Assembly (NCBI GenBank): GCA_026225115.1
Contig: JAMFSE010000082.1
Location: 1-64,000 of the forward strand
Direction: 5' to 3'
Source of the DNA: Rhodovastum atsumiense
GTDB taxonomy: Bacteria > Pseudomonadota > Alphaproteobacteria > Acetobacterales > Acetobacteraceae
DNA length: 64,000 nt
In this document: one piece after another, positions 1 through 64,000 of the stretch
How positions within the stretch are numbered: position 1 is the first letter of the stretch
Layout of the letters: each line of letters opens with the position of its first letter
The notes under the pieces: generated by a model
The model's database searches: none
Told to the model about the DNA's origin: nothing
Seen by the model: the letters and a program-made list of their open reading frames with translations, nothing else
Position numbers and translations under genes: made by a program

Positions 1-140
1 AGCTCAATGCCCAGATCGAGCTCAAGCCGGCGGATCGACTGGCTGAGCGGCGGTTGCGCCATGTTCAGCCGCAACGCCGCCTTGCCGAAATGCAGCTCTT
101 CAGCGACCGCCACGAAATGCCGCATATGCCTGAGATCCAC
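1..140 (-). CDS. LysR-family transcriptional regulator, N-terminal part only (cut by window edge)
   Basis: Reading leftward from a GTG at 140, the first 46 codons give the typical start of a LysR regulator: [19 protein letters not shown], followed by [20 protein letters not shown]. This is the winged helix-turn-helix, with the recognition-helix signature [13 protein letters not shown] strong AGGAGG ribosome-binding site at 145-150 supports the GTG start over the in-frame ATG at 125. The effector-binding domain lies outside the window, so the ligand is unknown. It runs in the same direction as the cyclase/FMN enzyme/P450 operon upstream, from which it is separated by the hairpin repeat. Confidence 0.9.
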
Positions 141-164
141 GGAGCCTCCTTTTTACGGCAAGCG

Positions 165-306
165 AAGCACTTCTTTTTCTGAAGAAAAAGAAGCAAAAAG
201 ACTTTTTTTATTTTGGGCCTGGGGTTTTCGACGATCCCGGCACCAGATTGGCAAAAGTTTTTTGCGCCGGGCGCGCCCAGCCGCTTTTTTTCAAAAAAGC
301 GGCTGC
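165..306 (+). repeat. Two-hairpin intergenic repeat, copy A
   Basis: The segment fills the gap between the LysR gene and the cyclase gene. It begins with a perfect hairpin at 170-193 (CTTCTTTTTCT, 2-nt loop, complementary arm). It continues with an AAAAAGACTTTTTTTAT stretch and a GGGCCTGGGG block, and ends with a second hairpin at 278-305 whose core is six T and six A around a TC loop. The same modules in the same order occur inverted at 42409-42545. It may act as a bidirectional terminator or be a small mobile intergenic element. Confidence 0.75.
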
Positions 307-313
307 TTGCTTT

Positions 314-1309
314 CTAAACTGTGCCGACGGGAGTCGCTGGCGATCCGACCGCGCCTGGCAAGTTCAGCGGCGGCGCCGTTAGCAGGAAATGCGCGCGCTT
401 ATGGGCGGCCAGCCAGGGGGCGATGCCGCCGAACCACCAGAATTCGCCGAGATGGATTCCGAGTTTCACCAGGCAGTGTTCGTGCACGGGCAGCATCGCC
501 GCATCGGCGCAGCGCTCGATCCCTTCGATTTTCTCGACCATCGGATTATCGGCGCAGATTGCGGCGAGACCCGATGTATCGATCCAGTCGAGCAGCGCCT
601 TATCGCTGCCGTCCAGTCCGGGGCAGGCGTTCAGCGCCTTGCGGTCGAGATTGGCGCCTCCCTGCATGATCAGGTCGCCGTAGCCGGTGTAGAGGCACAG
701 AAAATCGCCTTCCTCCACAGTGGCGCCCTGCGCCTCAATGGCGGTCATCAGGCTTTTAAATCCGATCCGGCCGTTCGGCAGGCTGGCCAGGTCGCGCACG
801 TCCACCAGGACGCCCCGGCCCTGCACGCAGGTGCGGGCGAGGTTTTCGATGCCGAGCGCTTTCGCATGCGGCGCAACACCTTCGGCCGGCTGCACGAAAT
901 CGGTATCGGAGCGATAGCCGTTGTAGAACACATGTTCGGCAACGCCGTCGTTATCCGCGTCGAAACATGCGCCGTAATGGCTGAAGCCGTCCCATTGTGA
1001 GCTGTATTGCAGGTCCATGGTCACGCGGTCGTCATTCACCACGTCGGTGGCGCCTTTTATTTCCCAATCATACATGGGGATTCCCTCGCCGGCCATTGTC
1101 GGCGCCAGCACCGGCGGGAAACGCCCAGGAAAAATCTGCGCCTTTGGATAATCGAGTGGCAGGCCGAGCAGAAAAACATGGCCTTCGCGGGCTTGCGCGA
1201 TGGCGCGCAGCCGGCGTTCGGGGGTGATCAAGTTCATGCGCCCGACCTGGTCGTCGTCGCCAAATTCTCCCCAGTTCGAGCCCTCCGGGCGTTTCAGCCA
1301 GCGTGGCAT
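314..1309 (-). CDS. Cyclase family protein (kynurenine-formamidase-like metal hydrolase)
   Basis: 331 residues. The N-terminus SNWGEFGDDDQVGRMNLITP (residues 11-30) is characteristic of the long-form cyclase family (PF04199). The metal-binding region is at about 106-127 (WDGFSHYGACFDADN), a loosened version of the family's HxGTHxDxxxH motif: His111 and Asp117 remain but the GTH core is changed. Family members hydrolyse amide or lactone-like bonds, but the substrate here is unknown. It is last in a leftward operon after the FMN dehydrogenase (15-bp gap) and P450. GGAGGA sits 5 bases before the ATG. The degenerate motif means activity may differ from formamidase. Confidence 0.85.
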   Translation of the reverse strand: MPRWLKRPEGSNWGEFGDDDQVGRMNLITPERRLRAIAQAREGHVFLLGLPLDYPKAQIFPGRFPPVLAPTMAGEGIPMYDWEIKGATDVVNDDRVTMDLQYSSQWDGFSHYGACFDADNDGVAEHVFYNGYRSDTDFVQPAEGVAPHAKALGIENLARTCVQGRGVLVDVRDLASLPNGRIGFKSLMTAIEAQGATVEEGDFLCLYTGYGDLIMQGGANLDRKALNACPGLDGSDKALLDWIDTSGLAAICADNPMVEKIEGIERCADAAMLPVHEHCLVKLGIHLGEFWWFGGIAPWLAAHKRAHFLLTAPPLNLPGAVGSPATPVGTV

Positions 1310-1324
1310 ATTGTCCTCCGTCTT

Positions 1325-2554
1325 TTAACTATTTTGTCCGGGTATAAGCCAGCTGCGGTCAAGCGCCGCAACACTTGGACAGCCCATTAATACCAAAGCG
1401 CGTTCCATTTCACCGCGGAAAATCTCCAGGATCGCGGCGACCCCAACGCCGCCCTGTACGGCGAGACCATATAGATACGGCCGGCCGATAAACACGCCGG
1501 TGGCGCCCAAGCACAAGGCGGTGATGACATCGGTTCCGCGCCGCACGCCGCCATCGAGATAGACCTCGGCGCGGTTGCCGATGCGATCGACGATCGCCGG
1601 CAGCGCGTCAATCGACGCCAATGTGCGGTCGAGCTGGCGGCCGCCATGGTTGGAGACCACGACGCCGTCGACGCCTATTTTGTCGACCGCGTATTCAGCA
1701 TCCTCGGCATCGAGCACGCCTTTGACGTAAAGCGGCCCCGGCCATTGCCCGCGCATCCAGGCAAGGTCCTTCCAATGCAGATCGCCTTGCATCAGCCGCG
1801 CTTGGTTCTCGGCGGAGGCGATGGCATCATTGCCGGCGCCCTGGATCGCGCCGCGAATGCTGCTGAGCAGAGACGTGCCCTCTGGGTCGGCATTGCGTTC
1901 GAGATAATGGATGGCGGCCAGCCGGCGGCGCCGCATTGCTGCCAGCAGCCAGCGCGGACGGCTTGCCATGTTCAACAGCCGCGGCGGCGTCAGCGTCCAG
2001 GGATGGGTCATCCCGGCGGTCCGCTCGCTTTCGCGATTGCCCAGCACCGGGACATCCACGGTCACGAACATGGCCGTGTATCCGGCTGACCGGGCGCGGG
2101 CCATAAGTGCGCCGACTTTTGCCCGGTTGGCGAAGGGATAGAGCTGAAACCAATGGTTTTGCGCCGTCGCCTCGGCGACTTCCTCCAGGGTGTAGCTGGA
2201 GGCCGTGCTGAGCACCGCGCGCGTTCCGGCGCGCTCGGCCGCCTGGCTTGCCGCCACATCGCCGGTCCAATGGCTGAGGCCGGCCGCGCCGGTGGGCGCC
2301 AGCGCCACCGGAATGGCGACCTTGTCTTTCGCCATTATCGTGGAGAGGTCAGGGCTGGTGATGCCGGTCAGGCACCGTTGCCGCAGCCGCCAGCGCCGGA
2401 AGCCTGAAATATTCTCCGCCAGGGTCACGCCATCATCGGCGCCGCCTTCAAGGTAGTTCCACGCCAGATCCGGGAGGCGCCGGCGCGCCAGCCGGCGCCA
2501 GGCCTCGATGCTGACCGGCGGCGCCTCATCCCTGAGTTTTATTTTATAGGCCAA
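1325..2554 (-). CDS. FMN-dependent alpha-hydroxy acid dehydrogenase (lactate/mandelate dehydrogenase type)
   Basis: 409 residues, the usual length for the FMN-dependent 2-hydroxy-acid dehydrogenases (PF01070), which oxidise L-lactate, mandelate or similar acids to 2-oxo acids. Visible: YLEGGADDG (34-42) of the N-terminal FMN barrel, PTGAAGLSH (88-96), Lys278 in VKGVLDAEDA, the catalytic signature VSNHGGRQLD (300-309, His303 and Arg306) and the phosphate-binding DGGVRRGTD (334-342). The start is a TTG at 2554, with AAAGGG about 10 bases upstream. It sits between the P450 (33-bp gap) and the cyclase, so the natural substrate is probably an operon-specific hydroxy acid rather than lactate; that is inference. 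Confidence 0.9.
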   Translation of the reverse strand: MAYKIKLRDEAPPVSIEAWRRLARRRLPDLAWNYLEGGADDGVTLAENISGFRRWRLRQRCLTGITSPDLSTIMAKDKVAIPVALAPTGAAGLSHWTGDVAASQAAERAGTRAVLSTASSYTLEEVAEATAQNHWFQLYPFANRAKVGALMARARSAGYTAMFVTVDVPVLGNRESERTAGMTHPWTLTPPRLLNMASRPRWLLAAMRRRRLAAIHYLERNADPEGTSLLSSIRGAIQGAGNDAIASAENQARLMQGDLHWKDLAWMRGQWPGPLYVKGVLDAEDAEYAVDKIGVDGVVVSNHGGRQLDRTLASIDALPAIVDRIGNRAEVYLDGGVRRGTDVITALCLGATGVFIGRPYLYGLAVQGGVGVAAILEIFRGEMERALVLMGCPSVAALDRSWLIPGQNS

Positions 2555-2587
2555 AATTTAAAAACCCTTTGAGAGCAGCGGCGCTTT

Positions 2588-3802
2588 TCAGCCGTGGTCG
2601 CGCGCGACCATGACCGGCAACGGACCGCGCAGGGACAGCGAGGAGTATCGGTAAGGCGCCGCGACCGTAAATTCAGGCACCGCGTCCAGCAGCGCGCCTA
2701 TCGCCAGCTCCGCTTCCATCTTGGCCAGCATCGAGCCGAGGCAATTGTGAAATCCGACGCCAAATCCAAGATTGGGCTGCGGCGGCCGGTGCAGGTCGTA
2801 AGTATCGGGGTCCGCGTAGCGCGTCGGGTCGCGGTTGGCGCTGCCGATGAGACAGGTAATGTCGTCGCCCTCCGCAAGTACCACGCCGCCGACCTCGATC
2901 GGGCCGCCGCGCACCCGCCGCACAACGGTCCCGACCGTCGGCTGCCAGCGCATGACCTCGTCATTGGCGGCGGTGATCAGCGATCTATCCGCTGCCAGCA
3001 CCCGGCGTATTTCCGGCCGCTCGCCATAGACCACAAAAATCTGCGCCAGAAATTTCGCGGTCGTCTCGTTGCCGGCGAACAGCAATTGCCGCAGGTTTTG
3101 CACCATCTGTGGGTCGGAGAGCTGCCGCCCAGGCTCGGAATGCACCAGCGTGCTGACGAGATCGTCGCCCGCCTGCTTTCGCCGTGCGGTGATGAGGCTT
3201 TGGAGATAGGCGGCGAGGCCGGATTTTGCCGCCTCACGCGTCGAGCGCACGGCGATTGCCTGCGCCTCAGCGAGATAGGTGACGGGCGCCGCCATTGCGT
3301 CGCTCCAGCGCACGATATCCGGGATGGCCTCTTCTGGAATCCCCATCAGCAGCGCAATCACCATGGTCGGCAAGGGCCGGCAGACGCCGGCTGATAGGTC
3401 AGCGGTCTCGCCATCGCGCAGGCGTTCCACCACCAGCGCCATCAAGCGCGCAACAATCGCCTGAACCTGCGGCTGCAATGCAGCCAGCCCGCGGGCGCGG
3501 AAGGCATCCGCCCAGACATTGCGCAGCTGGTCATGCCGCTTGCGGTCATCCATCGAGATGAACGCATCGGAGCCGAACAAATCTTCCACCGAGGTGCCCT
3601 CGACTGTGAATCGGCCGAAATCGATGAGCATTTTGCGGGTATCGTGATCGGTCGTGATCAGCCAGCGGTTCAGGGTTTCGTGCCAGACCACCGGGCCCTG
3701 TTCGCGAAGCTGGTGCAGCTGCGGCCAGGGATTTTCAGCCATTGCGTCGCTCGCGAGGTCGAGGCGCGTCGCCGGGGTTTCAGTCTTGGCTGCCGCAATC
3801 AT
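2588..3802 (-). CDS. Cytochrome P450
   Basis: 404 residues, typical of soluble bacterial class I P450s. The heme-binding loop FGVGFHNCLG is at 347-356, with Cys354 as thiolate ligand. The I-helix oxygen-activation motif AGNETT is at 243-248, and the ExxR motif of the K helix is EVMR (282-285). It is a monooxygenase that needs external ferredoxin and reductase; neither is encoded nearby. AAGGGAAG precedes the ATG. It is the first gene of a leftward operon with the FMN 2-hydroxy-acid dehydrogenase and the cyclase. This suggests hydroxylation followed by oxidation and hydrolysis of one compound. Substrate not deducible. Confidence 0.93.
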   Translation of the reverse strand: MIAAAKTETPATRLDLASDAMAENPWPQLHQLREQGPVVWHETLNRWLITTDHDTRKMLIDFGRFTVEGTSVEDLFGSDAFISMDDRKRHDQLRNVWADAFRARGLAALQPQVQAIVARLMALVVERLRDGETADLSAGVCRPLPTMVIALLMGIPEEAIPDIVRWSDAMAAPVTYLAEAQAIAVRSTREAAKSGLAAYLQSLITARRKQAGDDLVSTLVHSEPGRQLSDPQMVQNLRQLLFAGNETTAKFLAQIFVVYGERPEIRRVLAADRSLITAANDEVMRWQPTVGTVVRRVRGGPIEVGGVVLAEGDDITCLIGSANRDPTRYADPDTYDLHRPPQPNLGFGVGFHNCLGSMLAKMEAELAIGALLDAVPEFTVAAPYRYSSLSLRGPLPVMVARDHG

Positions 3803-3937
3803 CGCGGCAAACTTCCCTTGCGACTCATCATTAGACCCCTCCGTTTATCGCATTATGCCTTCGATCCTGGATAGGGAATCGCTGCCATCATAGCAATGAT
3901 TGCGCTGATACCCCGCTGTTCCGATGTTTGAGCGGCT

Positions 3938-5152
3938 TTAAACGATCCCGTCGGCGCGCAGCTTCTTGATCTCCGCTTCGTCCAGCCCGAGCCAGCCTTG
4001 CAGAAGCTCCGCGCTGTGCTGGCCGAGCGCCGGCGGCGCGATCCGGTAGGTTGCAGGAGTTTCGGAAAGCCGCACCGGATTTGCGATCAGCTTCATCGGC
4101 GAGCCGTTCGCAGCGGTCATTTCAATGACGTCGCCGCGTGCGATGACCTGCGGGTCCGCGAAAACGTCGGAAAGCCGATGAATCGGTCCATTGGCAATTT
4201 TATGCAGTTCCAATTGTTCCACCCACCAGGCGGTTGGATGCTGCTGCAGAATTTCCGACATGCGTTCGAGCAGAAACACGCGGTTTTCTACCCGCGCCGC
4301 GTTGGTCACGAAGCGCGGGTCAGCCGCCAGCTCGGCCAAACCAAATTGCTCGCAAAACCGCTTGAACGACCCGTCATTGGCGATCGAGAGCACGATTGCG
4401 CCATCTTCGGTCGCGAAAACCTGATAGGGGACGATGTTCGGATGTGCGTTGCCCAGCCGGACCGGGTTCAGGCCAGTTGCCAGATAATTCATGCCCTGGT
4501 TCGCAAGCCAGGCCACGCTGGCGTCGAGCAGAGAAATATCCACCTGCTGACCCATGCCGGTTTGTTCCTTGTGGCGCAGTGCGGCCAGCACGCCGATGCA
4601 GGCGTAGAGGCCGCCGAACAAATCCCCCACCGGCACGCCGACGCGTTGCGGCAACCCGTCCGGCTCGCCGGTCAGGCTCATCACCCCGCCCATCGCCTGG
4701 ATCACGGCGTCATAGCCTGGCCGCGCCGCGTAGGGTCCAGTCTGGCCAAAGCCGGTGATCGAGCAATAAATCAGGCCCGGGAATTTCTCGCGCAGTTGGG
4801 CGTAGCTGAGTCCGTAGCGCTCCAAGGTGCCGAATTTGAAATTCTCCACCAGAATGTCGCATTGCGCGATCAAACGCAAAGCAAGCTGCTGTCCTTCAGG
4901 CTTGGAAATATCCAGCGTCAGCGATTGCTTATTGCGGTTGGCGCCGGCGAAATAGGCGCTTTCGGTGGTGCCGGGCATCACCGGCGGGGTAAAGCCGCGC
5001 GTGTCATCCCCGGCCTCCGGTTTCTCGATCTTGATTACCTCGGCGCCGAGGTCGGCCAGCATCTGCACGCAGGTCGGGCCAGCCAGCACGCGGGTGAGAT
5101 CGAAAATTTTCAGACCCGCGAGCGCGCCTGTTGGGGCATTTGGGGAAGACAA
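3938..5152 (-). CDS. Class III (CaiB/BaiF-type) CoA-transferase
   Basis: 404 residues from a TTG at 5152, giving MSSPNAPTGALAGLKIFDLT. A GGAG lies 10 bases upstream. An in-frame ATG at 5197 would overlap the upstream MFS gene by 38 bp and adds an Arg/Lys-rich unaligned leader, so I prefer the TTG. Family hallmarks are LAGPTCVQMLADLGAEVIKIE (split here: LAGPTCVQ 24-31, GAEVIKIE 36-43), NRNKQSLTLD (72-81), GFGQTGP (134-140) and GVPVGDLFGG (172-181), where Asp177 aligns with the acyl-carrying aspartate. It moves CoA between carboxylic acids. Next to malonyl-CoA decarboxylase it may make malonyl-CoA from malonate, which is inference. Confidence 0.9.
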   Translation of the reverse strand: MSSPNAPTGALAGLKIFDLTRVLAGPTCVQMLADLGAEVIKIEKPEAGDDTRGFTPPVMPGTTESAYFAGANRNKQSLTLDISKPEGQQLALRLIAQCDILVENFKFGTLERYGLSYAQLREKFPGLIYCSITGFGQTGPYAARPGYDAVIQAMGGVMSLTGEPDGLPQRVGVPVGDLFGGLYACIGVLAALRHKEQTGMGQQVDISLLDASVAWLANQGMNYLATGLNPVRLGNAHPNIVPYQVFATEDGAIVLSIANDGSFKRFCEQFGLAELAADPRFVTNAARVENRVFLLERMSEILQQHPTAWWVEQLELHKIANGPIHRLSDVFADPQVIARGDVIEMTAANGSPMKLIANPVRLSETPATYRIAPPALGQHSAELLQGWLGLDEAEIKKLRADGIV

Positions 5153-5159
5153 ATTCTTT

Positions 5160-6473
5160 CTACTCCGGAAGCATTTCGCCGGTCGTCTCACGGCCAAACG
5201 GGATGATCAATAGGCCAAGCGCAAAGGCGATTGCGGTAAAGGCGACCGGGGTTCCGACCGTGCCCATATGCAGCACGGCGGCGCCGATGATGAAGTTCAC
5301 CCCGGCGCCGATCAGCCGGCCGATCGACGTACAAAAGGCGAAGGCCGTGGCGCGGATCTCGGTTGGGAAAAGCTCTGGCAGCCACAGACTGAACATTGCG
5401 AAATTCGCACCCCCGAAGCCAAGGAAGAAGAGCGCTGCCAGGAAGACCGGCAATGCGGCTCCGGATGGCAAATAGAATGCCCAGCCGAACGCGGCGATGA
5501 TCGAGAAGAACATCAGCCCAAAATACAGTGCGAGAGTCGAGCGGCGGCCGATTGCCTCGGCCAGCATCGGCAACACCAGACAGCCGATGATGGTGCCGAT
5601 GGAGAGCACCGCCGTCCCGAAAGATGCGGTGTGGATTGCCTGAGGCACGCTCATCCCGGCTTTTTTGGCCAGCTGGATCAGCGCCGTCGGTTCATAGACG
5701 GCACCGGCCCAGAGCCCGATGATGGCAACCGTCAGCAAAGCCGACATCGTCAGCGTTTGCTTGCGATAGGGGGCCGAGAAAATCCGTGCCAGCGGATGGG
5801 TTACCACCGCGCTGCGCTTGCGTTCCCACTTCGCCGTTTCCTTCACGCCGACCAGGATGAGAATGGAAATAATCACCGGTGCCATGCCGCAGAGGAACAT
5901 CGCCCGCCAGCCAAAATGCAAGCCGACGGTATAATTCAAGGCGGCGGCAACGAAGAAGCCGGCATAATACCCGGTCTGCAAATAGCCTGCGCCCATCTTG
6001 CGGCGGTCCTCGGGCCAGCTTTCGGCAATATAGGTGCCCGCCATGGCCCATTCGCCGCCGATGCCGATACCGGCGATCAAGCGGAAAATCGCCAGCTCCC
6101 AGACATTATGCGAGATGGCGGCAAGTCCGGTGAACACGGCGTAGAGCATGATGGTGGCGGCCAGCGTATTTTTGCGCCCAAACCGGTCGGCAATCGGCCC
6201 CCAGATGAAGGACAGACCCCAGCCGACCAGGAACATCGCGAACAGGATCGAGCCGTAGAGACCGACATGCGCCGGCGTTGCCTGAATGCCTGAACGCGGC
6301 AGCAGCTCCGTCAACGCCGGTGCGAGCACCAGCGCATAGATAAAACTATCCATGCCATCCAGCATCCAGCCGAACCAAGAGCCCCAGAACCCGGTGATCT
6401 GCTGGCGATTAAGGGGCGTGCGGCCGGAACGCGCATGCATTCCAAGGCCGGCGGAATCGGAGATGGTTTTCAT
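5160..6473 (-). CDS. MFS transporter, metabolite:H+ symporter type
   Basis: 437 residues with about 12 hydrophobic segments. Visible: the inter-helix motif GPIADRFGRKNT between helices 2 and 3, GIGGEWAMAGTYIAE in helix 5, and the GRRST repeat after helix 8. These are typical of the aromatic-acid/dicarboxylate symporter branch of the major facilitator superfamily. GAGGAAAC precedes the ATG. It is flanked on the same strand by malonyl-CoA decarboxylase (76 bp upstream) and a CaiB-type CoA-transferase (7 bp downstream). The likely cargo is therefore the acid that this operon activates, possibly malonate. Specificity cannot be read from the sequence. Confidence 0.88.
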   Translation of the reverse strand: MKTISDSAGLGMHARSGRTPLNRQQITGFWGSWFGWMLDGMDSFIYALVLAPALTELLPRSGIQATPAHVGLYGSILFAMFLVGWGLSFIWGPIADRFGRKNTLAATIMLYAVFTGLAAISHNVWELAIFRLIAGIGIGGEWAMAGTYIAESWPEDRRKMGAGYLQTGYYAGFFVAAALNYTVGLHFGWRAMFLCGMAPVIISILILVGVKETAKWERKRSAVVTHPLARIFSAPYRKQTLTMSALLTVAIIGLWAGAVYEPTALIQLAKKAGMSVPQAIHTASFGTAVLSIGTIIGCLVLPMLAEAIGRRSTLALYFGLMFFSIIAAFGWAFYLPSGAALPVFLAALFFLGFGGANFAMFSLWLPELFPTEIRATAFAFCTSIGRLIGAGVNFIIGAAVLHMGTVGTPVAFTAIAFALGLLIIPFGRETTGEMLPE

Positions 6474-6549
6474 TATTGTTTCCTCTTGGCGTGGTCTTTT
6501 TTATTTGTTTCGCGGTATTTTCAGGCGCTGTAATTTAAACCTCAGCGGG

Positions 6550-8061
6550 TCATCGGTGAATGCCTTCGGCGGCAAGACGGCGGAGCAGATTCTGACGCGG
6601 CTGCTGCATGAGTTCCTCTACGGCGGCGGAATGCGCGACGGCGCCGCCGCACACGAACGCTTCGTGATTGGCCTCGATCATTGCGGGGTCGTACAGGTAA
6701 TTCACCATGATCCCGTAGGATTCTCGAAACCCGGCCCTGTTGCCGTTGGCAAGCCAGTTAATGCGCTCCAATCTTGCGCCATTGCCGAGGTGAAAGCGGG
6801 CCACCGGGTCGATGCGGAAATTCAGCGCCGCGGACTGAGTCAGGTAGAATGCGGTTAGCCGCAACATCACCGGCTTCAGCGCATCCGCAAGTGCGGGTAT
6901 TTTTGGCCAGGATTCCTTGGCGAGCAATGCCACCAAAGCCGCAGCGAGTTCGCTTTCAGCCTCAGGGTTCGGCGAAACACCGGCGGCCTCAAGCAACGCA
7001 TCACGCTCCGCATTGCTGATTTTAACCGGCGGTAGCTCAAGTTTTTCCAAATGCCCGGACAGCCAATGGCGCAGCCCGGGCACCGGCGAAAGTGTCGCGA
7101 ATTGCTTGATGCCCGGCAATTCCTCTCGCAATTCCTCGACCACCTGCTTGATCAGAAAATTTCCAAAAGAAATGCCGCGCAGACCATCCTGACAATTGGA
7201 AATCGAATAGAAAATTGCGCTATTAGCCGCCGCGGCGCGTGCGCCCTGCGCGGCCTCATCCTTGTCCCGCTCCAGGAGATTTTGAACGGACCCAGCCAGT
7301 CCGTTGACCAGGGCAACCTCAACAAAAATCAATGGTTCACCCGGCAATGCCGGATGAAAAAATGCAAAGCAGCGGCGATCCTCCGCCAGGCGCCGGCGCA
7401 AATCTTCCCAGCCTTGAATTTCATGCACCGCCTCATAGGCGATGAGTTTTTCCAAAATGGCGGCGGAGGTTTGCCAGTCAATCCGGCGCAGTTCCAGAAA
7501 GCCGCGATTGAACCAGGAGGAAAATAAATGCCGCAGATCGGCGTCCAGCAATCCGAGCACCGGATGATCGCCCAGAAAGGCCTGCAATTGCTTGCGCAAA
7601 TGCACCAGCAGCGCGGTGCCGCCTTGCGCCATGTTGATGCGCCGCAGCACTTCCTGGCGCGGCGGCTCGGCAGCGTCGAACAGCATCGCCGCCGACATCG
7701 CGGTCTGATCAGCCAGATAGGCCGTGGCGGCAGCTGCGAGTCTGCCGGAATCCGGATGGAACGCTTCCGCCAGGAACAAGAAATATTGCAGCCGCTCATC
7801 AACGCCAAGCCCGCGCAATACGTGCAACAACTCCCGCGAAACCGCGGCCCCGGAAGCCTCGCCACGCTCCGAAAGCAGAGCCTGGGTCAAAAGCTCGGCG
7901 CGCTTCACCCGGTCGATATCGCCGCCGGGTATTTTTGCGAATTTTCGGCCCCGCTCGGCAATCGTCGACCAAAGCCGCTCAATCCAGTTGCGGCTGCGCA
8001 GCGGGAGTGCCGGGTTTTCAGCCGGCTGCGATTGAAGTTGAAGAACGTTCTTTTGTGGCAC
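6550..8061 (-). CDS. Malonyl-CoA decarboxylase
   Basis: 503 residues from a GTG at 8061, with AAGGAGA 7 bases upstream. It matches malonyl-CoA decarboxylase along its length: an N-terminal helical domain (about 60-180), then the GNAT-like catalytic domain. Recognisable blocks are GISFGNFLIKQVVEEL, FATLSPVPGLRHWL and FHLGNGARLERINWLA (423-438, His424 being the expected catalytic histidine). It converts malonyl-CoA to acetyl-CoA and CO2. It heads a leftward operon with an MFS carrier and a CoA-transferase, a layout resembling matABC malonate operons, but with a CoA-transferase where malonyl-CoA synthetase would be expected. Confidence 0.92.
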   Translation of the reverse strand: MPQKNVLQLQSQPAENPALPLRSRNWIERLWSTIAERGRKFAKIPGGDIDRVKRAELLTQALLSERGEASGAAVSRELLHVLRGLGVDERLQYFLFLAEAFHPDSGRLAAAATAYLADQTAMSAAMLFDAAEPPRQEVLRRINMAQGGTALLVHLRKQLQAFLGDHPVLGLLDADLRHLFSSWFNRGFLELRRIDWQTSAAILEKLIAYEAVHEIQGWEDLRRRLAEDRRCFAFFHPALPGEPLIFVEVALVNGLAGSVQNLLERDKDEAAQGARAAAANSAIFYSISNCQDGLRGISFGNFLIKQVVEELREELPGIKQFATLSPVPGLRHWLSGHLEKLELPPVKISNAERDALLEAAGVSPNPEAESELAAALVALLAKESWPKIPALADALKPVMLRLTAFYLTQSAALNFRIDPVARFHLGNGARLERINWLANGNRAGFRESYGIMVNYLYDPAMIEANHEAFVCGGAVAHSAAVEELMQQPRQNLLRRLAAEGIHR

Positions 8062-8181
8062 GGCCGTCTCCTTCAGAGGGAAGCGAGACTATGACAGAAA
8101 TTTTTGGCTGAGAAGCCTTCCGGGCGCGACGCAGCGCCCAGCGAATTGCACGGCATTAGACCCTCGAAGTTGAAGCCTTGG

Positions 8182-8403
8182 TTAACGCCTTTTGAGAGCG
8201 CCAGCCTTATGCGCTGCAATCCTTCCAGATTTTTCGCTTTTTACGATAAATTGCGGAGCATCTTGCGATGCAGCAATTTTACGCTTCCTAATATGCGTGG
8301 GGCTTGTAACCTTCCTGACCACCTTGCCCTCCGAGTGACCGCCGCTCGAGTCCCACGAGACGGCGTCACCCGGTGTTGGCTCGGAGCCTTTTGTTTTCGG
8401 CAT
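8182..8403 (-). CDS. DUF2945 (hypervirulence-associated TUDOR-like) small protein
   Basis: 73 residues. The pattern PGDAVSWDSSGGHSEGKVVR, then AASQDAPQFIVKSEKSG and AAHKAGALKRR at the end, matches the DUF2945 family of about 70-residue beta-barrel (TUDOR-like) proteins. Molecular function is unsettled in the family. It starts 16 bp after the katE stop on the same strand, so the two are probably co-transcribed, hinting at a stress role. The protein is very basic. Confidence 0.85.
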   Translation of the reverse strand: MPKTKGSEPTPGDAVSWDSSGGHSEGKVVRKVTSPTHIRKRKIAASQDAPQFIVKSEKSGRIAAHKAGALKRR

Positions 8404-8419
8404 GGTTTATAGCCCAATC

Positions 8420-10549
8420 CTAAACAGAATGAACCTTCGCCTCGCGTGCCCAGAAGCGCAGTTCACCGCAAAGTTTAATAAACGCCTTGGCATCGGCAAG
8501 TTTCTTCAACGCAACAAAACCGCCGTCCATATCTGCCGTGAGATTGGCTTTCTCAAACAGCGCCGTAGCGTCCGGACCGTAGGCGATGAATTTGGCGTGG
8601 GCGAAGGCATCATTCACGAAATCCTTCGCCGTCGCCTCCTGTGCCAGCAAAGCCGCTCCTTCTGCCGAGGGGATTACGGCGACTGCATCGTACAGAACAG
8701 ACGGGCCGCCATTCACCTTCTGCTTGGCCGGGATCAGCATACCGTCGCTGCAGACCACACCGCCGACTTTGGGCGCGATCAGTTCGAACACGCCGCCGGC
8801 CGTCGTGACAGCCTCCTGCAATGCAGCAAGCAATGCCATGTCAACGCCGTCCGTCACCAAGATGCCAAGCTTACGGCCCTTGAAGCTTTTCGGTCCATTC
8901 GCGATGATCGATAGCGCTTTTGATGCTGGCAGATCCTTGATGATCGCCCGCGCCGGCGTCGCAGGCGCGGGCATTTCTGGCAGACCAAGACCGTCCGCCA
9001 CCTGCTGCGCCAAAGCATCGTCGATGTTGAGCAGATGCGAGACCATGCGGGTCCGAATAGCCGGAGTCTCTACCTTGCTCAACTCGAACACCAGCGCGTC
9101 CTTGATATGGACTTGCTCAAATGGCGTCTGGCTGGCGTAAAACTGGATCGCCTGGCTATAGTGATCAGCAAACAATTCGCCTCTGGCTTGTAGCTTGTCG
9201 CCGGAGATATGCTCCTGCGCCGGTTTATAGCCAAGGGTCGGAGACTCACGCGGGCCGCCGATTTCCGGACCCCATGAATTCGGCTCGTAATTGGCTCGGC
9301 CCTTCGGGTTGACCATCGCCATGTGGCCGTCCTGCTGGAAAGTATGGAACGGGCATTTCGGCGCGTTGATCGGCAGATGCGTGAAGTTGGTGCTGCCGAG
9401 GCGCTTGAGCTGCGTATCGAGATAGGAGAAGTTGCGCCCCTGCAACAACGGATCGTTGGTGAAGCCGATGCCAGGCGGTACATTGCCGGTGGAAAAGGCA
9501 ACCTGCTCGGTCTCAGCAAAGAAATTATCGACCACACGGTTCAACACCAAACGGCCGACGATTTTTATCGGCACCAGTTCCTCGGGTATGAGTTTCGTAG
9601 CATCCAGCACGTCGAAATCGAAGCTGTTGATAAATTCCTCGTCAAACAACTGCACGCCGAATTCCCATTCGGGGAAATTTCCGGTGGTAATCGCATCCCA
9701 AAGATCACGGCGATGGTAGTCCGGATCCGCGCCATTCAGTTTTACCGCTTCGTTCCACACAACCGATTGCAGACCGAGCTTTGGCTTCCAATGAAATTTG
9801 ACGAAGGTCGTTTTACCTGCCGCATCGATCAGCCGGAAGGTATGAACGCCGAACCCTTCCATGAAACGGAAGCTGCGGGGCAGCGTGCGGTCGGACATGA
9901 TCCACATCGCCATATGCATCGATTCCGGGGAGAGCGAAATGAAATCCCAGAAATTATCATGCGCGGTTTGCGCCTGCGGAAAGCCGCGATCGGGCTCTTG
10001 CTTTGCGGCATGGATCAGATCGGGAAATTTGATCGCATCCTGAATAAAGAACACCGGAATATTGTTGCCGACAATATCCCAATTGCCCTGCTGGGAATAG
10101 ATTTTCACGGCAAAGCCGCGCACGTCGCGGGCGACATCGGGCGAGCCTTTATTGCCGGCGACGGTGGAGAAGCGGACGAAGGCAGGCGTCTGCTCGCCGG
10201 GACGCTGAAAAACATCGGCGGTCGATAGTTTTGCCAGCGTGTCGTCCGTCATCTCGAAAAAACCATGCGCGCCGAAACCGCGGGCATGAACGACCCGTTC
10301 TGGGATCCGTTCGTGATCGAAATGGAAAATCTTCTCGCGGAGCGCGAAATCCTCAAGCAGGACCGGCCCGCGCGGACCGATCTTCAGCGCGTTCTGATCA
10401 TCAAACACGGGGATGCCCTGCGCCGTGGTGAGCACCGGCACATCGCCTTTCGCAATCTGATGCGTCTCTCCGCCGGGGCCGCGTTGTACCGTGCCCTCGT
10501 CCATCTGCGCAGCGGGATTCACTTTTAAGCTCGCGGGTTTCTTGGCCAT
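8420..10549 (-). CDS. katE: Large-subunit monofunctional catalase KatE (HPII type)
   Basis: 709 residues, the long clade-2 catalase form. Catalytic His is in [15 protein letters not shown] (about residue 88). The distal Asn is in [13 protein letters not shown] (about 160-172), and the proximal heme Tyr in [13 protein letters not shown] (about 376). The last about 150 residues ([16 protein letters not shown] onward) form the DJ-1/PfpI-like C-terminal domain typical of HPII. It dismutates H2O2 in the cytoplasm. Two adjacent ATG codons exist (10552 and 10549); the second is better spaced from AGAGGA. Followed by the DUF2945 gene. Sure about family. Confidence 0.95.
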
Positions 10550-10716
10550 CATATCCTCTGGAATGCTCTGCCAGCGATGTGGGGCCGCTCTTTGGGTCTA
10601 CAACCAAGCCGATCGCGCGAACGGAGTATCTGTTAGAAAATTAAGCTGTGGGAAGTTTTACCGCTATGCGAAGCGGACTCGTTAGACACGCCAAGCTCTA
10701 AAAAAACTGTCAGCGG

Positions 10717-12276
10717 TCAGCGCCCCGTGGCGGGCACGGAAATCTGACCGGGCGGCGCCGTCTTTGCCGGCCGCAATATGAGACAAAGCGGGAAGGCGGC
10801 AAGGGAGAGAATTAGCATCAGCTTGAAATCGTCGATATAGGCGATGAAGCTCGCCTGCCGTGTCACCTCCGCATTCAAGGCTTCGGCGCCGGCAAGGAAG
10901 CGCGGGTTCCAAAAAGCGGCGGCAGCGCCGGTTTGCAGGGCGCGGTTGAATGCCGAGACCGCGGCGCCGATCTGTTCGTGGTTCACCTGCGTGTTGGTCG
11001 TCAGCAGCGCCCCGGTGACCGAAATGCCGATGGCGCTGCCAAGGTTGCGGACCAAGGCAAAAACGCCGGCGGCCTCAGTTCGCGCCTTGGGAGCCAGCGT
11101 CGCAAACATGACCGTGGAGAGGGGCACGAAAATAAGGCCGATGGCGAAGCCCTGAACGACACCGGTCACGATGATCGGCGTCTCGGAAATATTCAAATTC
11201 CACTGGGTCATTTCGTACAAGGCGTAGGCGCTGCACACCAAACCGGCAGCCACCAGCGGCCGCGCTCCGAAGCGCGCATATAGACGGCCGGCGACAGCCA
11301 TTGAAAGCATCGTCCCGACCCCGCGCGGCGCCAGCACCACGCCGGCCGTGACCACCGGATAGTTCAGCAAAATCTGTAAAAATGGGGCAAGCAGCGCCAA
11401 TGTCGCGAACAGAATGACGCCGATGATGAAAATGAAGATCAGCCCGATGACGAAATTCAAATCGGTGAACATTTTCGGCGATAGAAACGGCGCCGGTGAC
11501 AGAAAGGTATGCACCAGAAAAATATAAAAGGCGAGGCCGGCGATGCAGGCTTCAATGATGATTTCCGGCGAGTTGAACCAATCCATCTGCTCGCCGCGAT
11601 CAAGCAAAATCTGCAGCGCGCCCACGGCGATACTAAGGGCCGCAAACCCAACCCAGGCAAGCTGCGGTTTCGTGGTGACCGGCGGGTCCTTCATGAACAG
11701 CCCAAGTCCGATTGCCGATAGCAGGCCAAATGGGACGTTGACGTAAAACACCCAGCGCCAGCTATAATGCTCCGTCAGCCAGCCGCCAAGGATCGGGCCA
11801 AGGATCGGCCCGACCTGCACGCCCATCCCCCATAACGCCATTGCCGGCCCCCGGCGTTCGGCCGGGTACAGGTCAAACAGCACCGATTGTGAAAGCGGGA
11901 CTAGGGCCGCCCCAAACAGGCCCTGTAGGATCCGGGCGAGCACGATCTGGTCCAAAGACTGCGCCGCCCCGCACAGAATAGAAGCGCCGGTGAAGCCGAG
12001 CACCGAGGTGACGAAGAGCCGGGTCCGGCCAAAGCGCGCCGCCAGGAAGCCGGTCGGCGCCGTCATAATGGCGGCCGAGACGATATAGCTCGTCAACACC
12101 CAGTTGATCTCCTCCTGGCTGGCCGCCATGCTGCCCTGCATATAAGGCAACGCCACATTGGCGATTGTGCTGTCCAAAGCCTGCATCAGGCTGCCCAAAG
12201 CCGCGGCAACGGTGACGATGATCAATGAAGCGCGTCCCAAGGCTAGGCTGGACGGCGCCGCGGTATCGGCCGGCAT
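10717..12276 (-). CDS. DHA2-family MFS multidrug efflux transporter (EmrB/QacA type)
   Basis: 519 residues from the ATG at 12276 (MPADTAAPSSLALGRASLII), with GAAAGG upstream. The open frame extends to 12597, but that extension lacks family similarity and runs into the divergent epimerase gene. About 14 hydrophobic segments fit the DHA2 branch. The first helix carries the LDSTIANVALPYM signature and the motif C region VGPILGPILGGWL is followed by WRWVFYVNVPFG. It exports drugs or toxic compounds using the proton gradient. EmrB-type pumps usually pair with an EmrA/HlyD adaptor; none is present beside this gene. Confidence 0.92.
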   Translation of the reverse strand: MPADTAAPSSLALGRASLIIVTVAAALGSLMQALDSTIANVALPYMQGSMAASQEEINWVLTSYIVSAAIMTAPTGFLAARFGRTRLFVTSVLGFTGASILCGAAQSLDQIVLARILQGLFGAALVPLSQSVLFDLYPAERRGPAMALWGMGVQVGPILGPILGGWLTEHYSWRWVFYVNVPFGLLSAIGLGLFMKDPPVTTKPQLAWVGFAALSIAVGALQILLDRGEQMDWFNSPEIIIEACIAGLAFYIFLVHTFLSPAPFLSPKMFTDLNFVIGLIFIFIIGVILFATLALLAPFLQILLNYPVVTAGVVLAPRGVGTMLSMAVAGRLYARFGARPLVAAGLVCSAYALYEMTQWNLNISETPIIVTGVVQGFAIGLIFVPLSTVMFATLAPKARTEAAGVFALVRNLGSAIGISVTGALLTTNTQVNHEQIGAAVSAFNRALQTGAAAAFWNPRFLAGAEALNAEVTRQASFIAYIDDFKLMLILSLAAFPLCLILRPAKTAPPGQISVPATGR

Positions 12277-12421
12277 GACAGGACCTTTCAAAGCAGGCAG
12301 GCGGCGGTGAAGCCGGCGAGCGAATTCACCCGAGGAGAAGGACTTTTTGCCATCCTTTGTCAAAATCACCCAGCTAGATGTCCACGCTTGCCCGGCTGCC
12401 GGGTCATGGCAGAATGGGCGC

Positions 12422-13300
12422 ATGAATGCATTCGTATTTTCCGCCGGCGGCCTTGCGCTCGAAGTTCTCCCCGCACTCGGCGGGGCGGTGACGCGCTTCA
12501 CGGTCGCCGGTTTTCCTGTTTTCCGGGAAACGGCCCCCGTGCCGGGTAGTGTGAGCGATACCGCATCATTTCCGCTGATCCCGTTTTCCAACCGCATCCG
12601 CGCGGGGCATTTTCAGTTCAACGGCGCCGCGGTTCAAATTCCGGTGGACAAGCGCGACCCCAGGTTCACCAATCATGGCCACACCAGGCATCTGCCCTGG
12701 GAGGTAATCGCCGCAAGCGATACCGGTCTGACCCTGCGCTTCGTTCAAGCCGAGCCTGGCCCCGCCTGGCCGTTTGCCTTCACCGCCGAGCAGATTTTCG
12801 AGCTCACACCCGGCCAACTCACCATGCAGGCGAGAATACGCAACGACCATTCGGCGCCGGCGCCGGCGGGGATCGGTTTTCACCCCTATTTCACGCGGCT
12901 TGCGGATACAAAACTCCAGTTTTCCGCCGGATGTGTTTGGGAGGCAGACGAACTGGATATTGCGGTGCGCAGTGCCACCCCCGCCGGCAGGTTCGATTTC
13001 TCAACGGGCCGAAAACTGGAGCCGCGGCTGATCAACCATGCCTATGGCGATTGGGATAAAACGGCGGAAATCACGCATCCGTCGAAATTCGAAATCAGCA
13101 TCGCCGCTGGCGGGGCTTTTGATCACCTGATCGTCTTCACGCCGGAGGGTAAGGATTTTTTCGGTTTCGAGCCGGTGTCGCACCGGCCGGACGCGCTGAA
13201 CCCGCTGGCGGATCCGCGGGATCACGGCATGGCGATCCTGGCGCCCGGCGCTTGGCTCGAGGGCGGCGTGACGATCACCCTGCAGCCGATCGCATCCTAG
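12422..13300 (+). CDS. Aldose 1-epimerase (mutarotase family)
   Basis: 292 residues from the ATG at 12422. The frame is open from 12347 but the extra 25 residues do not fit the family. Visible GalM-like motifs are PFSNRI (54-59), NHGHTRHLPWEV (84-95) with substrate His85 and His90, GFHPYF (152-157) with the catalytic His154, and a late FFGFEPVSHRPDALN segment carrying the candidate base glutamate. It interconverts alpha and beta anomers of hexoses. Divergent from the DHA2 pump (145 bp between starts) and convergent with the nitroreductase (5-bp gap). No sugar operon is attached. Confidence 0.9.
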   Translation: MNAFVFSAGGLALEVLPALGGAVTRFTVAGFPVFRETAPVPGSVSDTASFPLIPFSNRIRAGHFQFNGAAVQIPVDKRDPRFTNHGHTRHLPWEVIAASDTGLTLRFVQAEPGPAWPFAFTAEQIFELTPGQLTMQARIRNDHSAPAPAGIGFHPYFTRLADTKLQFSAGCVWEADELDIAVRSATPAGRFDFSTGRKLEPRLINHAYGDWDKTAEITHPSKFEISIAAGGAFDHLIVFTPEGKDFFGFEPVSHRPDALNPLADPRDHGMAILAPGAWLEGGVTITLQPIAS

Positions 13301-13305
13301 CGACG

Positions 13306-13947
13306 CTATTTGCCTGCAAAACCATTATAGCTCAGCACCTCGGCAAGCGGCGCCCGCCAGCCAGGCTTGAAATCCGTGCCAATCGTATAGGCGATCGGGA
13401 ACAGTCCAGCTTGCGTATATTGTTCAAATGGGATGTCGAGAATTTCGGCGATTTCCCGCTCGCGCGCCAGACTCACCGTGGTCCAGGCCGAGCCTAGCCC
13501 GCGGGCCCGCAATGCCAGGAAAAAACTCCAGACGGCCGGCACAATCGAGCCCCACATCACCGCCTGTTCCATGGCGGATTTGCCTTCGGCGCGGCCCGGC
13601 ATCAACGGGATCAGCAATGCCGGCATCCGCTCAATTTTATCGATCAGCGCCTGAACGGATTCCATCACCCGGTCAGTGCGCTGCACGGAGGCGGGAATTG
13701 GCTGGTGCGCGCGCGACTCGCCGCTGGCAAATACCGCTTTGTACTGGGCGCCGATCAAGGCTATTTTCTCCGGGTCATCAACGATGATCCAGCGCCAGGA
13801 ATTGCGATTGCCGCCATTGGGCGCCTGCACGGCAAGTGCGAGGCATTCCTCGATCACGGCGCGCGGAACCGGTTTGCTGATGTCTAGACGCTTGCGGACC
13901 GAGCGCGTCGTCGAAAGCACCTCGTCAACGGAAAAGCCCAATTGCAT
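13306..13947 (-). CDS. Nitroreductase family protein (FMN-dependent)
   Basis: 213 residues. The N-terminal RSVRKRLDISKPVPRAVIEE followed by APNGGNRNSWRWIIVDDPEK is the classical nitroreductase FMN-binding region. The LRARGLGSAWTTVSL segment and the C-terminal GWRAPLAEVLSYNG complete the fold. Members use NAD(P)H to reduce nitro-aromatics, quinones or enones; the physiological substrate is unknown. TTGGAG lies 9 bases upstream of the ATG. It is monocistronic, converging on the epimerase. Confidence 0.9.
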   Translation of the reverse strand: MQLGFSVDEVLSTTRSVRKRLDISKPVPRAVIEECLALAVQAPNGGNRNSWRWIIVDDPEKIALIGAQYKAVFASGESRAHQPIPASVQRTDRVMESVQALIDKIERMPALLIPLMPGRAEGKSAMEQAVMWGSIVPAVWSFFLALRARGLGSAWTTVSLAREREIAEILDIPFEQYTQAGLFPIAYTIGTDFKPGWRAPLAEVLSYNGFAGK

Positions 13948-14106
13948 CGGATATGCTCCAATAAAAACCTTCCCAGACCAAAGCCCATATGGGGGTTAAG
14001 GTGATCGCCGTTTTCCAAGCCTATTGGGCCGGCCTGATTTTCTTAACCTCGCATAGATAACAGCGGCAATTGAAATTTTTGGGGGATAAGAGATTATTCC
14101 TTCAAA

Positions 14107-14813
14107 ATGAATTCATCGCCGAGTCGCTTCCATCGTCACCTGCTGATGATCCTCGCGGCCTGTTTTACCTTTATGTTCGCTCCGGCCCATGCGCAAAGCT
14201 CTGCCGGTGCTCCGGTTGCCATGGCGCCGGTCAAAGTGGCTTTATATGTGAAAAATGGCATGAAGGGCTGATCGATAACCTGTATCACGTGCTGTCCGTG
14301 GTCACCTCCGGCAAATCATCGCATCGGTTGCTGTTTGGCGTGTTCGGCAGGCTCGTGGCCTCGTTCTGGCTGCTCTGCGGCTTTGCCGTGGTTGCCTAAT
14401 CACTTCCTCAATTACCGTGGTGATGACGGTTGCAAGCCTCAATGACCAGATTCACAGCGCCGCCGATTTGCACGGCAATCCCGTCGGCGCGGTGGAGGGT
14501 ACGGTGGGTGAAGCCTGGTGCATGGATGCCGGCCTGCAGACGCAGACTTTCCCCAATCTTCGCCGCCGTGCATGCGCTGTTGCGGCGCCAGATCGCCGCC
14601 ATCGTTGGCGATTCGAGCGTTCTTGAATATTACGACAACAGCCATCCGGAACTTCCCATCACCGAAGTTGGCGCAATTTTTCAACCCGCAACCGAAGGCT
14701 TCGCCATGCCGGGCAGCAGGCTGGGCCGCGCGATCAGTGTCCAGATCGTTGCCGACATGGAAGACGGCAGCCTGACGAAAATGACAGCCAGGTATTTCGG
14801 CGTCGAACCCTGA
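14107..14813 (+). pseudogene. Decayed ionotropic glutamate receptor-like channel / periplasmic-binding protein
   Basis: Four consecutive pieces in three frames read as one damaged protein. 14107-14271 gives MNSSPSRFHRHLLMILAACF, a signal peptide ending in APAHAQ, then VALYVKNGMKG and a stop. 14265-14399 gives LIDNLYHVLSVVTSGKSSH and FGRLVASFWLLCGFAVV, the pore-helix and following transmembrane segment. After a 1-base shift at about 14396, LITSSITVVMTVASLNDQ and ADLHGNPVGAVEGTVGEAW follow. After another shift at about 14559, AAIVGDSSVLEYYDNSHPEL to the stop forms the end of a PBP2b ligand-binding lobe. About 200 residues (first ligand lobe and first membrane helix) appear deleted between pieces 1 and 2. 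The family identity is from memory of prokaryotic GluR-like channels. Confidence 0.75.
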
Positions 14814-14825
14814 ACTCGCGCCGCG

Positions 14826-16031
14826 CTAAGCCAGCATGAGCTTGGGCTGCAGTCCGACCATGGTCGCGCCATAGGCGGCCAGCACCTGGAACGGGTTAAC
14901 CAGCCCATGATTGTTCATCGCCTGCAGGTCGCGCAGGATGCGCGGCAGGCGCCCGGCCTCGGCCAAGCCGCGGCCGCCGGCATCGGACATGATGTTCTGC
15001 GATTCCTCCAGCACCAGCCTTGCGGCATAGGAAACGGTGGCGCGCACCAGCGCCTTTTGCTCTGGCGGCAACGGCGTTCCAGCAATGGCGGCCTCGTCGA
15101 TCACGGCATTGCGCTCAACCGAGAGCTGGCGAACCGCATGCAGCGCCATGCGCAGCCGGCCGAGATGCATTTGAATGATTTCAGATTCCGCCTGGGATGA
15201 CGCAGTGTATGCAACTTCGCGGCCCGGCAAGGTTGCAGTATAGGCATCGATGACGGCTTCGCCGAGGCCGAGGAGGGTGCCGAAAATCCCCACCGTGAAA
15301 AGCGAGCTGAGGCCGGTGCCGTAGTACGGCGTCGCGGGGCGCTCGCCCTCATAGGGGTTGATGCCTTGCAGCATGTCCATCAGCTGGCCGGTGCGGTGTT
15401 CCGGCACGAAAACATCTTCGAGGATGAGTGTGTTGCTGCCGGTGCCGCGGAAGCCGCCTACGTCCCAGTCGATATGAATATGCAGGTCGCTAATCGGCAC
15501 CACGAACACGCCTGCGCCCTGAATATTTCCGTCCTCGCCCAGGATGAGGGCGCCAAGCGTCGTCCAGCTGGCATGCAGGCAGCCGCTGGCAAAGGGCCAT
15601 TTTCCGGTCAGCCGGTAGCCGCCGGGAACTTTGCTCGCCTGGCCGCGCGGCGCTTGCACCGTGCACACCCGGGCGCCTTTGTCATTGCCCCAGACGTCTT
15701 GCCGAAGTTCCGAAGACATGACGCCGACGGTCCAGGCGCCTGCAAGCAAATTGAAAACCACCCAGGCAGCCGAGCCGTCGCCGCGCGCGATATGTTCGGT
15801 CACCACGCATGCGCCGATGCCGGTAAACTCGTAACCGCCGAATTCCACGGGCTGCGTCACTTTGAAAACGCCGGCATCGGCAATCTGTTCGATCAGATCA
15901 TCGGCGATGCGGCCTTTGCGATCGCCCTCGGCGCCGCGGGCGGCCAGGATCGGCGTCAACAAGGCGGTGCGCTCCGATAGAGCGGCCAGGCTCGGAATTG
16001 CGGGTTCGATAAACGACTGATCTGGGGACAT
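14826..16031 (-). CDS. Flavin-dependent monooxygenase, acyl-CoA dehydrogenase fold (HsaA/HpaB-like, group D)
   Basis: 401 residues. The N-terminal helices (ADDLIEQIADAGVFKVTQPV, FGGYEFTGIGACVVTEHIARG), the GDGSAAWVVFNLL segment, and a middle beta domain (GGYRLTGKWPFASGCLHASW, DWDVGGFRGTGSNTLILEDV) match flavin monooxygenases built on the acyl-CoA dehydrogenase fold. It lacks the acyl-CoA dehydrogenase terminal EGTNEI-type motif. Such enzymes hydroxylate phenols or other aromatics with reduced flavin from a partner reductase, not seen here. GGAG is 8 bases from the ATG. A TetR-type palindrome lies 20-32 bases upstream, identical in 12 bases to the one before the tetR gene. Confidence 0.85.
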   Translation of the reverse strand: MSPDQSFIEPAIPSLAALSERTALLTPILAARGAEGDRKGRIADDLIEQIADAGVFKVTQPVEFGGYEFTGIGACVVTEHIARGDGSAAWVVFNLLAGAWTVGVMSSELRQDVWGNDKGARVCTVQAPRGQASKVPGGYRLTGKWPFASGCLHASWTTLGALILGEDGNIQGAGVFVVPISDLHIHIDWDVGGFRGTGSNTLILEDVFVPEHRTGQLMDMLQGINPYEGERPATPYYGTGLSSLFTVGIFGTLLGLGEAVIDAYTATLPGREVAYTASSQAESEIIQMHLGRLRMALHAVRQLSVERNAVIDEAAIAGTPLPPEQKALVRATVSYAARLVLEESQNIMSDAGGRGLAEAGRLPRILRDLQAMNNHGLVNPFQVLAAYGATMVGLQPKLMLA

Positions 16032-16050
16032 TTGGCAGCTCCAAGTTTTT

Positions 16051-16063
16051 AGACATACTGTCG
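16051..16063. promoter_or_regulatory. Probable TetR operator, site 1
   Basis: AGACATACTGTCG lies 20 bases upstream of the monooxygenase ATG and about 95 bases upstream of the divergent epoxide hydrolase. It shares 12 of 13 bases with the perfect AGACA-TAC-TGTCT palindrome directly upstream of the tetR gene at 18736-18748. A weaker relative, AGACAGGCTGACG, occurs at 16089-16101. The shared site links this divergent promoter to the local TetR regulator. Confidence 0.7.
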
Positions 16064-16157
16064 CCGTTTCGTCGCCAAGTCAAAAGATAGACAGGCTGAC
16101 GAATTTGGACGATGCTGGGTCACCCGATGCGGAAGAACATGAAGGGAAATCTAGGAA

Positions 16158-17120
16158 ATGGACAGCAAAACATTGCAGATCAAGACGGCGCCAGGCGTGC
16201 AGCTTGCCGTGCAGGTCGCCGGTTCCGGGCCGTTGGTTATATTTATGCACGGCTGGCCCGAACTTGGCCTGTCCTGGCGCCACCAGGTGCCGGCGCTGGC
16301 TGCGGCGGGCTATCAGGTGGCCGTGCCCGATATGCGCGGCTATGGCGGCTCGTCCAAGCCCGGGGATGTGGCCGCCTACAACATGGATGCGCTGGCGGAT
16401 GACATGGCGGGGGTGGCCTCGGCGCTGGGCGCCGCGCAATGGGTCGCGGTCGGGCATGATTGGGGCGCGCCGGTGGCATGGCGTTGCGCCATGCGTTTTC
16501 CCGACGCGGTGCGGGGCGTGTTCTGCCTGAGCGTACCGCATAGCGCCGCTCCGCCGATGCTGGCTGAGCAAATGTTCGAGATGGGCTACCCGGACCGGTT
16601 CTATTACGTCCGGTATTTCCAGCAGGTGGGTACGGCGGAGGCCGAACTGGAACGCGATCCGCGCGCCGCGCTCAAAAAGATTTTCTTCGCATTGTCGGGC
16701 GACGCGCCAATGGCCGAATGGATCAAGCCCCGGCCGAAGGATGCGCCGTTGCTGCCAGGACTGACCGACCCGCCGGCCGGACCGCTTTCCTTCATGAGCG
16801 ATACCGAGCTTGATGCCTATGCGGAACAATATCGCAAAGGCGGGTTCTTCGGCCCGGTGTGCTGGTATCGCAATCTCGACCTCAATAACGCGCAAGCGCG
16901 CGCCTATGGCGACCAGGTGATCGCGCAGCCTTCGGGATTTCTGTGCGGCAGCAAGGAAATCGTGCTTGCGATGTCGTCGCGCGGCTTGGGCGGACAGCAC
17001 GCGCTGTTGCCCAATTTGCTGACCGAGACGGTATTGGAAGGGCCCGGACATTGGATCCAGCAGGAACGGCCGGACGAGGTCAATGCGGCGCTGCTGGATT
17101 TCCTGCGCAGCATCGAATGA
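16158..17120 (+). CDS. Epoxide hydrolase-type alpha/beta hydrolase
   Basis: 320 residues, the usual size of soluble epoxide hydrolases. The oxyanion motif HGWPE is at 31-35, followed by the RGYGGSSKP loop (60-68). The nucleophile Asp101 is in the elbow VGHDWGAPVAW, and the catalytic His298 is in GPGHWIQQERPDEV. Asp rather than Ser at the elbow plus HGWP favours epoxide hydrolase (or dehalogenase-like chemistry) over an esterase. The ATG follows an AGGGAAATCTAGGAA stretch. Divergent from the flavin monooxygenase, followed by an SDR; the set could handle an epoxidised ring or alkene, which is inference. Confidence 0.9.
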   Translation: MDSKTLQIKTAPGVQLAVQVAGSGPLVIFMHGWPELGLSWRHQVPALAAAGYQVAVPDMRGYGGSSKPGDVAAYNMDALADDMAGVASALGAAQWVAVGHDWGAPVAWRCAMRFPDAVRGVFCLSVPHSAAPPMLAEQMFEMGYPDRFYYVRYFQQVGTAEAELERDPRAALKKIFFALSGDAPMAEWIKPRPKDAPLLPGLTDPPAGPLSFMSDTELDAYAEQYRKGGFFGPVCWYRNLDLNNAQARAYGDQVIAQPSGFLCGSKEIVLAMSSRGLGGQHALLPNLLTETVLEGPGHWIQQERPDEVNAALLDFLRSIE

Positions 17121-17232
17121 AGCGGCGAAAACATTTGTGAGATCATTCGATCCTGCATCGCCTGGGCGGCATTTTCCTGAAATATTGCCCGAAATTGCAA
17201 AGTTTAGGTTTTTTGCCGGGAGCATGAAGCGG

Positions 17233-17258
17233 TCTGCCTCGGGCCGGCCCGAGGCAGA
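17233..17258. promoter_or_regulatory. 26-bp perfect palindrome upstream of the SDR gene
   Basis: Two 13-base arms (TCTGCCTCGGGCC and its exact complement) meet with no spacer, 20 bases before the SDR start codon and 112 bases after the epoxide hydrolase stop. There is no T-run on the + strand, so it does not look like a simple terminator for the upstream gene. It could be an operator, an mRNA hairpin near the ribosome-binding site, or a terminator for leftward transcription (the minus strand does not end in T either). Confidence 0.6.
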
Positions 17259-17278
17259 AAAATGCTTGGAGAAACGCT

Positions 17279-18061
17279 ATGGAAATGAATGGCAAGCTGG
17301 CAATTATCACCGGTGCGGCAAGCGGCATCGGCGCGGCGCTGACGCGGATATTCGTTGCGCGTGGCGCCAGGGTCGCCGCCGCCGATCTCGATGCCGGTAA
17401 ATTGGCGGCTTTGGCAGCGGAATTGGGAAGCGATGTCCTGCCCATCCAGGTCGACCTGGCCGAGAGCAGCCAGGTTGAGCCGATGGTTGCTGCAGCGATC
17501 GCGAAGCTCGGCGGCCTGGACATTCTGATCAATAATGCCGGCGTCGGTTCATTGGCACGCGTCACGGAATTATCTTTCGAAGAGTGGCGCCGGGTCATGG
17601 CAATCGATCTCGATGCCGTGTTTTTGGGATCGCGCGCGGCATTGCCCGCGCTGATCGAACGCAAGGGAAATATTGTCTGCACGGCGTCGATTTCCGGCAT
17701 TGCGTCCGATTACGGTTTTCCAGCCTATAACAGCGCCAAGGCCGGCCTGCTTGGGCTGGTGCGCAACCTCGCCATCGATTACGCCCGCAACGGCGTGCGG
17801 GTGAATGCGGTAAGCCCCGGCTACACGGCCACGCCGCTCACCAGCCCGTCTTCAGAAGCGGTTAAAGACGCATTCCTGGCGGCGATCCCGATGCACCGTG
17901 CCGCGGCACCTGTGGAAATTGCAGAGGTCATCGCTTTTCTGGCCAGTGACCGCGCCTCCTATGTCACCGGCCAGAATTACATCGTCGATGGCGGCATGAC
18001 CGCTCATACCGGGCAGCCGGATGTCCTTGCGATGCGCAGGGCGGCGCGAAGGAATTCCTAA
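17279..18061 (+). CDS. Short-chain dehydrogenase/reductase (SDR)
   Basis: 260 residues, classical SDR. The cofactor loop is TGAASGIG (11-18), with Asp37-type acidic residues after the second strand (AAADLDAG) suggesting NAD preference. NNAG (85-88), Ser137, Tyr150 and Lys154 (YNSAK) form the active site, and the terminal VTGQNYIVDGGM is usual. GGAG lies before the ATG. It is transcribed after the epoxide hydrolase and converges with the TetR gene 3 bp away, so it most likely oxidises an alcohol formed in this pathway. Confidence 0.92.
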   Translation: MEMNGKLAIITGAASGIGAALTRIFVARGARVAAADLDAGKLAALAAELGSDVLPIQVDLAESSQVEPMVAAAIAKLGGLDILINNAGVGSLARVTELSFEEWRRVMAIDLDAVFLGSRAALPALIERKGNIVCTASISGIASDYGFPAYNSAKAGLLGLVRNLAIDYARNGVRVNAVSPGYTATPLTSPSSEAVKDAFLAAIPMHRAAAPVEIAEVIAFLASDRASYVTGQNYIVDGGMTAHTGQPDVLAMRRAARRNS

Positions 18062-18064
18062 TCG

Positions 18065-18724
18065 TCAGCGTAGCTTCGAAGCTGCCCACTCCGTTTCGTC
18101 CTGAATGAAGCGTTCGAGCACCTCGGCGGCTACGATCATCGTGGTTTCCGCATCGCCCGATCGCGGATCACGAATATGCTGCATGCAGGCCTGGCCGATC
18201 TGATGCATTAAAAGCCTGGCGCGGGCCCCGGCCAGACCCTGGTGCGGCCCGGGATCGATTGCATGCCGGAACGCGGGAAGCCCCGCCGCGAAGGCGTGCA
18301 GTATTTTTTCCCCGAGAACGCTGATCGCCCCAGGCACCTCCGGTCCCGCGCCAAATTGCGACAGCAGCACGGTGGGGGTTCTCTCCTGCGCCGCGAATGC
18401 CACGACTTGTCGCAACCAGTCACAGATTTCGGTGCGCGTAGGAACGGGGCCCGGCAGCAAAGCGATGATGCGCGCCAATGCCTCGCCGTATTCGGATGCG
18501 ATTTCCGCAAGAATCTCGTTCTTGTCCTGGAAATGGTTGTACAAGGTGGATCGCTTGATACCGGCAGCCTGCGCGATCTGATCGATGCTGGTTTCCGCAA
18601 AGCCGTTTTCGTAAAACACCTTGCGCGCAGCGGCGCGTAGACGGCTTCGTTTGAAAGCACGAAGACTTTCCTGCAGGTTTTCGACCTCTACGGGTGGCGA
18701 GAGTGCATTCATCGGGACCGGCAT
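18065..18724 (-). CDS. TetR-family transcriptional repressor
   Basis: 219 residues. Helix-turn-helix region: KVFYENGFAETSIDQIAQAA, then GIKRSTLYNHFQDKNEIL. The C-terminal ligand-binding domain is divergent, as usual. No clear ribosome-binding site is seen for either ATG (18724 or 18712). The perfect palindrome AGACATACTGTCT is only 12 bases upstream of the first ATG, and a near-identical copy sits before the flavin monooxygenase. Autoregulation and control of the monooxygenase/epoxide hydrolase promoter are therefore likely. Inducer unknown. Confidence 0.92.
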   Translation of the reverse strand: MPVPMNALSPPVEVENLQESLRAFKRSRLRAAARKVFYENGFAETSIDQIAQAAGIKRSTLYNHFQDKNEILAEIASEYGEALARIIALLPGPVPTRTEICDWLRQVVAFAAQERTPTVLLSQFGAGPEVPGAISVLGEKILHAFAAGLPAFRHAIDPGPHQGLAGARARLLMHQIGQACMQHIRDPRSGDAETTMIVAAEVLERFIQDETEWAASKLR

Positions 18725-18735
18725 GAATGAATTTC

Positions 18736-18748
18736 AGACATACTGTCT
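18736..18748. promoter_or_regulatory. Probable TetR operator, site 2 (autoregulatory)
   Basis: AGACA-TAC-TGTCT is a perfect 5-3-5 inverted repeat located 12 bases upstream of the tetR start and about 200 bases upstream of the divergent NTF2-like gene. Its sequence recurs with one change at 16051-16063. Placement and duplication fit a TetR binding site. Confidence 0.75.
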
Positions 18749-18947
18749 AGTAATCTGCACGGTGTCGAAGTCAAGTCTTGCGTGATTGGCGGCGGTGGAT
18801 TCCGGCCTCATGCACGACGCCGGGACGGTATTTTCGGCATGTTCTGGACGCTGTCCGCGCGCGCACCATACTGGCCGCAAATATCACGTCCTGTTCTGAC
18901 AACCGGGATGTGGGGCTGCAACTTAAAATGCATGAGGGAAATGGTCA

Positions 18948-19502
18948 ATGGACGAATTGCTCGAAAAGAAGCTGCGCGAACTCATCGACAGGCAGGAGAT
19001 TTGGGAGGTGTTGCTGCGCTACGGGCGCGGCATCGACCGGCTGGACCGCGAGCTTCTCCGGTCATGCTATCACGACGATGCGATCGATGATCACCATGTC
19101 TTCGTGGCCAAGCCAGATGATTTTATCGACTGGGTGTTTGAGGATTGCAAAGCCAACACCACGGTTCATCATCACGGCGTGAACAATCACCATTGCGAGC
19201 TGGATGGCGACAACGCCTATGCGGAGACCTATTACACCTATATCGGTGCCAACCGGAAACAACCTCATATGTTATCCATCGGCCGCTATATCGACCATTT
19301 TCAGCGGCGCAACGGCGTGTGGAAAATCGCCAACCGCGTTTGTGTGATCGAGAAGACTTATGATTTGATGGAAACCGAAAACCGGTTCGCCGAAGCGGGC
19401 GATCCGCACTATGGCGAACTGCGTCCCGCCACGCGGGATCGGACCGACCTCAGCTATCAGCATCCCGTTGTTCCTCGCCGTCCGCTCGCCGAGGCAAAAT
19501 AA
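18948..19502 (+). CDS. NTF2-like (SnoaL-type) domain protein
   Basis: 184 residues. The N-terminal RELIDRQEIWEVLLRYGRGI followed by DRLDRELLRSCYHDDAIDDH is the typical first half of SnoaL-like proteins (PF13577). The central segment AYAETYYTYIGANR and the basic RNGVWKIANRVCVIEK strand complete an alpha+beta cone. Members are small isomerases, dehydratases or dioxygenase beta-subunit relatives. AGGGA is 9 bases from the ATG. Divergent from tetR, with the operator in the shared promoter, so it is probably part of the same catabolic module. Confidence 0.85.
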   Translation: MDELLEKKLRELIDRQEIWEVLLRYGRGIDRLDRELLRSCYHDDAIDDHHVFVAKPDDFIDWVFEDCKANTTVHHHGVNNHHCELDGDNAYAETYYTYIGANRKQPHMLSIGRYIDHFQRRNGVWKIANRVCVIEKTYDLMETENRFAEAGDPHYGELRPATRDRTDLSYQHPVVPRRPLAEAK

Positions 19503-19529
19503 ACGCCCGCGCGTAATGATCGGCCACCG

Positions 19530-20111
19530 CTAACGTAAGCGTGTTAATTCGATCAGATAATAATCTCCAGAACCTTCCGTGCTGATGCTCAGGCTTTTCG
19601 GGGCATCCCCAAAAATCGCCGTGTCACCCAGCAATAGCCAGTTCGACTGGTTGCCGTCATCGATCAGTAAGCCAGCGCTCTGCGCGAATACGATGTTAAC
19701 CGTGCCGGAGACGGGTATCGTCGTGGCCCGGGAGAATTTCCTTAACGAATGGCTGAAACAATTCCGCCGCGTCATGACATTGAGATCGAGAATATCGCCG
19801 TCGATAAGGGTCGCATGGGCGGCGGCATCCGCCGGAAAGGTAAACGGCGCAGATGCGCGCGTAAGGTGTTGCTTTAGTCCGGCGATGACAAGGTTGATAC
19901 CCGCACCTTTTAGTATCGCAAGCGTGCGCTCAACATCGGGGAAGGCGGAGAACGGGCCATCCGCCGTCACCGCGGCCATGCTGATGCGCCACTCAAAGCT
20001 TTCCGTCGTCGCGTCCGCCGGGTAGGCCGCAATCTGCGTGGTGATGCCGGCGCCGTTCTTCCAGGGCATCGTGAGGTAACTGCCGCGCTCAATGCGCAGC
20101 ATGCGACTCAT
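19530..20111 (-). CDS. hutD: HutD family protein
   Basis: 193 residues. The start [20 protein letters not shown], then [20 protein letters not shown] and [18 protein letters not shown], is the distinctive HutD pattern (bicupin fold). Its function in histidine use is not settled; it is thought to limit or tune the pathway. The ATG overlaps the hutU stop by four bases (20108-20111), making it the last gene of the hutIHGUD transcript. Confidence 0.93.
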
Positions 20112-21775
20112 TCCAGAATGCCCGGCAAATCCAACCCAAATTCACGGGCGCAGTTTTGCGCGATGTCATAGCCCGCATCGGCGTGGCGCATCACCCCGGT
20201 TGCCGGGTCATTCCAAAGCACGTTGGCAAGCCGATTGGCCGCTTCCGGCGTGCCATCCGCGCAGATCACCATGCCGGAATGCTGCGAGAACCCCATGCCA
20301 ACCCCGCCGCCATGATGCAGCGACACCCAGGTGGCGCCGGAAGCGCAATTGAGCAGCGCATTCAGCAGCGGCCAGTCGGAGACCGCGTCCGAGCCGTCGG
20401 CCATCGATTCGGTTTCCCGATTGGGCGAGGCGACGGAACCGGAATCCAGATGGTCGCGTCCGATGACGACGGGGGCGGAGAGCTCGCCGCTCGCGACCAT
20501 TTCATTAAACGCCAGACCCAGCCGATGCCGGTCGCCGAGGCCGACCCAGCAGATGCGGGCGGGCAATCCCTGGAAGGCGATCCGCTCGCGCGCCATATCC
20601 AGCCAATGGTGCAGATGCTTGTCGTGCGGCATCAGCGCCTTCACCTTGGCGTCGGTTTTGTAGATGTCTTCCGGGTCGCCCGAGAGTGCGGCCCAACGGA
20701 ACGGGCCGACGCCGCGGCAGAACAGCGGGCGGATATAGGCCGGCACGAATCCCGGGAAATCGAACGCGTTCGCAACCCCTTCTTCCTTCGCCATCTGCCG
20801 CAGGTTATTGCCGTAGTCGAAGGTCGGCACGCCCATCTCGGCAAAGCGCAGCATGTCGCGCACATGGCCCGCCATGGAGGCGCGCGCCGCCAGCTCCACC
20901 GCTTTCGGGTCATGCTCGCGCTTGTCCATCCATTCCGCAACGCTCCAGAATTTCGGCAAATAGCCGTTGATGGGATCATGCGCGGAGGTCTGGTCCGTCA
21001 GCGCATCCGGGCGGATATTGCGGCGCAGAAGTTCTGGCAGAATTTCCGCGATATTCCCGAGCAGGCCAACGGAAATCGGTTTTTTCTCGGCGACGGAACG
21101 ATTGATGATGGCAAGCGCCTCATCGAGCGTATCGGCGCGAACATCGACATAGCGGGTTTTCAGCCGCATCTCGATCCGGCTGTCCTGACATTCCACAGCG
21201 AGGCAGCTGGCCCCGGCCATTGTGGCGGCCAGGGTTTGCGCGCCGCCCATGCCGCCGAGGCCGGCGGTGAGAATCCATTTGCCGGACAGGTCGTTGTTGT
21301 AATGCTGGCGGCCCATTTCCACAAAAGTCTCGTATGTGCCTTGTACAATCCCTTGTGTGCCGATGTAGATCCAGGAGCCGGCCGTCATCTGCCCGTACAT
21401 CATCAACCCTTTGCGATCGAGCTCATGAAAATGCTTCCAGGTCGCCCAATGCGGCACCAGGTTGGAATTGGCCAGCAATACGCGCGGCGCGTTCTCATGC
21501 GTGCGGAATACGCCGACGGGCTTGCCGGATTGGATGAGCAATGTCTGATCCGCCTCCAGCCGGCGCAGAGTCTCGACAATGCGGTCAAACGAATTCCAAT
21601 CCCGCGCGGCGCGCCCGATGCCGCCATAGACCACCAGCTCTTCCGGTCGCTCGGCCACCATCGGGTCGAGATTATTCATGAGCATCCGCAACGGCGCTTC
21701 CGTCTGCCAGGATTTGGCCGAAAGCAGGTTGCCGTGCGGCGCCCGGATGATGCGGGAATTGTCTAGACGGTTCAT
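20108..21775 (-). CDS. hutU: Urocanate hydratase (urocanase)
   Basis: 555 residues, normal for HutU. It adds water to urocanate to form imidazolone propionate using tightly bound NAD. Recognisable blocks: [37 protein letters not shown], the NAD-binding [31 protein letters not shown] and [19 protein letters not shown]. The ATG overlaps the hutG stop by four bases (21772-21775) and its stop overlaps hutD, so translation is probably coupled. Confidence 0.97.
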
Positions 21776-22566
21776 GGCAGCAGACTTTCGATGATGGTTT
21801 TCAAAACAGGCAGAATGGGCGCGGAAAGTTCCAGCGGGCTTGGCCAGTTTTCCGGATCAGGCACTTCCGGCTCTGCCATATAGCCGCCGCACGCCAGCTC
21901 CATTTGCAGCGCATTCACCCCGGCAGCGGGCGCGCCGTAATGCCGCGTGATATAGCCGCCTTTGAAGCGGCCATTGACGACATAAGAGAAATTTTTATCT
22001 TCTCCGCAAATTGCCGCGACGCGCTCCGTAATTTCGCCATCACAGGATTTTCCGTCATTCGTGCCGATGTTGAAATTCGGCAGCACCCCTTCGAATAATC
22101 TGGGAATGACGCCGCGAATGGAGTGGCAGTCGTAGAGCGTCACCGTGCCGTGCAAAGCGCGCAGCCGGGAAATCTCGCTTGCGAGCATTGCGTGATACGG
22201 ATCGAAATATGCCGTGCGCCGTGCCTGTGCCTCGTCATCGTCCGGTTCCTGGCCTGGTACATAAAGCGGCTCGCCGTCGAAACTGGTGAGCGGGCAGAGG
22301 CTGGTAGTGGACTGGCCCGGATAGAGCGAGGCGCCGGATGGATCGCGATTGACGTCGATCACCGTACGTGAAATTTCCGTCTGCAAAATCGTCGCATCCA
22401 GTGCGGCGGCAAAAGCGTAGAGCTCGGGCAGCCACCAATCAGCATCCTTGCGCGCCAGCCAGAGCGAAACCAGCTGCTGCTGAAATCTCTCGGGAATTTC
22501 GGTGCCGGCATGCGGTATGCTGAGGATCAGCGGCGCGCTGCCCTGGCGAAGTTTTAAAAATTCCAT
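21772..22566 (-). CDS. hutG: N-formylglutamate deformylase
   Basis: 264 residues of the N-formylglutamate amidohydrolase family. Visible are [12 protein letters not shown] (14-25), the [15 protein letters not shown] segment, YDCHSIRG with metal-type His, and [20 protein letters not shown] near the end. It cleaves N-formylglutamate to glutamate and formate. It works with HutF (formimidoylglutamate deiminase), showing that this bacterium uses the five-step, formylglutamate route. The start overlaps the hutH stop by 13 bp. Confidence 0.95.
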
Positions 22567-24071
22567 GCGAGACCAGGAAGGTTTTCAAATGAAAGCATGC
22601 CGGCGCGCAGAACCGCAATACCCGCCTCGATATCGGGCGCAAAATACCGGTCCTCTTCCAGATGCGGAACAACGGCGCGCACGGCAGCACGCAAAGCTTC
22701 CAATATCGGGCTCGAAGGCAGCGGATGGAAATCGCAGCCTTGCGCCGCCGCCAGCAATTCGATGGCGATGATGGCGCGCAAATTCTCCGTCATGGCCTGC
22801 AGGCGCCGTGCGCCATGGGCCGCCATGGAAACATGGTCTTCCTGGTTGGCGGAGGTTGGGATGGAATCGACCGAAGCCGGAAACGCGCGTGTCTTGTTCT
22901 CCGACACCAGCGCCGCAGCGGTTACCTGAGGGATCATGAACCCTGAATTCAAGCCGGGCCTGGGGGTAAGAAACGCCGGCAGGCCGGAGAGGGCAGGGTC
23001 GACCAGCATGGCCAGCCGTCGCTCCGCCAGGGAGCCGATTTCGCATACCGCCAAGGCGATCATATCGGCGGCGAATGCAACCGGTTCGGCGTGAAAATTG
23101 CCGCCGGACAGCGCCTCGGCGGGCTCACTGAAAACCAGCGGATTATCGGTCACGCCATTGGCCTCGGTACCCAGCGTGGCGGCGGCCTGGCGGAGCAGAT
23201 CGAGCACCGCGCCCATCACCTGGGGCTGGCAGCGCAGGCAATACGGATCCTGCACGCGCGTGTCGTTGGTCACATGCGAGGCGCGGATTTGGCTGCCGGC
23301 CATCAGCCCGCGCAACGCCGCCGCAACTTCCATCTGGCCTGCATGGCGGCGCAGTGCATGGATGCGCGGATCGAAGGGCGCGTCCGAGCCGCGCGCGGCA
23401 TCGGTGGAGAGCGCGCCGGTCAGCAAGGCGGCTTTGAAGAGATCCTCGGCCTCGAACAGCCCGGACAAAGCATAGGCCGTGGAAAACTGGGTGCCGTTGA
23501 GCAGCGCCAGACCCTCTTTCGGCCCTAGAACAATCGGCGCAAGCCCGGCGGCCGCCAGACCTTCAGCTGCCGGTAGCCGTCCGGTAGGCGATAAAACTTC
23601 GCCGATGCCGATCATCGCGGCCGCCATATGCGCCAGCGGTGCCAGATCGCCGGAAGCGCCGACGGAGCCTTGCACCGGGATGACCGGAATAATGTTGCGA
23701 ACAAGCATCTGTTCAAGCAGCTGCACCGTCTCCACCCGCACGCCGGAAGCGCCTTGCGCCAGCGAGCCAAGTTTCAGCGCCATCATCAGCCGCGCTACCG
23801 AAACCGGCATCGGCTCTCCCACGCCGGCGGCGTGCGAGAGCACCAGATTGCGTTGCAGGATTTCAAGATCGGCATCGGCAATGCGCACGGTGGCGAGTTT
23901 TCCAAAGCCGGTGTTGATGCCGTAGACGGGTGCGTCGCGTTCGAGAATCTCCTGCACTGCAGCGGCAGCACGCGTAATGGGTGCCCAGGCGGTGGCGGCC
24001 AGCGTGCAGTTGGCGCCGCGGTAAATTTCGCGCCACTGCGCCAGGCTGACTTCTGCGGGGACAAGGATCAT
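22554..24071 (-). CDS. hutH: Histidine ammonia-lyase (histidase)
   Basis: 505 residues from the ATG at 24071, which overlaps the hutI stop by four bases. The frame stays open to 24635 inside hutI, but that extension is not protein-like. The MIO-forming triad Ala139-Ser140-Gly141 is in [15 protein letters not shown]. Tyr50 lies in YGINTGFG, and other blocks are [20 protein letters not shown] and [20 protein letters not shown]. It deaminates histidine to urocanate and commits it to catabolism. Confidence 0.97.
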
Positions 24072-25261
24072 GAAGCACTCCAGATGCGGCGGTAAAGCGG
24101 ATTGAAACCGATGCGGTAAACCAGCTCCGCCGGGGTTTCGATGTCCCATATCGCCAGATGACATTTGCGTCCCGGCGCCAGCACGCCGACATCCGCACGC
24201 CGCAGTGCCGCGGCGGCATTGCGGGTGGTGCCCAGCAGGCATTCCTCCACCGTCAGGCGGAATTCCGTGGCCGCCATGTTCATGGCCAGCAGCAATGAGT
24301 TCAATGGCGAGGTGCCGGGATTTAAATCGGTTGCGACCGCCATGCGCACATGTTTCGCGCGCAGCTCGGCGACCGGCGGCGCCTGCGTTTCCCGCAAGGC
24401 GTAAAACGCGCCCGGCAGCAGCACGGCCACCGTGCCGGCCTGCGCCATGGCGGTAACACCCTGCGCATCGGTATGCTCCAAATGGTCCGCCGATATGGCG
24501 CCAAAGCGCGCGGCCAGTGCAGCACCGTGCAAGTTTGAAAGCTGGTCGGCATGCAGTTTTACCGACAGACCATGCGCTTTGGCGACCCTGAAAACCTGCG
24601 CGATCTCGTCCGGTGTAAAGGCAACGCCCTCGCAAAATCCATCCACCGCATCGGCCAGGTTTTGCGCGGCGATTTGCGGAATGAGGGTTTCGGTCAGCAG
24701 CTTGACATAACCCGCGCGGTCATCACGAAATTCTCCGGGCAGTGCGTGCGCGCCAAGGAAGGTCGCAGCGATATCCACCGGCGCGGTCGCGCCAAGGCCA
24801 CGGATCACGCGCAGCATTTTAAGCTCGGATTGCTCCGTGAGCCCATAGCCGGATTTGATCTCAACGGTCGTGACACCTTCGTCCATCAAAGCCTGCAGCC
24901 GCCTTGCGGCGCTGGCGGCAAGGCTTTCCGCATCGGCGGCGCGGGTCGCTGCAACGGTCGATGCGATTCCGCCGCCGGCTTTCGAGATTTCCTCGTAGCT
25001 GACCCCGTTCAGCCGCGCCTCGAACTCCGCGGCACGGTTGCCGCCATGCACCAGATGGGTGTGGCAATCGATGAGCCCGGGGGTGATCCAGCGCCCGTCA
25101 CAATCCACCACGTTTGCGGCATCGAACTTCTGCTCCGGCCCGGCATAGATAATCCGGCCGCCAAGCTCCGCCACCATGCCGGGCGCCACCACGCCCAGGC
25201 CCGACAGTTCCGGCGCCATGGTCGCAAGCCTCGCATTGGTAAAAACGGTGTCGGCGCGCAT
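24068..25261 (-). CDS. hutI: Imidazolonepropionase
   Basis: 397 residues, amidohydrolase superfamily. Metal site HTH is at 67-69 ([12 protein letters not shown]), KLHADQ at about 237-242, and [10 protein letters not shown] carries the metal/catalytic Asp at about 317. The [11 protein letters not shown] strand is typical. It opens imidazolone propionate to formimidoylglutamate. AAGGG sits 7 bases from the ATG. It is the first gene of the leftward hutIHGUD transcript, reading from the divergent promoter that carries the HutC palindrome. Confidence 0.96.
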
Positions 25262-25289
25262 GAAATAACCCTTGGCCAGCGGTGCTAGG

Positions 25290-25301
25290 TTGTATATACA
25301 A
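25290..25301. promoter_or_regulatory. HutC-type operator in the divergent hut promoter
   Basis: TTGTATATACAA is a perfect 12-bp palindrome lying between hutI (start at 25261) and hutF (GTG at 25327). Its TGTATATACA core resembles known HutC/GntR-family operators. One site could repress both hut transcripts. It would lie inside the coding region if hutF began at the upstream in-frame codon 25282, which argues for the GTG start. Confidence 0.8.
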
Positions 25302-25326
25302 TAAGAGCGAACAGAAAGAATGTACA

Positions 25327-26643
25327 GTGGAAAAAACCTTGTTCTTTCGCCATGTGTTGCTCCCCCATGGCTGGGCTGACAACGTGGCGGTGCGTATCGA
25401 AGCGGGGCGCATCACCGGCCTGGAGACCGGCCTCACGGCGGCGGCCGGAGCGCGGCACGGCATCGCGCTGGCCGGCATGGCAAATCTGCACAGCCACAGC
25501 TTTCAACGCGCCATGGCCGGGCTGACGGAAATACGCGGCGCGGCGCAGGATAGTTTCTGGACCTGGCGGGAGCTGATGTACCGCTTCGCGCTGCAAATGA
25601 CGCCCGACGATGTCGAGGCCGTGGCCACGCATGGTTTCATCGAAATGCTGGAAAGCGGCTTCACCGACGTTGCCGAATTTCATTACCTGCATCATGCGCC
25701 GGATGGGCGCGCATATGATGATATCGGCGAGATGGCGTCGCGCCTAGCCGCCGCCGCCGCGCGAACCGGCATTGCACTAACATTGCTGCCGGTGTTCTAC
25801 GCCCATGCCGGTTTCGGTGGCCTGCCGCCGGTGCCGGCGCAGCGCCGCTTCATCAATGATCTCGATGCCTATGCAAGGCTGTATGAGCGTTGTGCCGCGC
25901 TCGCGCCGGCCGGCGTGGCGCCGCACTCCCTGCGCGCCGTTACGCTCGAACAACTGACGGTGCTGAGCAAACTGGCCGGCCCCCGCCCGGTGCATATCCA
26001 CATCGCCGAACAAACCGCTGAGGTGGAAGCCTGCCTGGCGTGGTCGGGCATGCGGCCGATCGCCTATTTGCTGGACCATGCGCCGGTCGCCGAAAACTGG
26101 TGCCTGGTGCACGCAACCCATGCCGATGCCGCGGAGCTTGCCGGCATGGTGCAAGCGGGCGCGGTGGTGGGTTTATGCCCTGTCACCGAGGCCAGTTTGG
26201 GCGACGGGATTTTTCCGGCTTCCAGCTATGCCGGTGCCTGGGGCATCGGTTCGGATTCCAACGTACTGATTGGCGTGGCGGAGGAATTGCGCATGTTGGA
26301 ATATTCCCAACGCCTAACCCAGCAACGCCGCAACGTCATGGCGAGCGACACCCAGCCCGCCACGGCGACAGCGCTTTATCTGCGCGCCGAGGCCGGGGGT
26401 GCCCAGGCGCTCGGCGGCAAAGCCGGCCTCACCGTGGGCAGCCCGGCCAACATCGTGACGCTGGATGGCGACGACCCGGATATCGCCCTCGCCGCCGCCG
26501 TGTTCACCCGGCGCATGCCTCCGGTGCGCGATGTCTGGGTGCATGGCGAGCGGCGTGTGGCGGATGGGCGGCACACCATGGCCGAGCTCGCAAAACGACG
26601 GTTCGATGCGGTGGTGAAGCGTTTGCTGCAGGAATCGCCATGA
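25327..26643 (+). CDS. hutF: Formimidoylglutamate deiminase
   Basis: 438 residues from GTG 25327 ([20 protein letters not shown]). The longer frame from 25282 would run through the operator and is unlikely. Amidohydrolase fold: HSH metal site at 55-57 ([13 protein letters not shown]), [28 protein letters not shown] and the late [20 protein letters not shown] with the metal Asp. It releases ammonia from formimidoylglutamate to give formylglutamate for HutG. Its TGA overlaps the hutC ATG. Confidence 0.95.
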
Positions 26644-27398
26644 ACCATCTGGCTGCGGAAAAACCCCAACATCTGTACGAGCGCGTCAAACAATATCTGT
26701 TGGACCGAATGGCGAGCGGGCAGTTGCCGGACGGCAGCCGCATCCCATCTGAATATGAATTGATGGAAACGCTCGGCGCCTCGCGCATGACGGTGCATCG
26801 CGCGCTGCGGGAAATGTCGGCGGAAGGCCTGCTGCACCGGGTGCAAGGGGTCGGCACCTTCGTGCGCAAGGCCGAGCCGCGCTCGGCATTGCTGGAGATT
26901 TTCGATATTTCCGAGGATATTCTGCGCCGCGGGCATTTGCACCAATCACGGGTGTTGCGATTGGAGGCGTTCGCCGCCGACCGTGACCTTGCCGCGCAAT
27001 TTTCACGCCGCGCCGGAGCAAAAATATTTTACTCGCTGATCGTGCATGCCGAAAATAATCTGCCGGTGCAGTTGGAGGAACGTTTTGTCTCCCCGCGGTT
27101 TGCGCCAGACTATCTGAAACAGGATTTTACGCTGCAGACCACCAACCGCTATCTGCAAAACATCGCAGCCCCCAGCGAGGTTGAGCATATCGTGCATGCC
27201 GTCACGGCCGATGCGCAGGCGCAGGCATATCTGGAAATATCGCCGGCGGAACCCTGCCTGCTTGTCGAACGCCGGACCTGGACGGAGGCCGGCCCCGCGA
27301 CACGCTCACGCCTGCTGCACCCCGGCCACCGCTACAGCCTTGGCAGCCGGTATCAGCCCGCGCAACCCCGCCGCGGTCAGATGCCGAGCCGGGATTGA
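26640..27398 (+). CDS. hutC: GntR-family histidine-utilisation repressor HutC
   Basis: 252 residues from the ATG at 26640, overlapping the hutF stop as ATGA. The N-terminal winged helix is LYERVKQYLLDRMASGQLPD, then SRIPSEYELMETLGASRMTV and HRALREMSAEGLLHRVQGVG. The C-terminal UTRA domain (about 95-235) includes SLIVHAENNLPVQLEERFV and CLLVERRTWTEAGPATRSRL. It is expected to bind urocanate and release the palindrome at 25290. Placed with hutF, it would be autoregulated by the same operator. Confidence 0.95.
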   Translation: MNHLAAEKPQHLYERVKQYLLDRMASGQLPDGSRIPSEYELMETLGASRMTVHRALREMSAEGLLHRVQGVGTFVRKAEPRSALLEIFDISEDILRRGHLHQSRVLRLEAFAADRDLAAQFSRRAGAKIFYSLIVHAENNLPVQLEERFVSPRFAPDYLKQDFTLQTTNRYLQNIAAPSEVEHIVHAVTADAQAQAYLEISPAEPCLLVERRTWTEAGPATRSRLLHPGHRYSLGSRYQPAQPRRGQMPSRD

Positions 27399-27414
27399 TA
27401 TCACGCCGCCGAAT

Positions 27415-28614
27415 CTAGCGGGCCAATCTTTCAATAACCATTGCGATCCCCTGGCCGCCGCCGATGCACATCGTAACAAGCCCATACCTTGTGCTGGTGC
27501 GCTCCAACTCATACAGCGCTTTGACGGTTAGAATAGCGCCGGTAGCACCCACCGGATGTCCAAGCGCGATGCCGGATCCGTTGGCGTTCACCTTTTCCGG
27601 ATCAAACCCCAAGCTCTGTGCGACCGCGCAAGCCTGTGCGGCAAAGGCTTCATTCGATTCAATGACGTCGATCTGATCCAGTTTCAACCCGGCGCGCGCC
27701 AGCGCCATTGGCACTGCTTTCACCGGCCCGATCCCCATGCGGTTCGGCTGCACACCGGCATACCCCCACCCCAGAATCCGCGCCCAGGGCCGCAAGCCCT
27801 TTTCCTCAACCGCCTTCTGTGAAGCGAGCACCAGAGCGGCGGCGCCGTCGTTGATGCCGGAGGCATTGCCGGCGGTCACTGTCCCATCCTTCTGGAACAC
27901 GGCTCTTAGTTTGCCCATTTCCTCAATATTCGCATCGGCGCGCACATGCTCATCGCGGTCGAAGGATCGGACACCGCGACGATCTTTCACCTCGACGGCG
28001 AGGATTTGGGAATCGAACCGGCCTTTAGCCTGCGCATGCGCCGCGCGCTGGTGGCTGAGAACTGCCAGCTCGTCCTGCATGCTGCGCGTGATCTTGTAAT
28101 CCGCCGCCACATTTTCGGCGGTAACGCCCATGTGAATGCCCTCAAAGGGGTCAGAGAGCGTCGCAACAAGCGCATCGACCAATTCCACGCCGCCCAGCTT
28201 CTGGCCAAACCGTGCCGCGGCGACATGATGCGGCGCGCGTGACATGGATTCCGCTCCGCCGGCGACCGCGATGTCGTATTCGCCGAGCGCGATCATCTGC
28301 GCGGCCGAGATGATTGCCTGCACGGCCGATCCGCACAGGCGGTTAACGGTCAATGCCGGCGCCTCAATCGGCACGCCTGCTTCCACCGCCGCAATACGCG
28401 CCAGATAGGCATCCTTGGGCTCGCTCGGAATGACATTGCCCATGACGACATGCTGCACCGCATCCGCGCCGAGTTCAGCGCGCCGGATCGCCTCGGCGAT
28501 CACCAGCGCGCCAAGTTTTGCCGGCGGAATATCCTTCAGGCTGCCGCCAAAACCGCCGATGGCCGTCCGCACCGCGGACAAAATATAAATCGGTTCGATG
28601 GCTCTATTCCTCAT
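27415..28614 (-). CDS. Acetyl-CoA C-acyltransferase (thiolase)
   Basis: 399 residues from ATG 28614 (MRNRAIEPIYILSAVRTAIG). An ATG at 28644 would add 10 unusual residues. Neither start has a clear ribosome-binding site. Catalytic residues: Cys94 in NRLCGSAVQA, His353 in GHPVGATGA and Cys383 in CIGGGQG. It either condenses two acetyl-CoA or cleaves 3-oxoacyl-CoA. It converges with hutC (16-bp gap) and is divergent from the acyl-CoA dehydrogenase/mmsB pair, so a role in fatty or branched-chain acyl-CoA breakdown is more likely than in PHB synthesis. The direction cannot be proven. Confidence 0.92.
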   Translation of the reverse strand: MRNRAIEPIYILSAVRTAIGGFGGSLKDIPPAKLGALVIAEAIRRAELGADAVQHVVMGNVIPSEPKDAYLARIAAVEAGVPIEAPALTVNRLCGSAVQAIISAAQMIALGEYDIAVAGGAESMSRAPHHVAAARFGQKLGGVELVDALVATLSDPFEGIHMGVTAENVAADYKITRSMQDELAVLSHQRAAHAQAKGRFDSQILAVEVKDRRGVRSFDRDEHVRADANIEEMGKLRAVFQKDGTVTAGNASGINDGAAALVLASQKAVEEKGLRPWARILGWGYAGVQPNRMGIGPVKAVPMALARAGLKLDQIDVIESNEAFAAQACAVAQSLGFDPEKVNANGSGIALGHPVGATGAILTVKALYELERTSTRYGLVTMCIGGGQGIAMVIERLAR

Positions 28615-28841
28615 CCTGGTGTCAAACGAAATGCAACTTCTCATGACAGCTTAGTAGCTGGCCGCAGCTATTGCCAAGATGGCGGCAAACCATGCAGCTT
28701 CGCGCCGGGCGGTCATTTCAAGCCAGGACCAATTCGTATAGGCTAAAGCGGGAGCATTTGATTGTGACAAACCGATTTTGCATGACAGTTTCCGGGGCTG
28801 CCTATTGCCTTGGTGCGGCCCTCCCGGCAAACGCCTGACCG

Positions 28842-29999
28842 ATGTCCGGCCTGTCCTTTACTTTGAACGACCAGCAGCTGGCGATCCGCGACATGGCGCT
28901 GGCATTCGCAGCCGACCGCCTGGCGCCGATGGCGGTGGAATGGGATCGCAATAAAATCTTTCCGCTGGCGGTGATGCGGGAGGCCGCGGCACTCGGCATT
29001 GGTGGCATCTATGTCGATCCGGCGCATGGCGGCTCCGGCCTGTCGCGGCTGGAGGCGGCCATTATCATCGAGGCGCTTGCCACCGGCTGCCCGACCATCT
29101 CTGCCTATATCTCCATTCACAACATGGTGGCGGGCATGATCGGCCGCTACGGCGACGCGGCGCAGCAGCAGCGCTTCCTGCCGAAATTATGCTCCATGGA
29201 ATCCTTCGCCAGCTACTGCCTGACCGAGCCTGCGGCGGGATCCGACGCGACCGCCTTGCGTTGCAAGGCGCTTCGCGACGCAGACATGTATGTGGTGAAC
29301 GGCGTGAAACAGTTCATCTCCGGCGCCGGCGTCTCGGATGTGTATCTGGTCATGGTCCGCACCGGGGAGAACGGCGCCAAAGGCATTTCCACGTTGATCA
29401 TCGAGGCTGGCACGCCCGGGCTCTCCTTTGGCGCCAATGAACATAAGATGGGCTGGAACGCGCAGCCGACGCGGCAGGTGATTCTTGAGGATGTCCGCGT
29501 GCCTATCGGCAACAGGCTCGGCAATGAAGGGATGGGTTTCAAAATCGCCATGGCCGGGCTGGATGGCGGGCGCGTCAATATCGGCGCGGCCTCGCTCGGC
29601 GGCGCCCAGGCCGCGCTGGACAAGACGATAAAATATCTTGGCGAGCGCAAGGCCTTTGGCAAAGCCATCGGAGAATTTCAGGCCCTGCAGTTCCGGCTGG
29701 CGGATATGGCAACGGAGCTCGAAGCCGCCCGGCTGATGATCTGGCGCGCCGCCAGCGCGCTGGATGAACAGGCGAATAATGCCACAATGCTCTGCGCCAT
29801 GGCCAAACGCTTCGCGACCGACGCGGGCTTTGCCATCGCCAATGAAGCGCTGCAATTGCACGGCGGCTACGGCTATCTCGCCGATTACGGAATCGAGAAA
29901 ATCGTCCGGGATCTGAGGGTGCATCAGATTCTCGAAGGCACGAATGAGATCATGCGCCTGATCATTTCGCGGCAGATTCTAGGAGGGACAAAATCATGA
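28842..29999 (+). CDS. Acyl-CoA dehydrogenase, isobutyryl-CoA dehydrogenase type
   Basis: 385 residues, the standard acyl-CoA dehydrogenase length. ESFASYCLTEPAAGSDATAL holds the flavin-binding signature, and GGYGYLADYGIEKIVRDLRV is the second signature. The base is Glu365 in HQILEGTNEIMRL. The pairing with 3-hydroxyisobutyrate dehydrogenase (ATGA overlap) points to isobutyryl-CoA oxidation in valine breakdown; other short-chain substrates remain possible. No strong ribosome-binding site is seen before the ATG. Confidence 0.9.
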   Translation: MSGLSFTLNDQQLAIRDMALAFAADRLAPMAVEWDRNKIFPLAVMREAAALGIGGIYVDPAHGGSGLSRLEAAIIIEALATGCPTISAYISIHNMVAGMIGRYGDAAQQQRFLPKLCSMESFASYCLTEPAAGSDATALRCKALRDADMYVVNGVKQFISGAGVSDVYLVMVRTGENGAKGISTLIIEAGTPGLSFGANEHKMGWNAQPTRQVILEDVRVPIGNRLGNEGMGFKIAMAGLDGGRVNIGAASLGGAQAALDKTIKYLGERKAFGKAIGEFQALQFRLADMATELEAARLMIWRAASALDEQANNATMLCAMAKRFATDAGFAIANEALQLHGGYGYLADYGIEKIVRDLRVHQILEGTNEIMRLIISRQILGGTKS

Positions 30000-30871
30000 C
30001 CAGAATCGGTTTTGTAGGGCTGGGCAATATGGGGCTGCCGATGGCGGTCAATCTTGTGAAGGCTGGTTACGCGGTGACCGGCTTCGACGTGGTGCCCGCG
30101 GCCCTGCAGGCAGCCGCGGCGGCTGGGATCAGCATTGCCGATACCGCTGCGGGCGTCACACAAGGCGCGGCGTTGGTCATTACCATGCTGCCGAACGGCA
30201 AATTGGTGCTCGGCGTCTATGCCGAGCTGCTGCCGGCGGCAGCGCCCGGAACTTTGTTCATCGACAGCTCGACCATCGATGTGGATTCTGCCCGCGCGGC
30301 GGGCGCACAGGCTGCGGCCGCGGGCATGCAGGCGCTGGACGCGCCGGTCTCAGGCGGTGTCGGTGGCGCTGCCGATGGCACGCTCACCTTCATGGCCGGC
30401 GGCGAGGCCGCGGCTTTTGCCAGAGCCATGCCGGTGCTGGAGGTGATGGGGGCAAAAATCATCCATTGCGGCGGCGCCGGCGCCGGCCAGGCAGCAAAAA
30501 TCTGCAACAACATGATTCTGGGTATTTCGATGATCGCGGTCGGCGAGGCCTTTGTACTGGCGGAAAAACTTGGCCTGTCGCACCGGGCGCTGTTTGATGT
30601 CGCCGCCACCGCTTCCGGCCAGTGTTGGTCGCTCACCAGCTATTGCCCGGTCCCGGGCCCGGTTCCCGCAAGCCCTGCCAATAACCAATATAAACCGGGA
30701 TTTGCCGCGGCGCTGATGCTGAAGGACCTCACGCTCTCGCAGGAAGCGGCGAGCAGCGCCGGCGCCGCAACCGCATTGGGCCGCCACGCGATGGAGATTT
30801 ATGAGGCCTTCGTGCGCGACGGCAATGGCGGGACCGATTTCTCCGGGGTGATCAACGCGATCCGCGACTAG
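29996..30871 (+). CDS. mmsB: 3-hydroxyisobutyrate dehydrogenase
   Basis: 291 residues of the beta-hydroxyacid dehydrogenase family. NAD site GFVGLGNMGLPM (5-16), substrate motif DAPVSGG (115-121), catalytic Lys168 in GQAAKICNNM. The later segment CWSLTSYCPVPGPVPASPAN is typical of the 3-hydroxyisobutyrate enzymes. It oxidises 3-hydroxyisobutyrate to methylmalonate semialdehyde in valine catabolism. Start overlaps the dehydrogenase stop by four bases. The hydratase, hydrolase and MmsA of the pathway are not in this window. Confidence 0.92.
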   Translation: MTRIGFVGLGNMGLPMAVNLVKAGYAVTGFDVVPAALQAAAAAGISIADTAAGVTQGAALVITMLPNGKLVLGVYAELLPAAAPGTLFIDSSTIDVDSARAAGAQAAAAGMQALDAPVSGGVGGAADGTLTFMAGGEAAAFARAMPVLEVMGAKIIHCGGAGAGQAAKICNNMILGISMIAVGEAFVLAEKLGLSHRALFDVAATASGQCWSLTSYCPVPGPVPASPANNQYKPGFAAALMLKDLTLSQEAASSAGAATALGRHAMEIYEAFVRDGNGGTDFSGVINAIRD

Positions 30872-30877
30872 CGGGGA

Positions 30878-31948
30878 TCAAATCCGGGTCAGGCATTGAG
30901 CGCGCTGCCAGGCCAGCGCGCTCAATTCCGGAAAAGCCTTGGCCCGTTCCGCGGCTTGCGAAGACGCCGCGGTGCCGCGCAACACCCGGCCCTTGATGCC
31001 GTGGAAAATCGAGGCCAGCCGAAACAGGTTGAAGGCGAGATAGAAATCATAGCCCGGAATGTTTTGCCGTCCGGTGCGCCTGCAATAGGCGTCGATGTAA
31101 TCGGCTTCGCTGGGGATATTGAGCGCCGCAATATCGGCTCCGGCCAGACCGGCCACAATTCGCGGCGGCATGTGGTACATCATTGCGTTATAGGAAAAAT
31201 CCGCCAGCGGGTGGCCGAGCGTCGATAGTTCCCAATCCAGCACCGCCAGAATGCGCGGTTCGGTGGGATGGAAGATCAGATTGTCGCAGCGGAAATCCCC
31301 ATGCACGATGCTGGTTTCATCGCCGGGCGGAATATGCGCGGGCAGCCATTCGAGCAGCCGGTCCATATTCGCATCGCGCCCGGCATCGGCATCATCCAGA
31401 TATTGCCGGGACCAGCGCTCGATCTGCCGGCCGAAATAATTTCCCGGCCGGCCGTAATCCTGCAGCCCGATGGCGGCGTAATCGATCCGGTGCAGCTGCG
31501 CCAGCGTTTCGTTCATCGCGCCGAAATAGGCTGGGCGTTCCGCCGAAGAAACATTCGGGAAGGTGCAGTCCCAGAAAATCCGCCCCTCCACCATGTCCAT
31601 GATAAAGAACCAGGTGCCGATGACGGTCTCATCGGTGCAAAGTCCGTGCACGGCGGCGACCGGAAAACCAACGCCGCCGAGGGCCGTAAGAATGCGGGCT
31701 TCCCGCTCTACCGCATGCGCGCCCTTCAGCAATTCGCCCGGCGGCTTGCGGCGCAGCACATAGCAGCGGGAAGGGGTGATCAGTTTGTAGGTCGGGTTGG
31801 ATTGGCCGCCCTTGAACTGCTCGACGCTGAGCGGGCCTGCATAATCACGGATATTCTCCGCCATCCATTCAGCGAGCCTCGCCTCATCGAAGCGGTGCGC
31901 CGCGCGCACCGGCGTCGTGCCCGCATTGTCATCCTGCGTCACGCTCAC
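30878..31948 (-). CDS. Aminoglycoside-phosphotransferase-fold kinase (ACAD10/11 kinase-like, LvaA-like)
   Basis: 356 residues from a GTG at 31948 that overlaps the upstream acyl-CoA dehydrogenase stop as GTGA. Kinase-fold motifs: EQFKGGQSNPTYKL (glycine-rich loop), LRRKPPGELL, the catalytic loop VHGDFRCDN (His216, Asp218, Asn223) and LDWELSTLGHP with Mg-binding Asp238. This subgroup matches the kinase part of mammalian ACAD10/11 and bacterial LvaA, which phosphorylate the hydroxyl of 4-hydroxyacyl-CoA. Last gene of a three-gene operon. The substrate assignment is inference from family and context. Confidence 0.88.
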   Translation of the reverse strand: MSVTQDDNAGTTPVRAAHRFDEARLAEWMAENIRDYAGPLSVEQFKGGQSNPTYKLITPSRCYVLRRKPPGELLKGAHAVEREARILTALGGVGFPVAAVHGLCTDETVIGTWFFIMDMVEGRIFWDCTFPNVSSAERPAYFGAMNETLAQLHRIDYAAIGLQDYGRPGNYFGRQIERWSRQYLDDADAGRDANMDRLLEWLPAHIPPGDETSIVHGDFRCDNLIFHPTEPRILAVLDWELSTLGHPLADFSYNAMMYHMPPRIVAGLAGADIAALNIPSEADYIDAYCRRTGRQNIPGYDFYLAFNLFRLASIFHGIKGRVLRGTAASSQAAERAKAFPELSALAWQRAQCLTRI

Positions 31949-33129
31949 GCGCCATGCGCTTTCAGATATTCCCGCTTGATGGCCTTGGCGAGCGACCATT
32001 TATGCACCTCGGTCGGCCCATCATAAATGCGGAAGGAGCGAATTTCGCGAAACACCTGCTCGACGATCAGATCGCGCGTAACCCCGGCGCCGCCCATGAC
32101 CTGCACGCAGCGATCCGCCACGCGGAACAGCGCATCCGAGACCGCGACCTTGGCCATCGAACTTTCATTGCCGCCTGCAGCGCCGGAATCCAGCACATCG
32201 GCGCACCAGTCGATCATCAACTCGGCCTGTTTCAGTTCGATCAAATTATCGGCAAGCTGAAAGCCGACGCCTTCATGGTCGATCAGCTTTTTACCGAATG
32301 CCTCGCGCCTGCAGGCGTAATCGGTGGCGATCTCCTGCGCGCGCACGGCAGCACCTTGCCAGCGCATGCAATGCGAAAGCCGGGCAGGGGCCAGGCGGAT
32401 CTGGGCGTATTTGAATCCTTCATTCGCCTTGCCGAGAATATTGCTCGCCGGCACGCGAAGATTCTCGATCGTTACCACTGCATGCCCGCCCGGCATGGAA
32501 CCGTCCAGCGTATCCAGAATATGGTCCAGGCGAATTGCGGGGTTGGGGAGCGCCACCAAAAACATCGTCGCGGCGATGTTTTCCGCGCTGCCGGTTCGCG
32601 CCATCACGATGCCGATTTTGGCGCCTTCAAAACCGGTGATGAAGGCTTTCCGGCCATTGATCACCCAGTCATCACCATCCGGCGCCGCAACGGTTTTCAT
32701 CATTGCGGGATCGGAGCCGGCACCGCCCTCGGCAGCCGGCTCGGTCATGAAAAACGCCGAACGGGCGCGGCCTTCTACCAGCGGCTTCAGGAATTGTTCC
32801 TGCTGCGCCGGCGTGCCAACCTTGCCGAGCAGGAACATATTTCCCTCATCCGGCGCCGCGGTATTGCAGGCCAGCGGGCCCAGCAGCGACAACCCGGTTT
32901 TTTTCAGCACCATCGCGGTCTCGCGCTGGGTGAGATGACCGCCGGGCAATATATGCGGGGTCAGCACGCCGGCGGCGCGGGCTTTTTCGCGCAATTCATC
33001 GACCAGAGAATCCGCCGGACCGTGCGGGCCGCAGCGCGGATCGCGCTCAAAGGGGATCACCACATCGCGGACAAAGCGCTCCACTTCTGTGGCGATGCGG
33101 GCTGCCCGCTCCGGATCATGGCTGCTCAT
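31945..33129 (-). CDS. ACAD11-like acyl-CoA dehydrogenase family protein (LvaC-like)
   Basis: 394 residues. Flavin region FFMTEPAAEGGAGSDPAMM; second signature QVMGGAGVTRDLIVEQVFRE. The position normally filled by the catalytic Glu (EGTNEI) reads IYDGPTEVH (368-376), the form seen in ACAD10/11 relatives. This, with the overlapping kinase-fold gene on one side and an oxidoreductase on the other (both 4-bp overlaps), suggests an enzyme that eliminates phosphate from a 4-phosphoacyl-CoA rather than a plain beta-oxidation dehydrogenase. The last step is inference. Confidence 0.87.
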   Translation of the reverse strand: MSSHDPERAARIATEVERFVRDVVIPFERDPRCGPHGPADSLVDELREKARAAGVLTPHILPGGHLTQRETAMVLKKTGLSLLGPLACNTAAPDEGNMFLLGKVGTPAQQEQFLKPLVEGRARSAFFMTEPAAEGGAGSDPAMMKTVAAPDGDDWVINGRKAFITGFEGAKIGIVMARTGSAENIAATMFLVALPNPAIRLDHILDTLDGSMPGGHAVVTIENLRVPASNILGKANEGFKYAQIRLAPARLSHCMRWQGAAVRAQEIATDYACRREAFGKKLIDHEGVGFQLADNLIELKQAELMIDWCADVLDSGAAGGNESSMAKVAVSDALFRVADRCVQVMGGAGVTRDLIVEQVFREIRSFRIYDGPTEVHKWSLAKAIKREYLKAHGA

Positions 33130-34196
33130 GCGCGGCCAACCTGTACGACCAGCTTGCCGGTGGCCCGGCGCTCCAGCAGATCTGCAATGGCATCGCCGCC
33201 GCGCTCGAGCGGGTAGTGGGCGCTGACATGCGGACGGATTTTTCCGGCGCTATAGATTTCCAGCAGTTCGCGGTTATTAGCGGCGTTCAGTTCCGGCTCC
33301 ATTTCCGTGAAACTTCCGTAGAACACGCCAACAGCACTTGCCCCTTTCAAAAGCAAAAGATTGAGCGGCAGCTTAGCGATTCCGCCGGCAAATCCCACCA
33401 CCAGCAGCCGGCCGCGCCAGGCCAAAGCCCTCGCCGCGGCTTCGGAAAGCATGCCGCCAACGGAATCGTAAACGACATCCGCGCCCTGGCCGCCGCATGC
33501 GGCTTTCACCTGTGCGCTGAGCGCGCGGGCCGCGTCCGCGGCCGGTTCGCGCGGATAGACAAAGCCGCTGTTCGCACCATGATCCAGCGCAATCTGCAGC
33601 TTCTCCGGGCTCGACACGCCGGCGACGACATTGGCGCCAAGCGCACGCCCCAGTTCCACCGTTGCCAGGCCCACGCCGCCGGCGGCGCCGAGCACAAGCA
33701 GGGTCTCACCTGGGCGCAAATCCGCACGCTGCTTCAGCGCGTGATAGGACGTGCCGTAGGTCAGGATAAAGGCGGCCGCCTCATCGAAGGGCATGGCGTC
33801 CGGCATGGCGATGCACAAGTTGGCATTCAGCGCCACCTCTTCGGCCATGCCGCCCCAGCCGGTCATTGCCATCACCCGGTCTCCGGGCCTCGGCCAGATC
33901 ACATCGGGAGCGGAATTTGTTACGACACCGGCAATTTCGGCGCCCGGCGCAAACGGCCGGGGCGGGCGGTACTGGTAGCGATCCTCGATCATCAGCGCGT
34001 CGGGAAAATTGACGCCGCAGGCGGCCACGCGCACCACCACCTGTCCGGGCCCCGCAACCGCCGGTGCGATTTCGTGGACAGCAAGCGAGCCTGGGCCGCC
34101 GGCCGTGACGCTTAACAAAGCCCGCATCAAACCGGCCGGATTGCTGAGTTTGTAGCGTTTGAGGGCAGTTTGCTGCAATGCTTGCGGTTCATCCAT
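33126..34196 (-). CDS. NADPH:quinone oxidoreductase-type MDR dehydrogenase
   Basis: 356 residues from ATG 34196 with AAAGGTGGG just upstream. The ATG at 34127 (MRALLSVTAGGPG) is the alternative. GroES-like domain: VVVRVAACGVNFPDALMIED, PGAEIAGVV. Rossmann part: LLVLGAAGGVGLATVELGRA, VYDSVGGMLSEAA. No zinc-binding cysteine cluster, so it belongs to the quinone oxidoreductase/enoyl reductase branch. First gene of the operon QOR - ACAD - kinase. It may reduce an enoyl or quinone intermediate. Confidence 0.88.
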   Translation of the reverse strand: MDEPQALQQTALKRYKLSNPAGLMRALLSVTAGGPGSLAVHEIAPAVAGPGQVVVRVAACGVNFPDALMIEDRYQYRPPRPFAPGAEIAGVVTNSAPDVIWPRPGDRVMAMTGWGGMAEEVALNANLCIAMPDAMPFDEAAAFILTYGTSYHALKQRADLRPGETLLVLGAAGGVGLATVELGRALGANVVAGVSSPEKLQIALDHGANSGFVYPREPAADAARALSAQVKAACGGQGADVVYDSVGGMLSEAAARALAWRGRLLVVGFAGGIAKLPLNLLLLKGASAVGVFYGSFTEMEPELNAANNRELLEIYSAGKIRPHVSAHYPLERGGDAIADLLERRATGKLVVQVGRA

Positions 34197-34338
34197 CCCA
34201 CCTTTCTTCTCGCGCACTGTCTTTACACTTTGCCCATGGCGAGTAAATCTTCGCGTCCGGCGCACAGACTAAAAATCCGACCCTGCGTGCCTGAAAAATT
34301 CGCGCGCCGAACCGGCGTCATTCGCTTTAGGGAGACAA

Positions 34339-35886
34339 ATGCAGATCACCTTGCCGGTTTCGGCCAATGCCAGGCGGCGCGGAGACCAGCCCGCGATCAT
34401 CAGCAAGCACCGCTCGCTGACCTGGTCCGAACTCGCAGATACCGTCGCACGGTTGGCGGCCCTGTTGCGCGACGCCGGGCTGCGGCAGGGCGGCCGGGTC
34501 GCGGTGCTGGCGGATAATTGCGACCTGCATCTGGCGGCGTTTTTTGCGATTCCCTGGGCCGGCGGCATCCTCGTGGAAATCAATCTGCGCCTGAACCCGG
34601 TCGAAATCGCCGAGCAGATTGCCCATAGCGAACCTTGCCTGGTGCTGCATGATGAAGCCCGGACGGCGCTGCTGAACCAGGCGCTGGCGCTGACCGCATG
34701 TGCGCCCGCGGTGTTGATGCTGCGCGGCGACGCGGCCAGTGTGGAGGCGATGCTGCCCGGCGCCGCGCCGATGCCCGATATGCTGCGCCATGGCGGCGAT
34801 GTCGCCAGCATCTTCTATACCGGCGGCACCACCGGACGCGCCAAAGGTGTCATGCTGACGCATGACAATCACAGCTATAACAGCCTGGGCATGTGGGCAG
34901 CACTCGGCGCCGATATCGACGGCGTGCGCTATTTGCACGCGCCGCCGATGTTCCACATCGCCGATGCTCTGTTCGTCCATGCCGTGACCATGATCGGCGG
35001 CCTGCATGTCGTCCTGCCGCGCTTCGATGCCGAGGCGGTGATCGAGGCCGTGAACGCCCATCAGATCTCCGACATCTATCTGGTGCCCACCATGATCTCC
35101 GCTCTGCTGGAAGCGCTCGAGCGCGAATCTCGCCCTTTGCCCAGCCTGCAGCGGATTTTCTACGGCGCGATGCCGATGCCCGAAGCTACGCTGCGGCGGC
35201 TGATGGCGGTATTGCCGCAGGCCGGCCCCGTCCAACTCTTCGGCCAGACCGAGGCCGGCCCGGTGCTCACCTTGCTGCTGCCGGCGGATCACGACCTGTC
35301 GGGCGAGACGAACCATCTGCGATCCGCGGGCACGCCGCTGCCGGGCACGGATGTGAAAATCGTCGGTCCCGACGGCGCGGAGCTTGGCATCGGCGAGGTT
35401 GGCGAAATCACCGGCCGATCCGGCACGGTCATGGCCGGCTACTGGCAAAACCCCGAGCAGACAGCGCTGGCTTTGCAGGATGGCTGGCTGCGCACCGGCG
35501 ATGGCGGCTATCTGGATACCGATGGGTTTCTGTATTGCGTCGACCGGATCAAGGACATGATCATTTCGGGCGGCGAGAACATCTACTCGGTCGAAGTCGA
35601 GCGCGCGGTCACGCTGCATCCGGCGGTCGCATTCTGCGCGGTCATCGGCGTTCCTGATCCAGTCTGGGGCGAGCGCGTGCACGCGGTGCTGGTGCTGCGG
35701 CCGGGCATGGGGCTGGAGCATGAGGCGCTGCGTGCCCATTGCCGGCAATATATCGCCGGCTACAAGCTGCCGCGCTCATCGGAAATCCGGGATGCGCTGC
35801 CGCTCTCGGGGCCCGGAAAAATCCTTAAGCGCGCGCTGCGCGACGAAATCCTCGCCCGGCTGGCGAATGAGAATAGTTGCGGCTGA
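34339..35886 (+). CDS. AMP-forming acyl-CoA synthetase
   Basis: 515 residues of the ANL superfamily. ATP loop YTGGTTGRAKGV (160-171), FGQTEAGPV, GWLRTGDGGYLDTDG, the hinge DRIKDMIISGGENIYSVEVE and catalytic Lys494 in GPGKILKR. It activates a carboxylic acid to acyl-CoA through an acyl-adenylate. GGGAGA is 5 bases from the ATG. Divergent from the QOR/ACAD/kinase operon (142 bp between starts), so it likely supplies that pathway's CoA ester. Chain length unknown. Confidence 0.92.
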   Translation: MQITLPVSANARRRGDQPAIISKHRSLTWSELADTVARLAALLRDAGLRQGGRVAVLADNCDLHLAAFFAIPWAGGILVEINLRLNPVEIAEQIAHSEPCLVLHDEARTALLNQALALTACAPAVLMLRGDAASVEAMLPGAAPMPDMLRHGGDVASIFYTGGTTGRAKGVMLTHDNHSYNSLGMWAALGADIDGVRYLHAPPMFHIADALFVHAVTMIGGLHVVLPRFDAEAVIEAVNAHQISDIYLVPTMISALLEALERESRPLPSLQRIFYGAMPMPEATLRRLMAVLPQAGPVQLFGQTEAGPVLTLLLPADHDLSGETNHLRSAGTPLPGTDVKIVGPDGAELGIGEVGEITGRSGTVMAGYWQNPEQTALALQDGWLRTGDGGYLDTDGFLYCVDRIKDMIISGGENIYSVEVERAVTLHPAVAFCAVIGVPDPVWGERVHAVLVLRPGMGLEHEALRAHCRQYIAGYKLPRSSEIRDALPLSGPGKILKRALRDEILARLANENSCG

Positions 35887-35914
35887 ACCCGCGTCTTTTT
35901 TTATCAGGTCGGCG

Positions 35915-37321
35915 CTAGGTTTTATTCAAACTCACGACGCTGCGCTGCGCGAATTCCATCAACCCCTCGCGACCGAACTCGGTGCCGATCCCCGATTGTT
36001 TGGCGCCGGAAAATGGAATGGTGGGCCCGAAATGCGTGTGGTGGTTGATCCATACCGTGCCGCTTTCGATCCTTGATGCCAAGGCGAAAGCGGCGTCGTG
36101 ATCCTGTGACCAGATCGAGCCGCCGAGACCGTATTCCGATGCATTGGCGCGCGCCACGACGTCGTCAATTTCGTCGAATACGATGACTGGCAGGATCGGC
36201 GCGAATTGTTCTTCATCAACCAGGGGGGAGCCGTCGGCGATATCGCGTACGACGGTGGGTTGAATGAAATATCCCGGCCCCTCCGCCTTGCCGCCGCCGG
36301 TGATGATATTACCGTCCTGCGCTGCGACTTCCAGATAATGGATCGCCTTGTCATATTGCGCGCGGTTCTGCAGCGGGCCCACCCGAGTCCCCTGCTGCAA
36401 CCCGTCGCCAATAGCGAAGCCGGCAACTTCGCGCGCCAGCGCATCGCACATCTCGTCATAGATCGAGCGATGCACGTAGAGTCTTTTAAGCGCGATACAG
36501 ACCTGGCCGGCGTTGAAAAACGCGCTGCCGGCAACCCGCGTCGCGGTTTTGCCGATATCCGCATCAGGCATGACGATGCCGGCATCGTTGCCGCCGAGCT
36601 CCAGCGTCAGCCGCTTTAGCGAGGACGATGACGCCGCCATCACCTTTCGGCCGGTGGCGGTGGAGCCGGTAAAGGAAATTTTGGCGATATCGGGATGGCT
36701 GCTCAGCACGGCGCCGAGTTCATTATCATCGATCACGATGTTGACGACGCCGGGCGGAAAAATCTCCGCCAGCACCGGCGCCAGCATCAGCGCGGTAACC
36801 GGTGTGGTGGGTGCGGGCTTCCAGATGAAGCTGTTGCCGAGCAGCACCGCCGGCGCCAGCTTGTACAGGCCGATCAGGAACGGAAAATTCCAGGGTGTGA
36901 TGCCGGCGACGACGCCGAGCGGCCGGTATTGCAGTTCGATCCGGAATTCCGCGTCATCCTGGATGGTTTCAGGTGCTAATTCCTGCTCCGCATAGTAGTT
37001 CAGGAAGATCTGCGCATAGCCGACTTCCGCCTGCGCCTCGGCCAGCGGCTTGCCCTGTTCCTGTACCAGCGTGCGGGCAATCCGGTCGGCATTGGCATGG
37101 ATATGCGCGGAGAGTTTTCGTAATGCGGCCTGGCGCTCTGCCAGCGGCCGCGCTGCCCAGCCGGGCTGCGCCGCCTTGGCGGCTGCGACGGCTTCCTCGA
37201 ACTGCGCCCCGGATGCCCGCGCCACTTGCGTGAAGGGGGTGCCGAGCGCCGGGTTGATGATGTCCAGAACAGCATCGCCCTGCTGTAACCTGCCATTGAT
37301 TAGCATCGGGTAATCGCTCAT
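35915..37321 (-). CDS. NAD(P)-dependent aldehyde dehydrogenase
   Basis: 468 residues. WNFP (144-147) with Asn145, Lys168 in WKPAPTTP, FTGS (217-220), general base Glu241 in LELGGND and nucleophile Cys275 in FNAGQVCIALKR. PTIPFSGAKQSGIGTEFG near the end is normal. It oxidises an aldehyde to the acid. AAGGAGAG precedes the ATG. Converges with the acyl-CoA synthetase (28 bp). Downstream partner of an alcohol-dehydrogenase relic 24 bp upstream, suggesting an old alcohol-aldehyde-acid operon. Confidence 0.93.
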   Translation of the reverse strand: MSDYPMLINGRLQQGDAVLDIINPALGTPFTQVARASGAQFEEAVAAAKAAQPGWAARPLAERQAALRKLSAHIHANADRIARTLVQEQGKPLAEAQAEVGYAQIFLNYYAEQELAPETIQDDAEFRIELQYRPLGVVAGITPWNFPFLIGLYKLAPAVLLGNSFIWKPAPTTPVTALMLAPVLAEIFPPGVVNIVIDDNELGAVLSSHPDIAKISFTGSTATGRKVMAASSSSLKRLTLELGGNDAGIVMPDADIGKTATRVAGSAFFNAGQVCIALKRLYVHRSIYDEMCDALAREVAGFAIGDGLQQGTRVGPLQNRAQYDKAIHYLEVAAQDGNIITGGGKAEGPGYFIQPTVVRDIADGSPLVDEEQFAPILPVIVFDEIDDVVARANASEYGLGGSIWSQDHDAAFALASRIESGTVWINHHTHFGPTIPFSGAKQSGIGTEFGREGLMEFAQRSVVSLNKT

Positions 37322-37345
37322 GCGCGCTCTCCTTCAATGGCGGTG

Positions 37346-37738
37346 TCAGCCGTTTGCTGGCATCCGTAGAATTGGCTTGATGACACCGCCGCAACCGGCA
37401 TCGGCCATCGCCTCGTTACTTTGTTCGATACTATAAAATTTCACCAGCCGATCGGCCGGAAATCGCCCCTGCGGATAAAATTCGATCAACTCCGGTATGA
37501 GGCGCTGTGGAATACTGTCGCCTTCGAGATGCCTTTGATCGTTTTGCCGGGAATTATTATCCCGTTCACTGCGAAACTTGCCTCGGTATTTAGCCGCAAC
37601 CCCGGTTGCGATTATGCGAACCAGCACTTCGTTCGGTGTTGGGGGCGCCAGCCGCAAGTCCTTGATGATAAAACCCCCTGCTTTTGAGCGCACGACGGCT
37701 GCCCGTGCCGCGCGGTCCTTCGCGTGAACATCGCACAT
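37346..37738 (-). pseudogene. Relic of a zinc-type (benzyl-alcohol-like) alcohol dehydrogenase
   Basis: The open frame of 130 codons joins the start of an MDR alcohol dehydrogenase (KAGGFIIKDLRLAPPTPNEV, LVRIIATGV) directly to its end (EGDSIPQRLIPELIEFYPQG, DRLVKFYSIEQSNEAMADAG, IKPILRM). Intact members have about 360 residues, so the zinc and NAD-binding middle is gone. Around 37520-37570 the normal-looking sequence FAVNGIIIPGKTIKGI appears in another frame, so there are also two compensating shifts. A good AGGAG before the ATG at 37738 remains. Not expected to be an enzyme. Confidence 0.8.
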
Positions 37739-38190
37739 GGTAGTTCTCCTCCGTGGCCAAATCGTTGCGGCCCATTATCATTTTTACCGCACCATTCCCG
37801 TCTGAGGGCGATGACAGCAAGTGACACAGTGTAAACTTAAATCAGCGCTTGACGGCAAGTAGTGAGTCCATGATCGGAGCCAACCAGCCAAAACCGGATA
37901 CACGAGGCAATATGGAGCGGACCACCGTCATTTCTAAACTAAATTGATGCGCCCGCGCGGCCATCACGAACGGACTACTCCTCAGAGTTGACGAATTGCT
38001 AAAGCCAAAGCTCGGCAATTCGCCGCGCCGCCGACCGATCGATTAGCGAGCCCAGATCGCTCGCAGCGATTGCGCAACAGCTTCATGGTTGCCGCCCAAG
38101 GCAGGAAGCCGTTAATTCGTCCAAGGCAACGCGCGAAGGCAGCCATTCAATAAGTTGGTGACTGCGTGGTGCCTAGACTTGTTTGAACAC
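37739..38190. other. Gene-free stretch between the dehydrogenase relic and tRNA-Glu
   Basis: About 450 bases with lower GC than the neighbours. Only short open frames are present, the longest about 53 codons on the minus strand (38145 leftwards), resembling nothing I know. An imperfect hairpin of GAATTGC and GCAATTC lies near 37993-38025. No transposase fragment, integrase or direct repeat of the tRNA end was found by eye. Confidence 0.5.
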
Positions 38191-38266
38191 TGGCGTCCCG
38201 TAGGGGATTCGAACCCCTGTTACCGCCGTGAGAGGGCAGCGTCCTAGGCCTCTAGACGAACGGGAC
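38191..38266 (-). tRNA. tRNA-Glu (anticodon CTC)
   Basis: The 76 bases fold as a full cloverleaf on the minus strand. The acceptor arms GTCCCG and CGGGAC pair at 38261-38266 and 38195-38200. The anticodon loop CTCTCAC sits between CTGCC and GGCGG, with CTC as anticodon. The T-loop GGTTCGAATCC is canonical and the CCA end is encoded (38191-38193). It reads GAG codons. Confidence 0.95.
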
Positions 38267-38316
38267 AAAGGCGGTCGGGTGCTAACCCGGCTGACCCGTC
38301 AGGTCAAGCTGGATAC

Positions 38317-40128
38317 TCAGCATGCTGCCCCGTCGGCCACGAAAAACCCGGTGGAAATCCGTCCGTTCCAGCTTTCCGCGCGCAAATACCCCGCCAGATG
38401 CAATGGCGCGCCGCCGACCCGCGATAGCGCATCCGCAAGCCCGCCCTGCCCGGCGCGGAACAGCAAAGCCTTGATCCGCGCGCCGCTTTCGGCCTCCACC
38501 ATGGCCCGGATTGTGGCGCCGTCCTTGCCGATGCGGTCGGTCTTCACCACCCGCGCCCGCGGCAACACGAATAGCGGCTCTTCATTTCCCATTCCGAAAG
38601 GCCCAAGCCGTGCCACCATCTGCGCCAAGGCGGCGTCCGCGCTGCCTAAGCCCAGCATGCCCTCCAGCATTAAATCCGCGGCATCCGGTAACGCAGTTGC
38701 CGCGGCCAGCCGTTCGTTCAGCAAAGCATGGAAACCATCCAGGCCTGCCGCCGGCAAGGAAAATCCGGCCGCCATCGCGTGTCCGCCTCCGGTCAGCAAC
38801 AGGCCGGATTGGCGCGCCGCAATCACCGTGGCGCCGAGATCCAGCCCGGCCACAGAACGCCCGGAGCCCTTTACCAACCCGTCCGTGATGCCGCCCACCA
38901 AAGCCGGCCGGTTGAACTTCTCCTTAAGCCTGCCGGCCACAATCCCGACCACACCCGGGTGCCAACCGTCGCGCGCCACCAGAATAACCGCATTCCCTGC
39001 ATCTACCTGCAGGGCCGCCTGCGCCATGGCATCATCGAGCATGCCCGCCTCGACGTCCTGGCGTTGCCGGTTTACCGAATCCAGCACCGCCGCCAGGCGC
39101 CTGGCCTCATCCACATCCTCGGCCAGCAGCAGCCGCAACCCCATATCGGCCTCTGCAATCCGGCCGGAGGCGTTAATCCGCGGCCCCAGCGCGAACCCGC
39201 AGTTCATTGCGGTCGGGGCTTCACTCAGCGCCGCAACGTCCAGCAGCGCCGCAATCCCCGGGCGGGCCCGCTTTGCCATCACCCGCAGCCCCTGCGTGAC
39301 CAAAGCGCGGTTCAGCCCGGTCAGCGGCATCACGTCGCAAATCGTCGCCAGCGCCACCAGGTCCAGCGTTTCCAGCAAATCCGGCGCGCTTCGCCCGGCA
39401 ACAAAATAATTCCGCGCCCGCAGCACCCGCAGCAACGCCACGCAGACCAGAAACGCTACTGCCGTCGCGCAAATTCCGGTCAATCCCGAGCTGCAATCCA
39501 GCCGGTTCGGATTAACCGTGGCGGCAATTCTCGGCGGCGTCCCATCGGATTTATGATGATCGAACACCAGAATATCGGCCATGTTATGCAATGGCGCGAA
39601 GGCATCGTGCCCGGTAGTGCCGCAATCGACGCAGATCAGCACACTTGCCCCGCGCTCGGCCATGCTCCGCATCGCTTCGCTGTTCGGCCCATAGCCTTCC
39701 AGGATCCGGTCCGGCACGTGATGCAGAACCTTGCAGCCCAGCCCACGCAAAACCGTCACCATCAAGGCTGCGCTGCAGGCCCCATCCACATCGTAATCAC
39801 CAAACACACCGATACATTCACCGGCTTCCACCGCCGCCGCCAGCCGCTCCGCCGCTGCATCCATATCCACAATGCAGGAGGGGTCCGGCAGCAGCGCCCG
39901 CAGCGTCGGGTCCAGAAAATCCGCCGCCTGTTCCATCGTCACATTGCGTGCCGCCAACATGCGCCCGATCAACTCCGGCACTGCCAATTTTTCGGCCAGG
40001 CCAAGACCCAGCCGTTCCTCCGCTGCACGCCAAACCCAGCGCCTTCCGGTCAGGCTTTTCTCAATGCCCAGAACCGTCAAAACGCCGCCGCCCGCACCGC
40101 CGCCGGCCGCATCTAGTCCGGCGACCAT
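38317..40128 (-). CDS. recJ: Single-stranded-DNA-specific exonuclease RecJ
   Basis: 603 residues. DHH phosphoesterase motifs: GDYDVDGA (110-117), DCGTTG (168-173), FDHHKSDG (189-196). These are followed by the DHHA1 signature GGGHAMAAGF at about 430 and a C-terminal OB-like part. It degrades single-stranded DNA 5' to 3' in recombination and repair. The ATG at 40128 overlaps glpX by 16 bp and has no clear ribosome-binding site. A TTG about 17 codons inside (TVLGIEKSLTGRRW) is an alternative start. Last of the hom-glpX-recJ run. Confidence 0.95.
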   Translation of the reverse strand: MVAGLDAAGGGAGGGVLTVLGIEKSLTGRRWVWRAAEERLGLGLAEKLAVPELIGRMLAARNVTMEQAADFLDPTLRALLPDPSCIVDMDAAAERLAAAVEAGECIGVFGDYDVDGACSAALMVTVLRGLGCKVLHHVPDRILEGYGPNSEAMRSMAERGASVLICVDCGTTGHDAFAPLHNMADILVFDHHKSDGTPPRIAATVNPNRLDCSSGLTGICATAVAFLVCVALLRVLRARNYFVAGRSAPDLLETLDLVALATICDVMPLTGLNRALVTQGLRVMAKRARPGIAALLDVAALSEAPTAMNCGFALGPRINASGRIAEADMGLRLLLAEDVDEARRLAAVLDSVNRQRQDVEAGMLDDAMAQAALQVDAGNAVILVARDGWHPGVVGIVAGRLKEKFNRPALVGGITDGLVKGSGRSVAGLDLGATVIAARQSGLLLTGGGHAMAAGFSLPAAGLDGFHALLNERLAAATALPDAADLMLEGMLGLGSADAALAQMVARLGPFGMGNEEPLFVLPRARVVKTDRIGKDGATIRAMVEAESGARIKALLFRAGQGGLADALSRVGGAPLHLAGYLRAESWNGRISTGFFVADGAAC

Positions 40129-41099
40129 GTCTTGGTGATGAAATTATGCCGCGCCTCAACATAACGCACGGTGCCGGACTTGCTGCGCATCACGATCGAA
40201 TGCGTCACAGCGCCCGTAGCGTGCCGCAGCACGCCGCGCAGCATCGGCCCGCCGGTCACGCCAGTGGCGGCAAACATCACATCGCCCTTGGCCATTTCCG
40301 TTATCGTATAAATCCGGTTGGGATCGGTAATGCCCATCGTCCGTGCGCGTTCAATCTGCGAGTCATCCTCAAACAGCAGCCGCCCCTGCATCTGCCCGCC
40401 AATGCAGCGCAACGCCGCCGCCGAAAGTATCCCCTCCGGCGCGCCGCCGGAGCCCATATAAATATCGATGCCGGTTTCCGGTTGAGAGACCGCATTCACC
40501 CCCGCCACATCGCCATCGCCAATCAGCGTAATGCGAGCGCCGGCTTCCCGGCATTTGGCGATCAGCTCGGCATGCCGTTCGCGATCCAGCATGCAAACCA
40601 TGATCTCAGAAATGTCGATCTTCTTGGCCAGCGCAAGGTTCTTCAAATTCTCCGCAACCGACGCATCCAGCGAAACCACGCCTTCCGGCAAGCCACCGCC
40701 CACCGCCAATTTGTCCATGTAAATATCCGGCGCGTGCAGAAAATTTCCCTTCTCCGCCAGTGCCACCGTTGTGATCGAGTTCTGCCCGCCTTTGGCGGTA
40801 ATGGAAGTGCCTTCCAGCGGGTCCACCGCGATATCCATCGCCGGACCTCCCATGCCCACTTTCTCGCCGATATACAGCATCGGCGCCTCATCCATCTCGC
40901 CTTCGCCGATCACCACCGTGCCGTCGATAGCTACCGTATCGAAGGCCTTGCGCATCGCCTCAACGGCGGCGCCATCTGCCTCGTTCTTCTTGCCCCGCCC
41001 GATCCAGCGCGATGCCGCCAGTGCCGCCGCCTCCGTCACCCGAACCAATTCCAGTGCAAGGTTGCGATCCGAAACGTCTTCCAGGTTGCGTATACTCAT
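40113..41099 (-). CDS. glpX: Class II fructose-1,6-bisphosphatase
   Basis: 328 residues from ATG 41099 (MSIRNLEDVSDRNLALELVR) with GGAG 9 bases upstream; an ATG six codons earlier is less well placed. Metal and catalytic motifs GEGEMDEAPML (65-75) and DPLEGT (93-98) are intact, as is GSGGAPEGILSAAALRCIGG for phosphate binding. It removes the C1 phosphate of fructose-1,6-bisphosphate in gluconeogenesis. The hom stop is 18 bp upstream. Confidence 0.96.
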   Translation of the reverse strand: MSIRNLEDVSDRNLALELVRVTEAAALAASRWIGRGKKNEADGAAVEAMRKAFDTVAIDGTVVIGEGEMDEAPMLYIGEKVGMGGPAMDIAVDPLEGTSITAKGGQNSITTVALAEKGNFLHAPDIYMDKLAVGGGLPEGVVSLDASVAENLKNLALAKKIDISEIMVCMLDRERHAELIAKCREAGARITLIGDGDVAGVNAVSQPETGIDIYMGSGGAPEGILSAAALRCIGGQMQGRLLFEDDSQIERARTMGITDPNRIYTITEMAKGDVMFAATGVTGGPMLRGVLRHATGAVTHSIVMRSKSGTVRYVEARHNFITKTWSPD

Positions 41100-41117
41100 T
41101 CGGCTGGGCTCCTTCAT

Positions 41118-42407
41118 TCAGCTGGGTTCAATACGGATCAACGCGGGCGTCTCCAGAACGGCCTCAAGCATGGCGATTCTGGCAATGGCTTTCTCAATCG
41201 CGGCCTCATTGGTCTCATGCGTCACCAGCACAATCGGCACTGCCTCGCCCGGCTTGCGCCCATGCTGCAACATCGATTCCAGCGACACGCCGTGATCACG
41301 CAAAATCGCCGTCACATCGGCGAGAACGCCTGGCTGGTCCACCACCATCAACCGCAGAAAATACGCGCCATGATGCTGGGAAATCGGCACCGCCGGGCTC
41401 GCGGACAGCAGCCCGCCCGCCGCCCCCCAAACCGGAATGTTCGAGCCCCGCGCAATATCAATCAAATCCGCCACCACCGCGGAAGCGGTCGGCCCGGCAC
41501 CGGCGCCGCGCCCCTGCAAGAATACCTGGCCGACAAAATCGCCCTGCGCCAGCACCGCATTGAACACGCCATCCACCGATGCCAGCAACGCGGCCTTGGG
41601 CACCATCGCCGGATGCACCCGCATCTCCACGCCTGCTTCGGCCTCCTGCGCAATGCCCAGCAGCTTTATCCGGTAGCCCAGTTCTTCCGCGAAGCTGATA
41701 TCCAGCGCATTGATCCGCCGGATGCCCTCAACGTGAACGGCCTCGAAATCGACCTTCCGCCCGAACACCAGAGCCGCGAGAATCGCCAGCTTATGCGCGG
41801 CATCCACCCCGTCGACATCGAACGACGGATCGGCCTCGGCATATCCCAGCGCCTGCGCATCCGCCAGCACCTCTGCAAAATCCTTACCCTCAACCCGCAT
41901 CACGGTGAGGATGTAGTTGCAGGTGCCGTTCAAAATCCCCGCCACCCGCGAAATCCGGTTGCCGGCAAGCCCCTCGCGCAACGCCTTGATGACCGGAATC
42001 CCACCCGCGACCGCAGCCTCGAACCCCAGAACCACGCCGCTTTCCTCGGCCGCCTGCGCGAGAGCCGTGCCATGGATCGCCAACAGCGCCTTATTCGCCG
42101 TCACCACAGGCTTGCCGGCGGCAATGCTCAGCTCCACCAGCGACTTCGCCAGCCCCTCAGCGCCGCCGATCAGCTCCACCACCACGTCAACATCCGCATC
42201 GCTTGCCAGCGCCCGGGCATCATCATGCCAACGCAGCCCCGCCAACGACACGCCGCGATCCAACCCGCGATCCCGCGCTGATACCGCCGTCACCAGAACC
42301 GGCATCCCGGCCCGCATGGCAATCAACTCGGCATTATCCTGCAACAGTCTAACGACCCCGGCGCCCACGGTTCCAAGGCCAGCAATGCCCACGCGTAAGG
42401 AAGTCAC
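41118..42407 (-). CDS. hom: Homoserine dehydrogenase
   Basis: 429 residues. NAD(P) loop GIAGLGTVGAGVV at the start; catalytic region GILNGTCNYILTVM, then FAEVLADAQALGYAEADPSF and DVDGVDAAHKLAIL. The C-terminal ACT domain (about 350-429) with FLRLMVVDQPGVLADVTAIL indicates allosteric feedback, normally by threonine. It reduces aspartate semialdehyde to homoserine. It lies downstream of an AlaC-type aminotransferase, with the hairpin repeat filling the whole gap. Confidence 0.97.
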   Translation of the reverse strand: MTSLRVGIAGLGTVGAGVVRLLQDNAELIAMRAGMPVLVTAVSARDRGLDRGVSLAGLRWHDDARALASDADVDVVVELIGGAEGLAKSLVELSIAAGKPVVTANKALLAIHGTALAQAAEESGVVLGFEAAVAGGIPVIKALREGLAGNRISRVAGILNGTCNYILTVMRVEGKDFAEVLADAQALGYAEADPSFDVDGVDAAHKLAILAALVFGRKVDFEAVHVEGIRRINALDISFAEELGYRIKLLGIAQEAEAGVEMRVHPAMVPKAALLASVDGVFNAVLAQGDFVGQVFLQGRGAGAGPTASAVVADLIDIARGSNIPVWGAAGGLLSASPAVPISQHHGAYFLRLMVVDQPGVLADVTAILRDHGVSLESMLQHGRKPGEAVPIVLVTHETNEAAIEKAIARIAMLEAVLETPALIRIEPS

Positions 42408-42408
42408 A

Positions 42409-42545
42409 GGAGTTCTTTTTTGAAAAAAAGAACCAAAAAACTTCTGTTACTCTGGAGCATGGGCTGTGTCGGCCCCAACGCCCCAAGCCCAGCATAAAAA
42501 AAGTCTTTTTGGTTCTTTTTCTTCAGAAAAAGAACTTCTTCCTCC
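42409..42545 (-). repeat. Two-hairpin intergenic repeat, copy B (inverted relative to copy A)
   Basis: Occupies the gap between the aminotransferase stop and hom start. On the minus strand, a hairpin (42512-42535; GTTCTTTTTCT, 2-nt loop) comes first. Then come CAAAAAGACTTTTTTTATG, a GGGCTTGGGG block, and a second hairpin at 42412-42433 (GTTCTTTTTT paired with AAAAAAGAAC). The order of modules matches 165-306. The outermost stem bases differ but still pair, indicating that structure is kept. May end aminotransferase transcription. Confidence 0.75.
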
Positions 42546-42546
42546 C

Positions 42547-43764
42547 TCATATCTCCGCCGCCACCGGCTCATCCACCGGGCCGCCGTTATCGGCTTGCAG
42601 GAAGCCTTTGATATTGCGAATGGCCTGGCGCAGACGGTGGTTGTTTTCAACGAATGCGATCCGCACATGGCCGTCGCCATGTTCGCCGAAGCCAATGCCG
42701 GGGGCTACGGCCACTTTCGCTTTTGCCAACAGCAGCTTGGAGAATTCGATACTGCCGAGATGCGCGTAGCGTTCGGGGATCGGTGCCCAGGCGAACATCG
42801 AACCTTCCGGCATCGGCATATCCCACCCCGCCGCCGCCAGGCCGTTCACCATCAGGTCCCGGCGTTCCTTATACAGCGCCCGCATTTCCGCCACGCAGTC
42901 CTGCGGACCATTCAGCGCCGCTGTCGCCGCGACCTGGATCGGCGTGAATGCACCGTAATCCAGATAGGATTTCATCCGCGTCAACGCCGAGATCAGCCGC
43001 GGATTTCCCGCCGCAAATCCCATCCGCCAGCCCGGCATGGAATAGGTTTTCGACATTGAGGTGAATTCGACCGTGATATCCTTGGCCCCCGGCACCTGCA
43101 GTACCGATGGCGGCGGTTTGTCACCGAAATAAATCTCGGCGTAGGCGAGGTCGGAGATGATGAACAAATCGTTCTTCTTGGCCAGCGCCACTAGCTCGTA
43201 GTAAAAATCCAGATCCGCCATATAGGCGGTCGGGTTGGACGGAAAATTCACGATCAGCGCGGTCGGTTTGGGCACCGAATGGCGCACAGCCCGCTCGATC
43301 GCCCGCAGCATATTGTCGCCCGGCATTGCCGGGATCGAGCGTACCGAGGCGCCGGCGATGATGAACCCGAACTGATGGATGGGATAGGACGGGTCCGGCA
43401 CCAGAATCGTATCGCCGGGGCTGGTAATGGCGGTGGCCAGGTTCGCCAGCCCTTCTTTCGACCCCAAGGTCGCAATCACCTCGGTTTCCGGGTCGAGCTT
43501 CACGTCAAACCGGCGCGCATAATACCCCGCCAGCGCGCGGCGCAGCCCGGGGATCCCCTTGCTGGTGGAATACCGGTGGCTGCGCGGGTCCTGCACGGTC
43601 TCCACCAGTTTCGCCACGATGTGCGGCGGCGTCGGGCTATCCGGGTTTCCCATTCCCAGATCGATAATATCCTCGGCGGCGGCCCGGGCTTTTGCTTTGG
43701 CGCTATTGACCTCGGCAAAAACATAGGGCGGCAACCGGCGGATACGGTGAAATTCTTCAGACAT
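42547..43764 (-). CDS. Class I/II aminotransferase, AlaC / LL-DAP-aminotransferase-like
   Basis: 405 residues from ATG 43764 (MSEEFHRIRRLPPYVFAEVN), the usual start for this subgroup; 12 extra residues would be added from 43800. PLP-binding: NFPSNPTA (173-180), SDLAY (204-208, Asp205) and Lys239 in SMSKTYSMPGWRMG. It transfers amino groups, probably making alanine or acting on related 2-oxo acids. Often annotated as LL-diaminopimelate aminotransferase in alphaproteobacteria, upstream of hom as here. The exact substrate is not proven. Confidence 0.9.
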   Translation of the reverse strand: MSEEFHRIRRLPPYVFAEVNSAKAKARAAAEDIIDLGMGNPDSPTPPHIVAKLVETVQDPRSHRYSTSKGIPGLRRALAGYYARRFDVKLDPETEVIATLGSKEGLANLATAITSPGDTILVPDPSYPIHQFGFIIAGASVRSIPAMPGDNMLRAIERAVRHSVPKPTALIVNFPSNPTAYMADLDFYYELVALAKKNDLFIISDLAYAEIYFGDKPPPSVLQVPGAKDITVEFTSMSKTYSMPGWRMGFAAGNPRLISALTRMKSYLDYGAFTPIQVAATAALNGPQDCVAEMRALYKERRDLMVNGLAAAGWDMPMPEGSMFAWAPIPERYAHLGSIEFSKLLLAKAKVAVAPGIGFGEHGDGHVRIAFVENNHRLRQAIRNIKGFLQADNGGPVDEPVAAEI

Positions 43765-43839
43765 GGGAAACTTCTTGCACCTCAAAACAGCTTGAAACAC
43801 GGATGGGCGTGATGCCCCCGTTCGGACTGATGTCCCGGA

Positions 43840-44616
43840 TTAATAAACCAGTTGCGCAAAGCCGCCAGACCCGGCGGCCGACGCGACTAGCGTAATTTTT
43901 GCGGGCGGCACGCCGGCGGCGGTCAACGCATCGGCAATCCGCCGCGCCCGGTGCAGCGCCAGGGTAAGCGCTGCCGCGTCCGGCGCCGGGTTTACGGCGA
44001 TATCCTGCCCGCCGAAGCCGGCAACCCTGATCTTCGCCGATCCCCGGGCCTTGGCCAAAGCCGTCAAAGCGGTTTGCGCCTGGGCGTTCAAAAGTGCGGA
44101 TTTCGGCTGGAACGCCAGCAAAATCGGCGGCCCATCCGGCCGCACGGGCGCCGCCGGGGCAGGGGGCGGGGCGGGCTCAACGGGTGCCGAGTCCGGCAGG
44201 CCCGCCAGATTTATCCCCGGCACATCCGGCAGCGGCGGCGCTGAAGCCGGCAATGTCAGCCCGGCCAATGCCCCCGGGGATGCCGGTGCCGGCGCGCGCG
44301 TCGGTTCCGCCGGTGCTGTCCGGGCCGCATGCAACTGCGCGCTTACCGCCTGCTTCTCGGTCGCCGTCAGTGCGGCCGGCTTTGCCGGCACAGATGCGAG
44401 ATTTGGGTAAGGCTGATCCGACCCGGGGATCGGTTGCCGCAGGCTGGCAATATCGCCACCTTCGGCTTCATGGTATAGACGTACAGGACTTGCGCAGCCG
44501 GTCATGCTTAAGGCAGTAGCTGAAATCAATAAAAGCACCCGCCCGCCAGGCCCGATTTGGCGCGGCAAACGGGGGCCTACGGAACGCGTCTCACGTAAAT
44601 TTGTCACTTCTGCCAT
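43840..44616 (-). CDS. OmpA-like lipoprotein
   Basis: 258 residues from ATG 44616. A hydrophobic segment VLLLISATALSMTGC ends in a lipobox-like MTGC with Cys41; the n-region before it is long and basic, so the mature start may be further in. A Pro/Ala-rich linker (about 100-160) leads to a C-terminal region (LAFQPKSALLNAQAQTALTA, LALHRARRIADALTAAGVPP) that resembles an OmpA-type peptidoglycan-associating domain. Likely anchored to the outer membrane. Divergent from phaC with 72 bp between starts. Confidence 0.75.
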   Translation of the reverse strand: MAEVTNLRETRSVGPRLPRQIGPGGRVLLLISATALSMTGCASPVRLYHEAEGGDIASLRQPIPGSDQPYPNLASVPAKPAALTATEKQAVSAQLHAARTAPAEPTRAPAPASPGALAGLTLPASAPPLPDVPGINLAGLPDSAPVEPAPPPAPAAPVRPDGPPILLAFQPKSALLNAQAQTALTALAKARGSAKIRVAGFGGQDIAVNPAPDAAALTLALHRARRIADALTAAGVPPAKITLVASAAGSGGFAQLVY

Positions 44617-44688
44617 TTTCAATAAAAAAGCCTCGGCCCCGCAATACCCGACCCTGTTTGCCTGAGATTTGCGGAGACGGAAAGGATC

Positions 44689-46536
44689 ATGATGACAACG
44701 CCCACCCGCCCGGAGAAACCAGCGTCCAACCCAGCCGGACAAACTCTAGCTGGCGGTGTGCCGTCGCGCGATTTCAAGCTGCCCGATCCTGCCCAGCTCG
44801 CCGTATCGATGTCGGATGTGGCCGGCCGTTCGCAGCGGCTGGTGAATGACTGGCTGAAGCGGCAAGCCAAGGAGGGCTTGGCGCTCGACCCCCTGAATGT
44901 CGGCGGCGCTTTTCTGGAGATGACCGCCAGACTGATGGCCAACCCGGCCCAGCTGGTGCAGGCGCAGCTGGGCTACTGGCAGGATTATCTGACGCTCTGG
45001 CAAAACACCACGCGCCGCATGATGGGTATTGAGACCAATCCGGTCATCGAAAGCGACCCGCGCGACAAGCGCTTCAAGGACGCCGCCTGGAACCAGCACG
45101 AGGTCTTCGACTTCATCAAGCAGTCGTACCTGCTCTCCGCCCGCTACATCAACGACGTCGTAAGCAAGGTGGACGGCTTGGCCCCAAAGACCAGCCAGAA
45201 GATCGATTTCTACTCGCGCCAGTTCGTCAACGCGCTCAGCCCCTCCAACTTCCTGCTCACCAACCCTGAGGTTCTGCGCAAAACCGCGGAGACCGGCGGC
45301 GAAAACCTGATCCGCGGCCTGAACCATTTGTTGTCGGATCTGGAGCGCGGCCGCGGCCATCTGCGGATAAAAATGACCGATACGGACGCCTTCCGAGTAG
45401 GTGAAAACATTGCCGCCACCGCCGGCCAGGTGATTTTCCAGAACGATCTGATCCAGCTCATTCAATACGCGCCATTGACTGAAACGGTCTACACGCGCCC
45501 GATCGTTATTTTTCCACCCTGGATCAATAAATTCTATATCCTCGACCTGCGCCCCAAAAACAGCCTGGTCCGCTATCTGGTCGCCCAGGGTCACACCGTC
45601 TTTATGGTCAGCTGGGTCAACCCGGACGCCCGGCTCGCCGACAAGGATTTCGATGATTACATGGTGGAGGGCGTGCTCGCCGCCCTTTCCGCCGTTGAAA
45701 AAGCCACCGGCCAGCGTGAGGTCAACGCGATCGGCTATTGTATCGGTGGCACGCTGCTTTCAGCCTCGCTCGCCTATATGAAACGCAAATCGGATGATCG
45801 TATCCGGACCGCGAGTTTTCTCGTCACTTTGACCGATTTCGAAGATGCCGGCGAGCTCGGTGTCTTCATCGATGAGGAACAGCTCAGCAGCCTGGAAGAA
45901 AAAATGCAGCGCCAGGGCTATCTCGAAGGCGTGCATATGGAGGCCAGCTTCAACATGCTGCGCGCCAGCGACCTGATCTGGAGCTTTGTCGTCAATAACT
46001 ATCTGCTGGGCAACGAACCGTTCCCCTTCGACCTGCTCTACTGGAATTCGGATTCCACCCGGATGCCGCAGAAAATGCATTCGTTCTATCTTCGCAACAT
46101 GTACCAGAATAATCTGCTCGCCAAGCCGGGCGGTCTTTGCATGAAAGGTGTGGCGATCGACCTCGCCGACATCGATATTCCGGTCTATTTCCTCTCCTGC
46201 CGCGAGGACCATATCGCCCCCTGGAAGAGCACCTACCAAGGGGCCAGGCGGTTCGGCGGCGACGTTCGCTTCGTTCTGGCCGCCTCCGGCCACGTTGCCG
46301 GCGTCGTCAACCCGCCCGAGGGCGGAAAATACAACCACTTCATCAACAAAAACCTTCCGGAAAGCCCCGCCGAGTGGCTGGAGGAAGCCACGGAAGTCGC
46401 CGGTTCCTGGTGGCCGGACTGGCACCGCTGGGCCACCGGCTTTGATAAAAGCCAGGTACCGGCCCGCGTGCCGGGCAAGGGAAAACTGAAAGCCATCGAG
46501 GCGGCGCCCGGATCTTACGTTGCCGTCACGGTTTGA
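44689..46536 (+). CDS. phaC: Class I poly(3-hydroxyalkanoate) synthase
   Basis: 615 residues, typical class I length. The lipase-like box GYCIGG carries nucleophile Cys351; Asp507 in CREDHIAPW and His535 in SGHVAGVVNPP complete the triad. GMETNP-like early segments and WNSDSTRMP are usual. It polymerises 3-hydroxyacyl-CoA into storage granules. GGAAAGG is well placed before tandem ATGs. phaA, phaB and phasins are not adjacent, although a thiolase lies at 27.4 kb. Confidence 0.96.
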   Translation: MMTTPTRPEKPASNPAGQTLAGGVPSRDFKLPDPAQLAVSMSDVAGRSQRLVNDWLKRQAKEGLALDPLNVGGAFLEMTARLMANPAQLVQAQLGYWQDYLTLWQNTTRRMMGIETNPVIESDPRDKRFKDAAWNQHEVFDFIKQSYLLSARYINDVVSKVDGLAPKTSQKIDFYSRQFVNALSPSNFLLTNPEVLRKTAETGGENLIRGLNHLLSDLERGRGHLRIKMTDTDAFRVGENIAATAGQVIFQNDLIQLIQYAPLTETVYTRPIVIFPPWINKFYILDLRPKNSLVRYLVAQGHTVFMVSWVNPDARLADKDFDDYMVEGVLAALSAVEKATGQREVNAIGYCIGGTLLSASLAYMKRKSDDRIRTASFLVTLTDFEDAGELGVFIDEEQLSSLEEKMQRQGYLEGVHMEASFNMLRASDLIWSFVVNNYLLGNEPFPFDLLYWNSDSTRMPQKMHSFYLRNMYQNNLLAKPGGLCMKGVAIDLADIDIPVYFLSCREDHIAPWKSTYQGARRFGGDVRFVLAASGHVAGVVNPPEGGKYNHFINKNLPESPAEWLEEATEVAGSWWPDWHRWATGFDKSQVPARVPGKGKLKAIEAAPGSYVAVTV

Positions 46537-46630
46537 TCCCGCGCCGGGTTTACCCTTGCCGACATAATGTTGTAATACCCCGCCGCGCCCGCGCATTCGA
46601 CGTATTGATAACAGCGCCCGGATTTTGAAT

Positions 46631-47689
46631 ATGCGTATCCTTCAGGTGATGGCGGGCAAAGGCAATGGCGGCGCTGAATTATACTCGACGGATGTGATGC
46701 TGAGCCTGCACCGGCACGGCGTCGATCAATGCGTGGCAATGCGCGCGGAGGCGCCGCGTTTTGTGGAACTGGCCGATGCCGGATTGCGTATGGCGGCAAT
46801 CCCGCAAAACCCCTTGCAAAGCATTTTCCGGCCGCTGCAGCGCGCCGCCATGGGCAGGCTGATCGCGCGGGAAAAACCCGATATTGTGCATTGCTGGATG
46901 CGCCGCGCCGCCAGCCTGGTCCCTGCCCATCCGGACGCTGCCGCCGGCCGCGCCGCCATCGGCTGGTTCGGAGATTACGAAGACATCCCGAATTTCGCCC
47001 GCTGCACTCATTTCGTCGGCTGCACGCAGGATCTCGTCCGGCACATGCAGGCCGGCGGCGTCGCACCGGCAAAAACCGCCTATATCCCGACCTTCCCCTC
47101 GGTCGATGATCTGCCGGCGCTCGATCGCGCAACGCTCGATACGCCGGCGGACGCAAAACTGCTGCTGACCTTGTCGCGCCTGCACCCAACCAAGGGCCTG
47201 GACACTTTGCTGCTGGCTTTGCGGAAACTGCCGGATTGCTGGTTGTGGATCGCCGGCGACGGGCCGATGCGCGGCGAGCTTGAAACTTTGGCGCGCGCGT
47301 CCGGTGTGCTCGACCGAGTGCGTTTCCTGGGCTGGCGCACCGACCGCGGCGCCTTGCTGCGCGCCGCCGACATCTGCCTGCTGCCCTCCAGCTACGAGCC
47401 GTTCGGCACCGTGATCCTCGACGCCTGGTCGACCCGTTGCGCCTTTATCGCTTGCGACAGCGCCGGCCCCCGCGCGCATTTGCATAACGGCGTAAACGGC
47501 ATGCTGGTCCCGGCCGACGATGCCCCGGCGCTCGCCGCCGCTATCCGCGCTGTCAACACCGATGTGGCGCTCAGAGACCGGATCGTCGCGAACGGTTTTG
47601 CCGATTATCAGGCGCATTTCACCTGCGAGGCGGTGACGCAGCAGTGGATCTCCTATTATCAGAGCCTGGTCGCCACGCATGCAAACTGA
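46631..47689 (+). CDS. Glycosyltransferase family 4
   Basis: 352 residues. N-terminal Rossmann domain MRILQVMAGKGNGGAELYST with the GGAE donor loop. The C-terminal half has LLLTLSRLHPTKGLDTLLLA, WLWIAGDGPMRGELE, and the nucleotide-sugar motif SSYEPFGTVILDAWS. Acts at the cytoplasmic membrane in LPS or polysaccharide assembly. Sugar not known. The stop overlaps the next gene by 11 bp. Start taken as ATG 46631; a TTG two codons earlier is possible. Confidence 0.9.
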   Translation: MRILQVMAGKGNGGAELYSTDVMLSLHRHGVDQCVAMRAEAPRFVELADAGLRMAAIPQNPLQSIFRPLQRAAMGRLIAREKPDIVHCWMRRAASLVPAHPDAAAGRAAIGWFGDYEDIPNFARCTHFVGCTQDLVRHMQAGGVAPAKTAYIPTFPSVDDLPALDRATLDTPADAKLLLTLSRLHPTKGLDTLLLALRKLPDCWLWIAGDGPMRGELETLARASGVLDRVRFLGWRTDRGALLRAADICLLPSSYEPFGTVILDAWSTRCAFIACDSAGPRAHLHNGVNGMLVPADDAPALAAAIRAVNTDVALRDRIVANGFADYQAHFTCEAVTQQWISYYQSLVATHAN

Positions 47690-48983
47690 CAGGCTGCGCC
47701 CCTTCGCCCTTTGCACCGCCTTCCTGGTGCCGCTCGGCCTACTGCACGCCTGGGTCCTGGCGGAGGTGATGATCGGGCTGACCGACCTGCTATTCCTCGC
47801 CGAAATGCTGCGCCGGCGGGACCCAAGCTGGGTACGCACCCCCTGGTTCATCGCAGCCATGCTGTGGTGGCTTTGGCTGGTCTTCTGCTCCGACCCTTTG
47901 ATGTTCACCACGGCCAGCTGGAAGATGGGCTTCGTCGAGGCGATCGTCATTATTCGCATGCTGTTGTTCGCTGCCGCTTTGCAGCATTGGGTGCTGTCTA
48001 CCGCGGCTTCGCGCCGCGCCGCCTGGTGGATACTGGCTTTATCCGGTCTTTGGATCGGCATCGAGAGCTGGCAGCAATATCTCACCGGCAGCAATATCTT
48101 CGGCGACCGCCGCTTCGGCGACGGTGCCTTGACCGGCCCGTTCTTCAAGCCCCGCGCCGGCGCCCTCTACGCGCATTTGCTGTTCCTGGCCTTGCTGCCG
48201 CCGTTAATGGCGATTTACGCCAGAAAGGGCCGCGTCTGGCAGATCGCCGGCTTGGCGCTCGCCGTGCTTGGCGTCGTCACCTCGGTGCTCATCGGCCAGC
48301 GCTCGCCAACCATCCTGGTCGCCCTTGGCCTTGTTACCGCCGCGTTTTTCTACCCGCAGCTCCGCCGCATCGCGATCATCGCCGCCATCGCCGCGGCCGC
48401 ATTCCTGGCCGCCACCCCCATCATCTCGCCGCGCACCTACGCCAAGCTGATCGGCGAGACCTCCCGCCAGGTGGCGCATTTTGCGCTCAGCCCCTACGGC
48501 CAGATCTGGACCCGCGGCACCGTCATGGGCCTTGCCTCACCGTTGCACGGCTGGGGCTATAACGGCTTTCGCGAACTCTGCCCGCAGCCGCATTTTTCGT
48601 CCGGCCTGCCAGCATTGGGTATCGCGCCCACCCAGCTCGCCCTCGGCGCCTGCAACCTGCATCCGCACAGCTATTACATCCAAAGCTTTGCAGATGCCGG
48701 CACCCCCGGCCTCATCCTTTTCGTCATCCTCATCGCCATCTGGTTCAAATCCCTGGCTTCCGGCCTGCTGAAAAACCCCGACCCAGTGCGCGTCGGCCTG
48801 TTCATCTGTTTCTTCACCTTCGTCTGGCCGTTCGAGACCACCGACGCTTTCCCGACCCTCTACATGCTGGGCTGGTTTTTCTTCGCCCTTGGGCTAGGGC
48901 TGGCGCATACCAATATACTACCCAAAGCTGCCGGCGCGCCCATCCCCGGCCCCCTTATGAAATCGGAATTTTCAAATGCCTGA
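47679..48983 (+). CDS. O-antigen ligase / polymerase-like membrane protein
   Basis: 434 residues with about 10-11 membrane segments. A large periplasmic loop (about 270-335) carries the Wzy_C/WaaL-type pattern: HGWGYNGFRELCP and LHPHSYYIQSFADAGTPGLI, with the conserved His. It would join polysaccharide to lipid A-core or polymerise units. Overlaps the glycosyltransferase upstream (11 bp) and the CobW GTPase downstream (8 bp). Confidence 0.85.
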   Translation: MQTDRLRPFALCTAFLVPLGLLHAWVLAEVMIGLTDLLFLAEMLRRRDPSWVRTPWFIAAMLWWLWLVFCSDPLMFTTASWKMGFVEAIVIIRMLLFAAALQHWVLSTAASRRAAWWILALSGLWIGIESWQQYLTGSNIFGDRRFGDGALTGPFFKPRAGALYAHLLFLALLPPLMAIYARKGRVWQIAGLALAVLGVVTSVLIGQRSPTILVALGLVTAAFFYPQLRRIAIIAAIAAAAFLAATPIISPRTYAKLIGETSRQVAHFALSPYGQIWTRGTVMGLASPLHGWGYNGFRELCPQPHFSSGLPALGIAPTQLALGACNLHPHSYYIQSFADAGTPGLILFVILIAIWFKSLASGLLKNPDPVRVGLFICFFTFVWPFETTDAFPTLYMLGWFFFALGLGLAHTNILPKAAGAPIPGPLMKSEFSNA

Positions 48984-49935
48984 TCTTGCCCCCGTCACCG
49001 TCCTCACCGGCTATCTCGGCGCCGGCAAAACCACCTTGCTGAACCGGATTCTCACCGAAAACCACGGCAAGAAATACGCTGTCGTCATCAACGAATTCGG
49101 CGAGCTCGGTGTCGATAACGACCTCGTCGTCGACACCGATGAAGAAGTCTTTGAGATGAACAACGGCTGCATCTGCTGCACCGTGCGCGGCGATCTCATC
49201 CGCATCGTCGGCGGGCTGATGAAGCGCAAGGACAAATTCGACGGCATCATCGTCGAGACCACCGGCCTCGCCAACCCGGCCCCGGTCGCCCAGACCTTCT
49301 TCGTCGATGAGGACGTGAAGGCCAAAACCCGGCTGGACGCCATCGTCACCGTCGTCGACGCCAAACACCTGGGCCAACGCCTGGAAGACAGCCCCGAAGC
49401 CGCCGACCAGATCGCCTTCGCCGACGTCATCGTGCTGAACAAGCTCGACCTCGTCACGCCTGAGGAACTGGCCGAAGTCGAAACCAAAATCCGCGCCATC
49501 AACCGCTTTGCCGAAATCCACCACGCCACCCGCGGCGACGTCCCCATCGACAAGCTCCTCGGTCTCAACGCCTTCGACCTCAACCGCGTGCTCGCCGCCG
49601 TGCCGGATTTTCTGGAAGAAGACAGCCACACCCATAACGAGCACCTGACCTCGATCAGCCTGTCCACCGACGCCCCGCTGGACAAGGAAAAATTCAACGC
49701 CTGGATCAGCCACATCCTGCAGGTGCAAGGCGCCAACCTGCTCCGCACCAAAGGCATCCTGAATTACAAAGGTGAAGACCGCCGCTTCGCCTTCCAGGCC
49801 GTCCACATGATCGCCGACGGCGACTACGTCGCCCCCTGGAAACCGGAAGAACCCCGCGTCAGCCGCCTGGTCTTCATCGGCCGCGACCTGAACCGCCCCC
49901 AACTCCGCAAAGGCTTCGAATCCTGCGCGGCTTGA
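48976..49935 (+). CDS. CobW/COG0523-family GTPase (metallochaperone)
   Basis: 319 residues. Walker A GYLGAGKTTLL (12-22), the metal-binding CxCC motif GCICC (64-68), ETTGLANPAPVA, and NKLDLV for guanine recognition. A histidine-bearing loop DSHTHNEHL precedes the CobW C-terminal domain. Family members deliver zinc or cobalt to client enzymes. Overlaps the ligase gene by 8 bp; the association with polysaccharide genes may be positional only. Confidence 0.92.
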   Translation: MPDLAPVTVLTGYLGAGKTTLLNRILTENHGKKYAVVINEFGELGVDNDLVVDTDEEVFEMNNGCICCTVRGDLIRIVGGLMKRKDKFDGIIVETTGLANPAPVAQTFFVDEDVKAKTRLDAIVTVVDAKHLGQRLEDSPEAADQIAFADVIVLNKLDLVTPEELAEVETKIRAINRFAEIHHATRGDVPIDKLLGLNAFDLNRVLAAVPDFLEEDSHTHNEHLTSISLSTDAPLDKEKFNAWISHILQVQGANLLRTKGILNYKGEDRRFAFQAVHMIADGDYVAPWKPEEPRVSRLVFIGRDLNRPQLRKGFESCAA

Positions 49936-50481
49936 AGCAAGCGGTTCCCGGGATGTTCAACCTCCCCACCCAACCCGTTATTGCGAGCCAGGGCACCCGC
50001 GAAGGCCAAGATTGCGGACCCGTATTATGACTAGCACATCGCGTCTATTGTAGATAAGGTCTACTCATTACCTGCCGATGGCCTGTCCAAGACGTTTTCG
50101 GCTGGACGGACCTTTACCCTCCAGCCTTATGGCACGGAGTTCACACTGCCCGATTATCGCATAACCGAATAAATTCTGCCCAGATCAAGCGGTGTGCGAT
50201 CTTTACTCAAATAGACGACTTAGCCTGCATGGAGGCCCAAAGCATAATGGGAGAATTTACAGGCTACGAAATCCGCTGCCGCCGGGTGGCATAGCTGAGC
50301 AAAAATGCGATTGTAGGTCGCGGTACTGGCGTATAGAAGTTCGATCTTCAGATGTCCGATGATTTGCCTAGACTTTTGGAAGTGGTGCGGACGGAACAAT
50401 AGAGGAAAGGTTTACCCATATTTGCCGGACAAGCCGGCACAAAGACATTGAATTCGCACTAACGGCAGCTGCAAACCAAAA
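49936..50481. other. AT-richer intergenic stretch with a coding-like fragment
   Basis: About 545 bases, clearly lower in GC than both sides. At 50035-50172 one frame reads HIASIVDKVYSLPADGLSKT, FSAGRTFTLQPYGTEFTLPD, YRITE and a stop, preceded by an in-frame stop. It looks like the end of a lost gene, though I cannot name the family. No ribosome-binding site or start belongs to it. A 74-codon minus-strand frame at 50368-50592 looks like a shadow. Confidence 0.45.
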
Positions 50482-51696
50482 TTGGCTGGTACAGCCGGCC
50501 ACTTCGAAAGGGAATCTCCTCTGCCTCCAGAAAGTCAAAGTCAAAACGATGACATCGTTTACCCCTCCAGCATCTCCTTTCTGCTGGTTCATGTGTTATG
50601 CTTGGCTGCAATTTGGACGGGCTTCACCTGGCGCTCGGTTGCCGTGTGCTTGGTGCTCTACGTGCTGCGTATTTTTGCGATCACTGCGGGGTACCATCGC
50701 TATTTCGCCCATCGCGCCTACCGCACCAGTCGGGCCGGTCAATTCGTACTGGCATGGCTGGCGCAGAGTTCCGCCCAACGCGGTGTTCTATGGTGGGCTG
50801 CCCAGCACCGCCGGCACCACCACCATTCCGATACCGCGGATGACGCTCATTCGCCCGTAACGCGTGGCTTTTTATACGCGCATCTCGGCTGGATCTTCGT
50901 GGCACGGAACGACGCCACCGATATGACCGCCGTGCCCGACTTGGCAAAGTATCCAGAATTGCGATGGCTGGACCGGCACCCCTTCCTGCCGGCGTCAGTG
51001 CTCGCAGCCGCCACCTATCTGATCGCCGGTTTGCCGGGCCTTACGATAGGTTTTTGTTGGAGCACGGTGGCGGTGTGGCATGCCACGTTCTGCATCAATT
51101 CGCTCGCGCATGTTTGGGGTGGTCAGCGCTACGTAACCGGCGACCACTCTCGGAATAATTGGCTGCTGGCAATACTAACCATGGGTGAAGGTTGGCACAA
51201 CAACCATCACGCGTATCCGGCATCGGCCCGACAGGGTTTCCGTTGGTGGGAGTTCGATCCAACCTATTATGCTTTGCAGATGCTGGCATGGCTTGGCCTA
51301 ATCTGGAATCTGCATCATCCACCACAGGCCGTAATCAACGGGGAGCAGAGGCTCGGAAAAATCGTTATCGACAAGGTCGCGAGCCAGATTGCCGCATCGT
51401 TCCCGATCAACCAAATCGCCTACCAAGTACATGAGGCGCTAAGGAAATCTTACGGCCGCACAGAAACGAAGGCGCGAATTGCGGCAATTCGGATTCACCC
51501 GGGTGTCCCCTGGAGCGAAGTTGATCTGCCCGAGGTACCGAGTCTGGAAGAGATTCATCGTTACGCAAGTGGGCGGCTAGCCAAAACGCGTTCGCTCGAG
51601 GAGATCACGCTGCGAGCGCGGGAACACCTCTTGGAGCTTATTTGCGCTCGGCTCAGCGAATTCGAATTTAAACAGGCTGTTCAATCAATCTCATGA
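50482..51696 (+). CDS. Acyl-CoA / acyl-lipid delta-9 type desaturase
   Basis: 404 residues from a TTG at 50482; the only alternatives in frame are later non-ATG codons, and no clear ribosome-binding site is seen. The three iron-binding histidine boxes are intact: HRYFAH (72-77), HRRHHHH (109-115) and HNNHH (239-243). Four membrane helices fit the integral desaturase fold. A polar C-terminal tail (about 290-404) extends beyond the core. It inserts a double bond into fatty acyl chains. Codon use and GC differ from neighbours, suggesting transfer. Confidence 0.9.
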   Translation: MAGTAGHFERESPLPPESQSQNDDIVYPSSISFLLVHVLCLAAIWTGFTWRSVAVCLVLYVLRIFAITAGYHRYFAHRAYRTSRAGQFVLAWLAQSSAQRGVLWWAAQHRRHHHHSDTADDAHSPVTRGFLYAHLGWIFVARNDATDMTAVPDLAKYPELRWLDRHPFLPASVLAAATYLIAGLPGLTIGFCWSTVAVWHATFCINSLAHVWGGQRYVTGDHSRNNWLLAILTMGEGWHNNHHAYPASARQGFRWWEFDPTYYALQMLAWLGLIWNLHHPPQAVINGEQRLGKIVIDKVASQIAASFPINQIAYQVHEALRKSYGRTETKARIAAIRIHPGVPWSEVDLPEVPSLEEIHRYASGRLAKTRSLEEITLRAREHLLELICARLSEFEFKQAVQSIS

Positions 51697-51797
51697 CGTG
51701 ATGGCTGCAGCCGTCAAACGCGCGGTCTCGTCGCATAGCGTCAGCGAAGTCCATCGCATCGAGGAGGGAGTATTGCCGGGAAACGGCCCCTCGTCGG

Positions 51798-54095
51798 TTA
51801 GCCGGCCCCAACATCGACTTCTGCTTGCCAACCGCGTGCGAGGGTCCAATCCCGGTAGAACGGGTCGGCCAGAGCGTTAAAATCGTCGACGGCTATCTGC
51901 CGCCAGGCCTTGCACAATCCCAGCCAAAGCCTTGCCCCCTCATTCTCATCCCCCGCCATCGCCTGTTTGCCGTGAAGGAGCAGAACCCTGGCCGGCTCGA
52001 CATTCGGACAGCGCAGCAACAGCTGAGCCCGCGCCGACTCCGAAACGCATGCAAACAGGCTTGAATAGGCGGCCGCTAAGCGAATCTCCTTCTCCTCTCT
52101 CTCAGTGCGGCTCAACCCCGCCATCCCCCAACCCTCGTAGATAAACTGCACCTGCGGCGTGGAAAGTGCCGTGGTACGTTCCGCCGACATGAACACGTCA
52201 ATGCCGAGCGCGTCACAGCGTTCCTGGATCAGCAAGCTATCCGCCGCCGTGTAGGTTCCGTGGTAGGAGGGAAATTCGATCCGTTGCAGCCCTTCAACAA
52301 CAGGACAGCCGCCCCGGTCCAGCACGAATAAATCGAATTCGTCCGCAAGCCCCTCCCGGGCCGCAAGTGCTGCAAGGATCGGCCCGCAGGCGGTCGTCGC
52401 GCGCTGGAAACACAACCCGTCCAGCAGAATTCTTAAGCGTCGCCCTTCACCATCCTGGTTGACCGGGACAGCAACGCGGCCACTGGCCAAATGCAGCAGC
52501 GCATCCTGCGCGACATCATAATAGGCCCGCGCATCGCCGGCTTGCGCCACCTCCCCGAACCCCAGCCTCGCCATAAAACCCTGCCGCGTGTCGATCAGCG
52601 CTGGAGAGATCAGCCGCGCTGCATATTTGCCGATTGTCTCATGGCTTTCCGGAATTCCCGGCGTGTCCGGTCTTGTCGACATGCCCTCGGGATTCTGAAA
52701 ATACACCACATGCGGCGTGTTGATCTTGCCAAACCGGTGACCCGCCGCAAGGCAGCGCAACCAGAACTCATGGTCGCCGCCCGATTTGTATTTCGGGTCG
52801 AACAAACCCACCGCATCATGCAAAGATTTCCGCCACATCGGTGCATTATGCGGGGAATTGCAGCCGAGCAGATTATGCCGCGTCACGATCGGCAATTCGC
52901 TCCTGAAATCGAGCACGGCCACTTCCTCGAAGGACAGATCGGCATCGAGCGAATAGAAAAACTCCTGATACGCCACATCCACGCCGGGGTTGTCGTCCAG
53001 ATACGCCGCCTGCAACGCGATTGAGTCATTCCGCCGCAGATCATCCATATTCGTGTTGGTGAGATAAACCCCCCGGGCCAGCGCCACACCGAGATTCCAG
53101 GCCTCGTAAATCCCAATCTGAAAATCGATCCGCTTATAAACGATATTATCGAAAGCGTTTTGGTAGCGCTCGATGATCTCCCGCTCACCATCAGGAGAAT
53201 TTGCATCGATGATGATCAGCTCGCTGGCATGGAACATCGTCTGCGACGTGATGTTCTGCAAAAACCGCTCGATGAACCGGCCGCCGCGATACAGGCTGGC
53301 AATCATCGAAACCTTGATCGCGCCGCTATGGTTAAAAATTGAATTTGCCGTGGGCGCCGTTGCGTTGTGGCGCCAATCCGGCAGCCGTTCCCGCCGCCGC
53401 TCGTCCCACGCGGCTCTCCCGAGCATCCTGTTCGTACCAAGAATGATGCAGCCAGGCGCCGGCGGCGCCGGCGTGACGCAAAGCTGTGCGTTGATCCGCT
53501 CGGTTGCAAGATGCAGGCGCCCGCCGGGCTCCCTCTCCAATCGCCGCTGCAGCGTCGCGACCTCAGACGGCAGCAATCCGCGGCCGAACAGAATGCCGCT
53601 GGAACGCAGAAGGAACGCGCCGTCCGACAGGCCATCGCCAAGCTCGGCCATGCGCAATTTGTGCAGTGCCTCCTCGCTATTGGCGATCGCCTCGGTGAAG
53701 CCTTCCAGGCTCAGCCCGTTATCCATCTTCGCGCGCCAATGCGCGTCGTCTTCCGGCTCGGGCCGCCGGTGCAGAAAAAGCCGGTATGTGAGCGCGACAA
53801 TCAGCCGCTGCCGCGAACTTCTCTCCGGATCATGGCCGGCGGTCCGCGCCCGCGCCGCTTCCGCGCTGCTTGCAACATGCTCGAGGAATGCGCCCGGCGT
53901 TAAACTTGCCTGCAAGCCGGCGCTCCAGGCGAGAACCTCCTGCGCATTCGGCTCGCGGCCGAGCACGCGGCGGTAGGCTACGGCCACCAATTGCTCGCGC
54001 CAGCGCGGTTGAATGTCGCGCGGCGGTTCCGCACCGCTCAGCAATCGCCCGGCAACGCGCCTTATCCGCCGAATGCCCCGAACGATGCCGGTCAA
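51798..54095 (-). CDS. Chimeric glycosyltransferase: DUF4214 repeats, GT2, partial GT4
   Basis: 765 residues. N-terminus: DUF4214-like repeats (AYRRVLGREPNAQEVLAWSA at about 40-59, LTYRLFLHRRPEPEDDAHWR at about 106-125, a weaker third). Middle: GT-A family 2 domain (about 270-490) with VSMIASLYRGGRFIERFL, LIIIDANSPDGEREII, TNTNMDD as the metal site, and GGDHEFWLRCLAAGH. C-terminus (about 590-735): only the first half of a GT-B family 4 enzyme (ILLDGLCFQRATTACGPILA, FMSAERTTALSTPQVQF), lacking the nucleotide-sugar half. First two parts should work; the last looks truncated. Overlaps the upstream gene by four bases. Confidence 0.8.
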   Translation of the reverse strand: MTGIVRGIRRIRRVAGRLLSGAEPPRDIQPRWREQLVAVAYRRVLGREPNAQEVLAWSAGLQASLTPGAFLEHVASSAEAARARTAGHDPERSSRQRLIVALTYRLFLHRRPEPEDDAHWRAKMDNGLSLEGFTEAIANSEEALHKLRMAELGDGLSDGAFLLRSSGILFGRGLLPSEVATLQRRLEREPGGRLHLATERINAQLCVTPAPPAPGCIILGTNRMLGRAAWDERRRERLPDWRHNATAPTANSIFNHSGAIKVSMIASLYRGGRFIERFLQNITSQTMFHASELIIIDANSPDGEREIIERYQNAFDNIVYKRIDFQIGIYEAWNLGVALARGVYLTNTNMDDLRRNDSIALQAAYLDDNPGVDVAYQEFFYSLDADLSFEEVAVLDFRSELPIVTRHNLLGCNSPHNAPMWRKSLHDAVGLFDPKYKSGGDHEFWLRCLAAGHRFGKINTPHVVYFQNPEGMSTRPDTPGIPESHETIGKYAARLISPALIDTRQGFMARLGFGEVAQAGDARAYYDVAQDALLHLASGRVAVPVNQDGEGRRLRILLDGLCFQRATTACGPILAALAAREGLADEFDLFVLDRGGCPVVEGLQRIEFPSYHGTYTAADSLLIQERCDALGIDVFMSAERTTALSTPQVQFIYEGWGMAGLSRTEREEKEIRLAAAYSSLFACVSESARAQLLLRCPNVEPARVLLLHGKQAMAGDENEGARLWLGLCKAWRQIAVDDFNALADPFYRDWTLARGWQAEVDVGAG

Positions 54096-55891
54096 CGCGG
54101 ATCCATCCGCAGCCGATGCAGCCCAAGCCCAATGGTCCTAGAATCCGATGAGCCGACGCCCTGTTGCAACGGACTCAGGATATTGGGAAATCGAAATTGC
54201 AGCAGGATGGAACACCGGCCTTGCACCGCTTGCCTGGGCACCAGAAATTCTATCCCATGCGGTTCGGGGGCGCCCCCGAGCTCAAACCGGCCAACCTCCA
54301 TTGCGTTCGCCGTAACGGCAAACGCCATCACCGGCATCTTGGCTGAGAATGCCGCGACCGTCACCGCAAGCTGCACGGCAATCGGGCCCGCAGCCGGTGC
54401 CGGTAGCAGCAGTTTCAGCGTGCTTAGGCAGGATACGCTCCAGATTCCCCAGCCCTCCAGATCCGACCAGCCATCCAGAAACTGCAGCCCGCCATGGCAG
54501 AGCGGCGACAGGCCGGCCAGCCGGTCTCGATGCGCCCGGCTGCCCAGCGCCTCAGCCGGCCGCACATCAACGCCGTACGCGATGCAAGCGCCGGCAAGCA
54601 CGGGTTCCGGCAATTTGCCATCCGCGAAGCGGCGCCCAACAATCAGCAGCGAATGCCAAAATCCGGCCCAGTAATATTGACCATCGCTCAACGCCGCCGC
54701 CTCGATCGGTTCATAGTACGCCGTGGATCCATCCCCGCAGGCCAGAAACTGCCAGCCCTTCGCGGCGGCGCGCTGGATCAGGGCGGCAATTGCCGCCTGC
54801 CGGCTGCGCCAGGCCTGTTCGTGGCGGCGGGACGGCACGTCGCTGATCCGCAGCACAACATTGTTACCCCGAAACCATTTAACGCGCAAAAACTCGGAGA
54901 GGTTTAAAAAGTTGAGATCGGAGAACCGAACCGAGCGCGCCGGCGGCAAGGCTTCCGAAATGCCCGGCCGCTCCGGGCGCGCATGCGACACGCCGCCGGT
55001 CACGGCATTCACGAAATCCTCCGGCGCATCCAGCCCAGATCGGAACACCAGCTCCTGCGCATCCCGGCACAGGCCGAGGGCCGCAAGGCTCCAATTCCGG
55101 AGCGTATGGAACGACTGATAGATGATGGATTTCCGGCAGACCGCGCTGGAGACAACATCGGCCACGCCGCTGCGCAGCGCAACAATCCAGCCCGCATATT
55201 CCGCCAAATCCGGCAGCAGCGAGAATGGAATTTTGACCGGCGCCGTCCCCTCGATCACCCGCTCATCACCGGCGACGCTGGTGAGTACGGTGTAGCCGGC
55301 GCGCTGCAGCGCGCGCGCCAGTAAAGTGAAACCCGCTGTCGCATCCGCCTGATCAGACCTTGCATAGGGGCAAAGCACCACCGACCGGCCGCGGACCATG
55401 CCCGCCTGCACGCACAGAGCCTCCGCCCTCAACTGCCGATCCGCATCCAGCGGCGGCGGGCTGGGCGCAACATGGCTCGGCAAAACCAGCATGCGCCGGA
55501 TCAGCGGCAGTACCGACATTGCGTTATCATCGATGACAAAATCCCACATGCCGGCATTTGCGGGATTGAGCACCGGGAAAATGACGATCGGCGTATCAAG
55601 CCCGAAAGCGGGAAGCGCGCTCTGCGCATAAAACTGGCGCCAGTCATCGGCCGAGCCCTGCAAGCCGGGCGCCACGCTCACGCTATCGAAGCAGCGCCCA
55701 AACAGCGTTGCCACATCCGCCTGGGTTCGCGACGTTGCAATGATATGCAGTGGGAATCGCCAGCCATGGTGGTCGCGAAAAGCCGCCGCAAAGGCGCAGA
55801 CCTGATACAGATCGCCGTAATGTGCGGCATCGCAGATCCAGTACCAGGCCGGCTCGGCCTGTTTTATCCTGGCCCATTCAGCCGCGATCAT
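54092..55891 (-). CDS. GT9-like (heptosyltransferase-fold) protein with C-terminal beta-module
   Basis: 599 residues. The N-terminal about 310 residues show a GT-B-like pattern: DAAHYGDLYQVCAFAAAFRD, VVLCPYARSDQADATAGFTL, then AGWIVALRSGVADVVSS in the place of the GT9 donor motif. The C-terminal about 130 residues (FLDGWSDLEGWGIWS, LEFLVP-like strands, FPNILSPLQQG, SDSRTIGLGLHRLRM) repeat a pattern I have seen at the end of several LPS glycosyltransferases, probably a beta-sandwich. The middle is unassigned. Its ends overlap both neighbours by four bases. Acceptor and donor unknown. Confidence 0.6.
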   Translation of the reverse strand: MIAAEWARIKQAEPAWYWICDAAHYGDLYQVCAFAAAFRDHHGWRFPLHIIATSRTQADVATLFGRCFDSVSVAPGLQGSADDWRQFYAQSALPAFGLDTPIVIFPVLNPANAGMWDFVIDDNAMSVLPLIRRMLVLPSHVAPSPPPLDADRQLRAEALCVQAGMVRGRSVVLCPYARSDQADATAGFTLLARALQRAGYTVLTSVAGDERVIEGTAPVKIPFSLLPDLAEYAGWIVALRSGVADVVSSAVCRKSIIYQSFHTLRNWSLAALGLCRDAQELVFRSGLDAPEDFVNAVTGGVSHARPERPGISEALPPARSVRFSDLNFLNLSEFLRVKWFRGNNVVLRISDVPSRRHEQAWRSRQAAIAALIQRAAAKGWQFLACGDGSTAYYEPIEAAALSDGQYYWAGFWHSLLIVGRRFADGKLPEPVLAGACIAYGVDVRPAEALGSRAHRDRLAGLSPLCHGGLQFLDGWSDLEGWGIWSVSCLSTLKLLLPAPAAGPIAVQLAVTVAAFSAKMPVMAFAVTANAMEVGRFELGGAPEPHGIEFLVPRQAVQGRCSILLQFRFPNILSPLQQGVGSSDSRTIGLGLHRLRMDPR

Positions 55892-56520
55892 CCAGCCGGC
55901 CCGGACCTGCGCCGCGCCCAGAACAGGCGGTCGGCATCTTCCATAAAGGCGTTGCGCGTAAGGTTGTTCTCGGAAAAAAAGCTGACATATTTGCGCAGTT
56001 CGCCATCGGGCAGCCGCGTTAAATCGTGATTATACAAAACCTCCTGCGCCTCCCAGAGCAGCAGGTTGGTGATCAGCAGCCCCCGGTAGGCCGCAACGAA
56101 ACTTGCCGCCGCCGGGCGGCCGCCATGCACGGTAATCTTGCTGTTGTAGGAGGAATGCCCAGGCTGGGCTGCCGCCAGCGCCTCGATCATTTCCCGCACC
56201 GGGCCAGTTTGCAGCTCGGCCGCCCGCGCTGCGCTGCCCGTCCGGTGCACCAGGTTCCAATGCTTGATTGCCAAAATCGAAAGGCGGTCCAACAACAGCC
56301 CGACCGTGTTCAGCCCAACAGGAGTGTCCGCAGCCGCGGCCGCTGCGGCGGCTTCCGGTTCCTCCAGGTTTCTGCCCGGCTCGGCGGCAAGTGCGGCCGG
56401 GCGCAATACCGCGACAATATGACCCATCAGCGGCGGCTCGCGGGTCAGCGGCACAGCTAGAATCAGCTCGACGGACCACTGGAACAGCGCGCCGAAATAC
56501 TGCCGCAGCGCGTCGCTCAT
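55888..56520 (-). CDS. DUF4254-like protein
   Basis: 210 residues from ATG 56520; the open frame reaches 56577 but the extra residues look non-coding. The segment VGLLLDRLSILAIKHWNLVH resembles the DRLSILALKIYH core of DUF4254 proteins found in polysaccharide clusters. The rest is mostly helical: EVLYNHDLTRLPDGELRKYV at the end. No enzyme motif is visible. First gene of a three-gene glycan operon with the GT9-like and GT2 chimera. Confidence 0.55.
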   Translation of the reverse strand: MSDALRQYFGALFQWSVELILAVPLTREPPLMGHIVAVLRPAALAAEPGRNLEEPEAAAAAAAADTPVGLNTVGLLLDRLSILAIKHWNLVHRTGSAARAAELQTGPVREMIEALAAAQPGHSSYNSKITVHGGRPAAASFVAAYRGLLITNLLLWEAQEVLYNHDLTRLPDGELRKYVSFFSENNLTRNAFMEDADRLFWARRRSGPAG

Positions 56521-56734
56521 GCCGCTGCCCTGCCAATGAGACGACGGACCGGCGCGCGCCGCGGCCCTAGGCAGCACGCCGGCAATTGACTAGCGTCAGC
56601 GCCAAGAATGCGTTGATGGAATAATGGGTGAAGCATGGTCCGCGACTTAGCGAGCATCTACGCCGGCGTTTTCGCCACGCGCCAAAGTGCCAGCCGCAGG
56701 GGCGAATGACCGGAATCCGCGGACAATATCTTCC

Positions 56735-57679
56735 ATGCTGACGGGCAAAAAGGTCTTTGTCGCCGGCCATAAGGGCATGGTCGGCTCGGCCATATTGCGG
56801 CGCCTCGCGCGCGAAAATTGCACGCTGCTCACCATTGCGCGAGAGCAGCTAGACCTGACGCGGCAGGAGGCCGTGGAAGACTGGATGGACCGCCAGCGCC
56901 CCGATATCGTCGTCATCGCGGCAGCCAAAGTCGGCGGCATCTTGGCGAACTCCCTCTACCCGGTCGAATTTCTGTACGACAACCTGATGATCGAGGGCAA
57001 CCTGATCCGGGCTGCGCATCAGGCTCGGGTGCAGAAGCTGCTGATGCTTGGCTCCTCCTGCGTCTATCCGCGCGAGGCGCCGCAGCCGATCCGCGAGGAA
57101 AGCCTACTGGCGGGCCCGCTGGAGCCGACCAACGCATGGTACGCCATCGCCAAAATCGCCGGCATCAAGCTCGCCCAGGCTTACCGCCAGCAATACGGGG
57201 CGAATTTCATCAGCGCCATGCCGTGCAATTTATATGGGCCGAACGACAATTTTCACCTGACCGATAGCCACGTCATCCCCGGCCTGCTGCGCCGCTTCCA
57301 TCAAGCCGCCAACCGCAATGATGCCAGTGTCATTTGCTGGGGCAGCGGCCGGCCGCGGCGCGAATTCCTGCATGTCGACGATCTGGCCGATGCCTGCGTT
57401 TTCCTGCTGAAATCCTATTCGGAGCCAGAGCCCATAAACATCGGCACCGGCATGGACATGACCGTAGCGGAACTCGCCGGCACGGTTGCAAAAGTTACCG
57501 GCTTCAAGGGCGACATCCAATGGGACCACAGCAAGCCGGACGGCGCCATGCTCAAACGCATGGATGTTTCGCGCCTCACCCAATTGGGCTGGCAGGCCAG
57601 CACCGATTTCCGGGACGGGCTTGAGCGGACTTATGAATGGTTCCTGGCCCATCAGGACGCCGCGGCCCTGCGACGTTGA
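56735..57679 (+). CDS. fcl: GDP-L-fucose synthase
   Basis: 314 residues from ATG 56735. NADP loop GHKGMVGS (11-18), Ser107/Cys109 in LGSSCVYPR, Tyr136 and Lys140 in WYAIAK, and the epimerase acid His179 in DSHVIPGL. It converts GDP-4-keto-6-deoxymannose into GDP-L-fucose by epimerisation and reduction. The GDP-mannose dehydratase is not in the window. Divergent from the DUF4254 operon and followed by a STELLO-type transferase whose start overlaps its stop. Confidence 0.94.
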   Translation: MLTGKKVFVAGHKGMVGSAILRRLARENCTLLTIAREQLDLTRQEAVEDWMDRQRPDIVVIAAAKVGGILANSLYPVEFLYDNLMIEGNLIRAAHQARVQKLLMLGSSCVYPREAPQPIREESLLAGPLEPTNAWYAIAKIAGIKLAQAYRQQYGANFISAMPCNLYGPNDNFHLTDSHVIPGLLRRFHQAANRNDASVICWGSGRPRREFLHVDDLADACVFLLKSYSEPEPINIGTGMDMTVAELAGTVAKVTGFKGDIQWDHSKPDGAMLKRMDVSRLTQLGWQASTDFRDGLERTYEWFLAHQDAAALRR

Positions 57680-58719
57680 GCACAGAACCGGCCACGCCCT
57701 GCGCTTTGGTTCTCACAACCATTAATGCGCCGACGAAAGCGGTACAGGCGCTCGCCCGTGACAAATCCCGCCTCAACGCCTGCCTGATCCTGATCGGCGA
57801 CGATAAAAGCCCGGCCGATTTCCACCAGCCCGGATCGATCTATCTCGACCTCAATGCGCAGAACGCCACCGGCTTCGAACTCGCCCGGCAGGCGCCAACC
57901 CGGCACTACGCCCGCAAGAACATCGGCTATCTGGAGGCGGTCAGGCGCGGTGCCCGCCTGATCGTGGAGACAGATGACGACAACCTGCCGTTGGAAGGTT
58001 TTTGGCACCCCCGTTCGATGCGCGTGCACGCGCCTGTGCTGCGCGGTGCCGGCTGGGTCAATGCCTATCGCTATTTCACGGATCGGCGCATCTGGCCGCG
58101 CGGCTTGCCCCTGAACGAGGTCAACAGGCCGGCGCTGACCCTGCCCGCGGCGGAGCAAGTCGACTGCCCGATCCAACAAGGACTGGCGGATGGCGACCCC
58201 GATGTCGACGCGATCTGGCGCCTGGTTGGCGAATATCCGGAAGTCACCTTTGAGTCCGGCCGCAACATCGTGCTCGCAGCCGGTTCGTGGTGTCCCTTCA
58301 ACAGCCAGAACACCAGCTGGTGGCCTCCGGCTTTTCCGCTGCTGTATCTGCCGTCCTACTGCTCGTTTCGCATGACCGATATTTGGCGCAGTTTCGTCGC
58401 CCAGCGGATTGCCGGGGCAAATGGCTGGGGCGTGCTGTTCACCAGCCCGACCGTGGTGCAGGAACGCAACCCGCACGATCTCATGCGCGACTTCGCCGAC
58501 GAAATTCCAGGCTATCTCAACAACGCGGCCATTCGCGCCGCCCTTGAATCCGTGGCCGTCGAGGCCGGCGCTGAGCAAATACCCGCCGGCATGGTCCGCG
58601 CTTATGAGAAGCTGGCCGCCATCGGCGTCGTCGACCCAGCCGAACTCGGCCTGCTGGCCGCCTGGCTCCGAGACCTGGCCGCCGCGAAGCTGACCCTTGT
58701 GGATAACTTCCAAAGTTAG
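57676..58719 (+). CDS. STELLO-type (DUF288) glycosyltransferase
   Basis: 347 residues from a TTG at 57676 that overlaps the fcl stop as TTGA. ALVLTTINAPTKAVQALARD, then YARKNIGYLEAVRRGARLIV and ETDDDNLPLEGFW match the STELLO/DUF288 glycosyltransferase family, with DDDN as the likely metal/nucleotide site. The later SYCSFRMTDIWRSFVAQRI and FTSPTVVQERNPHDLMRDF are also family-like. Coupling to fcl suggests it acts on fucosylated or similar glycan; the reaction is unknown. Confidence 0.8.
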   Translation: MSTEPATPCALVLTTINAPTKAVQALARDKSRLNACLILIGDDKSPADFHQPGSIYLDLNAQNATGFELARQAPTRHYARKNIGYLEAVRRGARLIVETDDDNLPLEGFWHPRSMRVHAPVLRGAGWVNAYRYFTDRRIWPRGLPLNEVNRPALTLPAAEQVDCPIQQGLADGDPDVDAIWRLVGEYPEVTFESGRNIVLAAGSWCPFNSQNTSWWPPAFPLLYLPSYCSFRMTDIWRSFVAQRIAGANGWGVLFTSPTVVQERNPHDLMRDFADEIPGYLNNAAIRAALESVAVEAGAEQIPAGMVRAYEKLAAIGVVDPAELGLLAAWLRDLAAAKLTLVDNFQS

Positions 58720-58747
58720 TAAATCTAACAACGCATTACGCAACGAT

Positions 58748-58763
58748 TGTCACACGTGTGACA
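58748..58763. promoter_or_regulatory. 16-bp perfect palindrome between convergent genes
   Basis: TGTCACACGTGTGACA lies 29 bases after the STELLO stop and 41 bases before the cox subunit IV stop. There is no T-run, so it is not a classical terminator. It could be a protein-binding site or a hairpin blocking read-through from either side. Confidence 0.5.
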
Positions 58764-58803
58764 TTCCGGCGGCGGCTCTAAACGTATTCGAAAGCTGCAG
58801 GTC

Positions 58804-58968
58804 CTAGGACCAGACGGTCAGGGCACCGACGAAAAGCAGTCCTATGGCGCACAGGATGATATTGATGAGCAGGAATTTGGTGAACCACGCCCAGCCGGCT
58901 TGTGACGCCTTGTCGAATTCATCCGGTTCGACATGATCGCTGGCCGGTACGGTTATATTATCGGTCAT
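58804..58968 (-). CDS. aa3-type cytochrome c oxidase subunit IV
   Basis: 54 residues. The sequence DEFDKASQAGWAWFTKFLLI, then one membrane helix (NIILCAIGLLFVGALTVWS), is the compact bacterial aa3 subunit IV pattern (PF07835). It assembles with the terminal oxidase in the cytoplasmic membrane. GGA-type ribosome site lies about 10 bases before the ATG. No other oxidase subunit is nearby, and no near neighbour on its strand is related. Confidence 0.85.
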   Translation of the reverse strand: MTDNITVPASDHVEPDEFDKASQAGWAWFTKFLLINIILCAIGLLFVGALTVWS

Positions 58969-59025
58969 GGCGTAGAATTCCGTCCTATCTGATGCGGTTA
59001 GTGGCTGTTTAATTGCTGAGCGCCG

Positions 59026-59646
59026 CTATGGCAACGGATTTTGCAGCGCTGCCGAAGCGCTCGCCCAGACCGGCCGGCCGCTCGCAAAAGCCGCCAAGGC
59101 GGCCGGGTAGATCAGATGCTCCTGCGCCAGCACCCGCGCTGCCAGCTCGGCCTCGGTATCGCCGGGCAGCACCGGCACCGCCGCCTGCGCCAAAATCGGC
59201 CCATCATCCATAATCTCGGTCACCAGATGCACCGTGCAGCCATGCAGACGGTTGCCGGCCGCCAGCGCCCGGGCATGGGTATCGAGCCCGGGGAAGGCCG
59301 GCAGCAGGCTGGGGTGGATATTCAGCATTTTGTCCCGCCATTTTTCGACCAGAAACGGGGTCAGCAGCCGCATATAGCCGGCCAGGCAGATAATCTGGAT
59401 ATTTTCTGCGGCCAGTACGGCGTCGATCGCCCGCTCATGCGCCTCGCGGTCGCGCCCGAATGGTTTTGATTCCACTGCCTGCGCCCGCACGCCATGGCCG
59501 CGCGCAAATTCCAGCGCGGGCGCGTCCACCTTGTTGGAAATCACCAGCGCAATCTCCGCCGGGTAATTTGCTGATCCGGCCGCCTTGATCAGCGCCTCCA
59601 TGTTGGAGCCGCGGCCCGAGCAGAAAATCGCCACCCGAGGCTTCAC
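59026..59646 (-). CDS. purN: Phosphoribosylglycinamide formyltransferase
   Basis: 206 residues. Phosphate loop [10 protein letters not shown] (10-19). Catalytic Asn109 and His111 in [12 protein letters not shown] and Asp147 in EIMDDGP correspond to the classical triad. It transfers a formyl group from 10-formyl-tetrahydrofolate to GAR in purine synthesis. The start overlaps the purM stop by four bases. Confidence 0.96.
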
Positions 59647-60680
59647 GCGAACAGCCCGGCCTCACCCGCAATCGCAACGCCGGCTTCGGCGGTGACGGTC
59701 CCGAGCCTGAACGGCGCTTCGCCTTCGCTAATCAGGACTTCCATGGCCTCGTCGGCATTGCCGGTGATCAGCGCCATGCCGATCCCGCAATTAAACACCC
59801 GCAGCATCTCCGCCGCGGCGACATTGCCGGTTTTCGCCAGCCAGTGGAAAACCGGCGGCATCGCCCAGGGCGCCTGCAGGGCGGCACCCATGCCCTCCGG
59901 CAACGCCCGCGGCAAATTCCCCGGCAGGCCGCCGCCGGTGATATGCGCCGCCCCTTTGAGCAGCCCGGCTTTGTGCAGCGCCAGCATCGGTTTCACGTAA
60001 ATCCGGGTCGGCGCCATCAGCGCCTGCGCCAAGCTGAGCCCCGCCGCGAACGGCGCCGGCGCCTCCCAGCCGAGCCCGGCGTCGGCAATAATCCGCCGCA
60101 CCAGTGAAAACCCGTTGGAGTGCACGCCGGATGCCGGCAGGGCCAATATCGCATCGCCCACGACCACCCCGGCCGGCAGCAGCGTGCCGCGCTCCGCCGC
60201 CCCCACCGAAAATCCGGCCAGATCGTAATCGCCCGCCGCATACATGCCCGGCATTTCCGCGGTCTCGCCGCCCACCAGCGCGCAGCCGGCGATTTTGCAG
60301 CCCTCGGCAATCCCGGCGATCACTTGCTTGGCCGACCCCACGTCCAGCGCGCCGGTGGCAAAATAATCCAGGAAAAACAGCGGCGCCGCGCCCTGCACGA
60401 TCAAATCGTTGACGCACATCGCCACCAGATCGATGCCGACAAAATCATGAATCCCGGTCTCGATGGCGATTTTCAGCTTGGTGCCCACGCCGTCCGTGGT
60501 CGAGACCAAAATCGGGTCGCTGAAGCCTGCCGCTTTCAGGTCGAACAAGGCGCCAAACCCGCCAAGCCCGCCCAGTACGCCGAGCCTACCGGTCGCCTTG
60601 GCCAGCGGCTTGATCGCCTCCACCAGCGCGTCCCCGGCTTCGATATCCACCCCGGCATCCCGATAGGTCACGCTGGTCAT
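59643..60680 (-). CDS. purM: Phosphoribosylformylglycinamidine cyclo-ligase
   Basis: 345 residues. Start pattern [44 protein letters not shown], then [20 protein letters not shown] and [18 protein letters not shown]. All are standard AIR synthetase blocks, including the ATP-binding region. It closes the imidazole ring of AIR using ATP. First gene of purM-purN, divergent from the AI-2E permease. Confidence 0.97.
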
Positions 60681-60810
60681 ATTAGCCCCCGATGCGCTAA
60701 GCCGGTGTCATGACTCCAGGAGCCGAACACAAGGCCAATGCCGTTGAATTGCCGCCGCCTTTCACCATAGCGCAACCACCGGCGCAATGTCTCGGTAAGG
60801 CCGTAGCCGG

Positions 60811-61923
60811 ATGAGCGTGTTTGTCGGCAGCCGGCCGGTAAACTGGCAGCGCCTGGCGCTGGTCGTCGCTTTTCTGCTGATCGTCTGGTTCTGCCTGCGG
60901 CTGTTCTCCTCCATTCTGACCCCTTTCGTGGTCGCCGCCGGCCTCGCCTATTTCCTCGACCCCGCGGTTACCAAGCTGAACGAAATCGGGATCAAGCGCC
61001 CGCTCGGCACCTTTATTATCCTCGCCACCGCCGTGCTGGTCTTCGTGGCCTTCATCCTGGTGCTCTATCCGGTCATCGAAAGCCAGGCGATCAGTTTCGC
61101 GACCAACCTGCCGAGCTACATCAAAACCGCGCAGAATGATTTCGGAAAAATCGTCGCCGAGCTGGAACGCCGCCTCGGCCCCGGCGCCATGAGCCGCAAG
61201 CTGAACGATATCGCCGCCAACCAGGCTGGCGCCATCGTCGCGTTTGCCGGCACCGCCGCCACCAACATCATCGGCAGCGGCTTTGCCGTCGTCAACGTGC
61301 TCACGCTGCTGGTCATCACGCCGATCGTGACCTTCTATTTCCTGCGCGACTGGCCGGCGATCATCCGCCATGTCGATACCTGGCTGCCGCGCCCCTATGA
61401 AGGTGTTATGCGGGCGCAGGCCGTCGAGGTGAACCGTATCCTCGCTGCCTGGATCCGCGGGCAGGCGATCTGCTGCCTGATGCTGGCCGCCATCTATGCG
61501 GTCGGCCTCACCATCATCGGGCTCGATCTTGGGCTGGTCATCGGCATCGGCGCCGGGCTGCTTTCCTTTATTCCTTATGTCGGCACGCTGGTCGGGGTCT
61601 GCAGCGCCCTGCTGCTGGTGCTCTCGCAAAATCCCGGCTGGCATGGGGTTATCGCGGTCAGCGCCGTCTTCGCGCTCGGCCAGGCGCTGAACGACTATGT
61701 CATCCAGCCACGCTTCCTCGGCGACCGGGTCGGACTGCCGGCGGTCTGGGTGATATTTTCGCTGTTCGCTGGCGGCGCCGCTTTCGGGTTTCTCGGCATC
61801 ATGCTGGCGGTGCCGGTTACCGCCACTATCGGGGTCCTCGCCCGTTTCTGGCTGAAGCGCTATTTGCAAAGCTCGCTCTATCTCGACACCCAGGCCGATC
61901 AGGTTACCCTGCCGGAGCCATGA
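60811..61923 (+). CDS. AI-2E family transporter / PerM-type permease
   Basis: 370 residues with about 8 membrane segments. The start LVVAFLLIVWFCLRLFSSIL and PFVVAAGLAYFLDPAVTKLN, the extended periplasmic/cytosolic loop (about 95-165), and SFIPYVGTLVGVCSALLLVL then LPAVWVIFSLFAGGAAFGFL are typical of UPF0118. Cargo in most bacteria is unknown despite the AI-2E name. Followed by hda 4 bp later; this order is common in alphaproteobacteria. Confidence 0.92.
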   Translation: MSVFVGSRPVNWQRLALVVAFLLIVWFCLRLFSSILTPFVVAAGLAYFLDPAVTKLNEIGIKRPLGTFIILATAVLVFVAFILVLYPVIESQAISFATNLPSYIKTAQNDFGKIVAELERRLGPGAMSRKLNDIAANQAGAIVAFAGTAATNIIGSGFAVVNVLTLLVITPIVTFYFLRDWPAIIRHVDTWLPRPYEGVMRAQAVEVNRILAAWIRGQAICCLMLAAIYAVGLTIIGLDLGLVIGIGAGLLSFIPYVGTLVGVCSALLLVLSQNPGWHGVIAVSAVFALGQALNDYVIQPRFLGDRVGLPAVWVIFSLFAGGAAFGFLGIMLAVPVTATIGVLARFWLKRYLQSSLYLDTQADQVTLPEP

Positions 61924-61927
61924 CTTC

Positions 61928-62650
61928 ATGACCCGGCAACTGCCGCTGCCTTTCAGCGAAACGCCAAGCTATAATGCCGAGGATTTCCTGGCCGCCCCCT
62001 GCAATGAACTGGCGCGGAACTGGCTGCAGCGGCCGCAGGCCTGGACCAACGGCCGCATGGTGCTTTGGGGCGAGCCCGGCTGCGGCAAGTCTTTTCTCCT
62101 CCATCTCTGGGCACAAAAAGCCGGCGCGCTGATCACCCAGGGTGCCGATTTGAGGGAGCTGCCGGCATCGCCCGCCGGTCCCATCGCGATCGATGACGCT
62201 GATACCGTGCCGGAAGAAACCGCTTTACTGCATTTGCTCAACGCCGCTGCTGAAGCCGGCCAGCCAGTGCTGCTGACCGCCCGTCTGCCGCCCGCCCGCC
62301 AGGTCCAGGCATTGCCGGATCTGCAAAGCCGCCTGCGCGCCAGCCTCGCCGTCGAGATCACCCCGCCCGACGATATTCTGCTCGGCGCTTTGCTGTTCCG
62401 GCTTGCCGCCGCCAGGCAGTTGCGGATCACAGCACAAGTGGCCGATTTTCTGCTGCAGCGCCTGCCGCGTACCCCGGCGACCTTACGCGAAGCCGTCGCC
62501 CGGCTCGATAGCGCGGCTCTGGCCAGCGGCGGCAAGGTCACGCGTGGCCTCGCCCTGCGGACTCTGGGCGATCTATTGGCCCCCGATGGCGGCCCCGATG
62601 AAGAATTGTTATCTAACGGTCACTCGCCGGACCCATCCGACTTGCTGTAA
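61928..62650 (+). CDS. hda: Hda-type DnaA-related replication regulator
   Basis: 240 residues. QLPLPF near the start is the clamp-binding motif that tethers Hda to DnaN. The AAA+ domain contains Walker A GEPGCGKS (48-55) and IAIDDADTVPE as Walker B. There is no DnaA domain IV for DNA binding, which separates it from DnaA. It stimulates ATP hydrolysis by DnaA on the sliding clamp. Between the permease and ppk1, as in many alphaproteobacteria. Confidence 0.88.
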   Translation: MTRQLPLPFSETPSYNAEDFLAAPCNELARNWLQRPQAWTNGRMVLWGEPGCGKSFLLHLWAQKAGALITQGADLRELPASPAGPIAIDDADTVPEETALLHLLNAAAEAGQPVLLTARLPPARQVQALPDLQSRLRASLAVEITPPDDILLGALLFRLAAARQLRITAQVADFLLQRLPRTPATLREAVARLDSAALASGGKVTRGLALRTLGDLLAPDGGPDEELLSNGHSPDPSDLL

Positions 62651-62659
62651 GGGGAAACG

Positions 62660-64000
62660 ATGGACCAGACCGCAACGGCGCTTATCGCCGAAATCAAGCC
62701 CGATGACCCCTCCCGTTTCATCAACCGGGAGCTGTCCTGGCTCGACTTCAATTTCAGGGTCGTCTCCGAGGCGGAAAATCCCCGCCATCCGCTGCTGGAA
62801 CGGTTACGTTTCGTGTCCATCAGCGCGTCGAACCTTGACGAGTTCTATTCGGTCCGGGTCGCCGGCCTGATCGCGCAGTCGCGCGCCGGCATTCTGGAAC
62901 GATCGCCGGACGGGCTGACCGCCGCCCAGCAGTTGACCGCCATCAATGTCCGCTCGCATGAGCTGATCGGCGCCCAGCAGGCCGCCTTCCGGCATCTGCG
63001 CGATCTACTGGCGGAAGCCGGCATCGTCATCTGCGCGCCCGGCGCACTCACCACGGATAACGCCAAATTTCTTGATTCCTATTTCATGGAACGCGTCTTC
63101 CCGATCCTGACGCCACTTGCGATCGACCCGGCGCATCCTTTCCCGTTCATCCCGAACATGGGCCTGGTGCTGGCGCTGAAACTCGCCCGGGACGACGACC
63201 AGGGCATGATGTCCGCCTTGATCCCGCTGCCGAGCCAGATTGAGCGTTTCGTCCGCCTGCCCGCGGAATCCGGTGCGCCGATTCGCTTCGTGATGCTCGA
63301 AGACCTCGTCGGCATGTTTATGAACCGGCTGTTCCCGGGCTTCAGAGTGCAGGGCAGCGGGCTGTTCCGGCTTATCCGCGACACCGATGTCGAATTCGAG
63401 GAGGAAGCCGAGGATTTGGTGACGTCCTACGAGACCGCGCTAAAGCGCCGCCGCCGCGGCGTCGCCATTTTGCTGACGCTCCAGGCCGACATGCCGGATG
63501 ACCTGCGCGAACTGGTGATCGACGCCATCGACGCCCCGGTCGATGAAATCTATTCAGAATCCGGCATCATCGGCCTGGTCGACGTCAAAAAGCTGATCGT
63601 CGACGACCGAGCCGATCTGCAATTCACGCCGTATACCGCGCGTTTTCCCGAACGCATCCGGGACTTCGCCGGCGATTGCTTTGCCGCCATCCGCGCCAAG
63701 GATATTCTGGTCCACCATCCGTTCGAGAGTTTTGACGTTGTCGTGCAGTTCCTGCGGCAGGCGGCGGCCGACCCGGCCGTGGTTGCCATCAAGCAGACCT
63801 TGTACCGCACCAGCCGTGACTCCCCGATCGTCAAGGCCCTGATCGAGGCGGCGGAAGCCGGCAAATCGGTCACCGCGATGGTGGAGCTGCGCGCCCGGTT
63901 CGATGAGGAAGCGAATATCCGCCTGGCCCGCACCATGGAGGCCGCCGGCGTGCAGGTGGTGTTCGGCTTCGCTGGCTTAAAAACCCACGCCAAAGTCTCC
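62660..64000 (+). CDS. ppk1: Polyphosphate kinase 1, N-terminal 447 residues (cut by window edge)
   Basis: The ATG at 62660 follows AAGGGGAAACG by the usual distance. The start [20 protein letters not shown] and [20 protein letters not shown] is the classical PPK1 N domain. The head and first catalytic domain follow, ending with [20 protein letters not shown] and [13 protein letters not shown], where the His of KTHAK is the phosphorylated catalytic histidine. It polymerises ATP gamma-phosphate into polyphosphate. Open to the end of the window without a stop. Confidence 0.95.

Follow-up and report, generated by a model that had tools for sequence, protein, structure and literature searches.

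The window, by which we mean the whole 64,000-nucleotide stretch of Rhodovastum atsumiense DNA analyzed, carries a three-gene minus-strand operon for an MDR oxidoreductase, an acyl-CoA dehydrogenase (ACAD), and an APH-fold kinase, with an AMP-forming acyl-CoA ligase diverging from it on the plus strand, as a preliminary description had it (Table 1). The 4-bp overlaps noted there were likewise found: the MDR stop and ACAD start share ATGA, and the ACAD stop and kinase start share GTGA, the latter if the kinase starts at GTG 31948 (its longest open reading frame begins at ATG 31999). ATG 34196, which is preceded by AAAGGTGGG, is the likelier MDR start, rather than 34265. Pfam matches were APH for the kinase (8e-53) and Acyl-CoA_dh_1 for the ACAD (2.1e-36). 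A promoter and terminator scan gave no signal above shuffles.

Table 1. Genes and motifs of the operon and its flank, in window coordinates
Feature	Position	Strand	Remark
MDR oxidoreductase, quinone-oxidoreductase-like	33126..34196	-	longest ORF to 34265
Type II phosphate-pocket acyl-CoA dehydrogenase (ACAD), proposed 4-phosphoacyl-CoA phosphate-eliminating enzyme	31945..33129	-	
APH-fold kinase of 356 aa (from the GTG), with hydroxyacyl-CoA as proposed substrate	30878..31948	-	
Phosphate-pocket stretch RLAPARLSHCMR, ACAD residues 245-256	32362..32397	-	alignment to ACAD11
Catalytic Asp motif YDGPTEVH, ACAD residues 369-376	32002..32025	-	
Kinase catalytic loop HGDFRCDN, residues 216-223	31280..31303	-	alignments
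AMP-forming acyl-CoA ligase, divergent from operon	34339..35886	+	
Aldehyde dehydrogenase	35915..37321	-	

The kinase shares 41% identity with the mouse ACAD11 kinase. PDB 3dxp, at 54%, is its closest solved relative, deposited under the title "putative acyl-CoA dehydrogenase"; we take 3dxp to be a Ralstonia eutropha protein. The HGDFRCDN loop reported earlier is present, with D218 and N223 matching ACAD11 D220 and N225, and R174 matches R176. R86 of the published ACAD11 kinase was unplaceable (numbering anchored on D220 puts a Phe at position 86 of the printed mouse sequence); an Arg-Glu pair two residues before position 86 is kept in the window kinase as R82-E83 (hand count on the alignment). 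The kinase falls inside a 27-row group containing the ACAD11 kinase (100/99; LvaA sequence not included). An aminoglycoside 3'-phosphotransferase identity was rejected (NCBIfam NF033068, 32.3 bits versus a cutoff of 205).

In the ACAD, the columns matching ACAD11 R626, R631, H634, C635, M636, and R637 lie within residues 245 to 256 (alignment), where R245, H253, C254, M255, and R256 supply R626/H634/R637 with HCMR, a set missing from all 11 ordinary rows. The DGPTEVH motif was indeed found at the catalytic-base position: D370 aligns with ACAD11 D753, where the ordinary rows (n = 11) have E in 7 and G in 4. Equivalents of R626, R631, H634, R637, and D753 occur in the window ACAD and in 26/26 type II tree rows. 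Both R....R..HCMR and YDGPTEVH are kept in 89 of 91 relatives (at least 66% identity), the exceptions being YDGPSEVH in one and Ser for the Met of HCMR in the other. Judged by alignment, the ACAD thus holds every residue by which ACAD11 binds and eliminates the 4-phosphate (roles as given in PMC12440821). By sequence, ACAD11 and 4hr3 are the solved proteins closest to the ACAD; they again came top, by a small margin, in a comparison of predicted folds. From mammalian ACAD10/ACAD11, its nearest solved structures are 8v3u and 2wbi. The window pair shares with mammalian ACAD10/ACAD11 the combination of kinase and ACAD, the catalytic Asp, the R626/H634/R637 pocket, and the HCMR motif. It differs in that kinase and ACAD are two separate proteins, and in that the window ACAD belongs to another clade, with just 35% identity to mouse ACAD11.

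In a 55-row tree, which did not include LvaC itself, the ACAD grouped with phosphate-pocket ACADs, separate from ordinary ACADs (100/100); the placement among ordinary beta-oxidation enzymes that the preliminary description had named as refuting did not occur. An ordinary beta-oxidation identity was ruled out by residues and tree. The ACAD is not a member of the ACAD11 clade; it belongs to a separate clade, which we call type II (100/99). Type I (100/99) includes mouse ACAD11 and 4hr3. Five branches of phosphate-pocket ACADs have the full pocket (types I to IV and VI), type V has His at R637, and APH kinases were seen adjoining five of the six branches, all but type IV. On sequence grounds, the type II clade is widespread and has the same active-site set as ACAD11. 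Presumably type I covers every assayed enzyme in the papers found: ACAD10/11, LvaC, and a Burkholderia orthologue. In a search of openly licensed papers, none turned up whose title or abstract dealt with a type II clade.

For linkage, 86 distinct type II loci other than the window were retrieved using the ACAD alone, and kinases were counted by tblastn: a same-strand kinase lay within 300 bp in 42, and no kinase was nearby in 40. A profile search of 102 rows found the kinase adjacent in 48, within 5 kb in 1, and none in 53. Neighborhood gene calls were codon scored and rough; kinase counts were taken from tblastn and the profile search. Kinase adjoined ACAD, or was one gene off, in 5 of the 6 plasmid regions examined, two of those five having enoyl-CoA hydratase or ligase genes plus a thiolase after or before. 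Within the genus, the kinase was present in 16 of 37 genomes, the same 16 with a phosphate-pocket ACAD, and no such ACAD was found in the 21 kinase-free congeners. In the class sample, 13/15 type II genomes had the kinase versus 94/241 overall. None of these co-occurrence counts is corrected for how closely the genomes are related or how large they are, and completeness is 73 to 90% in some. Among 31 genomes whose ACAD is unlinked, one had no kinase at an E value of ≤1e-60. Genome G257 has a type IIb ACAD with no kinase at an E value of ≤1e-60 and none within an 18-kb stretch. The window's own genome has one kinase (E value, ≤1e-30), and one phosphate-pocket ACAD was found in it, so the kinase and ACAD of the window very likely act together.

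We therefore favor, at a probability of about 0.72, a pair that strips the hydroxyl from a hydroxyacyl-CoA by phosphorylation followed by phosphate elimination. The kinase would use ATP to phosphorylate the hydroxyl, most likely at C4. D370 of the ACAD would then take the alpha proton, FAD would pass a hydride out and back, and the phosphate, bound by R245, H253, and R256, would be expelled, releasing a 2-enoyl-CoA to be completed by ordinary beta-oxidation. Enoyl-CoA hydratase and 3-hydroxyacyl-CoA dehydrogenase families are present in the genome (24 ECH_1 matches; 5 3HCDH_N matches, 4 above the cutoff). The MDR probably readies the substrate, for example by saturating a 4-hydroxy- or 4-oxo-enoyl compound at its 2,3-double bond. 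We infer all of these activities, together with the C4 position, the catalytic cycle, and the MDR step; the cycle is carried over from ACAD10/11, and C4 rests on the ACAD11 work. Against this reading we count that the openly licensed papers searched reported no activity for a type II ACAD, that 40 of the 86 other loci, genome G257, and one genome with an unlinked ACAD lacked the kinase in the searches above, that later-fetched loci, mostly the more distant type IIb, had a kinase in only 3/13, and that the window's genome has nine APH-family matches altogether and therefore other kinases. The kinase/ACAD chemistry of the preliminary description is favored by pocket residues, tree, adjacency, co-occurrence, and, weakly, the predicted fold; its further idea of a reduced lva operon is not supported by clade, identity, or ligase.

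That idea in its plain form is a levulinate/4-hydroxyvalerate route in which the kinase is LvaA, the ACAD an LvaC orthologue, and the ligase LvaE, with the MDR replacing LvaD. Pseudomonas putida LvaA/LvaC are likewise separate kinase and ACAD genes, for 4-hydroxyacyl-CoA; the two-step logic is the same, a divergent ligase is present, and the MDR sits where many relatives carry an SDR, which is what LvaD is. The window operon indeed has no LvaD-like SDR, as first described, but an MDR in its place, and this MDR has VAT-1 and quinone oxidoreductases as nearest named solved relatives. MDR relatives (E value, ≤1e-70) recur in 11/16 kinase-bearing and 0/22 kinase-free congeners. The lack of an obvious LvaB says little, given that the P. 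citronellolis cluster likewise yielded none. Going by its clade, in a tree without LvaC itself, and by its identity, the ACAD is not an LvaC orthologue: it is far less ACAD11-like than LvaC, which is reportedly 62% identical to ACAD10 and 56% to ACAD11. The ligase, not supported as a conserved partner, had no match at an E value of ≤1e-100 in 37 congeners; it is possibly an upstream step, as is the aldehyde dehydrogenase. Because the ACAD is no LvaC orthologue by these measures, the ligase is unmatched, and an MDR relative recurs, the lva reading is too narrow. Nothing here points to levulinate, and we consider the plain route unlikely.

Convergent isobutyryl-CoA-type (IBD) and 3-hydroxyisobutyrate dehydrogenase (HIBADH) genes occur in the window and in Sphingobium TomTYG65. 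If the pair acted on a hydroxyl away from C4, or on a 4-hydroxyl that is tertiary or branched, as in a 4-hydroxy-4-methyl acyl-CoA, that would explain both these valine-catabolism neighbors and the distinct ACAD clade. Both genes, however, were found at only 2/108 type II rows, window included, with HIBADH alone at one more (at least 40% identity for HIBADH and 50% for IBD); a valine link was rejected as a general rule, and we hold this variant to be unlikely as well.

Some type II loci have Rieske oxygenase genes nearby. These would suit a kinase whose substrate is an alcohol other than a CoA ester, with the ACAD an independent dehydrogenase. Such a phosphotransferase, the 25-hydroxysteroid kinase of Sterolibacterium denitrificans (PMC8449060), likewise serves to remove a hydroxyl by phosphorylation before phosphate elimination, although on a free steroid; compared by description only, it is said there to be little similar to known phosphotransferases. 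The resemblance of the window kinase to the ACAD11 kinase, which requires a CoA ester, and the complete phosphate pocket of the ACAD make a free-alcohol substrate very improbable.

Papers giving the 4-hydroxy-acid chemistry of ACAD10/11 date from 2024 and 2025, and in bacteria this chemistry looks broader than the lva operon. Tentatively, and at somewhat less than even odds, phosphorylate-and-eliminate dehydroxylation may be a broad bacterial toolkit, with type II serving other hydroxyacyl-CoAs, perhaps terpenoid- or steroid-derived 4-hydroxy acids of branched or tertiary type, and with types I, II, and III replacing one another, in a single genus, as partners of the same kinase family. A distinct clade that has the ACAD11 pocket offers natural variants for testing the residues that set substrate range, and material for how FAD drives a redox-neutral elimination. 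The type II pair provides candidate genes for gamma-hydroxy acid and lactone breakdown.

The overlapping leftward genes of the preliminary description were borne out: an MDR oxidoreductase, an acyl-CoA dehydrogenase (ACAD), and an APH-fold kinase are transcribed in that order, with ATGA (MDR/ACAD) and GTGA (ACAD/kinase) junctions. The kinase start used was GTG 31948, and several relatives (e.g., at loci L093, L102, and L163) have Met at the matching frame position. In the window's valine cluster, which converges on the kinase gene, the ordinary ACAD is by context isobutyryl-CoA type; at locus L199 (Sphingobium TomTYG65) a similar convergent cluster borders the pair, an arrangement that is rare otherwise. 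The ends of the 130-amino-acid open reading frame (ORF) match N- and C-terminal portions of zinc alcohol dehydrogenase 5tnx, at residues 15-55 (weakly) and 326-382, with the middle absent, and it also matches benzyl alcohol dehydrogenase 1f8f; judged by these matches, it is likely a zinc alcohol dehydrogenase gene remnant.

Features of the window around the kinase-ACAD pair
Feature	Coordinates	Strand	Remark
Gene cluster	22554-27398		From translations, presumably histidine utilization
Ordinary ACAD and 3-hydroxyisobutyrate dehydrogenase	28842-30871	+	Convergent with kinase gene
APH-fold kinase	30878-31948	−
ACAD	31945-33129	−
MDR oxidoreductase	33126-34196	−	First in operon
Acyl-CoA ligase			Divergent from MDR
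Aldehyde dehydrogenase		−	Beyond the ligase
130-amino-acid ORF	37346-37738	−	Just upstream of aldehyde dehydrogenase

Changes at R626, H634, and R637 of ACAD11 are reported to abolish or impair ACAD activity, its catalytic Asp is given as D753, and redox-active FAD is required despite the redox-neutral reaction (Rashan et al. 2025, PMC12440821). Residues R245, R250, H253, C254, M255, R256, and D370 of the window ACAD align with ACAD11 R626, R631, H634, C635, M636, R637, and D753, and in 11 aligned ordinary ACADs R626, H634, and R637 are all absent and the catalytic column is E or G. An ACAD tree (55 rows) split 44 phosphate-pocket rows from the 11 ordinary rows (100/100); the grouping with ordinary beta-oxidation enzymes that the preliminary description named as refuting did not appear. 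Within it, type II formed a single clade of 26 rows including the window (100/99), and type I formed another, whose 12 rows include mouse ACAD11 and 4hr3 (100/99). Smaller pocket-ACAD branches, labeled types III to VI by us, comprise L066, L067, L068, L069, L070, and L085; an APH kinase directly adjoins the ACAD in L066, L070, and L085, and the type V ACADs (L069 and L070) have His at the R637 column. LvaC, itself outside the tree's rows, would belong in type I because its reported identity is 62% to ACAD10 and 56% to ACAD11 (PMC11342911). The window ACAD is 67 to 76% identical to type IIa rows, 51 to 65% to type IIb rows, and 30 to 39% to the remaining pocket rows. The locus is probably not a reduced lva operon but a kinase and ACAD that form a pair belonging to a second lineage, one that is widespread and on which searches of one open-licence library listed no paper.

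Against solved chains, the ACAD scored highest with mouse ACAD11 (197 bits), 4hr3 (193 bits), and human ACAD11 (183 bits), with all others at most 142 bits. Its predicted model (built from nine sequences, mean pLDDT 76.8; pLDDT was <50 in the stretches 81-90, 208-214, and 368-381, the third of which contains the catalytic Asp) ranked 2wbi (Z 40.0, rmsd 3.2, 383 aligned), 8v3u (39.1, 3.1, 382), and 4hr3 (38.7, 3.3, 383) above other ACADs (Z 37.2 and lower), a margin so narrow that fold ranking alone would not be decisive. For the kinase, the scores were 416 bits with 3dxp and 266 bits with the ACAD11 kinase. Kinases sampled at type IIa loci formed one clade (100/99; 16 rows, window's counted twice), nested in a 27-row group with type I kinases, 3dxp, and the ACAD11 kinase, in a tree with long branches and several weakly supported forks.

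Across the 37 genus genomes covered by both ACAD and kinase searches, 16 had the kinase (E ≤ 1e-30), and the identical 16 carry a type I, II, or III pocket ACAD (weakest best match, 4.8e-51); none was found in the other 21 (Fisher p = 8e-11, ignoring relatedness), of which 12 were judged by their best ACAD match alone, which lacked the motif, and 9 had no match better than 2e-27 or none at all. Of nine APH-family matches in the window's genome, only the window's own kinase reaches E ≤ 1e-30, and the two next-best ACADs examined there lack the pocket. An MDR relative (E ≤ 1e-70) occurred in 11/16 kinase genomes versus 0/22 others, adjoining a type I ACAD in G004, G006, G010, G018, G024, and G031, lying about 2 kb from one in G035, 4 to 5 kb from a type II ACAD in G015 and G016, and, in G032, tens of kilobases off; the MDR therefore recurs with pocket ACADs in the genus, unlike the ligase (1/38 genomes).

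Loci were gathered by ACAD searches, giving 89 rows (87 distinct, since L058 = L086 and L061 = L087 are the same contigs). In this set, which includes the best 80 of 548 from the named-genome search, a same-strand kinase lay within 300 bp in 44 rows (43 distinct, window included) and within 1 kb in 2 more, 3 rows (2 distinct) stop close to a contig edge, and 40 had none; the kinases were 56 to 77% identical to the window's (itself excluded), and 30 of 31 genomes searched from the 40 kinase-less loci carried one elsewhere (E ≤ 1e-60). The class-wide baseline was 94/241 genomes; an ACAD (E ≤ 1e-120) occurred in 15/241, 13 of them with the kinase (Fisher p = 1.3e-4; 3.0e-4 without the window's genome). 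The two misses were G270, whose ACAD lies 11 bp from a divergent kinase, and G257, with none within its 18 kb. A later set of 13 loci (L166-L178) had an adjacent kinase in 3 cases and none in 10. At type IIb loci L167 and L170, the adjacent kinase comes from a distant APH branch (25 to 30% identity to the window's), as if partners had been exchanged. In L161 (9995-11164), a type II ACAD reads as two ORFs (196 and 183 amino acids) beside a whole kinase ORF, through a frameshift, sequencing error, or pseudogene.

The residues, the clade, and the coupling are observed; activity, substrate, and hydroxyl position are inferred. The best reading is that the kinase would phosphorylate a hydroxyacyl-CoA and the ACAD would then eliminate the phosphate with flavin assistance, yielding a 2-enoyl-CoA. 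A catalytic cycle has been proposed, and Burkholderia proteins able to substitute for ACAD10 parts described, in PMC11342911. With the PIG3 quinone-oxidoreductase model the MDR reached 193 bits, short of the cut-off of 297, and its closest solved relatives are an uncharacterized oxidoreductase, VAT-1, and quinone oxidoreductases. For MDRs of this kind, saturation of an activated double bond would be a more plausible role than ketone reduction. Elsewhere, two clusters of SDR-sized genes immediately precede the ACAD (15 and 13 of 84 parsable rows, again including the best 80 of 548), often overlapping it by 4 bp; the scanned representatives were SDRs. Plasmid matches came from 292 records, six of which were inspected through their own annotation: Acinetobacter soli (SDR, ACAD, kinase, enoyl-CoA hydratase, and thiolase, with a ligase further on), Pseudosulfitobacter (ligase, another ACAD, SDR, ACAD, kinase, and thiolase), Novosphingobium (SDR, ACAD, and kinase), Haematobacter (ACAD and kinase), Sphingobium TomTYG65 (ring-hydroxylating oxygenase, NADP-dependent oxidoreductase without a match to the window MDR at ≥36% identity, ACAD, 3-hydroxyacyl-CoA dehydrogenase, and kinase), and Variovorax SRS16, where no kinase is annotated near the ACAD. 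Several of the plasmid settings are those of beta-oxidation, which fits a role for the pair as an entry step into that pathway; the downstream families are present in the window's genome.
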